Source: a virus
IMG/VR virus record: IMGVR_UViG_3300030328_001409
Location: 1-32,140 of that record
Reading direction: 5' to 3' (one strand)
DNA: 32,140 nt
Part shown: one piece after another, positions 1 to 32,140 of the stretch
Layout of the letters: every line of letters starts with the position of its first letter
Position numbering within the stretch: position 1 is the stretch's first letter
Program-made: the position numbers and the translations under genes
The notes under the pieces: generated by a model
What the model was told of the DNA's origin: nothing
Databases searched by the model: none
The model's input: only the letters and a program-made list of their open reading frames with translations

Positions 1-707
1 TGGGATCTGGTTCTGTTACACCTGCGGTGACTTCGCCGGAGGCACGTCGCCGTGATCTGGGATCTGGTTCTGCGAGGTCTACGACTTCGCCGGAGGCGCG
101 TCGTACTGGTTTGGGTGGTGGTTCTGCTAACAATCCCCGTAATCAAGCAGGTAGTTATGGGCTTGGCGCAAGGCCGGTTTCTCCTGCGTGGGAGGCTTTA
201 GGTTACAACGTTAATCCACCAGTAAGAACGTTTCCTAATCCTTCTGAATACGTAGATCCCGTGATGGAGGACAGATGGGGAGTGTTGGCTGATTTGGTAG
301 GTACAATGACTTCGCCCTTCATAAATGCTGCACAAACTGGTTACGGAGCGATAGAACGCGCTCTTGATGGTTTGATGATGGGAGAGCATCCTTGGCGGCA
401 AAATGCGGCTGGTCAATGGTACGGTGGCCCGTATGGAGTAAACCCAGAAGGGGTTATACCGGGTCGGCCTATGCCGGGTGTGTTTAGTGGCGGTCAGCAG
501 GTATTTGATGATGGGACTGGAAACTTTTACAGATATGAAAGTGATCCTCGCACAAGTGAAAACTATGTGTCAACTCCGGCTAATCCTTATGACGTTGGGT
601 TGTGGGGTTACGGGTATGATACCCACCAATACGGGCGAGATCGGCTTCAAGCGCCTCAGTACGGTATCCAATACGGGGAACGTTACCCGTTAGGGTTTGG
701 TCAATAG
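1..707 (+). CDS. Virion-associated protein of unknown function, 5' end cut off
   Basis: The reading frame is open from base 3 of the window, so the gene starts upstream and the GTG at 27 is probably not its start. The visible N-terminal part carries an imperfect 18-19 residue repeat built on GSGS followed by TSPEARR, which looks like a flexible linker. After it come a Pro/Gly/Tyr-rich stretch and a short predicted-helical segment around GVLADLVGTMTSP. The C-terminus is rich in Tyr and Gly (repeated QYG/YG). I do not recognise the family. It lies 6 bases upstream of the terminase ATPase gene, so it is probably part of the packaging/structural operon. Codon use (T-ending codons, TTG for Leu) matches its neighbours. 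Confidence 0.6.
   Translation, partial: GSGSVTPAVTSPEARRRDLGSGSARSTTSPEARRTGLGGGSANNPRNQAGSYGLGARPVSPAWEALGYNVNPPVRTFPNPSEYVDPVMEDRWGVLADLVGTMTSPFINAAQTGYGAIERALDGLMMGEHPWRQNAAGQWYGGPYGVNPEGVIPGRPMPGVFSGGQQVFDDGTGNFYRYESDPRTSENYVSTPANPYDVGLWGYGYDTHQYGRDRLQAPQYGIQYGERYPLGFGQ
3..116 (+). repeat. Imperfect in-frame tandem repeat, period 54-57 bp
   Basis: Two and a bit copies of a unit encoding GSGS-(5-6 residues)-TSPEARR-(2-3 residues)-LG. Copies of ggatctggttctg begin at 3 and 60, and copies of acttcgccggaggc begin at 30 and 84. The first unit is 19 residues and the second 18. The array may extend left of the window. Confidence 0.7.
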
Positions 708-713
708 GCGCGA

Positions 714-1604
714 ATGAGTCGTGTCGCTGATCTACGGAGAGAGGCTGAATGGCGTAGATGCGTCAACGACGAAGAGCATTTTCTTCGCAATTATTGGCAT
801 ATCGCTCACCCTGCTCACGGTAGGATACTGTTTGATCTACGAGAGGCTCAAAGATACGCTCTCGGACATTGGGATGCTCACCGATACTCGCTAACCCTTA
901 AAGCGAGACAGATCGGATGGTCCACCTTAGTGGCGGCCCATCAGTTCTGGCTGGCGTTCTTCCACCCTGATCAAAACATTATTGACCTGTCACGTACAGA
1001 ACGTGAATCCGTTCTGTTGTTGAAGAAAACCAAGTACGGATATAAGCATTTGCCTGAATGGATGATAGACCGTGGTCCAAAATCGTTAATGGAACATCAA
1101 CAACGAATGGCGTTTGATAATGGATCACAAATAACATCCATGCCTTCAGCGTCAGATCCGGCCCGTGGCGAATCTGCCTCCCTCATAGTAGTGGATGAAT
1201 GGGCTTTCCTGCCTAACCCTGAAGAAGCATGGGCTTCCATAGAGCCGGTAGCCGACGTTGGCGGACGCATCATCGGCTTATCCACCGCTAACGGTTCAGG
1301 TAACTTCTACCATCAACTCTGGGTAGGGTCGCAGACAGGCGTAAACAAATTTGCGCCTATGTTTTTTCCGTGGTCTGCGACTGAGGACCGCGCGGATGCG
1401 TGGTATCAGGAGAAAGTTGACTCTATGTTGCCTTGGCAACTCGCGCAGGAGTATCCTACTACGCCGGAAGAGGCGTTTATTAAGTCTGGTAACCCTGTTT
1501 TTGATTTGGATGTTTTGGAAAGCATGGAGTTGGAGTGCCGTGAGGGTGCCTCTGGTTGGTTGCATTACGCTCAGGGCAGCGGTGTGGAGTTTAGAGTGTC
1601 ATGA
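714..1604 (+). CDS. terL: Terminase large subunit, ATPase half (split TerL)
   Basis: This is the N-terminal motor domain of the DNA packaging terminase. Motifs in order: a Walker A-like segment KARQIGWST (residues 63-71), Walker B LIVVDE (157-162, with D161 E162), and the coupling motif STAN (190-193). It ends 'PTTPEEAFIKSGNPVF' plus a short linker. In ordinary TerL proteins this linker continues directly into the RNase H-like nuclease, but here a TGA stop (1602-1604) ends the protein at 296 residues. The nuclease is encoded 266 bases further on, at 1870-2544. The stop overlaps the ATG of the ferredoxin gene (ATGA, 1601-1604), so translation is likely coupled. The two halves sum to 520 residues, a normal TerL length. 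The split could be functional (two subunits) or the product of a gene insertion. Confidence 0.92.
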   Translation: MSRVADLRREAEWRRCVNDEEHFLRNYWHIAHPAHGRILFDLREAQRYALGHWDAHRYSLTLKARQIGWSTLVAAHQFWLAFFHPDQNIIDLSRTERESVLLLKKTKYGYKHLPEWMIDRGPKSLMEHQQRMAFDNGSQITSMPSASDPARGESASLIVVDEWAFLPNPEEAWASIEPVADVGGRIIGLSTANGSGNFYHQLWVGSQTGVNKFAPMFFPWSATEDRADAWYQEKVDSMLPWQLAQEYPTTPEEAFIKSGNPVFDLDVLESMELECREGASGWLHYAQGSGVEFRVS

Positions 1605-1873
1605 GTTCTATAAAAGTGTGGATAGATCAAGATTTGTGCACTGGCGACGGCTTGTGCGCTGAGATTGCTCCTGATGTTTTCCAAATGCATGATGATGGTT
1701 TGGCTTATGTGAAGGAAAAGGAATGGTCAACTATTTATGGTTCCTCTGGTGCGGAACCTGTTTTGAAGATGGCTGAGGGTATGGCTGTTGTTCAGGAAGT
1801 TGACCTTGAGGCTACTATTGAGTCTGCTGAAGAATGTCCCGGTGAATGTATTTTTATTGAGGTTTTTGAATGA
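1601..1873 (+). CDS. Single-cluster ferredoxin encoded inside the terminase locus
   Basis: This is a 90-residue electron carrier. The cluster motif is C13-x2-D16-x2-C19 near the N-terminus, within DLCTGDGLCAEIAPDVF, and C79-P-G-E-C83 near the C-terminus. This matches one-cluster bacterial/actinobacterial ferredoxins. An Asp in the second ligand position, as in Pyrococcus ferredoxin, can coordinate a [4Fe-4S] cluster or leave a [3Fe-4S] cluster, so the cluster type cannot be settled from sequence. The gene overlaps the terminase ATPase gene by ATGA (1601-1604) and the terminase nuclease gene by ATGA (1870-1873). GGAG at 1586-1589 is a possible, rather distant ribosome binding site. Codon use resembles its neighbours, so this is not a very recent arrival or an assembly graft. 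Its redox partner is unknown. Confidence 0.9.
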   Translation: MSSIKVWIDQDLCTGDGLCAEIAPDVFQMHDDGLAYVKEKEWSTIYGSSGAEPVLKMAEGMAVVQEVDLEATIESAEECPGECIFIEVFE

Positions 1874-2544
1874 GTTTAACTGTTTGGAAAGAACCTGAAA
1901 GCAACCATATTTACTGTATGGGTGTTGATACTGCTGAGGGTTTAGCGCATGGCGACTTTTCCTGTATTCAGGTTTTGGATGTGCGTACGGGCGAGCAGGT
2001 CGCAATATGGCATGGCCATATTCCTCCTGACGAGTTAGCGCATGAGGTTAATAATCTTGGCTTGTGGTACAACAAGGCTTTGTGTTGCGTGGAATCCAAC
2101 AATCATGGTTTGACTACGATTGTTCAGTTGCGTCATTTGGGTTATCCGAACATGTTTAGGAAGCGTTCTTTGAATCAGGTCACTAATACTGTTTCGCAAG
2201 AGTTTGGTTGGAAAACTACTCGTACGTCTAAACCTTTGTTGATTGATGATTTGGGTATGGCTTTACGTAGCGATGAATTGCGGTTGTATGATCGTTTTAC
2301 TGTCGCTGAGTTGCGTTCTTATGTTCGTAATGAGCGTGGCACAATGTCTGGTTCTCCGCATGATGACCGTGTGATGGCTTTGGCGCTATCTAATCAGATG
2401 CGCCAATACGCTTTCATGCCAGAGTATGCTCCTGTTGTTGACGACTATTGGACTGTGGATTGGTTTATGAGAATGGTTATGAACGATGATTCTGATGCGC
2501 CTGACACTAAGATTGGTGCTGCAACTGTAAGAGGTTCTATTTAA
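1870..2544 (+). CDS. terL: Terminase large subunit, nuclease half (split TerL)
   Basis: This is the RNase H-like endonuclease domain that cuts concatemeric DNA during packaging. Acidic active-site candidates are D20 in YCMGVDTAEG, E75 in CCVESNNHG and D165/D166 in SPHDDRVMAL. These are the usual three positions of the TerL nuclease. The protein begins MSLTVWKEPE, which is where the interdomain linker of an intact TerL would be. The ATG overlaps the ferredoxin stop (ATGA, 1870-1873). A GAGG at 1859-1862 with a 7-base spacer gives it its own ribosome binding site. The codon immediately before the ATG in this frame is TGA, so read-through or frameshifting from upstream cannot extend it. An assembled motor would therefore need the two polypeptides to associate. 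Confidence 0.92.
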   Translation: MSLTVWKEPESNHIYCMGVDTAEGLAHGDFSCIQVLDVRTGEQVAIWHGHIPPDELAHEVNNLGLWYNKALCCVESNNHGLTTIVQLRHLGYPNMFRKRSLNQVTNTVSQEFGWKTTRTSKPLLIDDLGMALRSDELRLYDRFTVAELRSYVRNERGTMSGSPHDDRVMALALSNQMRQYAFMPEYAPVVDDYWTVDWFMRMVMNDDSDAPDTKIGAATVRGSI

Positions 2545-2547
2545 TTT

Positions 2548-2571
2548 GGGACACACCGTCCCTTCTATATG
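2548..2571 (+). promoter_or_regulatory. Intergenic GGGACA...TATAT element, copy A, with hairpin
   Basis: GGGAC (2548-2552) and GTCCC (2558-2562) form a perfect 5-bp stem with a 5-base loop. GGGACA is followed 12 bases later by TATATG. The same arrangement recurs at 5021, 13733 and 22342, always in a gap between late genes. It could be a phage-specific promoter or an RNA processing/stability element. Confidence 0.4.
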
Positions 2572-2594
2572 AAGATATTATTGGAGGATATTTA

Positions 2595-2861
2595 ATGGCA
2601 TCAAAATTTGTGTCCCATACAAGCGGTACCCGTACTGTTGATGGAACCGGCCAAAGTTCACGTATGGAGCGCGGTCAATCCGTATGTTCCAATCCGGCTA
2701 AAGAGGGTACTTCTACGAATACGCAGAAGTCAGCCCCTCGTGCAGCAGGTAGCGGCGATCTAGGTGCTGGTACCAAAGCACGTAAAACTCCGTTTAACCA
2801 ACATGGAACTACAGGTAACGTAGAGCCTGCCGGTCAACAGCCTAAACATAGTCGCGGCTAG
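2595..2861 (+). CDS. Small basic, low-complexity protein, unknown
   Basis: An 88-residue protein rich in Ser, Thr, Gly, Asn and Gln with scattered Lys/Arg. No hydrophobic core is visible and a single Cys is present, so it is probably disordered. It follows the split terminase and element copy A, with TTGGAGG (2581-2587) as a strong ribosome binding site. The next gene starts 2 bases after its stop. The position between terminase and portal suggests a virion or packaging accessory role, but no family is recognised. Confidence 0.6.
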   Translation: MASKFVSHTSGTRTVDGTGQSSRMERGQSVCSNPAKEGTSTNTQKSAPRAAGSGDLGAGTKARKTPFNQHGTTGNVEPAGQQPKHSRG

Positions 2862-2863
2862 TA

Positions 2864-3133
2864 ATGGCGGTTTTACCACCGTCTGCTACCTTTGAAGAGT
2901 TCAGCGCTTATTGCGCTGAATTGAATGGACCTCAGACGGATGAAGAGGTTGCTGAATTGTGGGAGTGGCGGCAGAAACTTTTGGGTTTCCAAGTCATAAC
3001 TGGCGCTGGGTTTAGATCCATGCTTCCTGCCGATGAACAGCATATGACTATTAAAGAAAGAGGCGATAAGGCTTACGCTGAGGCGAAAGCGTCTGGTCGC
3101 AATATTGAACCTGTTGGAGAACGGTGGGTGTAA
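2864..3133 (+). CDS. Small acidic protein upstream of portal, unknown
   Basis: An 89-residue protein, probably mostly helical (TFEEFSAYCAELNG, TDEEVAELWEWRQKLLG). It starts 2 bases after the previous stop, and its own TAA shares its last base with the portal ATG (TAATG, 3131-3135). The order terminase / small genes / portal is common in podoviruses. I do not recognise a family and cannot say whether it is a small terminase subunit. Confidence 0.65.
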   Translation: MAVLPPSATFEEFSAYCAELNGPQTDEEVAELWEWRQKLLGFQVITGAGFRSMLPADEQHMTIKERGDKAYAEAKASGRNIEPVGERWV

Positions 3134-5019
3134 TGGCTCGTAAAACCCGTAAAGAAAAATATGAATTAATCAACGAGAGGCTTATAGCGTCTACTCGTTG
3201 GCGTGAAGAGATGGGTTATGACCGTCTTTGGCGACGCATGATTGACCTTTACCGGGGTAAGCATTGGCCACAAACTACTTCTAATGAAGATTTGATAGCG
3301 GTAAACATAGCGTTTTCCACTATTAACGTTATCGCTCCTTCGGTTTCAGTTAATCATCCTAAAATTGTTGTAACACCTAATAAGCCAGAGGACGAGGATC
3401 GTTCTGCTTTTGTTGAAGCAGTAGTTAATCATCTTTGGAAGCATCACGATTTCCGCAGCCCGTTTAAACGTGCTGTTAAAGATTTTCTTATTTTCGGTCA
3501 CGGCTGGATTAAAGTTGGTTGGAAGTTTGTTGAGCAGGAACGTGCGTTAAGCGATTCTGAAAGAGATGTTTATTTAGACGAAGCGATAATGGAGGCTGAC
3601 ACCTTCGCTATGCAGAACCCTGATTTGGCTGGGGATTTACCAACCGATGATGATTTGATGGCTAATTTACCTTCAACAGAGATGACCATTGTTGAAGATC
3701 AACCGTTTGTTGAACGTGTGTCACCTTTTGATATTCTCGTAGATCCTGAAGCGACGTGCATGGATGACGCTAAATGGATCGCTCAAAGAGTGATACGTCC
3801 TTTAGATGAAGCGCAGGCTGATAAACGATACAAACCTTCAGCGAGAAGAAAATTGTCTGCTGATGCTACTGTTACAGATGCGTTACAGAATCCTGCTAGA
3901 GATGACCGTTACGTTTCTGATGCTGAACGTGTAATCATTTGGGAATACTACGACATTATGGATAACACTATGTCTGTCTTGGCTGACTCTGGCGACGAGT
4001 TTCTTGTGGACCCAACTCCTATGCCGTATGCGTATGGTCAACCGTTTGTGATGATACGCAACTATGATGTTCCTGATTTCTTTTACCCTATGGGTGATTT
4101 AGAAGCAATAGAGTCTTTACAAGAAGAACTAGATAAAACCCGAAGTCAATTAGTTAACGCTAGAAAACGGTATGGACGTAAATATTTATACCATGAACGT
4201 TCTTTTGGTCCTGAAGGTCGTGAGGCTTTAGAATCTGAACAAGATGGACGGTTTGTTCCTGTTGTTGACGAGAACAAACCTTTGTCTGAAGTTGTTATGC
4301 CTTTGCCTCAGATACCGTTGTCGCCTGAAGTTTACAATACTTCTTCAATTATTGAAAACGATATTAACGTTGTATCAGGTGTTTCCGAGTATGCTCGCGG
4401 TCAAATGCCTGAGATAAGGCGTACTGCTACTGAGGCTTCAATTATTGCTGATGCTGGTAACGCTAGAGCGGCAGACAAGTTAGCAATCGTAGAATTAAGC
4501 ATCGGCATGATTGCCCGTCGCGTAATCCAAGTTATGCAACAATTTATGACTGGTGAGCAGATGGCTCATGTCGCCGCTAATGGTGGCGAAAATCTTTTCA
4601 TTCCTTTCAACAGAGAAGACATTATCGGAGAATACGATTTCAGTGTTGAGGCTGGTTCTACTCAGCCAATGAACGACACTATTAGGAAACAGCAGGCTGT
4701 TTCTTTACTAAACGCTATGGCTCCTTTGATTGGAACTGTAATTGATCCTATGGCTTTAGCGAAACATGTTCTTCAGCAAGGATTTGGTATTAAAAATCCT
4801 GATAAGTTTATTATGCAGCAACAACCTATGCCGATGGGACCGGAACAAGGCGGTCCTGAAGGTGGAATGGATGCTGCTATGGGGATGCCTCCTGATATGG
4901 GGGCAATGATGCCGCCTACGGCTCCTGAAGCCGGTGCTTTTGCACCGACTGGCGGCATTCCCCCTGAGTTGTTAGCACAAATGCAAGGCCAAATGGGTTT
5001 GGATTTGTTTAACTTATAA
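3133..5019 (+). CDS. Portal protein
   Basis: A 628-residue head-tail connector. It forms the dodecameric ring at the packaging vertex through which DNA enters and leaves the capsid. The N-terminus is a charged helix (KEKYELINERLIASTRWREE). The segments YRGKHWP, AVNIAFSTINVIAPSV and PFDILVDPEATCMDDAKWI are typical of podoviral portals in aquatic phages. The C-terminus from about residue 555 is Met/Pro/Gly-rich (GMPPDMGAMMPP) and probably disordered. The ATG at 3133 was chosen because it overlaps the previous stop (TAATG). An in-frame GTG at 3124 lies inside the previous gene and has no better ribosome binding site. Confidence 0.88.
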   Translation: MARKTRKEKYELINERLIASTRWREEMGYDRLWRRMIDLYRGKHWPQTTSNEDLIAVNIAFSTINVIAPSVSVNHPKIVVTPNKPEDEDRSAFVEAVVNHLWKHHDFRSPFKRAVKDFLIFGHGWIKVGWKFVEQERALSDSERDVYLDEAIMEADTFAMQNPDLAGDLPTDDDLMANLPSTEMTIVEDQPFVERVSPFDILVDPEATCMDDAKWIAQRVIRPLDEAQADKRYKPSARRKLSADATVTDALQNPARDDRYVSDAERVIIWEYYDIMDNTMSVLADSGDEFLVDPTPMPYAYGQPFVMIRNYDVPDFFYPMGDLEAIESLQEELDKTRSQLVNARKRYGRKYLYHERSFGPEGREALESEQDGRFVPVVDENKPLSEVVMPLPQIPLSPEVYNTSSIIENDINVVSGVSEYARGQMPEIRRTATEASIIADAGNARAADKLAIVELSIGMIARRVIQVMQQFMTGEQMAHVAANGGENLFIPFNREDIIGEYDFSVEAGSTQPMNDTIRKQQAVSLLNAMAPLIGTVIDPMALAKHVLQQGFGIKNPDKFIMQQQPMPMGPEQGGPEGGMDAAMGMPPDMGAMMPPTAPEAGAFAPTGGIPPELLAQMQGQMGLDLFNL

Positions 5020-5020
5020 T

Positions 5021-5045
5021 GGGACAGTTAGTCCCTCTTTAATAG
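5021..5045 (+). promoter_or_regulatory. Intergenic GGGACA...TAATAG element, copy B, with hairpin
   Basis: GGGAC (5021-5025), loop AGTTA, GTCCC (5031-5035): the same perfect 5-bp stem and 5-base loop as copy A but with a different loop sequence, which suggests that the pairing itself is conserved. TAATAG follows GGGACA after 13 bases. It starts 1 base after the portal stop codon and lies upstream of the scaffold and capsid genes. Confidence 0.42.
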
Positions 5046-5080
5046 AGCAACCTTATGGACTCTAAGTGAGGTAAAACAAA

Positions 5081-5821
5081 ATGGAAGACGAGTTGATGGA
5101 ACCCACGGAAGTGGATACTTCGGAAGCGTCAGAGGAAGTATTAGAGGAACCTGTTGAGGGAGCCTACACCGTAAAGGTGGATGGCGAACAACATCAGGTC
5201 AGCCTTGAAGAACTTCAAGACGGCTACCAACGACAAGCAGATTACACACGTAAGACGCAAGAGTTGGCAGACGAACGTAGACGGTTACAGCAAGCGGAAG
5301 CGATAGTGTCTTCGTTGGAAAATAATCCAGCAGAGACTTTAAATGCTTTAGGAGAAGCCTTTGGTTTGGTAGCACAACCACCGGCTCCGATACGGAATAC
5401 TCATAATGATTGGTATGACGATGAAGAGCCTGAACAAATGGATGCTACTGCAATGCGCGTATCTGAATTAGAGCAACGTTTAGCGCAGCAAGATCGTCTA
5501 GCACGTAGAAATAACATAGAAAAACAAGTAGATAGTCTTAAAGATCAATACGGAGATTTTGACTCTAATGAACTTTTTCAACATGCGTTGCGGCACAAAA
5601 TAGGAAACCTTGAAGCAGCATTAACTCATATGCGGTTTAATGAAGTTTCTGATAAAGCGACAAAGTTGGAAAAGGAACAAGAGCGTACTGGGGCTAAACG
5701 GGATGCCGCAGTTGTTGAATCTGGTGGTTCAACAGCAGCGAACGCTGTTAAAACTCAGGCTAAAAATCCTCCGCAAACGATCAGAGAGGCTTTTGCTCAG
5801 GCTAAGAAAAACTTAACCTGA
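5081..5821 (+). CDS. Capsid scaffolding protein
   Basis: A 246-residue, strongly acidic, coiled-coil-rich protein directly upstream of the major capsid gene, the classical place for a scaffold. The N-terminal part includes a YTVKVDGEQHQVSLEEL segment followed by a long heptad-like region (QADYTRKTQELADERRRLQQ). The middle and C-terminal halves are helical with basic patches (AREAFAQAKK-like tail), as expected for capsid contact. Scaffolds direct procapsid assembly and are absent from mature particles. The ATG at 5081 follows GTGAGG. Function is inferred from composition and position, not from a catalytic motif. Confidence 0.72.
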   Translation: MEDELMEPTEVDTSEASEEVLEEPVEGAYTVKVDGEQHQVSLEELQDGYQRQADYTRKTQELADERRRLQQAEAIVSSLENNPAETLNALGEAFGLVAQPPAPIRNTHNDWYDDEEPEQMDATAMRVSELEQRLAQQDRLARRNNIEKQVDSLKDQYGDFDSNELFQHALRHKIGNLEAALTHMRFNEVSDKATKLEKEQERTGAKRDAAVVESGGSTAANAVKTQAKNPPQTIREAFAQAKKNLT

Positions 5822-5851
5822 TAATTTCACTGTAGGAGGTGGAGAAATAAA

Positions 5852-6793
5852 ATGGCTGGTAACAGTAATTTTGATGAAATACTTTCCACTACCCTGAATA
5901 ACTACGTGCCGAAATTAGTTGATAACGTCTTTTCGGCTCGGCCTCTGTTTTATGCCTTGACAAAAGGTGACAACATTCGGCGCATTTCAGGTGGTGCGAA
6001 AATTGTAACTCCTATTATGTATGGTTCAAACTCTACCGCTGCTTCATATTCAGGCGATCAGACACTGACGACTACCGCTCAAACGGGAATCTCAGCCGCT
6101 GAATACGACTGGAAACAGTACGCAGCAACAGTAACTATTACTGGTATTGAAGAAGCCAAAAATAATGGCGAGGCTCAAATAATTGACTTGCTTGAAGGAA
6201 AAATTTTCCAAGCACAGGAAACAATCATTGATAACATGAACACCATGTTTTGGGGTGATGGTTCTGGCAACTCAAGCAAGGACTGGGAAGGTGTGCAAAG
6301 TTTAGTTTCTGGTAGCACTGTGGGTGGTATTAACCCCGGTGGCTCTGGTAACTCTTTCTGGGCGCCAACTCAAACAAACCTTGGTGGAGCGTTGTCTCTT
6401 TCAGGAATGGGAACTATTTATAACACCATTTCTGTAGGTAACGACCAACCTACCATCATATTTGCAAGACAACAGGGCTATGAAGCCTACGAAGCATTGC
6501 TTTCAAGTCAGATTCGGTACACCGACACTGACTTGGCTGACGGTGGATTCCAAAATCTTATGTTCAAGGGTGCGCCCATAACATTTGATGATGCTTGTCC
6601 AGCAAATGAAATGTATTTCCTTAATACGAAATACATTCAACTTGTAGGCCACAGCGATGTTTGGTTCAAACCAACTCCGTTCGTGCGCCCAACTAACCAA
6701 GATGCTGTGTACTCACAAATTCTTAGTTACGGAAACTTAACTATTAGCAACCGTGCGCGTCAAGGACGTTTACACGGAATTACTAACGGTTAA
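5852..6793 (+). CDS. Major capsid protein (HK97-type fold)
   Basis: A 313-residue shell protein. The N-terminus (NFDEILSTTLNNYVPKLVDN) leads into a segment typical of phage coat proteins: RRISGGAKIVTPIMYG, then EYDWKQYAATVTITG. A central QETIIDNMNTMFWGDGSGN region and a C-terminal LGHSDVWFKPTPFVRP-like strand region complete the HK97-type order. The ribosome binding site TAGGAGGTGGAG (5833-5844) is the strongest in the window, consistent with very high expression. A stable hairpin follows the stop codon at 6805-6830. Family assignment comes from sequence pattern and from the portal-scaffold-capsid order. Confidence 0.88.
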   Translation: MAGNSNFDEILSTTLNNYVPKLVDNVFSARPLFYALTKGDNIRRISGGAKIVTPIMYGSNSTAASYSGDQTLTTTAQTGISAAEYDWKQYAATVTITGIEEAKNNGEAQIIDLLEGKIFQAQETIIDNMNTMFWGDGSGNSSKDWEGVQSLVSGSTVGGINPGGSGNSFWAPTQTNLGGALSLSGMGTIYNTISVGNDQPTIIFARQQGYEAYEALLSSQIRYTDTDLADGGFQNLMFKGAPITFDDACPANEMYFLNTKYIQLVGHSDVWFKPTPFVRPTNQDAVYSQILSYGNLTISNRARQGRLHGITNG

Positions 6794-6804
6794 TTCTATT
6801 GTTA

Positions 6805-6830
6805 GGTGGGGGCTGCTTGCAGCCCTCACC
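6805..6830 (+). promoter_or_regulatory. Hairpin with CUUG-type loop after the capsid gene
   Basis: Bases 6805-6816 pair with 6819-6830: a 12-position inverted repeat containing one G-T wobble. The innermost C-G pair would flank only TT, so in RNA it probably opens to an 11-bp stem capped by CUUG closed by G-C, a known stable tetraloop. No T-tract follows, so it is more likely an mRNA 3'-end stabiliser or attenuator than a factor-independent terminator. Confidence 0.6.
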
Positions 6831-6849
6831 CGACATGAAAGAATAAAGT

Positions 6850-7101
6850 ATGTCAAGAACTAACGCACTCGCTTATACACAAAACATGAGACCTTACGGT
6901 CAGCCAGCAGAAAATTTTAGAGATGCTACTCCACGCCCTCAAGCGATTGGGCCGAACAGAAATGTTCGTCAGGTGGCAGATACCAGCGTGATCGCTCCTG
7001 TGTATGATTCAAATATTTGTTCTGCGTCTAAAAAGAATGGTGAACCTTGTAAGGGGCATAGGGTTGCGGATAGCGAGTTTTGTTCTTTTCATAGAGGATA
7101 G
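6850..7101 (+). CDS. Small protein with C-terminal Cys/His zinc-binding motif
   Basis: An 83-residue protein. The first 50 residues are polar, Pro/Asn-rich and probably disordered. The C-terminus carries C57-x9-C67-x10-C78-x2-H81 (CSASKKNGEPCKGH...CSFH), with H70 as a further candidate ligand. This resembles the short treble-clef-like Cys/His modules seen in many phage proteins. It lies between the capsid and connector genes, so it may be a head protein, but no specific function can be assigned. The ribosome binding site is weak (AAAGAATAAAG). Confidence 0.65.
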   Translation: MSRTNALAYTQNMRPYGQPAENFRDATPRPQAIGPNRNVRQVADTSVIAPVYDSNICSASKKNGEPCKGHRVADSEFCSFHRG

Positions 7102-7109
7102 GGGTTTTA

Positions 7110-7808
7110 ATGCAGTTATCTGAAATGCGTGATTACGCTAGAAACGTTGTTGATATTGATTCAACAGATATTTCTGATGCTACGTTAAATCATTTTATCA
7201 CTGAAGGCTATAACCTTATTATTCATTCTGAGAAACGTTGGCCGTTTCTTGAAACTTCAACTACTTTCTCAGCAACTGCTGACACGAAAGACTACACGTT
7301 AACGACTGTTGGTACTTCTGTAACGAATGGTTTACGGGAAATTAACAGTATAAGAACTGAAGATCATGTTCTTGAATTGATTGGTTCAGACGACGGAGAC
7401 ATCATGTATCCGTTAGATACAAACACTACTGGTGAGCCTTGGTACTGGTCTTACTGGGGTGAATCTGTTCGGGTGTATCCTACTCCTGATGCTACGTATA
7501 CGATGTATGTTCGTGGTTATCGCAACGCTGCTCCTTTTGGGACTGGAACTGCTGATGATACTACTCCTGATTTGCCTGATCCTTTTGACAATGTGTTGAG
7601 TTTGTACGCTATTTACCGCTGTTATCAGCAGCAGGAAGATGGCGGCATGGCGCAACAGTATTATGTTCAGTTTGTGGGTGAGTTAGGCAATTTGGCTGCT
7701 CGTTACAATGACACTCCGGCTCCTCAACCTATGATTCTAAATAGTCGCAGGGTTAGCAAGTGGATGAGCCAATATTTGCCTGCTCGTTTACGTTACTCTT
7801 GGGAGTAA
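7110..7808 (+). CDS. Head-tail connector / tail tubular protein A-like
   Basis: A 232-residue protein with an N-terminal helical part (MQLSEMRDYARNVVDI, then LNHFITEGYNLIIHSEKRWPFLE) and a beta-rich middle (DYTLTTVGTS, DGDIMYPLD, EPWYWSYWGESVRVYPTPD). The C-terminal segment is helical (SLYAIYRCYQQQEDGGMAQQYY). This arrangement matches T7 gp11-like adaptor proteins that attach below the portal in short-tailed phages. It precedes the larger nozzle-like protein by 3 bases. The call rests on pattern and position; no catalytic motif is expected. Confidence 0.65.
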   Translation: MQLSEMRDYARNVVDIDSTDISDATLNHFITEGYNLIIHSEKRWPFLETSTTFSATADTKDYTLTTVGTSVTNGLREINSIRTEDHVLELIGSDDGDIMYPLDTNTTGEPWYWSYWGESVRVYPTPDATYTMYVRGYRNAAPFGTGTADDTTPDLPDPFDNVLSLYAIYRCYQQQEDGGMAQQYYVQFVGELGNLAARYNDTPAPQPMILNSRRVSKWMSQYLPARLRYSWE

Positions 7809-7811
7809 CGT

Positions 7812-9503
7812 ATGGCTTTAGATGATCACATTCCGCCTGCTAGTAGCGGAGAGCCTTATCGTTATGAGGAATTAAAAGATTTTACTGGTGGTTTGAACCT
7901 TAGATCGGATCAAACGTCTTTGGGTCCGTCGGAGTCTCCTGCGATGTTGAACGTTGAGGTTGATCCACGGGGCGGTATTGCTCGCCGTGACGCTATTGAT
8001 GCGTTGAACGCTTCTGCTTTGGGTGAAATTCTTAAAATTTCTTCCCATCATGAAACTACTGGCGATAATCAGATTCTTGTCGCTGCTAAGGATAGTTCTA
8101 ATACTGGTTTATATTATGGTTCTGGTGGTAATTTTACTCGTATAAATACTAGCGCTAGTGGTTCTGGTGTTGCTTTGGCTGGTCATGCTTTGCCGGGTTT
8201 TGTCACGTTTAATGATGAAACATATATTTGTAATGGGACGTTGTTTGAGACTGATAAGTCTGCTGTGAAGTGGACTGGCGCTAATAGCGCTTCTGTGTTG
8301 ACTCCTCCGACTGATGATTCGGCTGGAAGGTTTCCTTTGTCTCGCTTGATGTGTACTTGGGGTGAGCGTGTTTGGGTTGCTAATACTAAAGAAAATCATA
8401 CTGGCAGTTGGGTAACTCACGCTAACCGTATTCGTTGGTCTAAGATAGATAAAGGTGATACGTGGGAAAACGATTCCTATATAGATATTGATATTGGGGA
8501 ACATGGCGACCACATAACCGCTATTGTCCCTAATGGTGATCGTTTACTTGTGTTCAAAGAGAACGCTGTTTACGGCGTTTACGGGTTTGATTCGGATTCT
8601 TTTCAAGTAATTAACTTGACAAGAATCGCAGGAAGCATAGATGACTGCACTCCTGTTGCTTCCCCTATGGGTGTTTTCTTTTGGTACGCTCAAGAAGGCG
8701 TGTACAAGTTAAGTACAGAGTCTTTAGAATACATGTTCCATCCTATTAAACCGGCGATAACGAGAAGTCAGTTAACGTTCACTGGCGTTCCTTCTTTGAT
8801 GTGGCATGGTAATCGTTTATGGGTTTCAGTTGATTACCAGTCTGGTGATGAGATTCAAAACTCTAATCAGGTGAACCGCCGTAACGTTTTTGTTTACGAC
8901 CCTTCTTTGGGTCAGGGCGGTAGTTGGACTCGTTTTGATATTAATGCCCGTAATTTGTTTGCTTATAAACCGCCGGGTGGAACTCATTTAGGTTTGGCTG
9001 CTACTTCTGACGTTGTGTCTACTGTTACGACTGCTGCGTTTACTCGTGTGTGTAAGGTAGATATTGACGCTGATGTGGACGATTATACTGGCGCTCCTTC
9101 TAATAGCCAGATTTATTCTTTTTATCAGACTCGCTGGTTGGAGGGTAATCGCCCCACGTTTAATAAACGGTGGGGCAAGACACGCACGGTGTTGTTGGCT
9201 GATAACACTGTTTCTGTCCAGATGAAGATTTACAAGGATTATAATACTGGTAGTGAAACGAATACTTTGTCGCAGCAGATTACTGGTGAGGCTTCTTCTG
9301 CTGCTTGGGGTTCTGCGACGTGGGATTCTGATTCTTGGGTTTCTTTTGGTGATTCTCAGATTTACAAGTTCTTTAAGTGGCCTTCTGCTGGGACAGCAAA
9401 GGCTATATCTATAAGGTTTAATGTTGAACCAAGCACGAATAACAACGGTAAGTGGGGTTGCACTTCTGTGGTTGGGATGTATCGGACTAGGAGAATAAGG
9501 TAA
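7812..9503 (+). CDS. Tail nozzle / tail tubular protein B-like
   Basis: A 563-residue, beta-rich protein. It opens with KDFTGGLNLRSDQTSLG and SPAMLNVEVDPRGGIARRD, a signature I associate with T7 gp12-like nozzle proteins of podoviruses. These build a beta-propeller ring distal to the adaptor. Repeated strand-turn units follow (LPGFVTFNDETYICNG, GERVWVANTKENH, GDRLLVFKENAVYGVYGFD, HGNRLWVSVDYQSGDE), consistent with propeller blades. The C-terminus is a separate beta domain. It shares its stop with the next start (TAATG at 9501-9505). A tail identity fits the connector gene before it and the fibre genes after it. Confidence 0.65.
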   Translation: MALDDHIPPASSGEPYRYEELKDFTGGLNLRSDQTSLGPSESPAMLNVEVDPRGGIARRDAIDALNASALGEILKISSHHETTGDNQILVAAKDSSNTGLYYGSGGNFTRINTSASGSGVALAGHALPGFVTFNDETYICNGTLFETDKSAVKWTGANSASVLTPPTDDSAGRFPLSRLMCTWGERVWVANTKENHTGSWVTHANRIRWSKIDKGDTWENDSYIDIDIGEHGDHITAIVPNGDRLLVFKENAVYGVYGFDSDSFQVINLTRIAGSIDDCTPVASPMGVFFWYAQEGVYKLSTESLEYMFHPIKPAITRSQLTFTGVPSLMWHGNRLWVSVDYQSGDEIQNSNQVNRRNVFVYDPSLGQGGSWTRFDINARNLFAYKPPGGTHLGLAATSDVVSTVTTAAFTRVCKVDIDADVDDYTGAPSNSQIYSFYQTRWLEGNRPTFNKRWGKTRTVLLADNTVSVQMKIYKDYNTGSETNTLSQQITGEASSAAWGSATWDSDSWVSFGDSQIYKFFKWPSAGTAKAISIRFNVEPSTNNNGKWGCTSVVGMYRTRRIR

Positions 9504-10489
9504 TGGCAGATTTAAGTACGGGGTCGGCGTTTGTGGCTGGTACCACGATTGTGGCTTCAGCGATGAATACCCGGTTTACTAATATAGAAACTTGGGCTAA
9601 AGGTACCCCTGATTTAAGTACTTCTGGGTCTATGACTACGGTTAAGGGTACTTTGAATGTTGATGAGGCGGTTACGTTTGATGCTACTTTGGGTGTGACT
9701 GGTACTGCAACGTTTTCTGGGAATATAGATGTTGATGGTACAACTAATCTTGATGCTGTAGATATTGATGGCAATGTTCAACTTGATGGCACGTTAACGG
9801 TTGGGGTTAACGATACAGGTCATAACGTGACATTTTATGGTGCGACTGATGGGGCGTACATGAAGTACGATCAAGCCGCTGATAGATTAATTGTTTTAGG
9901 TGGTGAAATAGGTATTGGTACTGCTTCTCCTGCTAAGCCACTTGATATTGTTACAGCAAGCGGTGATGCTTATATTAAACAAAGCGATGGCACGACAACT
10001 ACTGTTTTTGGTCCTGCTGGAAACTCTTCTGCTTTATGGGGTACTACCTCTAATCACGACATTTATTTTATTGTAAACAATACAGAAAAATTAAGATTAA
10101 AAGCCGATGGTACTTTAAACAGTTCTAAAACTTATACTACTACGACTAGTACATCCGCAAACATGGTTGTTGATTCTTCACCTCAAGGAGATTTCAAACG
10201 TTCTACTTCTTCTATAAAGTTTAAAACAGATGTTGAAACAATGGATGACGATTCCGCTGATGCGGTGTTAAATCTTCGTCCTGTTTCTTACAAGTCTTTG
10301 TGTTCTGGCGATGATAAAGATAGATCTCATTGGGGTTTTATTGCTGAGGAAGTTGTTGAAATTGATTCTCGTTTAGTGCATTTTGGTCCTAACGGAGAAG
10401 CAGATGGTGTTCAATATGACCGTGTTATACCTGCCTTAGTGAATGTTATTAAGCGTCAGGAAGCACGAATAACAGCGCTGGAGGCATAA
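9503..10489 (+). CDS. Tail fibre/spike with C-terminal S74 chaperone domain (fibre 1)
   Basis: A 328-residue receptor-binding type protein. The middle is a run of short beta repeats (LDVDEAVTF, ATLGVTGTATFSG, IDVDGTTNLDAVDIDG). A module TVGVNDTGHNVTFYGAT...MKYDQAADRLIVLG is also present in fibre 2. The last 100 residues are a peptidase S74-type intramolecular chaperone: SSIKFKTDVETM, then LRPVSYK, WGFIAEEVVEID and a terminal coiled coil VNVIKRQEARITALEA. In this family the chaperone trimerises the fibre and then cleaves itself off next to a Ser. Start and stop both overlap neighbouring genes by one base (TAATG). Confidence 0.85.
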   Translation: MADLSTGSAFVAGTTIVASAMNTRFTNIETWAKGTPDLSTSGSMTTVKGTLNVDEAVTFDATLGVTGTATFSGNIDVDGTTNLDAVDIDGNVQLDGTLTVGVNDTGHNVTFYGATDGAYMKYDQAADRLIVLGGEIGIGTASPAKPLDIVTASGDAYIKQSDGTTTTVFGPAGNSSALWGTTSNHDIYFIVNNTEKLRLKADGTLNSSKTYTTTTSTSANMVVDSSPQGDFKRSTSSIKFKTDVETMDDDSADAVLNLRPVSYKSLCSGDDKDRSHWGFIAEEVVEIDSRLVHFGPNGEADGVQYDRVIPALVNVIKRQEARITALEA

Positions 10490-10719
10490 TGGGTGCCGAA
10501 ATCATCGGCGCAGTCGGGCTAATCGCAGCCGCAACTGTAAGCGGCATCTTAGCGTTGCTGGGCAAACGATTTCGGGACGAAAACAATGAGCAACACGCTC
10601 AAAATTTAACCATGTTGGAAATGATTATAGATGATGTTGGAGAAGTAAAAGATGACGTGCGCGAAGTCAGAGACTCGCAAAACCGGCATCTTGAGTGGCA
10701 CTTGGAGGAGGCTGAATGA
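10489..10719 (+). CDS. Small membrane-anchored coiled-coil protein
   Basis: A 76-residue protein with one N-terminal hydrophobic segment (IIGAVGLIAAATVSGILALL, residues 4-23), then a basic KRF and a charged helix that continues to the end (MIIDDVGEVKDDVREVRDS). The form is that of small phage membrane proteins between fibre genes, some of which act as holin/antiholin or lysis accessories. No family is certain. It is coupled on both sides: TAATG with fibre 1 and ATGA (10716-10719) with fibre 2. Confidence 0.65.
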   Translation: MGAEIIGAVGLIAAATVSGILALLGKRFRDENNEQHAQNLTMLEMIIDDVGEVKDDVREVRDSQNRHLEWHLEEAE

Positions 10720-13382
10720 GTATCCCAAAATTTCAGGTACAAAAAAACCTTACACCACCCGCTACTATCGCGATTTCGGGAAGTCCCGATTACGTCGGAA
10801 CATACGGGTCTGGCACAACGTACGCCACTGGTGATGTAGTCACATACAACGGTTCGTCGTATGTTGCTAGACAGGCGACAACTGGTAACACTCCGGGCGA
10901 TACTGCTTATTGGCAGACTCTTGCTTCTCAAGGTAATACTGGCGCTCAGGGTCCGACTGGCGCTCAAGGCGCGGCTGGTGCTGCTGGAACTAACGGTGTA
11001 ATCAATACTCTTACGGCTGGCACTAATTTGAACGGTGGAGGCTCTGCGTCCACCGTGACAGTAAATCTTGATTCAAGTATTTCTTTGACTTCTGCAACGT
11101 TTTCTGCTGCTAGTCCTCTTATTTTTGAAGGGGCTACACCTGACGCTCATGAAACCACTATTGCGGTGACTGATCCGACTGGAGATCGTACGGTTACGAT
11201 TCCTGACGGTTCGGGAACGATTGCTTATTTGGATAGCAACATTACTGGTAATGCGGCAACTGCTACTACAGCGACTACGGCTACTAACGTAACCGCTACT
11301 GCTAATAATACTGCTGACGAGACTGTTTACTTGACGTTTGTAGATGGTGCTACTGGCAGTCAAGGTGTTGAGACTGATACTGGGTTGAATTACAATCCTA
11401 GTTCTGGTGTTTTGACTACGACTTCTGTGACTGGGAACCTTACAGGTAATGTGACAGGCAACATTTCTGGAACGTCTGGTTCCACTACGGGCAATGCGGC
11501 TACGGCTACAGCATTGGCGACTGCGAGAAATATTGGTGGGGTGAGTTTTGACGGTACTGCTAGTATCAATTTGCCGGGGGTAAATACTGCTGGTAGTCAA
11601 GATACTTCTGGTACTGCTGCTGAAGCAACAAATGTTACTGCTACCGCTAATAATACTGCTGATGAAACAGTTTATTTAACATTCGTGGACGGTGCTACAG
11701 GTACGCAAGGCATAGAAACTGACACAGGTTTAAACTATAACCCTAGTTCTGGAGTGCTTACTACTACTTCTGTTACCGGAAACTTGACTGGTAACGTGAC
11801 AGGGAATGTAAGCGGATCTGCTGGATCTACAACTGGTAATGCTGCTACGGCTACGGAGGCTACTAATGTTACAGCAACTGCGAACAACACCGCTAACGAA
11901 ACCGTGTACCTTACTTTCGTTGATGGGGCTACGGGGACTCAGGGAATTGAGACAGATACTGGCCTCAATTACAATCCGAGTACGGGGGTATTAACTACTA
12001 CTTCGGTTACAGGTAATTTGACTGGTAATGTTACTGGTAATGCTTCTGGTTCTTCTGGTTCTACGACTGGTAATGCCGCTACCGCTACTGCGTTAGCGAC
12101 TGCTAGGGCAATTAATGGTGTTGATTTTGATGGTACTGGTGCGATTACGGTTACTGCGGCTGCTGGTACTTTGACTGGCACGGAGTTGAAGTCTACTGTT
12201 GTGACTTCTTCTTTGACGAGTGTGGGTACTCTTAGCGCTCTTACTGTTTCTGGTACGGTTACGATGGATTCGGTTGGGATTACAGCGGTTCAGACTTCTG
12301 CGGAGTCGTTTGCGGATAATGATACTTCTTTGATGACGAGCGCGGCTATTGATGACAGAATCAATGCCGCTGGTGGTGGCGCGGCTGGTTCTAATACTCA
12401 GGTTCAATATAATAGTTCTGGTTCTTTTGCTGGTTCAGCGAATTTAACTTTTAATGGTACTACTCTTACTGCCAATGCTTTTTCTGGTCCTTTGACTGGG
12501 AATGTAACTGGTAATGTTTCTGGAACTGCGGCAACTGTTACTGGTGCCGCTCAGTCAAATATAACGAGTGTCGGGACTCTTACTGGTTTAAGTGTCACAG
12601 GTGCGGTGACGGTTGGGGTTGATGACACTGGGCATGATGTCAAGTTTTTTGGTGCTACTTCTGGTAAATACATGTTGTGGAATGAGGACGTAGACGAACT
12701 TGCCGTTTTAGGCAACATTGTTGTTGGAGCGGCTGCTATCACCAATAATGTCCATGAAATAGAGATACATAATTCTGACAGCGATACGGCTAGGTATTAT
12801 GCTAAAGGCGGCGGTACTGGTTACACCCATTCCGATATTCGTTTTGACGCTGATGGGTCTACTCGTGGCGCTGGAATGTATTGCTTTAACGAGGCAACAG
12901 ATAAAACTTGGTTTACTGGCAGCCCTTATAATGATGCTGACGAGTGGATTGTAGGTAGAGTTTCTAGCACTTCTTTTGCTGAATCAGCGGCACAGGATTC
13001 TAATCATTTAATGAAGTTAGAAAGTGACGGCGATTTAATTATCACTGGTTCTTTGACTGAAGGTTCTGACTCTCGTTTGAAAGAAAACATTACAAATGTT
13101 TCTTTAGGTCTTAATTTTATTAATTCTTTGACTCCTAGAGAGTACACAAAAGTGGGAAGGACTCGTACTCACATGGGGTTTGTAGCGCAGGAAGTTGAGG
13201 CTGTGTTGCCTGATGCTGCTGGTACTTCTTTATGGGTTAAAGAAACTGCGAATACTGCTGGTCCTGATGAAGCAGACAATTTTGTTGAAACTCAGGGGCT
13301 TCGCTATACAGAATTTATTGCACCGTTAGTTAAAGCAGTACAAGAACTATCTGCAAAAGTTGCGGTATTGGAGGGGGGATGA
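10716..13382 (+). CDS. Large repeat-containing tail fibre with S74 chaperone (fibre 2)
   Basis: An 888-residue fibre. Domains in order: an N-terminal segment; a chitin-binding-type (CBM5/12-like) module around residues 28-70 (YATGDVVTYNGSSYV, then YWQTLAS); a short collagen-like run of seven G-x-y triplets (about 72-93); and long Thr/Asn/Gly-rich repeats with three nearly identical 60-residue copies encoded at 11283, 11628 and 11862. Next come further VTGN...GTAATVTGAAQSNITSVGTL units, a module shared with fibre 1 (TVGVDDTGHDVKFFGATSG), and a C-terminal S74 chaperone (SDSRLKENITNVSLGL, MGFVAQEVEAVLPDA, coiled-coil end). Host recognition is the expected role, and the S74 domain would be removed by self-cleavage after trimerisation. 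The ATG overlaps the previous stop. Confidence 0.88.
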   Translation: MSIPKFQVQKNLTPPATIAISGSPDYVGTYGSGTTYATGDVVTYNGSSYVARQATTGNTPGDTAYWQTLASQGNTGAQGPTGAQGAAGAAGTNGVINTLTAGTNLNGGGSASTVTVNLDSSISLTSATFSAASPLIFEGATPDAHETTIAVTDPTGDRTVTIPDGSGTIAYLDSNITGNAATATTATTATNVTATANNTADETVYLTFVDGATGSQGVETDTGLNYNPSSGVLTTTSVTGNLTGNVTGNISGTSGSTTGNAATATALATARNIGGVSFDGTASINLPGVNTAGSQDTSGTAAEATNVTATANNTADETVYLTFVDGATGTQGIETDTGLNYNPSSGVLTTTSVTGNLTGNVTGNVSGSAGSTTGNAATATEATNVTATANNTANETVYLTFVDGATGTQGIETDTGLNYNPSTGVLTTTSVTGNLTGNVTGNASGSSGSTTGNAATATALATARAINGVDFDGTGAITVTAAAGTLTGTELKSTVVTSSLTSVGTLSALTVSGTVTMDSVGITAVQTSAESFADNDTSLMTSAAIDDRINAAGGGAAGSNTQVQYNSSGSFAGSANLTFNGTTLTANAFSGPLTGNVTGNVSGTAATVTGAAQSNITSVGTLTGLSVTGAVTVGVDDTGHDVKFFGATSGKYMLWNEDVDELAVLGNIVVGAAAITNNVHEIEIHNSDSDTARYYAKGGGTGYTHSDIRFDADGSTRGAGMYCFNEATDKTWFTGSPYNDADEWIVGRVSSTSFAESAAQDSNHLMKLESDGDLIITGSLTEGSDSRLKENITNVSLGLNFINSLTPREYTKVGRTRTHMGFVAQEVEAVLPDAAGTSLWVKETANTAGPDEADNFVETQGLRYTEFIAPLVKAVQELSAKVAVLEGG
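11283..11462 (+). repeat. Fibre 60-codon repeat, copy 1
   Basis: In-frame unit starting TNVTATANNTADETVYLTF and ending NLTGNVTGN. It differs from copy 2 at 2 of 60 residues, yet only 21 of 60 codons are identical by hand count. Confidence 0.9.
11628..11807 (+). repeat. Fibre 60-codon repeat, copy 2
   Basis: Same unit as copy 1 with S26T and V29I. Against copy 3 it has 58 of 60 identical residues but only 15 of 60 identical codons by hand count. Confidence 0.9.
11862..12041 (+). repeat. Fibre 60-codon repeat, copy 3
   Basis: Same unit with D12N and S41T relative to copy 2. Most conserved residues use a different synonymous codon from the other copies. Confidence 0.9.
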
Positions 13383-13385
13383 TTA

Positions 13386-13583
13386 ATGTCAGCGACAAAA
13401 ATAATAACGGCTATTACCGCCATGCTGACCGCCGTAGGGGGGTTAATTATGGCTATTAATACAATGTTTGGCGATGAGGCTGCACCCCAGCCTGTGACCC
13501 ATATTATAATTCAAGAAGTAGGGGACTATCAACAGTTTGTAGATAATACGGACTTGTCTTATTATGAAGGAATGAAGAGTTGA
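13386..13583 (+). CDS. Small single-pass membrane protein
   Basis: A 65-residue protein with an N-terminal hydrophobic segment (about residues 5-28: KIITAITAMLTAVGGLIMAI) and an acidic C-terminal tail (DYQQFVDNTDLSYYEGMK). The charge pattern and size resemble phage holin-like or lysis-accessory proteins, but the real holin candidate is at 23363. GGAGGGGGGAT just upstream is a good ribosome binding site. Its TGA overlaps the TTG start of the next micro-gene (TTGA, 13580-13583). Confidence 0.6.
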   Translation: MSATKIITAITAMLTAVGGLIMAINTMFGDEAAPQPVTHIIIQEVGDYQQFVDNTDLSYYEGMKS

Positions 13584-13744
13584 GCGATATTAGTTTAAAT
13601 GATGTCACGTCTAATTTGACGGAACGTGGTGCTTTAGAGTTTGAATTGGCTACTTTGAGGGCGCAGGTTCAGCATTTACAAGAACTTATTAGTTCTTGTA
13701 ATTGTTGCGATGATTGTGTTTCGCAGGGTTTTGGGACAGAATAG
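13580..13744 (+). CDS. 54-residue coiled-coil protein with CNCCDDC cluster (TTG start)
   Basis: Reads MSDISLNDVTSNLTERGALE, then FELATLRAQVQHLQELI, then a Cys cluster SSCNCCDDC and a short tail. The middle has heptad-spaced Leu (a short coiled coil) and the four Cys (CxCCxxC) could bind a metal or form disulphides. The TTG start overlaps the preceding membrane-protein stop, and GAAGGAA lies just upstream, so coupled translation is likely. It may partner the membrane protein before it. Family unknown. Confidence 0.5.
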   Translation: MSDISLNDVTSNLTERGALEFELATLRAQVQHLQELISSCNCCDDCVSQGFGTE

Positions 13745-13757
13745 CCCTGTTTTATAG
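13733..13757 (+). promoter_or_regulatory. Intergenic GGGACA...TTATAG element, copy C
   Basis: GGGACA (13733-13738), then 13 bases including GCCCT, then TTATAG (13752-13757), directly before the AGGAGG ribosome binding site of the next gene. The hairpin is weaker here (GGG/CCC only) than in copies A and B. The element overlaps the last codons of the preceding micro-gene. Confidence 0.35.
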
Positions 13758-13766
13758 GAGGTTTCC

Positions 13767-14159
13767 ATGAGTTTTGGTGAGCAGGAGTATACTGCGGCTA
13801 AGTCACATTCTAATTATCAGTCTGGTTTGGCTGGTCAAATCTACGGCAGAGGTGTTCGTGATTGGAAGTTGCAACGCGATTCTGGTTTAAGAAGCGCTTA
13901 TTCTGGGTTGGCTAACCGTGGGTTGGTTAATTCTGGTATTAAACGTAAAGATTTGGGCGAGTATGGACGTGCGACTTTGCGTGGTTATGGCGATTTGCGT
14001 AGTGCTTTAGAGAAGGCTGTCGCTGAGTTGGCTTTTCAAAACATGGGTACTGAAATGAGTTATGCTGATCCTCGTTTTCAGATGGCTTTGAGTGAGGGTA
14101 TGGAGGCTGCTAAGCGTCAGGCGAATGTGGCGGAGCAGTATTGGAAGGCTACACAATAA
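13767..14159 (+). CDS. Probable small virion protein, unknown family
   Basis: A 130-residue, Gly/Arg/Ala-rich, mostly helical protein (FGEQEYTAAKSHSNYQSGLA, GRGVRDWKLQRDSGLRSAY, GSDLRSALEKAVAELAF-like). It stands between the fibre/lysis-accessory genes and two large internal-type proteins, the position of small internal virion proteins in T7-like phages. It has a strong ribosome binding site (TAGGAGGTTTCC). Its TAA shares a base with the next ATG (TAATG). The function is positional inference only. Confidence 0.6.
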   Translation: MSFGEQEYTAAKSHSNYQSGLAGQIYGRGVRDWKLQRDSGLRSAYSGLANRGLVNSGIKRKDLGEYGRATLRGYGDLRSALEKAVAELAFQNMGTEMSYADPRFQMALSEGMEAAKRQANVAEQYWKATQ

Positions 14160-15625
14160 TGGGCATTTTAGACTATTTAGATGATGCGTGGGATGCTACT
14201 GGCGGCAAAGTAGTTAGTTATGTTGACGATGTTTGGGATGCTACTAATGAAAGAGGCGATGATTCGTATTTAGAACGTTTTTTAGATACGGCTGGTTCTA
14301 TAGGGTCAGACATGTGGCATTATGATGTTCCCGGTTTGAGCGCGGAGACTAGTGTGAATCCTATTACTTGGGCAAGGGATGGGTTGAATTTCCTTGGAGA
14401 TGCCATGAGGCCGTTTACACCAGATGCGTTTGAAGAATGGATGGATAACTTTGAAGCGAACAGCCCGATTGTTCAATGGCCAGACCGAGGCATTATCCAA
14501 CCATTGGAGCGAATTATAGACGCTGTTGTGCCGCCGCATGAACAGGAATGGGTTCAAAATCTTGGCAGTTGGGTTAATGAAAACGTTTTAGGACAACCTT
14601 CTTCTCAAGTTAATTTCACTGAAGATGATTACGCTAATGCAATGGATCAAGTAGCAGATTTGGTTGAAAGTGGTCAAATGATTGCTGATCCGTTTATGCA
14701 GGATGAAATAATTAGAGCGACTATGAGCGATTTGGAAGACGTTTCAGAAGATGAGCCTACGGAAGTGGGTTGGGATCCTAATGGTCTAACCAATTTGCTT
14801 CAAGATCAAATTGCTTTCATTAAAGAGTTGACTGCGGCAGGAATATTGAATGTTGAAGACGCACGTGCGGCTACAGGACAAAGACTTGACGAAGTGTGGG
14901 GAGAACTTCAAGCAGGTTTCCAATCCGAATTAGATGATTTGGTTGCTGGCGATGCGGCTGCTGCCGCTTCGCTGGGTGCAACGACTGAATCTATAGCCGC
15001 TGATTTAGCAGACATGGGTGTAGACGCTGCCGTTTTGGACCCTGAGAGGCGCGCTATAGAAGAAATGATGGCGATGCAGGCTTCTAATGAAATGAATTTT
15101 GCTGAAGGTTTAAGAGATTCTGCTTCTTTCGGTCAGGCTGACAGGCTTTCTTCTATGAATTTCGGCATGGATGACCTTGTTTTAGGTTTAGAAATGGGTC
15201 AGTTGAGCCAGATAGGTCAGTTGGAAAACATGGCTGAGATGGCTCAGATACAAGGTTCCGCTCTGGGTGTAGACCCTATGCTGGTGCTTGCAGATATGTT
15301 GAGTGGAACTAGTGTGGCTCAACAGATGGCGGCAGGCAACGCTTCTGCCGGTGCTGATGCCGACATGATGGCTATGGCGGAATATTTAGCGGCGGCTGTT
15401 CCTGATTTTGGCGGCGATCCGATGCTTGCTTACATGACTCTTAACGGAATGTTGCCCGGCAATTACTTTAAACCTGAAAATCAAGGTTTCTTAGATTCGC
15501 TACAACCGGGGGTAATTGGTGCTTTGCAGGCAGAGATTCAAGCCATTATGCAAAATAATCAAAATATTTCTTTCCAAGATGCGACTCGTATAGCAGTTGA
15601 TTCTTTATACAATTTGGGAGAGTAG
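14159..15625 (+). CDS. Probable internal virion protein, unknown family
   Basis: A 488-residue acidic protein. The N-terminus repeats a DDAWDAT / DDVWDAT motif within 20 residues. The middle holds long helices rich in Ala, Met, Asp and Glu (LTAAGILNVEDARAATGQRL, DAAVLDPERRAIEEMMAM). The C-terminus contains several Met/Ala-rich helical segments. I see no enzyme motif. It directly precedes the 2236-residue giant (2-base gap), so the two probably act together, for example as ejected internal core proteins. The ATG at 14159 overlaps the previous stop; an in-frame TTG at 14141 is an inferior start. Confidence 0.65.
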   Translation: MGILDYLDDAWDATGGKVVSYVDDVWDATNERGDDSYLERFLDTAGSIGSDMWHYDVPGLSAETSVNPITWARDGLNFLGDAMRPFTPDAFEEWMDNFEANSPIVQWPDRGIIQPLERIIDAVVPPHEQEWVQNLGSWVNENVLGQPSSQVNFTEDDYANAMDQVADLVESGQMIADPFMQDEIIRATMSDLEDVSEDEPTEVGWDPNGLTNLLQDQIAFIKELTAAGILNVEDARAATGQRLDEVWGELQAGFQSELDDLVAGDAAAAASLGATTESIAADLADMGVDAAVLDPERRAIEEMMAMQASNEMNFAEGLRDSASFGQADRLSSMNFGMDDLVLGLEMGQLSQIGQLENMAEMAQIQGSALGVDPMLVLADMLSGTSVAQQMAAGNASAGADADMMAMAEYLAAAVPDFGGDPMLAYMTLNGMLPGNYFKPENQGFLDSLQPGVIGALQAEIQAIMQNNQNISFQDATRIAVDSLYNLGE

Positions 15626-15627
15626 TA

Positions 15628-18600
15628 ATGGCTCTTGACAGAGAAGATTACTTAAATAACCTTCCTACTTCTTTCCGTCCTGTACGTGGCGCAGGGGTTC
15701 AAGCGCCTGTGTCTTTGAGTCCTGACGTTCTTGCTGGTGTGCAAGAACGTTTAAGCCCTTGGACTACAGGCAACACGGACGCTGGCGGTGTCGGCGGTTT
15801 CGTAATGAAAACGTTAGGTATGCTTGACATGCCTCGTTCCGCTATTGCTTCCACCATTCAGGAGACTGTGGACCTTTTCCAAGGTGAAGGTTTTTCTGGT
15901 TCTGACTGGTTGCAGCAAACCCGTCAACATCACGGGTTTGGTGACATTATCGCTGACATGGGTATTGATGCTGGTTTAGGCGGTTGGGGTAACCGTATTA
16001 TAGGTTTTGTTGGGGATGTCGCTACCGACCCTTTGATGTGGCTGGGTGGTTTAAATGTTTACAGCAGGGCTAGAGGTGCGAGGGGTTTTATAGACGACGT
16101 AACGCCTCGTATCGGGGAGTTACGTAAGGCTGGTCAGGCTACTCCTGAGTTGCGTGCTTTAGAGGACGCTGTGAAGGCTGCAAGCAAAGGCAAGAGTGTT
16201 TCTGCTGCTCGTAACGTGCTGGTAAGAAAGCACGGTGATGTTGGCGCGCAACTTGTTAAAGATTTAGGTATTGACACTGGGTTGAAGTTTCGTGTGCCGG
16301 GTACCGGCCCTGTGTTGGGCCGTATGTCTCGTTCAACTCCGTTTGTGGGTTTGTCTTCTGCTAGGAGGGCAGGTCAGATTCCTGAATATACTCAGAGAAG
16401 GCTGGCTGGATCTTTAGGCAATGAGTCTTGGGAGAATTTGGTCAGGACGGCTGCGAGGAAAGAAGCGTTTGATAAAAGTGTAGATCCTGCTGTTCAACAG
16501 GTTGCTCGCAGGGCTGCTTACATGCCTGTTGAATTTTCTGTCCCTATTTTAGGTGGGTTCTTTGGAACGATTCAGGCGTTGCCGGGTTCTTTGGTTGGTC
16601 GTGCCGCTGTGAGTCGTTTAGGTCAGGGTATGGGTAAAACGTTCGGCACTCCTCAAGATAATATGGCCGCTAAACTTGCCCGTTCCGACAAGATAGAAGA
16701 AGTTATTTTGTCACATATTATGCGTAAAGGTAATATGCGTGGCGACACGATGGCTGCTCGTTGGCAGGCTACCAGTGGTGAAGCGAATATAAGATTCGCT
16801 AACCACATGAATCAAGATTTTGGTTTAACAGATGACCTGCTTTTGGGGAGAATTATATTAGAGGTTTCTGATGAAGAAGCAAGTCTAATTCTTGCTGGTG
16901 CTGTTAAAAATGAAAAAGGTGAATTGGTAGTTGGTTCTGGTGGTAGCAAACTTTCTCCTGCACGTGCCGCTAACTTGGAACAGAAATATGGAATGTCCAT
17001 AGAGAAAATTGCTTTGATTCGCATGAAGTGGACAGAAATGGTTGGCGATCCGTTAAAAAACTTTTTGCTAAGGGACGATGTTTATACATCTACTGGCAGA
17101 GTTTCTAAACAATTTGACGAAATGCTTTTAATGGAGGGCGGTTATTCTCCGCATACTTTATTTCAAGACGAGGTTGGCGGGTTCCAATCTGCCCGTGAGT
17201 TGTTACAAAATATTTGGGGGGATGTTCCTGACAGGTTACCTGCTTGGGTTAAAGGAATTTTAGAACCTGATGTTCCTTACGCTAAAGTTAATACTGCGGC
17301 TGAGGCAAGGGAACGTATACATTCTCGCCATATGCACGAACGTTCTCTCAAACCCACTTATGTGAACTCTGATGGGGTTCTTCAGTTGGGAACTGAAATA
17401 AATATTCCTTACAAAAATGACCCTACTCGTTCTGTAAGATTTAAGTTGCGTAGAAAAACGATGCAGGACGGTGTAGATGAAGTTAGGTTTTCTAAATACA
17501 TGGTTTGGGATGAAGCCGACCCTAGGTTTAACATGTCTACAACGGAGCAGATTGATTGGGCGTTCAGGGAGGCTGGTTGGATCGGCCCGAATGAATCTAT
17601 TTACACACGAGGTTACGCTAAAAGGCAAAGCGGTTACGCTTCTTCTTTGGGTAGAGATGTTCGTTTGGCTGTCAATGAACGGCATTTAGCAGATAACGGT
17701 ATTTTGTTCAACGCTGAAACTTTTGACGAGTATTTCGCTGTTATGAAACAGTACGACGAGTACGCTGAAAAGGTTGCTGCTCAGGTAGCGAAGTTAGATG
17801 CTGAAGCGCAGGCAGCAATGGAAGAAGCGGTTACGCTCGCCACTCTTGAATCTGGTCTAAGGCATACTGTTAAGAACACGAAGAGGTGGAGGGCGAAGGC
17901 TTCTGCTGATCGTGAAGCGGCTGCGTTAGGTATAGATGAAATTTTAAAACCTTTAGATGATTTTCTTGGCGGCACGGCTGCGAGAATGTTTATAACCGAT
18001 TTGATTAAAACTGGTCAAATTTCCGAAGACGGCATCAGGGTGTTGATGAAAGAGATTACTGCTTCTGTCGCTGAAAGTAACATTCTTCTTGTTGAATTAA
18101 ACGCTATACGTAAAGAATTAGATTCTTTACTGATTAAAACAGGGATGTATCCTGAAGGAAGCGTTATTGTCAAGGAGGCTGACGGTTCTTTTTCTATTCG
18201 TCATGGTTTAGAAGATCCTAATGCTGCTGATGCTGCTGAAGAATTATTGTATGGGGCGGGTTTGAATCAAAGAATTGATGCTGTCCGAGAGTTGGTTCCT
18301 ATAGTTGAGCGTCTTCAAAAACTTAGCGCTCGTTCCGATGTGATCAATAATGGTTTAGAAAAATTAGGTGCTGTTATTGACGATTTGGAAACCTTAGCCC
18401 CTGACGGCAAAGGTTTCCTTTCTGTTCCAGCGGCAAGCATCGCTGACAACATGAAGTTGGTTCAGGAGATGGTGGAAGACATCGGCGTTAACATGAAAAA
18501 GGTGATGTTGGATGATGAGACTGTTGTGGCGATGGAAGATCTGCAACGTTTTTATCGTGGAGACTACAGCGTTTATTATCCGGGTCAGATGTATCGGTCT

Positions 18601-21600
18601 TCTGGGGAATTGTTTGATTCTTTCTCTACGAGATTGAAGGGGCGCAAGCAGAAAACTTTAGGTAATTGGTTTCAAGATGGTGGGCATAATCTTCCTCAGT
18701 CTCGCAGGGAGTTGAATACTGTTAACAGGTTTGAGGGTCATCCTCGTGCTGCTGAGTTGAACGATATTGTTGAAGAGTATTTACAACTTGTTAAGGAGTT
18801 CCCAGAGGCTAGGTTGTTGATTACTGCTGATTTTACTGACGGTGCCGTTATGGGACGTTTGGGTCCAGATGTTCCAGTAGCGCCAAGTGCTAGACCTGTT
18901 GAAGTGACGTTGAATATAAATGAAACGATTCTGGCAGGGAAATCAAATCTTCCTGTTGAGGCTCAGAAACGTGCTGTAGATATTGCGGAGCGTTGGATGA
19001 ACAATACTGTTTTGTTGCATGCTGACATGTCTGGGAGGGTTTTGGTTGGAGAAGTTCCTGTTGAAATTAAAGCATTAGAAGTTTTACGCAAGTTAGAATC
19101 TCCTGTGTTAAGTGAACGGTATGTAATTCCGGTAAGAGATCGCACTCCTGCTAATCCTAATTTATTTGACGATGAGGTAATAGAAGTTTCTGGAGAAGGT
19201 GTGCGTCAAGTGGCTTCAACCAGAGGCGCTCTTCCTGAACCACGATCTGCTCTTTTCAGGGGAGAACCTACGCCGACAATAGATGAAATATTTTTTTCAC
19301 CTGTTGGAAAAACGTATTCAGATAATATACCAAATCCTCAGTATCTCCGCAACACACAACTTGAAAGCCGTCCTTTGACGGATAATTTAAGAAGATACTT
19401 TGAATTTGTTGAACAACGTTTAACAAATCTAAAACCTGATGATGCTGAAAAAGTTTGGGATGAGGTTGTTATGCCTTTGTTGTTTCCGAGCCATCGCAGG
19501 ATAGCAGGACCAGTTCGTCCAAATGAATACCTAGGATTTGATGGACCGTTTTCAAATGATTTTATTCGTTTAAGAAAAGCGTGGGAAGAGTACTACGGTG
19601 TAGGCAGATACAAAGACGGACCACCTGACACTCTTGGAACGCGATTAGAAGAATCACCTTTAAGCGGTGTTAAACAAACGGAAGAAATTTTAAGCAAATT
19701 TCCAAAAGAACCTAATCTTGACGTAAGGAAAATAAGACTTCAAACAGAATTAGAAAAAGTATTAAAAGATGTTGACTTCAGAGGTAAAGTTTATACAGCC
19801 GTTACAGAAGAAGGTAAAAGAAATTATGGCCGTTGGGCGACTTATGGCCGCGCCGGATTCCAAACAGAAAACGGATTACCTTTATCATCTAACCGATTTA
19901 TTGATACAGTAGAAGAAGCAATCGGAGGCACCCAAAAAATAAGGATTAGGAGAGAGCCTGTAAACACTTTCGGGCAAGACAACATGGTGCCTAATCAGCA
20001 AGGCGGTTTAGTGGCACGTGGCACAGGCAAGCACAACAAAGCGACCTTCCCGCCTGATGTGATCCCTTCTGAACAGGTTGGCCGAGTTCAAGACATAGGA
20101 CCAAAAGTTAACGATCCTAAAAAATGGGTTCCAATTTTTAAAGAATTGGAAGCACTTATTAACCACGAATTTTCTTTATCAGTTTTAGGTAAAGACATGT
20201 ACGCTAAAACTCCTGATCTTTTAAATAAACTTGTAGAAAAAATAAATGTTTTAAGGAACACAGGTGGAAGCAAAGCCACTTTGGTTGACGCAGACGATAT
20301 TATATCTGACGTTACTGTTAGCGCTGTTCCACGCCAAACTGTAGATTCGTTGTTTACTCCCGAAAAGTCTCCGAATGTTTTGAGATCTTTTCAAGAATCA
20401 GTAGTTTCTGAATTAGGTCCGAACCCTAGTTTAGATGACATCCATAATCTGTTTGAACGTATAGCGGCAGAGAATATGTCTGGTACGCACATGTTTACTC
20501 AAAGCGGAGAATTAACTTACATCCGCCCTCAAGTAAAAATGGAAGACGTTCTAGAAATAGCAAATCTTGTTAAAGGGCTTGATTTAAAGTTACCTGCTGC
20601 TCGTAAAGCATATCATGATGTTTTGGATCAAATGTTGGGGGAGCAAACAGACAGGCTTATAAACCTTCAGCGTAGATACGCTGAGGCTACTGCGAGAGAG
20701 CAGAGCCGAACTGTTGCTGTGACTGTTGCTGAACAAAAATTGTTAGATGCGGAACGGGCGGCTTTGCAGGCATTAACAAATAAGGAAATGTTGGAAGCGG
20801 AACGTTTGATGGCTCTTAACCGTCAGGCTAAAGAACACGACGTTTTTGTTTCTGAAACTTTCGGCGGCGGAAAAGGCGTATTTGATGAAGTAGATTTAAC
20901 CGGCCTTACAGCAAAACAGTTCCAAGAACTTTTTAATGATGATTCTTTAATGTGGGGTGCTTGGAGAATCGCTGGCGATCAAGAGTTCGCTGACCAAGTG
21001 ACTTACTCTCTGTTGGCTGTTCAAAAAATGAATGACCGTGAACAAGTCACAGGATTTTTGAAATGGTTTGACAGAACCCATAACTGGTTGAAGGCCCAGA
21101 TGGTTGCCACTCCGGGTTTCGTTACTCGTAACATTATGGGCGGAATGTTCAACATGTGGACTGAAGACATTCCGTTGAGCGCAACGCTTAGTACCGGCAA
21201 GATGATAAAGAAAGCATATCAAGAAGGTAGCGGCGACCTTCTTGCTGGTTTAAGGGCAATGGATCAAACTCCAGAGGTGCGGTTCGCTATTCAATTAGTT
21301 GAGATGGGCGCTCATGGCGGCGGTCAAGCCGCCTCCATGGTTGAACACAACCTGCGACTAACTCGTAAAATGGAATGGATTTTCGGCACTAAAGATGGTG
21401 CCGCTAAAGGCTGGCGTATAAATCTCAACCCGATAGATGCTCAGTTTGCTTTATACAGTGGGGTTCGTCACGCTAACACTTACGCTGAGGAAATGTTAAG
21501 GCTCGCTACTGGTATACACGCCATGAAGGTAGGCGGTTCGTTAGACGACGCTATTGACATGATTTACAGGTTGCATTTCAATTACGGCAATCTTTCCAGC

Positions 21601-22338
21601 AGGGAGAGCGACTGGTTTAAACGTTTGTTCCCGTTCTACACTTGGTCGCGTAACAATCTGCCTTTACAGATGACGCAGATGGCGAGAAACCCTAGACGAT
21701 ACAACAGACTGTTGAGTATTAAACGTAATTTGGAGTATGGCACGGAGGAAGAAGGAACTGTTCCTAGTTATTTCTTAGAACCGTTTGGTTTCCGTATGCC
21801 TTTCAGTATCGCAGGAAGCCAAGTTTATTCTGTCCCTGATTTACCTTTCCAAGATTTGTTAAGGTTTGACCCTACTGGTGTTGGGTTTACTGACGCAGCC
21901 CAACACATCCTTTCTGCTGGTTCACCTATGATTAAAGTTCCTTTAGAGTATTGGGGCGGCAAACAGTTCTTTAAAGGCATCCCTTACTCTGGCAGGTATC
22001 AGCAAGTTCCTGTCGTTTGGGAAAACATTCCGGGTTTGATGCCTGCTTTGTCTACTATCGGTTGGGCTGAAAAGAACAATAGGGGCGAATGGAAGATGAC
22101 GGATCAACGTATCGCTGTTATGGACGGTTTAATGCCTTATATTGGCCGTCTACGCCGCGCTGTTCCTAATGAACGACGCTATCAGGAGCGTGTAGTCCAA
22201 ACTCTTGTATCTACTTTGGGCGGTATGAGTGTGCGTATTAACACCCCGTATGAACAGGAAATGCAGCGCATACGTGACGTGATTGAACGTGATGAGGCTC
22301 TTCAAGACGCTGAAGATATGCGCTTCAGACAGCGCTGA
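15628..22338 (+). CDS. Giant (2236-residue) virion protein, probable internal/ejection protein
   Basis: The largest gene in the window, about a fifth of it. The N-terminus has a Gly-rich region (GFGDIIADMGIDAGLGGWGN). Long helical and charged stretches occupy the middle, including Ala/Glu-rich heptads around residues 1690-1740 (ATAREQSRTVAVTVAEQKLL). The last 350 residues contain a distinct module with LKAQMVATPGFVTRNIMGG, LYSGVRHANTYAEEML and KRLFPFYTWSRNNLPLQ (about residue 2000), which I associate with C-terminal regions of very large proteins in aquatic and actinobacterial phages. I see no transglycosylase, protease or kinase motif. Size and position suit a T7 gp16-like internal protein, but homology is not shown. 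Codons from about 19260 to 20300 are A-richer than in the rest of the gene. Confidence 0.75.
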   Translation: MALDREDYLNNLPTSFRPVRGAGVQAPVSLSPDVLAGVQERLSPWTTGNTDAGGVGGFVMKTLGMLDMPRSAIASTIQETVDLFQGEGFSGSDWLQQTRQHHGFGDIIADMGIDAGLGGWGNRIIGFVGDVATDPLMWLGGLNVYSRARGARGFIDDVTPRIGELRKAGQATPELRALEDAVKAASKGKSVSAARNVLVRKHGDVGAQLVKDLGIDTGLKFRVPGTGPVLGRMSRSTPFVGLSSARRAGQIPEYTQRRLAGSLGNESWENLVRTAARKEAFDKSVDPAVQQVARRAAYMPVEFSVPILGGFFGTIQALPGSLVGRAAVSRLGQGMGKTFGTPQDNMAAKLARSDKIEEVILSHIMRKGNMRGDTMAARWQATSGEANIRFANHMNQDFGLTDDLLLGRIILEVSDEEASLILAGAVKNEKGELVVGSGGSKLSPARAANLEQKYGMSIEKIALIRMKWTEMVGDPLKNFLLRDDVYTSTGRVSKQFDEMLLMEGGYSPHTLFQDEVGGFQSARELLQNIWGDVPDRLPAWVKGILEPDVPYAKVNTAAEARERIHSRHMHERSLKPTYVNSDGVLQLGTEINIPYKNDPTRSVRFKLRRKTMQDGVDEVRFSKYMVWDEADPRFNMSTTEQIDWAFREAGWIGPNESIYTRGYAKRQSGYASSLGRDVRLAVNERHLADNGILFNAETFDEYFAVMKQYDEYAEKVAAQVAKLDAEAQAAMEEAVTLATLESGLRHTVKNTKRWRAKASADREAAALGIDEILKPLDDFLGGTAARMFITDLIKTGQISEDGIRVLMKEITASVAESNILLVELNAIRKELDSLLIKTGMYPEGSVIVKEADGSFSIRHGLEDPNAADAAEELLYGAGLNQRIDAVRELVPIVERLQKLSARSDVINNGLEKLGAVIDDLETLAPDGKGFLSVPAASIADNMKLVQEMVEDIGVNMKKVMLDDETVVAMEDLQRFYRGDYSVYYPGQMYRSSGELFDSFSTRLKGRKQKTLGNWFQDGGHNLPQSRRELNTVNRFEGHPRAAELNDIVEEYLQLVKEFPEARLLITADFTDGAVMGRLGPDVPVAPSARPVEVTLNINETILAGKSNLPVEAQKRAVDIAERWMNNTVLLHADMSGRVLVGEVPVEIKALEVLRKLESPVLSERYVIPVRDRTPANPNLFDDEVIEVSGEGVRQVASTRGALPEPRSALFRGEPTPTIDEIFFSPVGKTYSDNIPNPQYLRNTQLESRPLTDNLRRYFEFVEQRLTNLKPDDAEKVWDEVVMPLLFPSHRRIAGPVRPNEYLGFDGPFSNDFIRLRKAWEEYYGVGRYKDGPPDTLGTRLEESPLSGVKQTEEILSKFPKEPNLDVRKIRLQTELEKVLKDVDFRGKVYTAVTEEGKRNYGRWATYGRAGFQTENGLPLSSNRFIDTVEEAIGGTQKIRIRREPVNTFGQDNMVPNQQGGLVARGTGKHNKATFPPDVIPSEQVGRVQDIGPKVNDPKKWVPIFKELEALINHEFSLSVLGKDMYAKTPDLLNKLVEKINVLRNTGGSKATLVDADDIISDVTVSAVPRQTVDSLFTPEKSPNVLRSFQESVVSELGPNPSLDDIHNLFERIAAENMSGTHMFTQSGELTYIRPQVKMEDVLEIANLVKGLDLKLPAARKAYHDVLDQMLGEQTDRLINLQRRYAEATAREQSRTVAVTVAEQKLLDAERAALQALTNKEMLEAERLMALNRQAKEHDVFVSETFGGGKGVFDEVDLTGLTAKQFQELFNDDSLMWGAWRIAGDQEFADQVTYSLLAVQKMNDREQVTGFLKWFDRTHNWLKAQMVATPGFVTRNIMGGMFNMWTEDIPLSATLSTGKMIKKAYQEGSGDLLAGLRAMDQTPEVRFAIQLVEMGAHGGGQAASMVEHNLRLTRKMEWIFGTKDGAAKGWRINLNPIDAQFALYSGVRHANTYAEEMLRLATGIHAMKVGGSLDDAIDMIYRLHFNYGNLSSRESDWFKRLFPFYTWSRNNLPLQMTQMARNPRRYNRLLSIKRNLEYGTEEEGTVPSYFLEPFGFRMPFSIAGSQVYSVPDLPFQDLLRFDPTGVGFTDAAQHILSAGSPMIKVPLEYWGGKQFFKGIPYSGRYQQVPVVWENIPGLMPALSTIGWAEKNNRGEWKMTDQRIAVMDGLMPYIGRLRRAVPNERRYQERVVQTLVSTLGGMSVRINTPYEQEMQRIRDVIERDEALQDAEDMRFRQR

Positions 22339-22341
22339 CAC

Positions 22342-22364
22342 GGGACACAGGTGACTGTTATAGT
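22342..22364 (+). promoter_or_regulatory. Intergenic GGGACA...TATAGT element, copy D
   Basis: GGGACA (22342-22347), 11 bases, then TATAGT (22359-22364). The internal inverted repeat here is ACAG/CTGT around GTGA rather than GGGAC/GTCCC. The element begins just after the giant gene and abuts the ATG of a 42-codon ORF. If it is a promoter it would serve the endolysin at 22495 rather than that ORF. Confidence 0.35.
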
Positions 22365-22493
22365 ATGGAAGATAAAGAAAAAGAAACCGAGCAACCTGAC
22401 GCAGTTCCAGCGGATTCCGCTGAATCTGCTGAAACTTTAAGAAACATGGGTTTGGCTAATCATCACCATTCCCCTAGATCATTTGGAAAATAG
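22365..22493 (+). CDS. 42-residue acidic/His-containing small protein, doubtful
   Basis: Reads MEDKEKETEQPDAVPADSAE and continues to ANHHHSPRSFGK. It has an acidic, Ala/Pro-rich, disordered N-terminal part and a His/Ser/Arg end. No clear ribosome binding site precedes the ATG, and element D abuts it. It ends 1 base before the endolysin ATG, the same tight spacing as its neighbours, which favours a real gene. No family is recognised. Confidence 0.4.
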   Translation: MEDKEKETEQPDAVPADSAESAETLRNMGLANHHHSPRSFGK

Positions 22494-22494
22494 T

Positions 22495-23268
22495 ATGGAT
22501 TTTAATTTGCCGGTAACTTCTAAATGGGTACGCACCGAAGAGTTGCACCCTAAGTTTAAGTTTCGTTTGAACCAATTCTTTAAAGATAACCGTATCGCTG
22601 GCCGTGTAAAAATTGTTAGCGGTGTACGCACGTTAGCGCAACAGCAAGCCTTATATGAAAAGTACCGGGCTGGCCGAGGGAATCTCGCCGCAAATCCGAA
22701 CAGACGTATGTCCAATGGTATGAGAGGCTCATACCATATGGCTCAGGAGGCTTTCGGTGGTTACGGTTACGCTGTTGATTTAAGGATCACAGGTAAGGGG
22801 TTAACTACTGCTGAGGTGAATCGTATCGCAGCAGAGTATGGCTGCGTTAAAACTGTACCTTCGGAATGGTGGCATGTATGTCCCGGCAAGGTTAGTGGGA
22901 CAGAGTTTGTTTGGTTTGATGCTCCTGCCGTTTCAGGTGATGAAACGTTGGATGCTGCAAAGATGGATGAGAAAACTCCTTTACAGATTTTCGCTGAGGC
23001 TGTCGCTGAGGCTCGCAGGGTTGTGTTACGGAAAGGTAACAGAGGACCGCATGTTAAAGTTCTTCAACTTTATTTAGAGCAGGAAGGTTTCAATACTGCA
23101 CGCAATAAGAAACGTTCACGCAAGGGTGCAGGCATTGACGGCATCTTTGGATCGGGAACGAAGGCTGCTGTTATGAAATTTCAAGATTCGGAATCTATAA
23201 ACACAGGCAACAAACTCACAGTGGACGGGATCGTTGGTCCTAAAACTTGGGATGCCTTAATCAACTAG
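22495..23268 (+). CDS. Endolysin: M15-type peptidase with C-terminal peptidoglycan-binding domain
   Basis: A 257-residue lysis enzyme that would cleave the peptide part of host peptidoglycan. The N-terminal domain (about 1-135) is of the VanY/D-Ala-D-Ala carboxypeptidase type: SGVRT then SYH81, AVD95 and E124-x2-H127 (SEWWHV) give the zinc ligands H81, D95 and H127 and the catalytic Glu E124. The C-terminal domain (about 180-257) is a PG_binding_1-type helical domain (GNRGPHVKVLQLYLEQEGF, DGIFGSGTKAAVMKFQ, VDGIVGPKTWDAL). The ATG at 22495 follows TTTGGAAAA. It is followed by a basic peptide and the holin-like gene. No signal peptide is seen, consistent with holin-dependent release. Confidence 0.9.
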   Translation: MDFNLPVTSKWVRTEELHPKFKFRLNQFFKDNRIAGRVKIVSGVRTLAQQQALYEKYRAGRGNLAANPNRRMSNGMRGSYHMAQEAFGGYGYAVDLRITGKGLTTAEVNRIAAEYGCVKTVPSEWWHVCPGKVSGTEFVWFDAPAVSGDETLDAAKMDEKTPLQIFAEAVAEARRVVLRKGNRGPHVKVLQLYLEQEGFNTARNKKRSRKGAGIDGIFGSGTKAAVMKFQDSESINTGNKLTVDGIVGPKTWDALIN

Positions 23269-23276
23269 GAGCAATA

Positions 23277-23363
23277 ATGCCTAAAGTAGGAAATAAAAAA
23301 TATCCTTACACCGCTAAGGGTAAGGCCGCTGCTGCGAAAGCAAAGAAAAGAAAGAAAAAATAA
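23277..23363 (+). CDS. 28-residue highly basic peptide
   Basis: Reads MPKVGNKKYPYTAKGKAAAA then a KAKKRKKK end: 12 of 28 residues are Lys or Arg. The pattern P-K-V-G-x-K-x-(F/Y)-P-Y-T-x-x-G-K-A-A-A is one I know from short basic proteins in many aquatic phages, so conservation supports it despite its length. AGGAGCAATA precedes the ATG, and its TAA overlaps the next ATG (TAATG). It may bind nucleic acid or be a virion component; the function is unknown. Confidence 0.7.
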   Translation: MPKVGNKKYPYTAKGKAAAAKAKKRKKK

Positions 23364-23572
23364 TGGATTATAAAGATCTTGCCGAGCGTGTAGGGGCAAC
23401 TTTTGTCCAAGCATGTGTTGGCGCTATGGGTACAAACGCATTTCTTGATTTGGGTGTGGACCAATGGAAGATGATTGTTATGGCTGGCGTGTCTGCTGCT
23501 CTTTCAGTTTTGAAAGGCGCTGCTGCTGCTCGTCTTGCAGGAACTAAAGGTTCTGCTTCTCTGGTTGATTAA
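23363..23572 (+). CDS. Holin-like protein (r1t-type)
   Basis: A 69-residue protein. It opens MDYKDLAERVGATFVQACVG, a pattern typical of r1t-type holins of Gram-positive and actinobacterial phages. Two hydrophobic segments follow (about 10-30 and 36-54: MIVMAGVSAALSVLKGAAAA) separated by GVDQWK. Holins oligomerise in the cytoplasmic membrane and time the release of the endolysin encoded just upstream. Both ends are tightly packed with neighbours. Confidence 0.75.
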   Translation: MDYKDLAERVGATFVQACVGAMGTNAFLDLGVDQWKMIVMAGVSAALSVLKGAAAARLAGTKGSASLVD

Positions 23573-23893
23573 ATGCCTTCTCCTGAATTTCATTCCGAAC
23601 AGTGGGAAGATTTCGCTGACGAATACGCTTATCTTTCAGATGAAGTGTATGACGATTTGAATAGTCAGTCTCATCTTTTTGACGTTAAGGATGGGATTCA
23701 TGCCAAGTTCACTCAAGATGGTGAACTTGGTTTACTTTTAGTCTTTGATGTTGACGAGGCAGATGGTTTACTGGCAGCGTTTTATGCTGGCATGGATGGT
23801 GTTGAGGAGGCTACAGCGACTTGGGCGATGTGGGCTAGTTCTTTAATGGGTATGATTAAACATGTCATGGATGCTTTAGAGCCTGATCTTTAA
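23573..23893 (+). CDS. Unknown acidic protein at end of late module
   Basis: A 106-residue acidic protein, with the ATG immediately after the holin-like stop. The N-terminus is Glu/Asp/Tyr-rich (EQWEDFADEYAYLSDEVYDD). The C-terminal half is more hydrophobic and helical (ADGLLAAFYAGMDG, WAMWASSLMGMIKHVMDAL). There is no clear transmembrane segment and no known motif. It is the last plus-strand gene, and the minus-strand module ends only about 26 bases away. Confidence 0.6.
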   Translation: MPSPEFHSEQWEDFADEYAYLSDEVYDDLNSQSHLFDVKDGIHAKFTQDGELGLLLVFDVDEADGLLAAFYAGMDGVEEATATWAMWASSLMGMIKHVMDALEPDL

Positions 23894-23919
23894 AAATCTC
23901 TGTACATCTTTAATTTCGC

Positions 23920-24012
23920 TTATAGGACCACGTATCCAAAAGTCACATAGCCATCACCAGATGGGTTGCCTCCACCAAGGCGGTCAATTATTTCAGAGAA
24001 CGTTGCTTTCAA
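23920..24012 (-). CDS. Possible 30-residue peptide at the convergent junction (TTG start)
   Basis: Reads MKATFSEIIDRLGGGNPSGD then GYVTFGYVVL. The TTG overlaps the methyltransferase stop (TTGA, 24009-24012) with GGGAG 4 bases upstream, the same coupling used elsewhere in this genome. It could be a real micro-gene or a frameshifted remnant of a longer C-terminus. Evidence is limited to the start signal and the protein-like composition. Confidence 0.35.
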   Translation of the reverse strand: MKATFSEIIDRLGGGNPSGDGYVTFGYVVL

Positions 24013-24671
24013 GAGTCTCCCAATCCGCTGTGGTTTGCATGAAATACGGCGAGGGCGACTCCCATGGGTGTCTTCGACCTGAGTCTGTTTCTCTCAGGTC
24101 CGGGTGAAATGTAGTGAATGAAGTGAGGATCGGGGGGCTCTTCAATAGTTCTCTCTGGTGGCATGGTGAATCCGTTGCCTGTCCAGAGGCAAGTCTTTTT
24201 TGTGTAGTTGTTGCTCCTGCACCAGCCAGCAAAGTGATGTGGGTGGAAAGAATAATCAGGCTTTCTCCAATAGGTGCTAATTGTTGAGACAGGATTCTCA
24301 ATCATGTATGGGGCAGCAGACCACTCACAGAACTCAGCGGCAGTCGCAAAGAGGTTGATGGACTCCGCAAGTTTTCTCAGTCCCTTACCTTTGAACCAAC
24401 GAGCCCCAGAGACAGCGAGGTGTTCACATGGAGGGAAGGCGGATACGAACGCAATGTCTGGAGTGTCAAATGGCGGACTCCAATGAGAGTGCAGGTCGTG
24501 GCCAACTAGGTTGATTCCTTCTTTCTCACCAGTTCCTTGAGATATTCCTTCGGGGTGAAGAATGTCAATGGCCCAGCAGGTGTAGCCAGCATCCCTCCAT
24601 GGGGAGAGCATGACTGCGGATTCATCAAAGAGTGAGACAGCATGTTTGGTCAAGACTCTTTCCCCTCCCAT
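24009..24671 (-). CDS. Compact cytosine-C5 DNA methyltransferase-like protein
   Basis: A 220-residue protein. It shows a SAM-binding-type start (VSLFDESAVMLSPWRDAGY then AIDILHP), the motif IV-like FPPC (C82, candidate catalytic Cys) in FPPCEHLAVSGARW, the motif VI-like IENP (124-127), and a KKTCLWTGN segment. These match the short C5-MTase-like proteins common in aquatic phages, which lack a long target-recognition domain. It may modify phage DNA against host restriction. Start is uncertain: the ATG at 24671 overlaps the upstream gene by 22 bases, while a TTG at 24653 overlaps its stop (TTGA) and has GGAGGGG upstream; the latter would give 214 residues. No restriction enzyme is seen beside it. 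Confidence 0.72.
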   Translation of the reverse strand: MGGERVLTKHAVSLFDESAVMLSPWRDAGYTCWAIDILHPEGISQGTGEKEGINLVGHDLHSHWSPPFDTPDIAFVSAFPPCEHLAVSGARWFKGKGLRKLAESINLFATAAEFCEWSAAPYMIENPVSTISTYWRKPDYSFHPHHFAGWCRSNNYTKKTCLWTGNGFTMPPERTIEEPPDPHFIHYISPGPERNRLRSKTPMGVALAVFHANHSGLGDS

Positions 24672-25027
24672 CGTTGGACTCTTCCATCTTGGCTTAGATC
24701 CAGCATTAGTCTGCGTCTGATTTTGTCTCTGCGTCGCGCCAGAGATGTTTTGGGTATCCCAACTACTTTGCCTGTTGCTCTTAAAGACATGTGGGCTATA
24801 AAGAGGAATTCAAATATGGCTCTGTCTTCAAGAGGCAGCGAGTCTATCGCTTCTCCGACTGCTTCTTTTAGGTCTGCTGTTGCTTCTACGGTGTTCATTA
24901 ATGGTTTTTGGCCGGGAGCCAAAACCATGAGTTGTTCTAATTCTGTTCCGTAGCGGTTACTTTTTGCTGATGCTGTTGATAGTTCTTCTGGGGTGAAGTT
25001 TGTCGGGTGTTCTTTTCTTCTGGTCAT
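24650..25027 (-). CDS. Sigma factor region 4-like DNA-binding protein
   Basis: A 125-residue protein. The C-terminal half contains AIDSLPLEDRAIFEFLFIAH followed by a helix-turn-helix (LRATGKVVGIPKTSLARRRD) and a basic end, the layout of sigma-70 region 4. There is no region 2, so it is either a minimal sigma-like protein or a transcription regulator that binds the -35 element or a sigma partner. The N-terminal 50 residues are polar. It lies at the distal end of the minus-strand module, and late-gene control is an attractive inference given the repeated GGGACA elements on the plus strand. Confidence 0.65.
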   Translation of the reverse strand: MTRRKEHPTNFTPEELSTASAKSNRYGTELEQLMVLAPGQKPLMNTVEATADLKEAVGEAIDSLPLEDRAIFEFLFIAHMSLRATGKVVGIPKTSLARRRDKIRRRLMLDLSQDGRVQRWEGKES

Positions 25028-25036
25028 TCTTCATTT

Positions 25037-25549
25037 CTAATCTTCCCTCACCCCTGCAAATTCGGTGACACTCTTTAGAAGAGTGGACGCAATGTTTCGT
25101 GTAGTATCCGGTGCGTAACTAGATGGTTTACCTAGTTCCCATGCTTCGTCGTGGTCTATCCATCCTAATATGTCTACGCTTCGGAGTTCTGGTGGCTCTG
25201 GTTGCGCTACAAAAAGGATAAGACCTTTGCCTAGTTGTTTTTTACGCACAGCCGCATCAGGGCTGGTGCGTATCCTTCTGACTTCTATGTTGGTTCCTAC
25301 GTCTGGCAGGTCTTTATATTCTTTGTGTTTGCCTTGAGGCCAAACGTGACCGCTCCAGTATTGGTTTGTTACTTTCGCTACTGCTAGTTCGCACACGGTG
25401 GCTGCTACTTGTGCTGTGCGGTTATCTTCCATACGGAAAGCATCGTAGTGTTTAGCGTCTGGCTTGCCCCAATTTTCCGCAAAGCGTCGTATACCTACGG
25501 CGTTAGCCCATTCGTATTCCCAAGGTTCTAAATCAATTCTTACCGTCAT
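25037..25549 (-). CDS. Unknown phage protein, possible nuclease fold
   Basis: A 170-residue protein. The segment DVGTNIEVRRIRTSPDAAVR followed by KKQLGKGLILFVAQPEP resembles the D-x(n)-E-x-(K/R) core of PD-(D/E)XK nucleases, but the match is weak and the Lys is replaced by Arg. The C-terminus has an acidic/aromatic part (DILGWIDHDEAWELGKPSSY). It overlaps the RusA gene by 17 bases, with AAGG upstream of its ATG. DNA processing is likely from context only. Confidence 0.55.
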   Translation of the reverse strand: MTVRIDLEPWEYEWANAVGIRRFAENWGKPDAKHYDAFRMEDNRTAQVAATVCELAVAKVTNQYWSGHVWPQGKHKEYKDLPDVGTNIEVRRIRTSPDAAVRKKQLGKGLILFVAQPEPPELRSVDILGWIDHDEAWELGKPSSYAPDTTRNIASTLLKSVTEFAGVRED

Positions 25550-25907
25550 TGTTATCTACCTTAACTGCTGCTATTCGGACGACTTGTTTGTCGTCCTCCC
25601 AAGCAACTTCGTTTAACGCATCCATTGTCAACTTGACATAATTGTCTAAATCCCCTCGTAAACTTTTAGCATCGTGAGGTGACTCTAAAACAGTTAGTAC
25701 TGTTTCAGTGGGGGAATATCGTAAAGATATTTCCACAGGGCAGTCCAACGTTTTACCTACTTGTTCTTCCCATGCTTTCTTCACTTGCTTCTCTTCATCT
25801 AAAGTTGTTTTTGGAGTGAAGACCTGTCCACCTTTAGTGTGTCTCGGTCTTGCTTTAACTTTAGGTGGTCTGCTTATTATGATTGTGTGCGCTTTAGGTT
25901 CGCTCAT
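25533..25907 (-). CDS. rusA: RusA-type Holliday junction resolvase
   Basis: A 124-residue endonuclease that cuts four-way junctions made during phage replication and recombination, which clears branched DNA before packaging. The N-terminus has SRPPKVKARPRHTKGGQVFT. The catalytic region GDLDNYVKLTMDAL carries D86, D88, N89, K92 and D96, followed by DD at 105-106 in WEDDKQV, the known RusA acidic/Lys pattern. Length is typical. The ATG overlaps the stop of the 23-residue membrane peptide (ATGA, 25904-25907), and GAGG lies 8 bases upstream. Confidence 0.85.
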   Translation of the reverse strand: MSEPKAHTIIISRPPKVKARPRHTKGGQVFTPKTTLDEEKQVKKAWEEQVGKTLDCPVEISLRYSPTETVLTVLESPHDAKSLRGDLDNYVKLTMDALNEVAWEDDKQVVRIAAVKVDNNDGKN

Positions 25908-25975
25908 TTAACGTACCTCGCTACCACAAAAATGAATAAAACAAATGTTAATGTCCACGCTAAGGTGACTGTCAT
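25904..25975 (-). CDS. 23-residue transmembrane micro-protein between primase and resolvase
   Basis: Reads MTVTLAWTLTFVLFIFVVAR followed by YVK: one hydrophobic helix of about 18 residues with a short positive C-terminus. Its ATG overlaps the primase stop (ATGA, 25972-25975) and its TGA overlaps the RusA ATG (ATGA, 25904-25907). AGAGGAATAAGAGA precedes it. Perfect coupling on both sides plus a protein-like composition make it credible despite its size. The role is unknown. Confidence 0.55.
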   Translation of the reverse strand: MTVTLAWTLTFVLFIFVVARYVK

Positions 25976-26961
25976 TCTCTTATTCCTCTCACTGAACGTT
26001 GAGCCTTCTCTACAGTCTCCCATAAACGTTTACGCCCGTCAGGTCGGTTAGCAAACTTTCCGCCCCAATCTTTGTCAGCAGATTCTAATTCTGTAAGAAT
26101 GTCTGCGGCACCAAACCCTTGCTCGTGCATGGCGCAGGCTAAAGAAAACAGTGTTCCTGACCTGTCTCCGTTAGGGTTTTTGCTGGTGATGCGTGGACCG
26201 TTGCGTCTTATCGCTCCGGCTAATCCACGCATGTTGGAAGTAGACAGGAACGGATTAACTTTAGGTATCGGCGCTGGTTTAGGTTTGACATACAGCCCCA
26301 AGACTGGTTCCCAGTCTTCGGGTGTGACTCTTGTTTCGTATGCCATTCGGCAAAACTCTTCACAAGATAAGTCTTCTCCACCTTCAGGATCAAGAACCAC
26401 GTTGCGTCCTACCCTCGCAGGTATGGTACCGTTCGCATCTATTTTAGATGGGTACGGTAACCGCACTCCGTTGCCCCAGCCTTTACCGCTGAGCACTGTC
26501 TGTTTTGGATTCACTTCTTTGATAGGTGCATCCACTATTTTACAGGCGGCGATTAAACCGTTGCGTACATCTACGGCAGGTAGCGCTTCCGTGAAGAACA
26601 CCCAAAGGTGATATCCTTTTGAGCGTGACCGTTCAACCCATGAAGGTACGTCTAGTTGCCAGAGTAGGGTCTGCACGTTGGTGGCGTGGATAAGAGATTC
26701 TTTCTCTCCTTCGTCCCAATCTACACAACCCCAGTAGACAACGTATCGGTCTTCTTCCTTCTTTAACGGGTACACACCAATGGGAGTTTTGTAACTCCCA
26801 AAGTGCGTAAGTACTGCGTTGTAGAACTCTTCTCCCGTCGCTTCCTTCGGTTCTTTTGTGTCTGATTCCCACGGTCTAAACCCCTTACTGTCGTCGTAGT
26901 TATCTATGGCTATCCGGCCACCTTTAAACAATTCAGCGAATCGTTCTACGGTGCTATCCAT
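25972..26961 (-). CDS. Archaeo-eukaryotic primase (AEP/PrimPol-type)
   Basis: A 329-residue primase. Metal-binding motif D81-W-D83 lies in YWGCVDWDEGE; the S-x-x-x-H motif is in SRSKGYH (S114-H118) followed by LWVFF; a GNGVRLPYPSK segment (about 163-173) forms the third conserved region. This is the AEP catalytic order. The C-terminus (from about 240) is a small helical domain (SGTLFSLACAMHEQGFGAAD, then WETVEKAQRSV) of the type found after phage and plasmid AEPs. The ATG at 26961 was chosen because GGAGGTGA lies 8 bases upstream; the in-frame GTG at 26973 falls inside that site. It overlaps the helicase by 8 bases, so primase and helicase form one coupled pair. Confidence 0.82.
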   Translation of the reverse strand: MDSTVERFAELFKGGRIAIDNYDDSKGFRPWESDTKEPKEATGEEFYNAVLTHFGSYKTPIGVYPLKKEEDRYVVYWGCVDWDEGEKESLIHATNVQTLLWQLDVPSWVERSRSKGYHLWVFFTEALPAVDVRNGLIAACKIVDAPIKEVNPKQTVLSGKGWGNGVRLPYPSKIDANGTIPARVGRNVVLDPEGGEDLSCEEFCRMAYETRVTPEDWEPVLGLYVKPKPAPIPKVNPFLSTSNMRGLAGAIRRNGPRITSKNPNGDRSGTLFSLACAMHEQGFGAADILTELESADKDWGGKFANRPDGRKRLWETVEKAQRSVRGIRE

Positions 26962-27994
26962 CGGGATGTTCACCTCCGTCTGGTATTAGTTCATCCCAAT
27001 AAGGATGAATGTGTCCACACTGAGGGTCCAAATAGTATGCGTAGTCTCCTAAACGGGCGGTGCGTTTGTTTTTGCACAGGTTCATTTGGATACTGTTCTC
27101 ATGGTATTTGGTTTCCCAATCGGTGAGATCCGGCGCATCTTTCTTGCGGTACACTTCCAGCACGAAGATTGCTTCTTGTTCTCCTCCGTATCGTCCAGCG
27201 TGGATACCGGCGGCTTGGCCTCGGTTCCCTGCTGATCGTCCGGCTTGGTGAACTAAAGCAATCGGCACACGTTGAGTTTTAGCCCAACGTTTAACTGCTT
27301 GCGCTTTGGCCGTGACCCCTGATGCGTCGGCTTCTCCGCCGGGCAATAATTCTAGGTAGTCAATCATGCAGAACGATGGGTTCTTACCCCACCATGCTCT
27401 TGCTTCATCCATTGCCGCTGACATGGATTCCAGAGTCATAGATTCGTCAATGATTGCCACACGTGATAACTCTTGTGTGGCTGCTCGCTCAAGATCAGAC
27501 AGTGTGTCCTTATCTCCAGCCTTGATTGCTTCTTCTACTTCTGACGATGATCTGCCTTGTAAGAGGCAGAATAGTTTCATCACCACTAGTTCTCTAGGTT
27601 CGTCCATTGAAAATATGACAACGTGGGCTTCGGGGTCGTTCACTAAGTTGGTCACAATACTGTTTAACAGTACTTGTGATTTACCTGTGTGACTCCGGCC
27701 TACCACCAACAACACTTCTCCACGGCCTATGCCACGTGTCGCTATGTCTATTTCGGAAAATCCTAGGTACCAGCGTTCTGATGGGTTGCGTATAAAACCT
27801 ATAAGGTTCTCTACGACTGCTGATGTTAACGCAAAACGAAGAGGCTTCTTACTTCCAGAGTCCTCTGAGACGGCCACAGAGCCGTTCTCAGACGTTTCCA
27901 GAGGTTCAGAAGGGTTACCCCCCGTCGCTGCCGCTTCTTGTGCAGCAGCGAGTCGGGAGGCTACTTCGTCCTGCGAGTGCAGGACTACATCCAT
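26954..27994 (-). CDS. DnaB-like replicative helicase / RecA-fold ATPase
   Basis: A 346-residue ring-helicase-type protein. Residues 1-50 are a variable acidic tail. The RecA-like core has a Walker A GRSHTGKS (99-106), HVVIFSMDEPR, and a Walker B hhhD in SFCMIDYLELL (D212). VPIALVHQAGRSA and an Arg-containing KNKRTARLG complete the DnaB/gp4-type core. No N-terminal primase or zinc domain is present; priming is supplied by the next gene. It begins at TGATG, one base overlapping the previous stop. Confidence 0.82.
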   Translation of the reverse strand: MDVVLHSQDEVASRLAAAQEAAATGGNPSEPLETSENGSVAVSEDSGSKKPLRFALTSAVVENLIGFIRNPSERWYLGFSEIDIATRGIGRGEVLLVVGRSHTGKSQVLLNSIVTNLVNDPEAHVVIFSMDEPRELVVMKLFCLLQGRSSSEVEEAIKAGDKDTLSDLERAATQELSRVAIIDESMTLESMSAAMDEARAWWGKNPSFCMIDYLELLPGGEADASGVTAKAQAVKRWAKTQRVPIALVHQAGRSAGNRGQAAGIHAGRYGGEQEAIFVLEVYRKKDAPDLTDWETKYHENSIQMNLCKNKRTARLGDYAYYLDPQCGHIHPYWDELIPDGGEHPDG

Positions 27995-28572
27995 CAGGCT
28001 CTAACCTCTTTGGCTATAGCCTTCAGTTCAGCAGAGGTTTTACCCGTGAAAGGACAAACAAACCAGTCAGGAATGAGTGGAGTGCCGTCTTTCTTGGATA
28101 ACCAAACACCCTTACCATCTGCTTTACGCTTATAGTCAGGACCGTTAGCGTTCACTTCCTTGTCAGGATTTAATTTATCCTGCCAGTTCGGTGGCCACCA
28201 CATAGTTTGGTTGTCCATCAGGTCACGCCAGATCTCTTGTAAAGATCCTCCTTTTGAGGAGTTGGCGTTGCTGTAGGATTTATTCCCCGTCGCTTGTTGG
28301 GCCACGGGAGCATCCGGTGTACTTGACCGAACACTTTTTTCTAAGAGTCTCACACCCTGTTCTGTAAGTTCATAACCTACACCTAGTGCTTCGTAGTTGG
28401 CGATCTCTAAAGTGGTTCCCCACTTAGCGATCTCCGCTGCTACATCCTCCTGCGATGCCGTAGCATCTATGGTTATAGAAACGCTGCATGACGCTTCGGC
28501 AGGTTCATAATCACCCGTTTGGATGACCTGCCTGCGAAACACAGTGAAACTGTTGTTGTTTTCTTCTGTCAT
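27994..28572 (-). CDS. Unknown early protein, candidate ssDNA-binding accessory
   Basis: A 192-residue protein. The N-terminal domain is beta/alpha (VFRRQVIQTGDYEPAEASCS, then SITIDATASQEDVAAEIAKW). A Ser/Asn-rich linker follows (about 115-130), and then a C-terminal domain of Trp-rich and Lys-rich segments (WWPPNWQDKLNPDKE, GVWLSKKDGTPLIPDWFVCP). I do not recognise the family. Its place between a Cas4/RecB-like exonuclease and the helicase is where many phages encode an ssDNA-binding or annealing protein; that is inference. The ATG at 28572 was chosen for AGGAGAACAGGG upstream; longer in-frame extensions would run into the exonuclease gene. Confidence 0.6.
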   Translation of the reverse strand: MTEENNNSFTVFRRQVIQTGDYEPAEASCSVSITIDATASQEDVAAEIAKWGTTLEIANYEALGVGYELTEQGVRLLEKSVRSSTPDAPVAQQATGNKSYSNANSSKGGSLQEIWRDLMDNQTMWWPPNWQDKLNPDKEVNANGPDYKRKADGKGVWLSKKDGTPLIPDWFVCPFTGKTSAELKAIAKEVRA

Positions 28573-28597
28573 TCCCTGTTCTCCTATCTTTTGTTGG

Positions 28598-29398
28598 TTA
28601 AAAGGGATCTGGTCCAGCATATTGCCCTCGGCAGGTTTTCCATGCGCCACACCATTTGGGGGAGCAATGCCAACCTGACATATTGAGGGGCCATACTGAG
28701 AGATTTGCTTCAATAAGGGTTCCAGCAGAATGGGCGAGAGCAACCAGACTATCCCATTCCGCCGGTCCAAACTCCACCTGTGTGCGATGGACTACACCCT
28801 TAACTAAATGCACGAACTCAAAAGGTAACGGTCCGAAACCATGCACCTTGTCAACCGCATACGAATACGCTGCTGCTTGCACAGACCAGCGTTTCAGTTC
28901 CCATGCGTTAGATGGTTTACGACCCGGATTTTTCCAATCCACAATCGGATTGGGAAACTCTTGAACACAGTCAATAGTTCCCTGCAACCAGATTTCAGTA
29001 CCTTCATCGGTCTGCGTTAAAGGAACTTCAAACCGTTCCTCAACAGCGATTGGTTTCATGTCGGGTCTTACTTCTTCCCACCACACGTTCGTGTTCTTCT
29101 GAATGATATCTTCACATTCAGACTTGTCGTGGTTCCAGCGAACTATCTCATCATGGCTGTCATTCCACCATTTCATAGACGCTTCCACAGTGTCGGCTTG
29201 CGACAACGGTTCTCCTGTCATCATCACTTCGTTGAGACATTGCTCTATTCCATAATGGACAGATGTCCCAATCATCGTTGACGTTGACTCGGTGTTCTCA
29301 GCGATGCCTAACATATCTTGTCTGGCTCGCTCAGGACACATGGCTAGAGAACCTAGCCATGATTGGCGGAGTACGATCCGCCCGTCATCAGTTATCAT
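28598..29398 (-). CDS. Cas4/RecB-like exonuclease with Fe-S cluster
   Basis: A 266-residue PD-(D/E)XK nuclease. The order of motifs is C21 in SLAMCPERAR, H48 in GTSVHYGIE, G-T-I-D143 in LQGTIDCVQ, D154-W-K156 in IVDWKNPG, and Q174-AAAYSYA. Three C-terminal Cys, C245-x4-C250-x5-C256, join C21 to form the four-Cys set that holds a [4Fe-4S] cluster in Cas4, AddB and related nucleases. Such enzymes resect DNA ends in phage recombination and replication. No cas1/cas2 is present, so this is not a CRISPR adaptation protein. The ATG overlaps the previous stop (ATGA, 29395-29398), with AAAGGAGAG upstream. Confidence 0.85.
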   Translation of the reverse strand: MITDDGRIVLRQSWLGSLAMCPERARQDMLGIAENTESTSTMIGTSVHYGIEQCLNEVMMTGEPLSQADTVEASMKWWNDSHDEIVRWNHDKSECEDIIQKNTNVWWEEVRPDMKPIAVEERFEVPLTQTDEGTEIWLQGTIDCVQEFPNPIVDWKNPGRKPSNAWELKRWSVQAAAYSYAVDKVHGFGPLPFEFVHLVKGVVHRTQVEFGPAEWDSLVALAHSAGTLIEANLSVWPLNMSGWHCSPKWCGAWKTCRGQYAGPDPF

Positions 29399-29706
29399 TT
29401 GCTCTCCTTTGTTACTCCGCTTAATCTTCTTAAACGATTTATGCTCGCCCCAAACTCTGCGTGGTCATCGCAGTAGTGTTGATGCGTTTCAGTATTTTCA
29501 ACAGGCCAGTTTAAAATTATTTGCATACCGCAAGCAACAGCGTGTTGTAGACTTTCAAACGATGGTTCCGTTTCTTCCATCACTTCAACGTTGCGAAGAA
29601 ACTCTGCCGCTATACGCAAAGTTTCTTCGGTTCGCATGTCCACGGTCAACTCTATTCCTTCTTCGCCATCAATAAATTCTTTAAAGGCTTCATCCCAATT
29701 TTCCAT
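29395..29706 (-). CDS. Small acidic early protein, unknown
   Basis: A 103-residue acidic helical protein (WDEAFKEFIDGEEGIELTVD, LRIAAEFLRNVEVMEE) with a His/Cys-rich patch ETHQHYCDDH near residue 75-82. The ATG at 29706 follows AAGGAG with a 4-base spacer. A GTG further upstream at 29736 lies inside the strong hairpin 29726-29763 and is rejected as start. It is the first gene of the segment that continues into the exonuclease. Family unknown. Confidence 0.6.
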   Translation of the reverse strand: MENWDEAFKEFIDGEEGIELTVDMRTEETLRIAAEFLRNVEVMEETEPSFESLQHAVACGMQIILNWPVENTETHQHYCDDHAEFGASINRLRRLSGVTKESK

Positions 29707-29725
29707 TTTTCTCCTTGTCTGGTAT

Positions 29726-29763
29726 TTGTACCCCACCCCCCCCTAAAGGGGGGTGGGGTACAA
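29726..29763 (-). promoter_or_regulatory. Perfect 16-bp GC-rich hairpin upstream of a ribosome binding site
   Basis: Bases 29726-29741 pair without mismatch with 29748-29763; the loop is 6 bases. On the minus-strand transcript the stem ends 9 bases before the AAGGAG of the gene at 29706. The inner part is a run of C against G. No T-tract follows on either strand, so a simple terminator is unlikely. Confidence 0.7.
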
Positions 29764-29767
29764 GGGA

Positions 29768-29801
29768 CCACAAGAGTCCGAGGGGGTTAAGACTCTTGTG
29801 G
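29768..29801 (-). promoter_or_regulatory. 11-bp hairpin over the stop codon of the 92-residue gene
   Basis: CCACAAGAGTC (29768-29778) pairs with GACTCTTGTGG (29791-29801), with a 12-base loop that contains the TAA stop (29787-29789). No T-run follows in the minus direction; the next structure is the 16-bp hairpin at 29726-29763. Together they could end or stabilise the upstream transcript. Confidence 0.55.
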
Positions 29802-30065
29802 GTCGGTTACTAAGTGTAGTTTTACTTCAGGTTCTCCTTCTGGTTTTTCTTGTAGTTGTTCTAATAGTTCGTCTGGTATTAATGAAGATATTTTCATCAT
29901 CATATTTTCCATACTATTCTGTAAGTCAAACAGAAAATCTCCTTGCCAGATTAAACTTTGCACAAAGTTCCCATAAAGGTTTATAAGCGCATCGGCTACG
30001 TTACCTTCTTGGTCATCTGGCGCTACAAGATCTTCCAATCTTTTAACACGCTCTTCCAAATCCAT
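29787..30065 (-). CDS. Small acidic coiled-coil protein, unknown
   Basis: A 92-residue protein. The N-terminus MDLEERVKRLEDLVAP is a short coiled coil, then NVADALINLYGNFVQSLIWQ and a Met/Leu-rich amphipathic helix (LFDLQNSMENMMMKISSLIP). The end is polar. The ATG at 30065 was chosen for AGGAG with a 5-base spacer; an upstream in-frame extension would run through the hairpin 30085-30131. Unknown family; the region between two hairpins makes it look like a separately regulated cistron. Confidence 0.55.
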   Translation of the reverse strand: MDLEERVKRLEDLVAPDDQEGNVADALINLYGNFVQSLIWQGDFLFDLQNSMENMMMKISSLIPDELLEQLQEKPEGEPEVKLHLVTDPQES

Positions 30066-30084
30066 ATCAACTCCTAATGTATAC

Positions 30085-30131
30085 GTGGGGCAGAGGGGAA
30101 AGGAGAGATGTGCAAAAACCCTCTGCCCCAC
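30085..30131 (-). promoter_or_regulatory. Perfect 13-bp hairpin upstream of a ribosome binding site
   Basis: GTGGGGCAGAGGG (30085-30097) pairs exactly with CCCTCTGCCCCAC (30119-30131); loop 21 bases. In the minus-strand transcript the stem ends 9 bases before the AGGAG of the gene at 30065, the same geometry as the 29726-29763 hairpin. The loop of that transcript contains CUCUCCUUUC, which could pair with a purine-rich ribosome binding site. Confidence 0.65.
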
Positions 30132-30154
30132 TTATCTAATATTACTACAGGCGT

Positions 30155-30175
30155 ATACTGATATCAAGTCAGTAT
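30155..30175 (-). promoter_or_regulatory. 7-bp inverted repeat in the 109-base gap
   Basis: ATACTGA (30155-30161) and TCAGTAT (30169-30175) around a 7-base spacer, touching the stop codon of the 83-residue gene. It could be a weak terminator stem or a protein-binding site. Confidence 0.35.
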
Positions 30176-30426
30176 TACAAACGCACCCTTCCTTCTTTCT
30201 CATATGCCTGTATAACTATGCCATTTTTTTGGACCTGACCTCGTATCCACAATCCCTTCCTTCGGGCAGCCGCTTCTGCGGCGTTCCTAAATTGTTTGGT
30301 TGTGGTCTTGTAGTCCTCACCATTGGTCAACAACCAAGGTCGTCCATCTAGCCATTGGTCCCAAGGATACAATTCAGGTCTTCCACCTGTGTGATCCGAC
30401 GGGAACTCTGATAATGTTTTAGCCAT
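30175..30426 (-). CDS. Small protein downstream of WhiB, unknown
   Basis: An 83-residue protein. The N-terminal part is polar (MAKTLSEFPSDHTGGRPELY), the middle aromatic (PWDQWLDGRPWLLTNGEDY), and the C-terminal half looks like a small alpha/beta domain with basic residues (KTTTKQFRNAAEAAARRKGL, WIRGQVQKNGIVIQAYEKEG). The basic KQFRNAAEAAARRKG helix could bind nucleic acid. The ATG at 30426 overlaps the WhiB stop by 8 bases, so the two are translated together. Confidence 0.6.
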   Translation of the reverse strand: MAKTLSEFPSDHTGGRPELYPWDQWLDGRPWLLTNGEDYKTTTKQFRNAAEAAARRKGLWIRGQVQKNGIVIQAYEKEGRVRL

Positions 30427-30808
30427 TTTTTGCTCTCTCTCTTCGTCTTGCATTTTTATTTGAAGTTCTGTTGTAGACTGCAAAACATTTAGGTCCACAG
30501 TTGAACTGGGTTTGGACAGTTGGCATAAACTTTTGACCGCAAACTTGACAGTCTCTAGCCTCCCAAAGATGATACTCTTTGGACTCTGCTAACTGTTTTC
30601 TTCTTCTTTCAGACACGCCTCCCCAGACGCCCCAAAACTCTCCGGTTTCGCAGGCGTGGATTAAGCAATCCATTTGGATAGGACAGACGGCACAGATTTT
30701 GATGGGTTCTTTCATCTTCATCTTTTTGCCTCTCTCGCCTATCACCTCTGGGTAAAACAAGTGAGTGTCAACTCCCTTGCAGGCGGCCTGACTGTAATCA
30801 GGCTTCAA
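30419..30808 (-). CDS. whiB: WhiB-family regulator with extra C-terminal zinc-ribbon-like motif
   Basis: A 129-residue protein. The WhiB core has C10 (AACKG), C39-x2-C42 and C48 (CAVCPIQMDC) for a [4Fe-4S] cluster, followed by the GVWGG turn (60-64) and a basic SERRRKQL. WhiB proteins occur in Actinobacteria and their phages and act with the primary sigma factor. Beyond the usual end there is a second Cys set C87-x2-C90 and C104-x3-C108 (DCQVCGQKF...FNCGPKC) and a basic tail, resembling a zinc ribbon. The start is TTG at 30808, inside the end of the DUF932 gene (11-base overlap), with GGAAG upstream. Confidence 0.88.
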   Translation of the reverse strand: MKPDYSQAACKGVDTHLFYPEVIGERGKKMKMKEPIKICAVCPIQMDCLIHACETGEFWGVWGGVSERRRKQLAESKEYHLWEARDCQVCGQKFMPTVQTQFNCGPKCFAVYNRTSNKNARRRERAKNG

Positions 30809-31793
30809 TGAGTGTCTTCCAAGCCTCGTTAGCGAAAGGTGTTTTGCCTTCCACTGATTTGGCTAAAGCCTTCTCAGGATCATGCTTCCAGTTTTGGTTT
30901 ATGTAATGCTGTTCAGCACCCTGAACTGCATTGTAAGCCAGCCAACGACTGCCTATTAAATGCGATCCAGCACCAAAACTTTCTTTCTCCTGATTCCATT
31001 TCAACAGCATGGCACCTCTCTTAGCAAGGTCGTTATCTAACGCCCTGTCAGAGATGTCCTGATCTTGACGATCAGGCACCAAATGTTGTATGAGATTCCT
31101 GAACTCTTCGTCAGTAAACTCCTGCGAGGCCATCACCCTAGCCTGATTAGCATACGCCTCAGCGTGTGCCATCTGGTTAGAAAGAATCTGAGCACGAGCC
31201 TCCACCAAATCAGAATGATTCGCTGTACGCCGCACCTTCCACAAAGGTGTAGTACCCATGAGTTGATTAGTGCATGAGAGTCTGTGCATCATGGACCGCA
31301 CGCTTGTAGCCCACGACCCATTCAAAGAGGATGTCCAGACAAGGCGAGGCTGTAAAGTATCGCCGTTCCCTAGATCAACTTCATCACCCAAATTTTGAGT
31401 GAATACCAGACGCTCACCTTTACCAAACAAGGTACACATGTCAGCCGTGTTAGGGAAAAGCATCTCTGCTTGATCCAACACAGTGGCATACCCGTCTTGA
31501 CTCCGGTCATACTTAGATGAGTGGATTCCCAATACCGTAGGTATCGGGGTGTCCATACGTGCCACGTAAACGTGTAACGGTTCACCCTTGTACTTCCCTG
31601 TTTCATATTTAGGTGTTTCAGGGATCAGTCTAGGTCCGTACATCGGATCCTCGTAACTCCATTCAAACGAGCAAGGCAGGTACTCCACAGGGAAGTACGC
31701 TTCGGCGCATACAACGCCGACGCTTGCCGCATCTGAGAAGTTACTATCAGACATCATTCTGTCACCCTTTTCGTGACTGATGTTATCCATCAT
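30798..31793 (-). CDS. DUF932-type phage/plasmid protein
   Basis: A 331-residue protein. The central segment VARMDTPIPTVLGIHSSKYD with ATVLDQAEMLFPNTADMCTL, then GERLVFTQNLGDEVDL, LVWTSSLNGSWATSVRSM and RLSCTNQLM is the pattern of DUF932 (phage/plasmid-like) proteins. Their biochemical role is not established; they are early genes in many phages and plasmids. The C-terminal half is helical. The ATG at 31793 follows AGGAG with a 6-base spacer. It overlaps WhiB by 11 bases at its end. Confidence 0.78.
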   Translation of the reverse strand: MMDNISHEKGDRMMSDSNFSDAASVGVVCAEAYFPVEYLPCSFEWSYEDPMYGPRLIPETPKYETGKYKGEPLHVYVARMDTPIPTVLGIHSSKYDRSQDGYATVLDQAEMLFPNTADMCTLFGKGERLVFTQNLGDEVDLGNGDTLQPRLVWTSSLNGSWATSVRSMMHRLSCTNQLMGTTPLWKVRRTANHSDLVEARAQILSNQMAHAEAYANQARVMASQEFTDEEFRNLIQHLVPDRQDQDISDRALDNDLAKRGAMLLKWNQEKESFGAGSHLIGSRWLAYNAVQGAEQHYINQNWKHDPEKALAKSVEGKTPFANEAWKTLIEA

Positions 31794-31802
31794 ATATTTC
31801 TC

Positions 31803-32042
31803 CTATTTCTCTATTTCTTGAAACTCATGTCCCAAGTTTTTTGTAATCTGGTCTTGATAGCCCCAGACTTTTCTACCGCTGTCTGTTTCAACGGCGGTAA
31901 AAACCTTTTGTCCATTCTTTTCATCTGCAAAGTTGGTCACACGGACTCTACGCTCATTGTCAAAGAACGTTTTGTAGTAGATGATATGTCCCACCTCTAG
32001 TTTGGGACTAAAGAACGATTGTCGTTTCTCTAAATTATTCAT
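31803..32042 (-). CDS. Small basic beta-rich protein, unknown
   Basis: A 79-residue protein with alternating strands (EVGHIIYYKTFFDNERRVRV, then KVFTAVETDSGRKVWGYQD). The form suggests a small beta-barrel or OB/SH3-like domain, but no family is recognised. Its ATG overlaps the stop of the truncated upstream gene (ATGA, 32039-32042), with CAGGAG upstream. The next gene starts 9 bases after its stop. Confidence 0.6.
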   Translation of the reverse strand: MNNLEKRQSFFSPKLEVGHIIYYKTFFDNERRVRVTNFADEKNGQKVFTAVETDSGRKVWGYQDQITKNLGHEFQEIEK

Positions 32043-32140
32043 TCTATTATCTCCTGTATCACGCCATCATGAGCAGGATCTTCTACATAACCCGGCTCAC
32101 CATTGCCTGTATTAATTAACGTTTTCCAATCAGCCTCGTT
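32039..32140 (-). CDS. C-terminal fragment of a gene cut by the window edge
   Basis: The last 33 codons of a minus-strand gene, open from base 32140: NEADWKTLINTGNGEPGYVE and an acidic end before TGA. It contains NEADWKTLI, which resembles NEAWKTLI at the very end of the DUF932 protein downstream, so it might be a related protein. Too short to name. Confidence 0.55.
   Translation of the reverse strand, partial: NEADWKTLINTGNGEPGYVEDPAHDGVIQEIIE

Follow-up and report, generated by a model that had tools for sequence, protein, structure and literature searches.

Separate ATPase and nuclease genes for a T4 gp17-like terminase in a clade of marine podovirus-like phages, with a ferredoxin gene as apparent late cargo at their junction

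In known large terminases (TerL) the ATPase that pumps DNA and the nuclease that cuts it are tethered; how the motor changes over from one activity to the other is a long-standing question. A single-chain TerL is the rule in tailed phages, and TerL genes can be interrupted by introns, inteins or homing endonucleases. The window analysed here, the first 32,140 nucleotides of a virus record of 38,153 bases, encodes the two domains in two genes with a complete ferredoxin gene between them. This raises the question of whether the ferredoxin made the split, takes part in the motor, or came to lie at a junction that was already there. The ORFs and profile matches confirmed the three genes where an earlier note on this DNA had placed them. 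All three frames are open, they succeed one another in -1 frames (714-1604, 1601-1873, 1870-2544), and both junctions are ATGA overlaps. The features of the locus are as follows.

714..1604, plus strand: ATPase half of TerL, 296 aa (Terminase_6N, motifs, AlphaFold2 model)
1586..1589, plus strand: GGAG, possible ribosome-binding site for the ferredoxin gene (from the sequence)
1601..1607, plus strand: ATGAGTT, left border and ferredoxin start, its ATGA overlapping the ATPase stop (from the sequence)
1601..1873, plus strand: ferredoxin, 90 aa, apparent inserted cargo (Fer4_15)
1859..1862, plus strand: GAGG, possible ribosome-binding site for the nuclease gene (from the sequence)
1870..1876, plus strand: ATGAGTT, right border and the usual nuclease start of the clade (from the sequence and relatives)
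1870..2544, plus strand: nuclease half of TerL, 224 aa, RNase H fold (D20/E75/E147/D165/D166, PHROG match, model)

Pfam analysis of the ATPase half revealed Terminase_6N (2.8e-6), and that of the nuclease half Terminase_6C at 3.7e-4, slightly below the curated cut-off. Both halves matched terminase families of PHROG, namely phrog_5989 (4.4e-29) and phrog_24361 (4.9e-20), respectively. The ATPase half carries Walker A (KARQIGWST, residues 63-71), Walker B (VVDE, 159-162) and the STAN motif (190-193), and is closed by a beta-hairpin (281-295); the nuclease half carries the acidic residues D20, E75, E147, D165 and D166. All motifs named in the earlier note are thus present, and the Walker A/B residues and nuclease acids are invariant, or nearly so, across relatives, in split and single-chain sets alike. 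Modelled separately with AlphaFold2, each half is predicted to fold as a complete domain. The ATPase half (pLDDT 88.8) found its best PDB match in the T4 gp17 ATPase (2o0j, TMq 0.75), and the nuclease half (pLDDT 81.2) in the TerL nucleases of T4 gp17 and G20c (3cpe, 5m1o). Profile alignment equated ATPase residue 235 with T4 gp17 residue 321 and nuclease D20 with T4 gp17 D401, which puts the break near T4 residue 381/382, directly before the first RNase H strand carrying D401. The break had been placed in the interdomain linker; it does lie between the domains, but past the T4 hinge, which we take to be at about residues 357-366, and before that first strand. Together the halves make up 520 aa (296+224), a normal TerL length as had been supposed, against 560 aa in the intact relative ct52p938. 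The dN/dS values were 0.03-0.05 for the ATPase, 0.03-0.07 for the nuclease and 0.04-0.09 for the ferredoxin, and all three genes are under purifying selection. A Walker A/B ATPase domain with the ASCE terminase fold and an RNase H-fold nuclease with conserved acidic residues, both features of Terminase_6 proteins, were found; the union of both domains in one polypeptide was not. The terminase of the window has every tested TerL feature except the single chain.

It was pertinent to ascertain how far the split extends. A scan of IMG/VR with the ATPase half returned 559 relatives; the analysis used the best 80 of these, and two further scans added more, including single-chain forms. The sample, mostly metagenomic contigs, covers the best 80 matches per scan out of roughly 560-600 or more, so that rare re-fused TerLs could escape it. 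Both halves were present in 241 sampled loci, 160 of them split and 81 single open frames. Throughout the clade of the window (160/160 sampled loci), as the two-chain terminase proposed earlier would have it, ATPase and nuclease come from two abutting genes whose catalytic residues are intact, and the nearest relatives outside the clade have one chain (81/81 sampled). Among 78 representatives in a concatenated tree, a single branch (SH-aLRT 100) separated the split loci from all others, which requires one change. The split is ancestral in this clade and of single origin. Its direction was presumably from single to split, because tailed phages as a rule have a single chain. The open-access literature searched yielded no earlier account of a two-chain or two-gene TerL, an absence that is weak evidence. 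Reassortment of the two halves was considered for L053 and L066, which are placed differently by the single-half trees, and was dropped, since the AU tests gave no ground against a shared history (p 0.52 and 0.28).

We regard as the best reading, with a probability of about 0.87, a vertically inherited two-chain T4 gp17-like terminase that was fissioned once and whose junction tolerates exchangeable auxiliary genes. The ancestor of a large marine podovirus-like clade would have undergone a single split of its T4 gp17-like TerL, just ahead of the first RNase H strand. Thereafter the motor would consist of two polypeptides, encoded by abutting and mostly overlapping genes whose structure, conservation and single origin are seen in the relatives. 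On the portal the two chains would presumably come together as a single working terminase, in which the ATPase ring would pump DNA and the nuclease chain would dock to cut concatemers.

Could the two halves still be rejoined into a single chain during translation, by programmed frameshift or readthrough? The short overlaps would suit such a mechanism, and most relatives keep the -1 relation. The genes overlap by ATGA in 74 split loci, by 7 bases in 61 and by 20 bases in 8, and a few junctions are at -1, 0 or +2. These stop-to-start distances (-4, -7, -20, -1, 0 and +2) cover all three frame relations; TGA, TAA and TAG stops all occur, and 10 loci have whole genes between the halves. Together, this variety of frames and stops and the intervening genes argue that no conserved frameshift joins the chains, which makes rejoining quite unlikely. 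Empty junctions span only a few bases, and split relatives often have a GGAG-like motif within the end of the ATPase gene, ahead of the downstream start.

The ferredoxin matched Fer4_15 (PF13459; 5.9e-17, 62.6 bits against a curated cut-off of 22.4); NCBIfam gave no name for it. It shows the ligand pattern C-x2-C/D-x2-C...C-P, with C13, D16, C19 and C79 as predicted cluster ligands. These are invariant in 14 phage sequences, as is C83. D16 stands where, in Pyrococcus furiosus ferredoxin (1siz), Asp likewise replaces the second Cys, and from this resemblance a [3Fe-4S] or Asp-ligated [4Fe-4S] cluster is expected. The top cellular matches were Acidimicrobiia ferredoxins, with roughly 60-68% identity, in keeping with the earlier proposal that a gene of ultimately cellular type had been captured. 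The phage form shares the KVWIDQDLCTGDGLC...CPGECI sequence with actinobacterial Fer4_15 single-cluster ferredoxins, but has an extra segment of roughly 12 residues and sits in phage operons. Most phage ferredoxins form one clade apart from the Acidimicrobiia host genes (SH-aLRT 96) and a few others are nearer to the hosts, so that more than one capture may have occurred. A homologous ferredoxin in isolate phages was sought in 50,697 phage records and none was found. The Acidimicrobiia gene (L129-L206) mostly has an ORF read as trmI on one side and an Mpa/ARC-like ATPase on the other, with Dop/PafA-like and Pup-like ORFs after the ATPase; all these names are readings of translated sequences. 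The host homologue of the phage ferredoxin thus recurs in the Pup-proteasome locus, a review of which mentions no ferredoxin (PMC8223512).

Among the sampled clade, only the window, L002, L003 and L004 have the ferredoxin between the TerL halves; joint conservation of split and ferredoxin, the check proposed earlier, did not hold in the relatives. L001, whose proteins are 99% identical to those of the window, reads gtttcGTGAGTTTAACTG at the junction, a clean empty site. Its place on the tree is next to the window and within the group that bears the ferredoxin, which is most simply explained by loss. L005 likewise has nothing at the junction; its ferredoxin gene lies about 1.7 kb upstream, in the opposite orientation. 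In other phages of the clade the ferredoxin lies upstream of the ATPase, in several of them between TerS and TerL. The same junction holds a PAPS-reductase-like gene in four loci, L013 (5873-6721; phrog_424, a moron/AMG family), L017, L018 and L047. A 44-aa Cys-rich, zinc-ribbon-like protein is encoded there in L040 (5885-6019) and L050, and is missing from the closely related L052. No intron, intein or endonuclease was seen among these junction inserts. A 2OG-Fe(II) oxygenase gene lies just upstream of the ATPase on the opposite strand in L011 (Pfam match), with similar ORFs in L024, L025 and L396.

The ferredoxin also moves by itself. L003 and L086, from different neighbourhoods, have only the 266-bp ferredoxin gene in common, at 87.6% nucleotide identity. 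Most phage ferredoxins belong to one main clade that occurs in many phage contexts, and a ferredoxin-seeded scan placed the gene next to a class II RNR, a peroxiredoxin, a single-chain TerL of a different type, and lysis or tail genes. Directly 3' of a class II (B12) ribonucleotide reductase it was found in L094, L095, L108, L110 and L114, and the two may possibly form a functional pair. In L098, L101, L102, L104 and L107 it comes right after a different single-chain TerL (phrog_979 in L107). Ferredoxins thus recur beside terminases in several unrelated arrangements. Gain and loss at the junction are suggested by the empty sites, the other cargo in the same place and the exchange of the ferredoxin alone between unrelated phages. 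The lineage of the window would have gained a phage-borne ferredoxin there, and one close relative apparently lost it. Being sporadic, with empty sites in close relatives, and moving independently of its neighbours (L003/L086 and the many contexts), the ferredoxin behaves as late cargo of the moron/AMG class, although the gene is tightly overlapped on both sides in the window. That the site is a tolerant one, as had been suggested, is borne out.

This bears on whether the ferredoxin is a partner of the packaging motor, for example in a redox-sensitive assembly or as a regulatory subunit. That it recurs not only at the split junction but also between TerS and the ATPase and right after another, single-chain TerL would invite such a role. 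However, most split-TerL phages have no ferredoxin within the flanks examined, L001 has none at its junction, many of the ferredoxin neighbourhoods, such as those with a peroxiredoxin, a class II RNR, or tail or lysis genes, are unconnected to packaging, and other cargo takes the same site. A motor partner is therefore improbable, and a redox role with the motor, raised in the earlier note, found no support in a gene that moves independently of TerL. In its most specific form, a redox-gated two-chain motor, with ferredoxin repeatedly recruited because its redox state modulates how the terminase assembles or cuts, the idea is just as improbable. Judged by its family, the ferredoxin would most likely serve during infection as an auxiliary carrier of electrons to redox enzymes of host or phage, and not as a part of the motor; no partner enzyme for it came to light in the window.

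The junction itself suggests how a small gene may enter without harm. The GGAG at 1586..1589 sits inside conserved VEFR codons of the ATPase end, and L001 and L005, whose sites are empty, have it ahead of the nuclease start; the GAGG at 1859..1862 is supplied by the 3' end of the ferredoxin. The junction would be a favourable site, as it is within the packaging operon and has start and stop signals on its flanks, so that insertion of a small gene in register would spare both chains. ATGAGTT does occur at both borders as had been noticed, but by itself it was rejected as an insertion scar, since 51 of the 160 sampled split relatives start the nuclease gene with it. The ferredoxin begins with the same seven bases as the presumed original nuclease start, and joining at such a short shared sequence would fit this. 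That the capture of the ferredoxin itself split an intact TerL in the lineage of the window, as first supposed, would explain why the ferredoxin lies exactly at the break with ATGAGTT at either border. This is highly improbable, since all 160 sampled clade loci are split, almost all of them without ferredoxin at the junction, L001 and L005 are split yet empty, and ATGAGTT is an ordinary nuclease start. Of the conditions the earlier note set against its reading, a ferredoxin elsewhere in relatives did turn up, but their TerL is still split and the halves have no disabling mutations. An assembly chimera or pseudogene decay, conceivable as the window is a single metagenomic contig, has next to no probability, as three other assemblies (L002-L004) have the identical order, the catalytic residues are intact and dN/dS is far below 1 in all three genes; misassembly, foreseen earlier as a refutation, thus falls away.

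The two-chain terminase lies in a packaging operon whose gene order matches that of the single-chain relative ct52p938.

3124..5019, plus strand: portal protein, SU10/P22-type, downstream in the packaging operon (Pfam/PHROG)
5081-5821, plus strand: scaffold (within 5081..6793)
5852-6793, plus strand: major capsid protein (within 5081..6793)
37366-37791 of the record: TerS homologue (gene neighbourhood)

Short repeats occur at the start of the record (1-165), and its final 76 bases (38078-38153) recur at 90-165; together with the position of TerS, this suggests a circularly permuted or end-redundant genome. Elsewhere, this 38-kb phage has an ORF of 2236 aa (15628-22338) without Pfam match and, on the minus strand, an AEP-type primase (TOTE/PrimPol-like; 25972-27994) adjoining a DnaB-like helicase. 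A tRNA scan of the window detected none.

A split TerL of 78% identity with the same gene order was found on a 37.6-kb contig in one of 395 Acidimicrobiia genomes, and no TerL match above 36% in 294 genomes of a control class. The hosts of the split-TerL clade are thus probably Acidimicrobiia, judging from this one contig, for which mis-binning or co-sorting is possible, and from the kinship of the ferredoxin.

A clade with separate, conserved chains is a natural experiment in which covalent tethering is evidently dispensable, and it would allow dosage, docking and timing of the nuclease to be tested directly. The junction indicates that even the two halves of a hallmark gene can have auxiliary genes inserted between them. 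Surveys that expect TerL as one protein of roughly 500 aa may read these phages as fragments.

Compared with known systems, the window shares both domains, the motifs and the fold with T4 gp17-type TerL (Terminase_6N/Terminase_6C; 3cpe, 2o0j), as well as the operon position next to portal, scaffold and major capsid protein, and differs in that two genes supply the two domains as separate polypeptides. Podovirus ct52p938 (MW202803), the nearest annotated relative with a single chain, has 57% identity in the ATPase and 44% in the nuclease and the same gene order; unlike the window, it and the IMG/VR relatives L237-L316 have one gene with no break and no insert, so that an intact relative lacking both, of the kind the earlier note proposed to look for, exists. 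The ferredoxin resembles phage morons/AMGs, such as the phrog_424 PAPS reductase, in being a small independent gene, sporadic and exchanged, between conserved late genes, but its site lies between two halves of a terminase. With TerLs interrupted by introns, inteins or homing endonucleases the window has a discontinuous TerL coding sequence in common; in contrast to these, each of its halves is a complete gene that has a start and a stop of its own, and the cargo is metabolic.

Follow-up and report, generated by a model that had tools for sequence, protein, structure and literature searches.

How did a single tail fibre gene come to carry three copies of a 78-aa unit which are nearly the same in protein and so different in their codons? 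The gene lies in a stretch of 32,140 nucleotides, here called the window, which is part of a 38,153-base virus record; genes for the portal and major head proteins are located upstream. It is the second of two consecutive fibre genes (9503–10489 and 10716–13382), each of which ends in an S74 chaperone domain, that of the repeat-bearing gene scoring 49.3 bits against a Pfam cut-off of 22. The window gene thus resembles other Peptidase_S74 fibres at its C-terminus and differs in its repeats, a feature which the definition of that family does not include. A search of PDB sequences with the fibre protein gave only a weak match, between its N-terminus and a chitinase, and an AlphaFold2 model of the 78-aa unit was uninformative (mean pLDDT 39). 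The features of the gene are collected in Table 1.

Table 1. Features of the repeat-bearing fibre gene, in window coordinates.
Feature	Position	Strand	Remarks
Tail fibre ORF, 888 aa, carrier of the repeats	10716..13382	+	PHROG tail-fibre matches; Pfam S74 chaperone
CBM_5_12 match, N-terminal, residues 30–67	10803..10916	+	In fibre ORF 10716–13382
Repeat copy 1, 78 aa	11280..11513	+	
Connecting segment ALATARNIGGVSFDGTASINLPGVN	11511..11585	+	40-aa repeat type of P1/Goslar-type fibres
Repeat copy 2, 78 aa	11625..11858	+	
Repeat copy 3, 78 aa	11859..12092	+	Immediately after copy 2
Exchanged module	12063..12373	+	88% DNA-identical to L015 (contig of another phage) versus 81% to sister phage L002
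Segment ALATARAINGVDFDGTGAIT...	12090..12179	+	Second element of the 40-aa type
Partial unit, profile positions 42–74	12456..12554	+	Weak match (11 bits)
Peptidase_S74 domain (intramolecular chaperone of endosialidase), residues 784–834	13065..13217	+	Pfam

Over the full 78 codons the three pairs of copies share 72, 72 and 73 residues (92–94% identity in protein) and 26, 24 and 22 codons, respectively. The corresponding NG86 values of pS are 0.80, 0.78 and 0.85, with dN at 0.061–0.064, and 61 of the 78 positions are invariant among 11 units from four phages. A sequence-only reading of this locus had made its counts over 60 codons. Its 58 residues and 21 codons for copies 1 and 2 were obtained again on recount; for copies 2 and 3 the 58 residues were confirmed and the shared codons came to 14 rather than 15, while its figure of 4 matches at 16 two-fold sites applies to a stretch of 66 codons, the value over 60 being 3 of 15. 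Copies 1 and 3 share 56 residues and 18 codons over the same 60. That reading was correct in regarding the protein as strongly constrained, and equally in setting aside gene conversion, since the codon identity of the copies is at chance and their synonymous sites are saturated; concerted evolution of that kind leaves copies alike in DNA, which these are not. Recent duplication of the window copies is likewise excluded. Residues 11–12 of the unit (11310–11315 in copy 1) are uniform within each phage, being TA in the window, SA in L002 and ST in L003, and the serines at these positions are specified by both TCN and AGY codons, which might point to matching of the copies at the level of protein without matching of their DNA.

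Based upon a codon-usage null built from the window's own genes, 28.4–28.8 of the 78 codons would be expected to be shared, and the three pairs give z values of −0.6, −1.1 and −1.7 (−0.6, −1.2 and −2.5 over the 60 codons counted earlier). By this measure chance accounts for pairs 1/2 and 1/3, and pair 2/3 falls slightly short of it. A joint test over the repeat segments found 78 matches against 97.5 expected when codons were shuffled across the whole ORF (z −2.5, p 0.005) and 91.9 when they were shuffled within each copy (z −2.4, p 0.0045), these p values being uncorrected and the gene having been chosen by eye; the longest run shared by the repeats, 17 nt, is that of the null. For the window gene alone, sharing rarer than chance is a modest effect. 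The comparison of dS and dN with a codon-usage null, which the earlier reading had proposed, therefore bears out its basic observation: the copies do combine a nearly identical protein with fully randomised codons, and the striking point is this near-identity at full synonymous saturation rather than a large deficit of shared codons.

A close relative, L002, permits the repeats to be compared with the genes which surround them. Between L002 and the window the capsid gene, and several others close to it, have codon identities of 0.90–0.96 at conserved residues, and dS is 0.13–0.14 for capsid and upstream fibre genes alike. Repeat 1 has the same place in both; it retains 93–95% amino acid identity (74/78) and only 0.32–0.54 codon identity, with a pS of 0.74 and a dN of 0.036. 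Divergence of the repeat is therefore not tracking that of the phages. Repeat 3 has a dS of 0.59 between the two, and the window's copy of it has 40–44 codons in common with that of L002 and with the one copy which L004 carries. A faster rate of synonymous change within the repeats was also considered; it is ruled out by L002 and L083, whose fibres are almost identical. By a count from the printed alignment, two of their units show 2/234 and 0/234 base differences, and the N-terminus of that gene shows more. Since these units are nearly unchanged, the difference between the window and L002 reflects a differing history of segments.

The window gene is a patchwork. Its exchanged module is nearer to L015, an otherwise unrelated phage, than to its close relative L002, which is the mark of mosaicism, and the fibres of L002 and L083 are 93–99% identical in DNA versus 82% for their other genes. 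For 201 pairs of loci the total DNA shared at 88% identity or more came to less than 1.2 kb. Whole units are also lost or gained. L083 is without exactly one 82-aa unit (246 nt) which L002 carries at its positions 7000–7245, and the junction coincides with 8 exactly matching nucleotides inside an imperfect 20-nt match; further unit-sized indels separate L077 from L078 (225 nt) and L293 from L296 (204 nt). These may be losses or gains, loss being the more parsimonious for L083 as both the window and L002 have a unit at that place. No donor of copy 1 or copy 2 turned up in this sample, the best DNA identity over the full unit being 78–80%, nor did one W1-like DNA pattern have a match in the viral collection. 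The motif GNAATAT was examined as a favoured exchange boundary and rejected, since 13% of boundaries lie close to it, compared with 21% for random placement.

Relatives of several unit families were collected by scans of viral contigs, and 18 phage-record regions were examined, with internal repeats detected by a diagonal scan after self-BLAST had missed them. Internal repeats of at least 80% amino acid identity with chance-level codons are common in related fibres, so that the check for the same pattern in related phages, which the sequence-only reading had suggested, came out positive. The pattern extends to cultured phage Goslar, with an observed/expected ratio of 0.98 over 14 repeat pairs, and repeat codons are near chance also in the isolates HdSG1, P-TIM68 and a P1-type phage. 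Other genes hold DNA-alike, apparently recent repeat copies. Modules compared across different phages are as alike in protein as copies within one gene, at 67–74 of 78 residues, and their codons are likewise at the null: in 5357 segments compared between phages the median ratio by gene was 1.05. The 78-aa unit itself occurs mainly in uncultured viral contigs and is separate from the 40-aa element.

In our opinion the three copies are probably one strongly conserved fibre module, brought together in this gene by recombination between phages, each copy with a codon history of its own. Purifying selection would hold the protein of the module across many phages while its synonymous sites become randomised, and recombination, by shuffling modules among phages, would then assemble fibre genes whose copies are alike in protein and unlike in DNA. 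The same-position difference from L002 is an observation; that copies 1 and 2 were themselves imported we infer. Units are in addition lost or gained by recombination at short homologies, as is seen in the relatives. Given such turnover DNA-unlike copies would be expected to last longer, and codon sharing might in this way be brought down to the chance level or a little under it, a step which we put forward tentatively. Besides the missing donors of copies 1 and 2, two observations sit poorly with import. Alone it does not predict the below-chance codon sharing that is strong in a few genes, and the agreement within each phage at residues 11–12 hints at a matching of proteins which random import would not predict. 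The sequence-only reading missed the recombinational patchwork, the occurrence of the module in many phages and, with these, the possibility that each copy has its own codon history.

Selection, or a loss of copies that depends upon their identity, might instead drive the codons of repeats apart, because repeats whose DNA is alike recombine with loss of a unit. Such avoidance could act on top of import or in its place, and we consider it possible though not probable; that the repeats of phage fibres have a single protein sequence imposed on them, with recombinational loss or a selection against such loss keeping their DNA apart and their codon sharing below chance, seems to us unlikely. A time-reversible neutral process cannot in theory fall below the null, and the few low genes therefore merit attention. 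When the one longest segment per gene was taken, 13 of 101 genes lay below z −1.645, compared to 2.7 in between-phage controls. The analytic null (the sum of squared codon frequencies) is biased upward for within-gene pairs, and correction of this finite-sample bias reduced the genes below z −1.645, −2.33 and −3 from 13, 6 and 3 to 10, 4 and 3 of 118. With 205 genes pooled and copy-specific shuffling, four (L370, L162, L214 and L264) were below z −3, at most 0.3 being expected. Copy-specific codon usage accounts for some low genes (L148 moves from z −2.1 to −0.15), but not for the window or L120. In L120, which is the same as L162, the longest shared run is 12 nt versus 20 expected (p 0.002); run-length tests become circular when the genes were selected by their low ratio, and such tests were left out. 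The unit-sized indels at short homologies add that a process of loss or gain exists.

Against this stands a pre-planned replication with 87 new genes, in which 2, 1 and 1 fell below z −1.645, −2.33 and −3, at most 4.4 being expected below the first of these, and the median z was +1.9. Selection for different codons, which the sequence-only reading had favoured, is consequently not supported as a general rule; what survives of its codon-usage argument is the uncorrected joint test in the window and a few related genes with z of −3 to −5. Furthermore, DNA-alike repeats are retained in many genes, codon sharing is independent of the spacing of repeats, neither of the sister phages L002 and L003 falls significantly below the null, some of the low genes are interrelated, and the longest run in the window is no shorter than the null. 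Selection against direct repeats was not found in mammalian mtDNA either (Lakshmanan et al. 2015, PMC4417187). Codon avoidance has some support, but for the window it is not an established claim.

Two individual genes may be described here. The strongest case of below-chance codon sharing is L120 (ORF offset 2295, 1942 aa), whose eight repeat segment pairs share 162 codons versus 220 expected (z −4.8). L370 of the replication set (ORF offset 2172, 2295 aa) has a single pair, sharing 15 of 66 codons where 28–31 are expected (z about −4).

The sequence-only reading had offered as its alternative very old duplications in place, under extreme protein constraint, with clock-like saturation of synonymous sites. 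The combination of pS values near 0.8 with a dN of 0.06 and the many invariant positions of the unit are what such duplications would leave. They are contradicted by the divergence of repeat 1 in L002, situated as it is among genes of low dS, unless that repeat was replaced in one lineage only and the duplications of the other are old, and near-identical fibres differ in their number of units; we hold this history to be improbable. An artefact, by which short-read metagenome assembly collapses DNA-identical repeats and leaves mainly re-coded ones visible, is suggested by the origin of the window and most of its relatives as uncultured viral contigs and may have inflated the share of re-coded repeats, but as an explanation it is very improbable, for cultured phages are alike in pattern, contigs also yield DNA-alike repeats, and a collapse bias should not affect runs of 12–20 nt.

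Mosaicism of tail fibres is established. As in other cases of fibre module exchange, segments are common to otherwise unrelated phages and have a history unlike that of the rest of the genome; the window gene differs in holding several units, near-identical in protein, of different codon history. Our search of the literature found no report of protein-near-identical, codon-different repeat units inside one fibre gene. The connecting segments of the window fibre (ALATARxIxGVxFDGTxxI) resemble the consensus that finds fibres with the approximately 40-aa repeat of P1 gpS and Goslar, but the window protein has no match to Pfam PF03406 [Phage_fiber_2] even at an E value of 1, whereas the Goslar fibre matches at 2.7e-8, and the 78-aa unit is a separate one. 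Repeats within a protein have been compared as paralogues by dN/dS, with relaxed or positive selection reported between repeats (Persi et al. 2016, PMC5120217); the window repeats, with their low dN and synonymous sites beyond saturation, show the opposite tendency.

If import is the correct reading, a phage protein may hold repeats which are almost identical and yet not each other's duplicates, with consequences for how repeat number, dN/dS and the origin of domains are read in fibre genes. Should the below-chance component hold in larger data, it would speak for recombination between repeats as a force on synonymous codon choice, one which is often assumed and has been little tested. Contigs of the same kind also contain repeats of another sort: in L055 (ORF offset 2) cysteine-rich repeats (PEPEDPCLNKPNSTYNSASDSCECNEGFED) share approximately 95% of their codons, and are apparently the product of a recent duplication.
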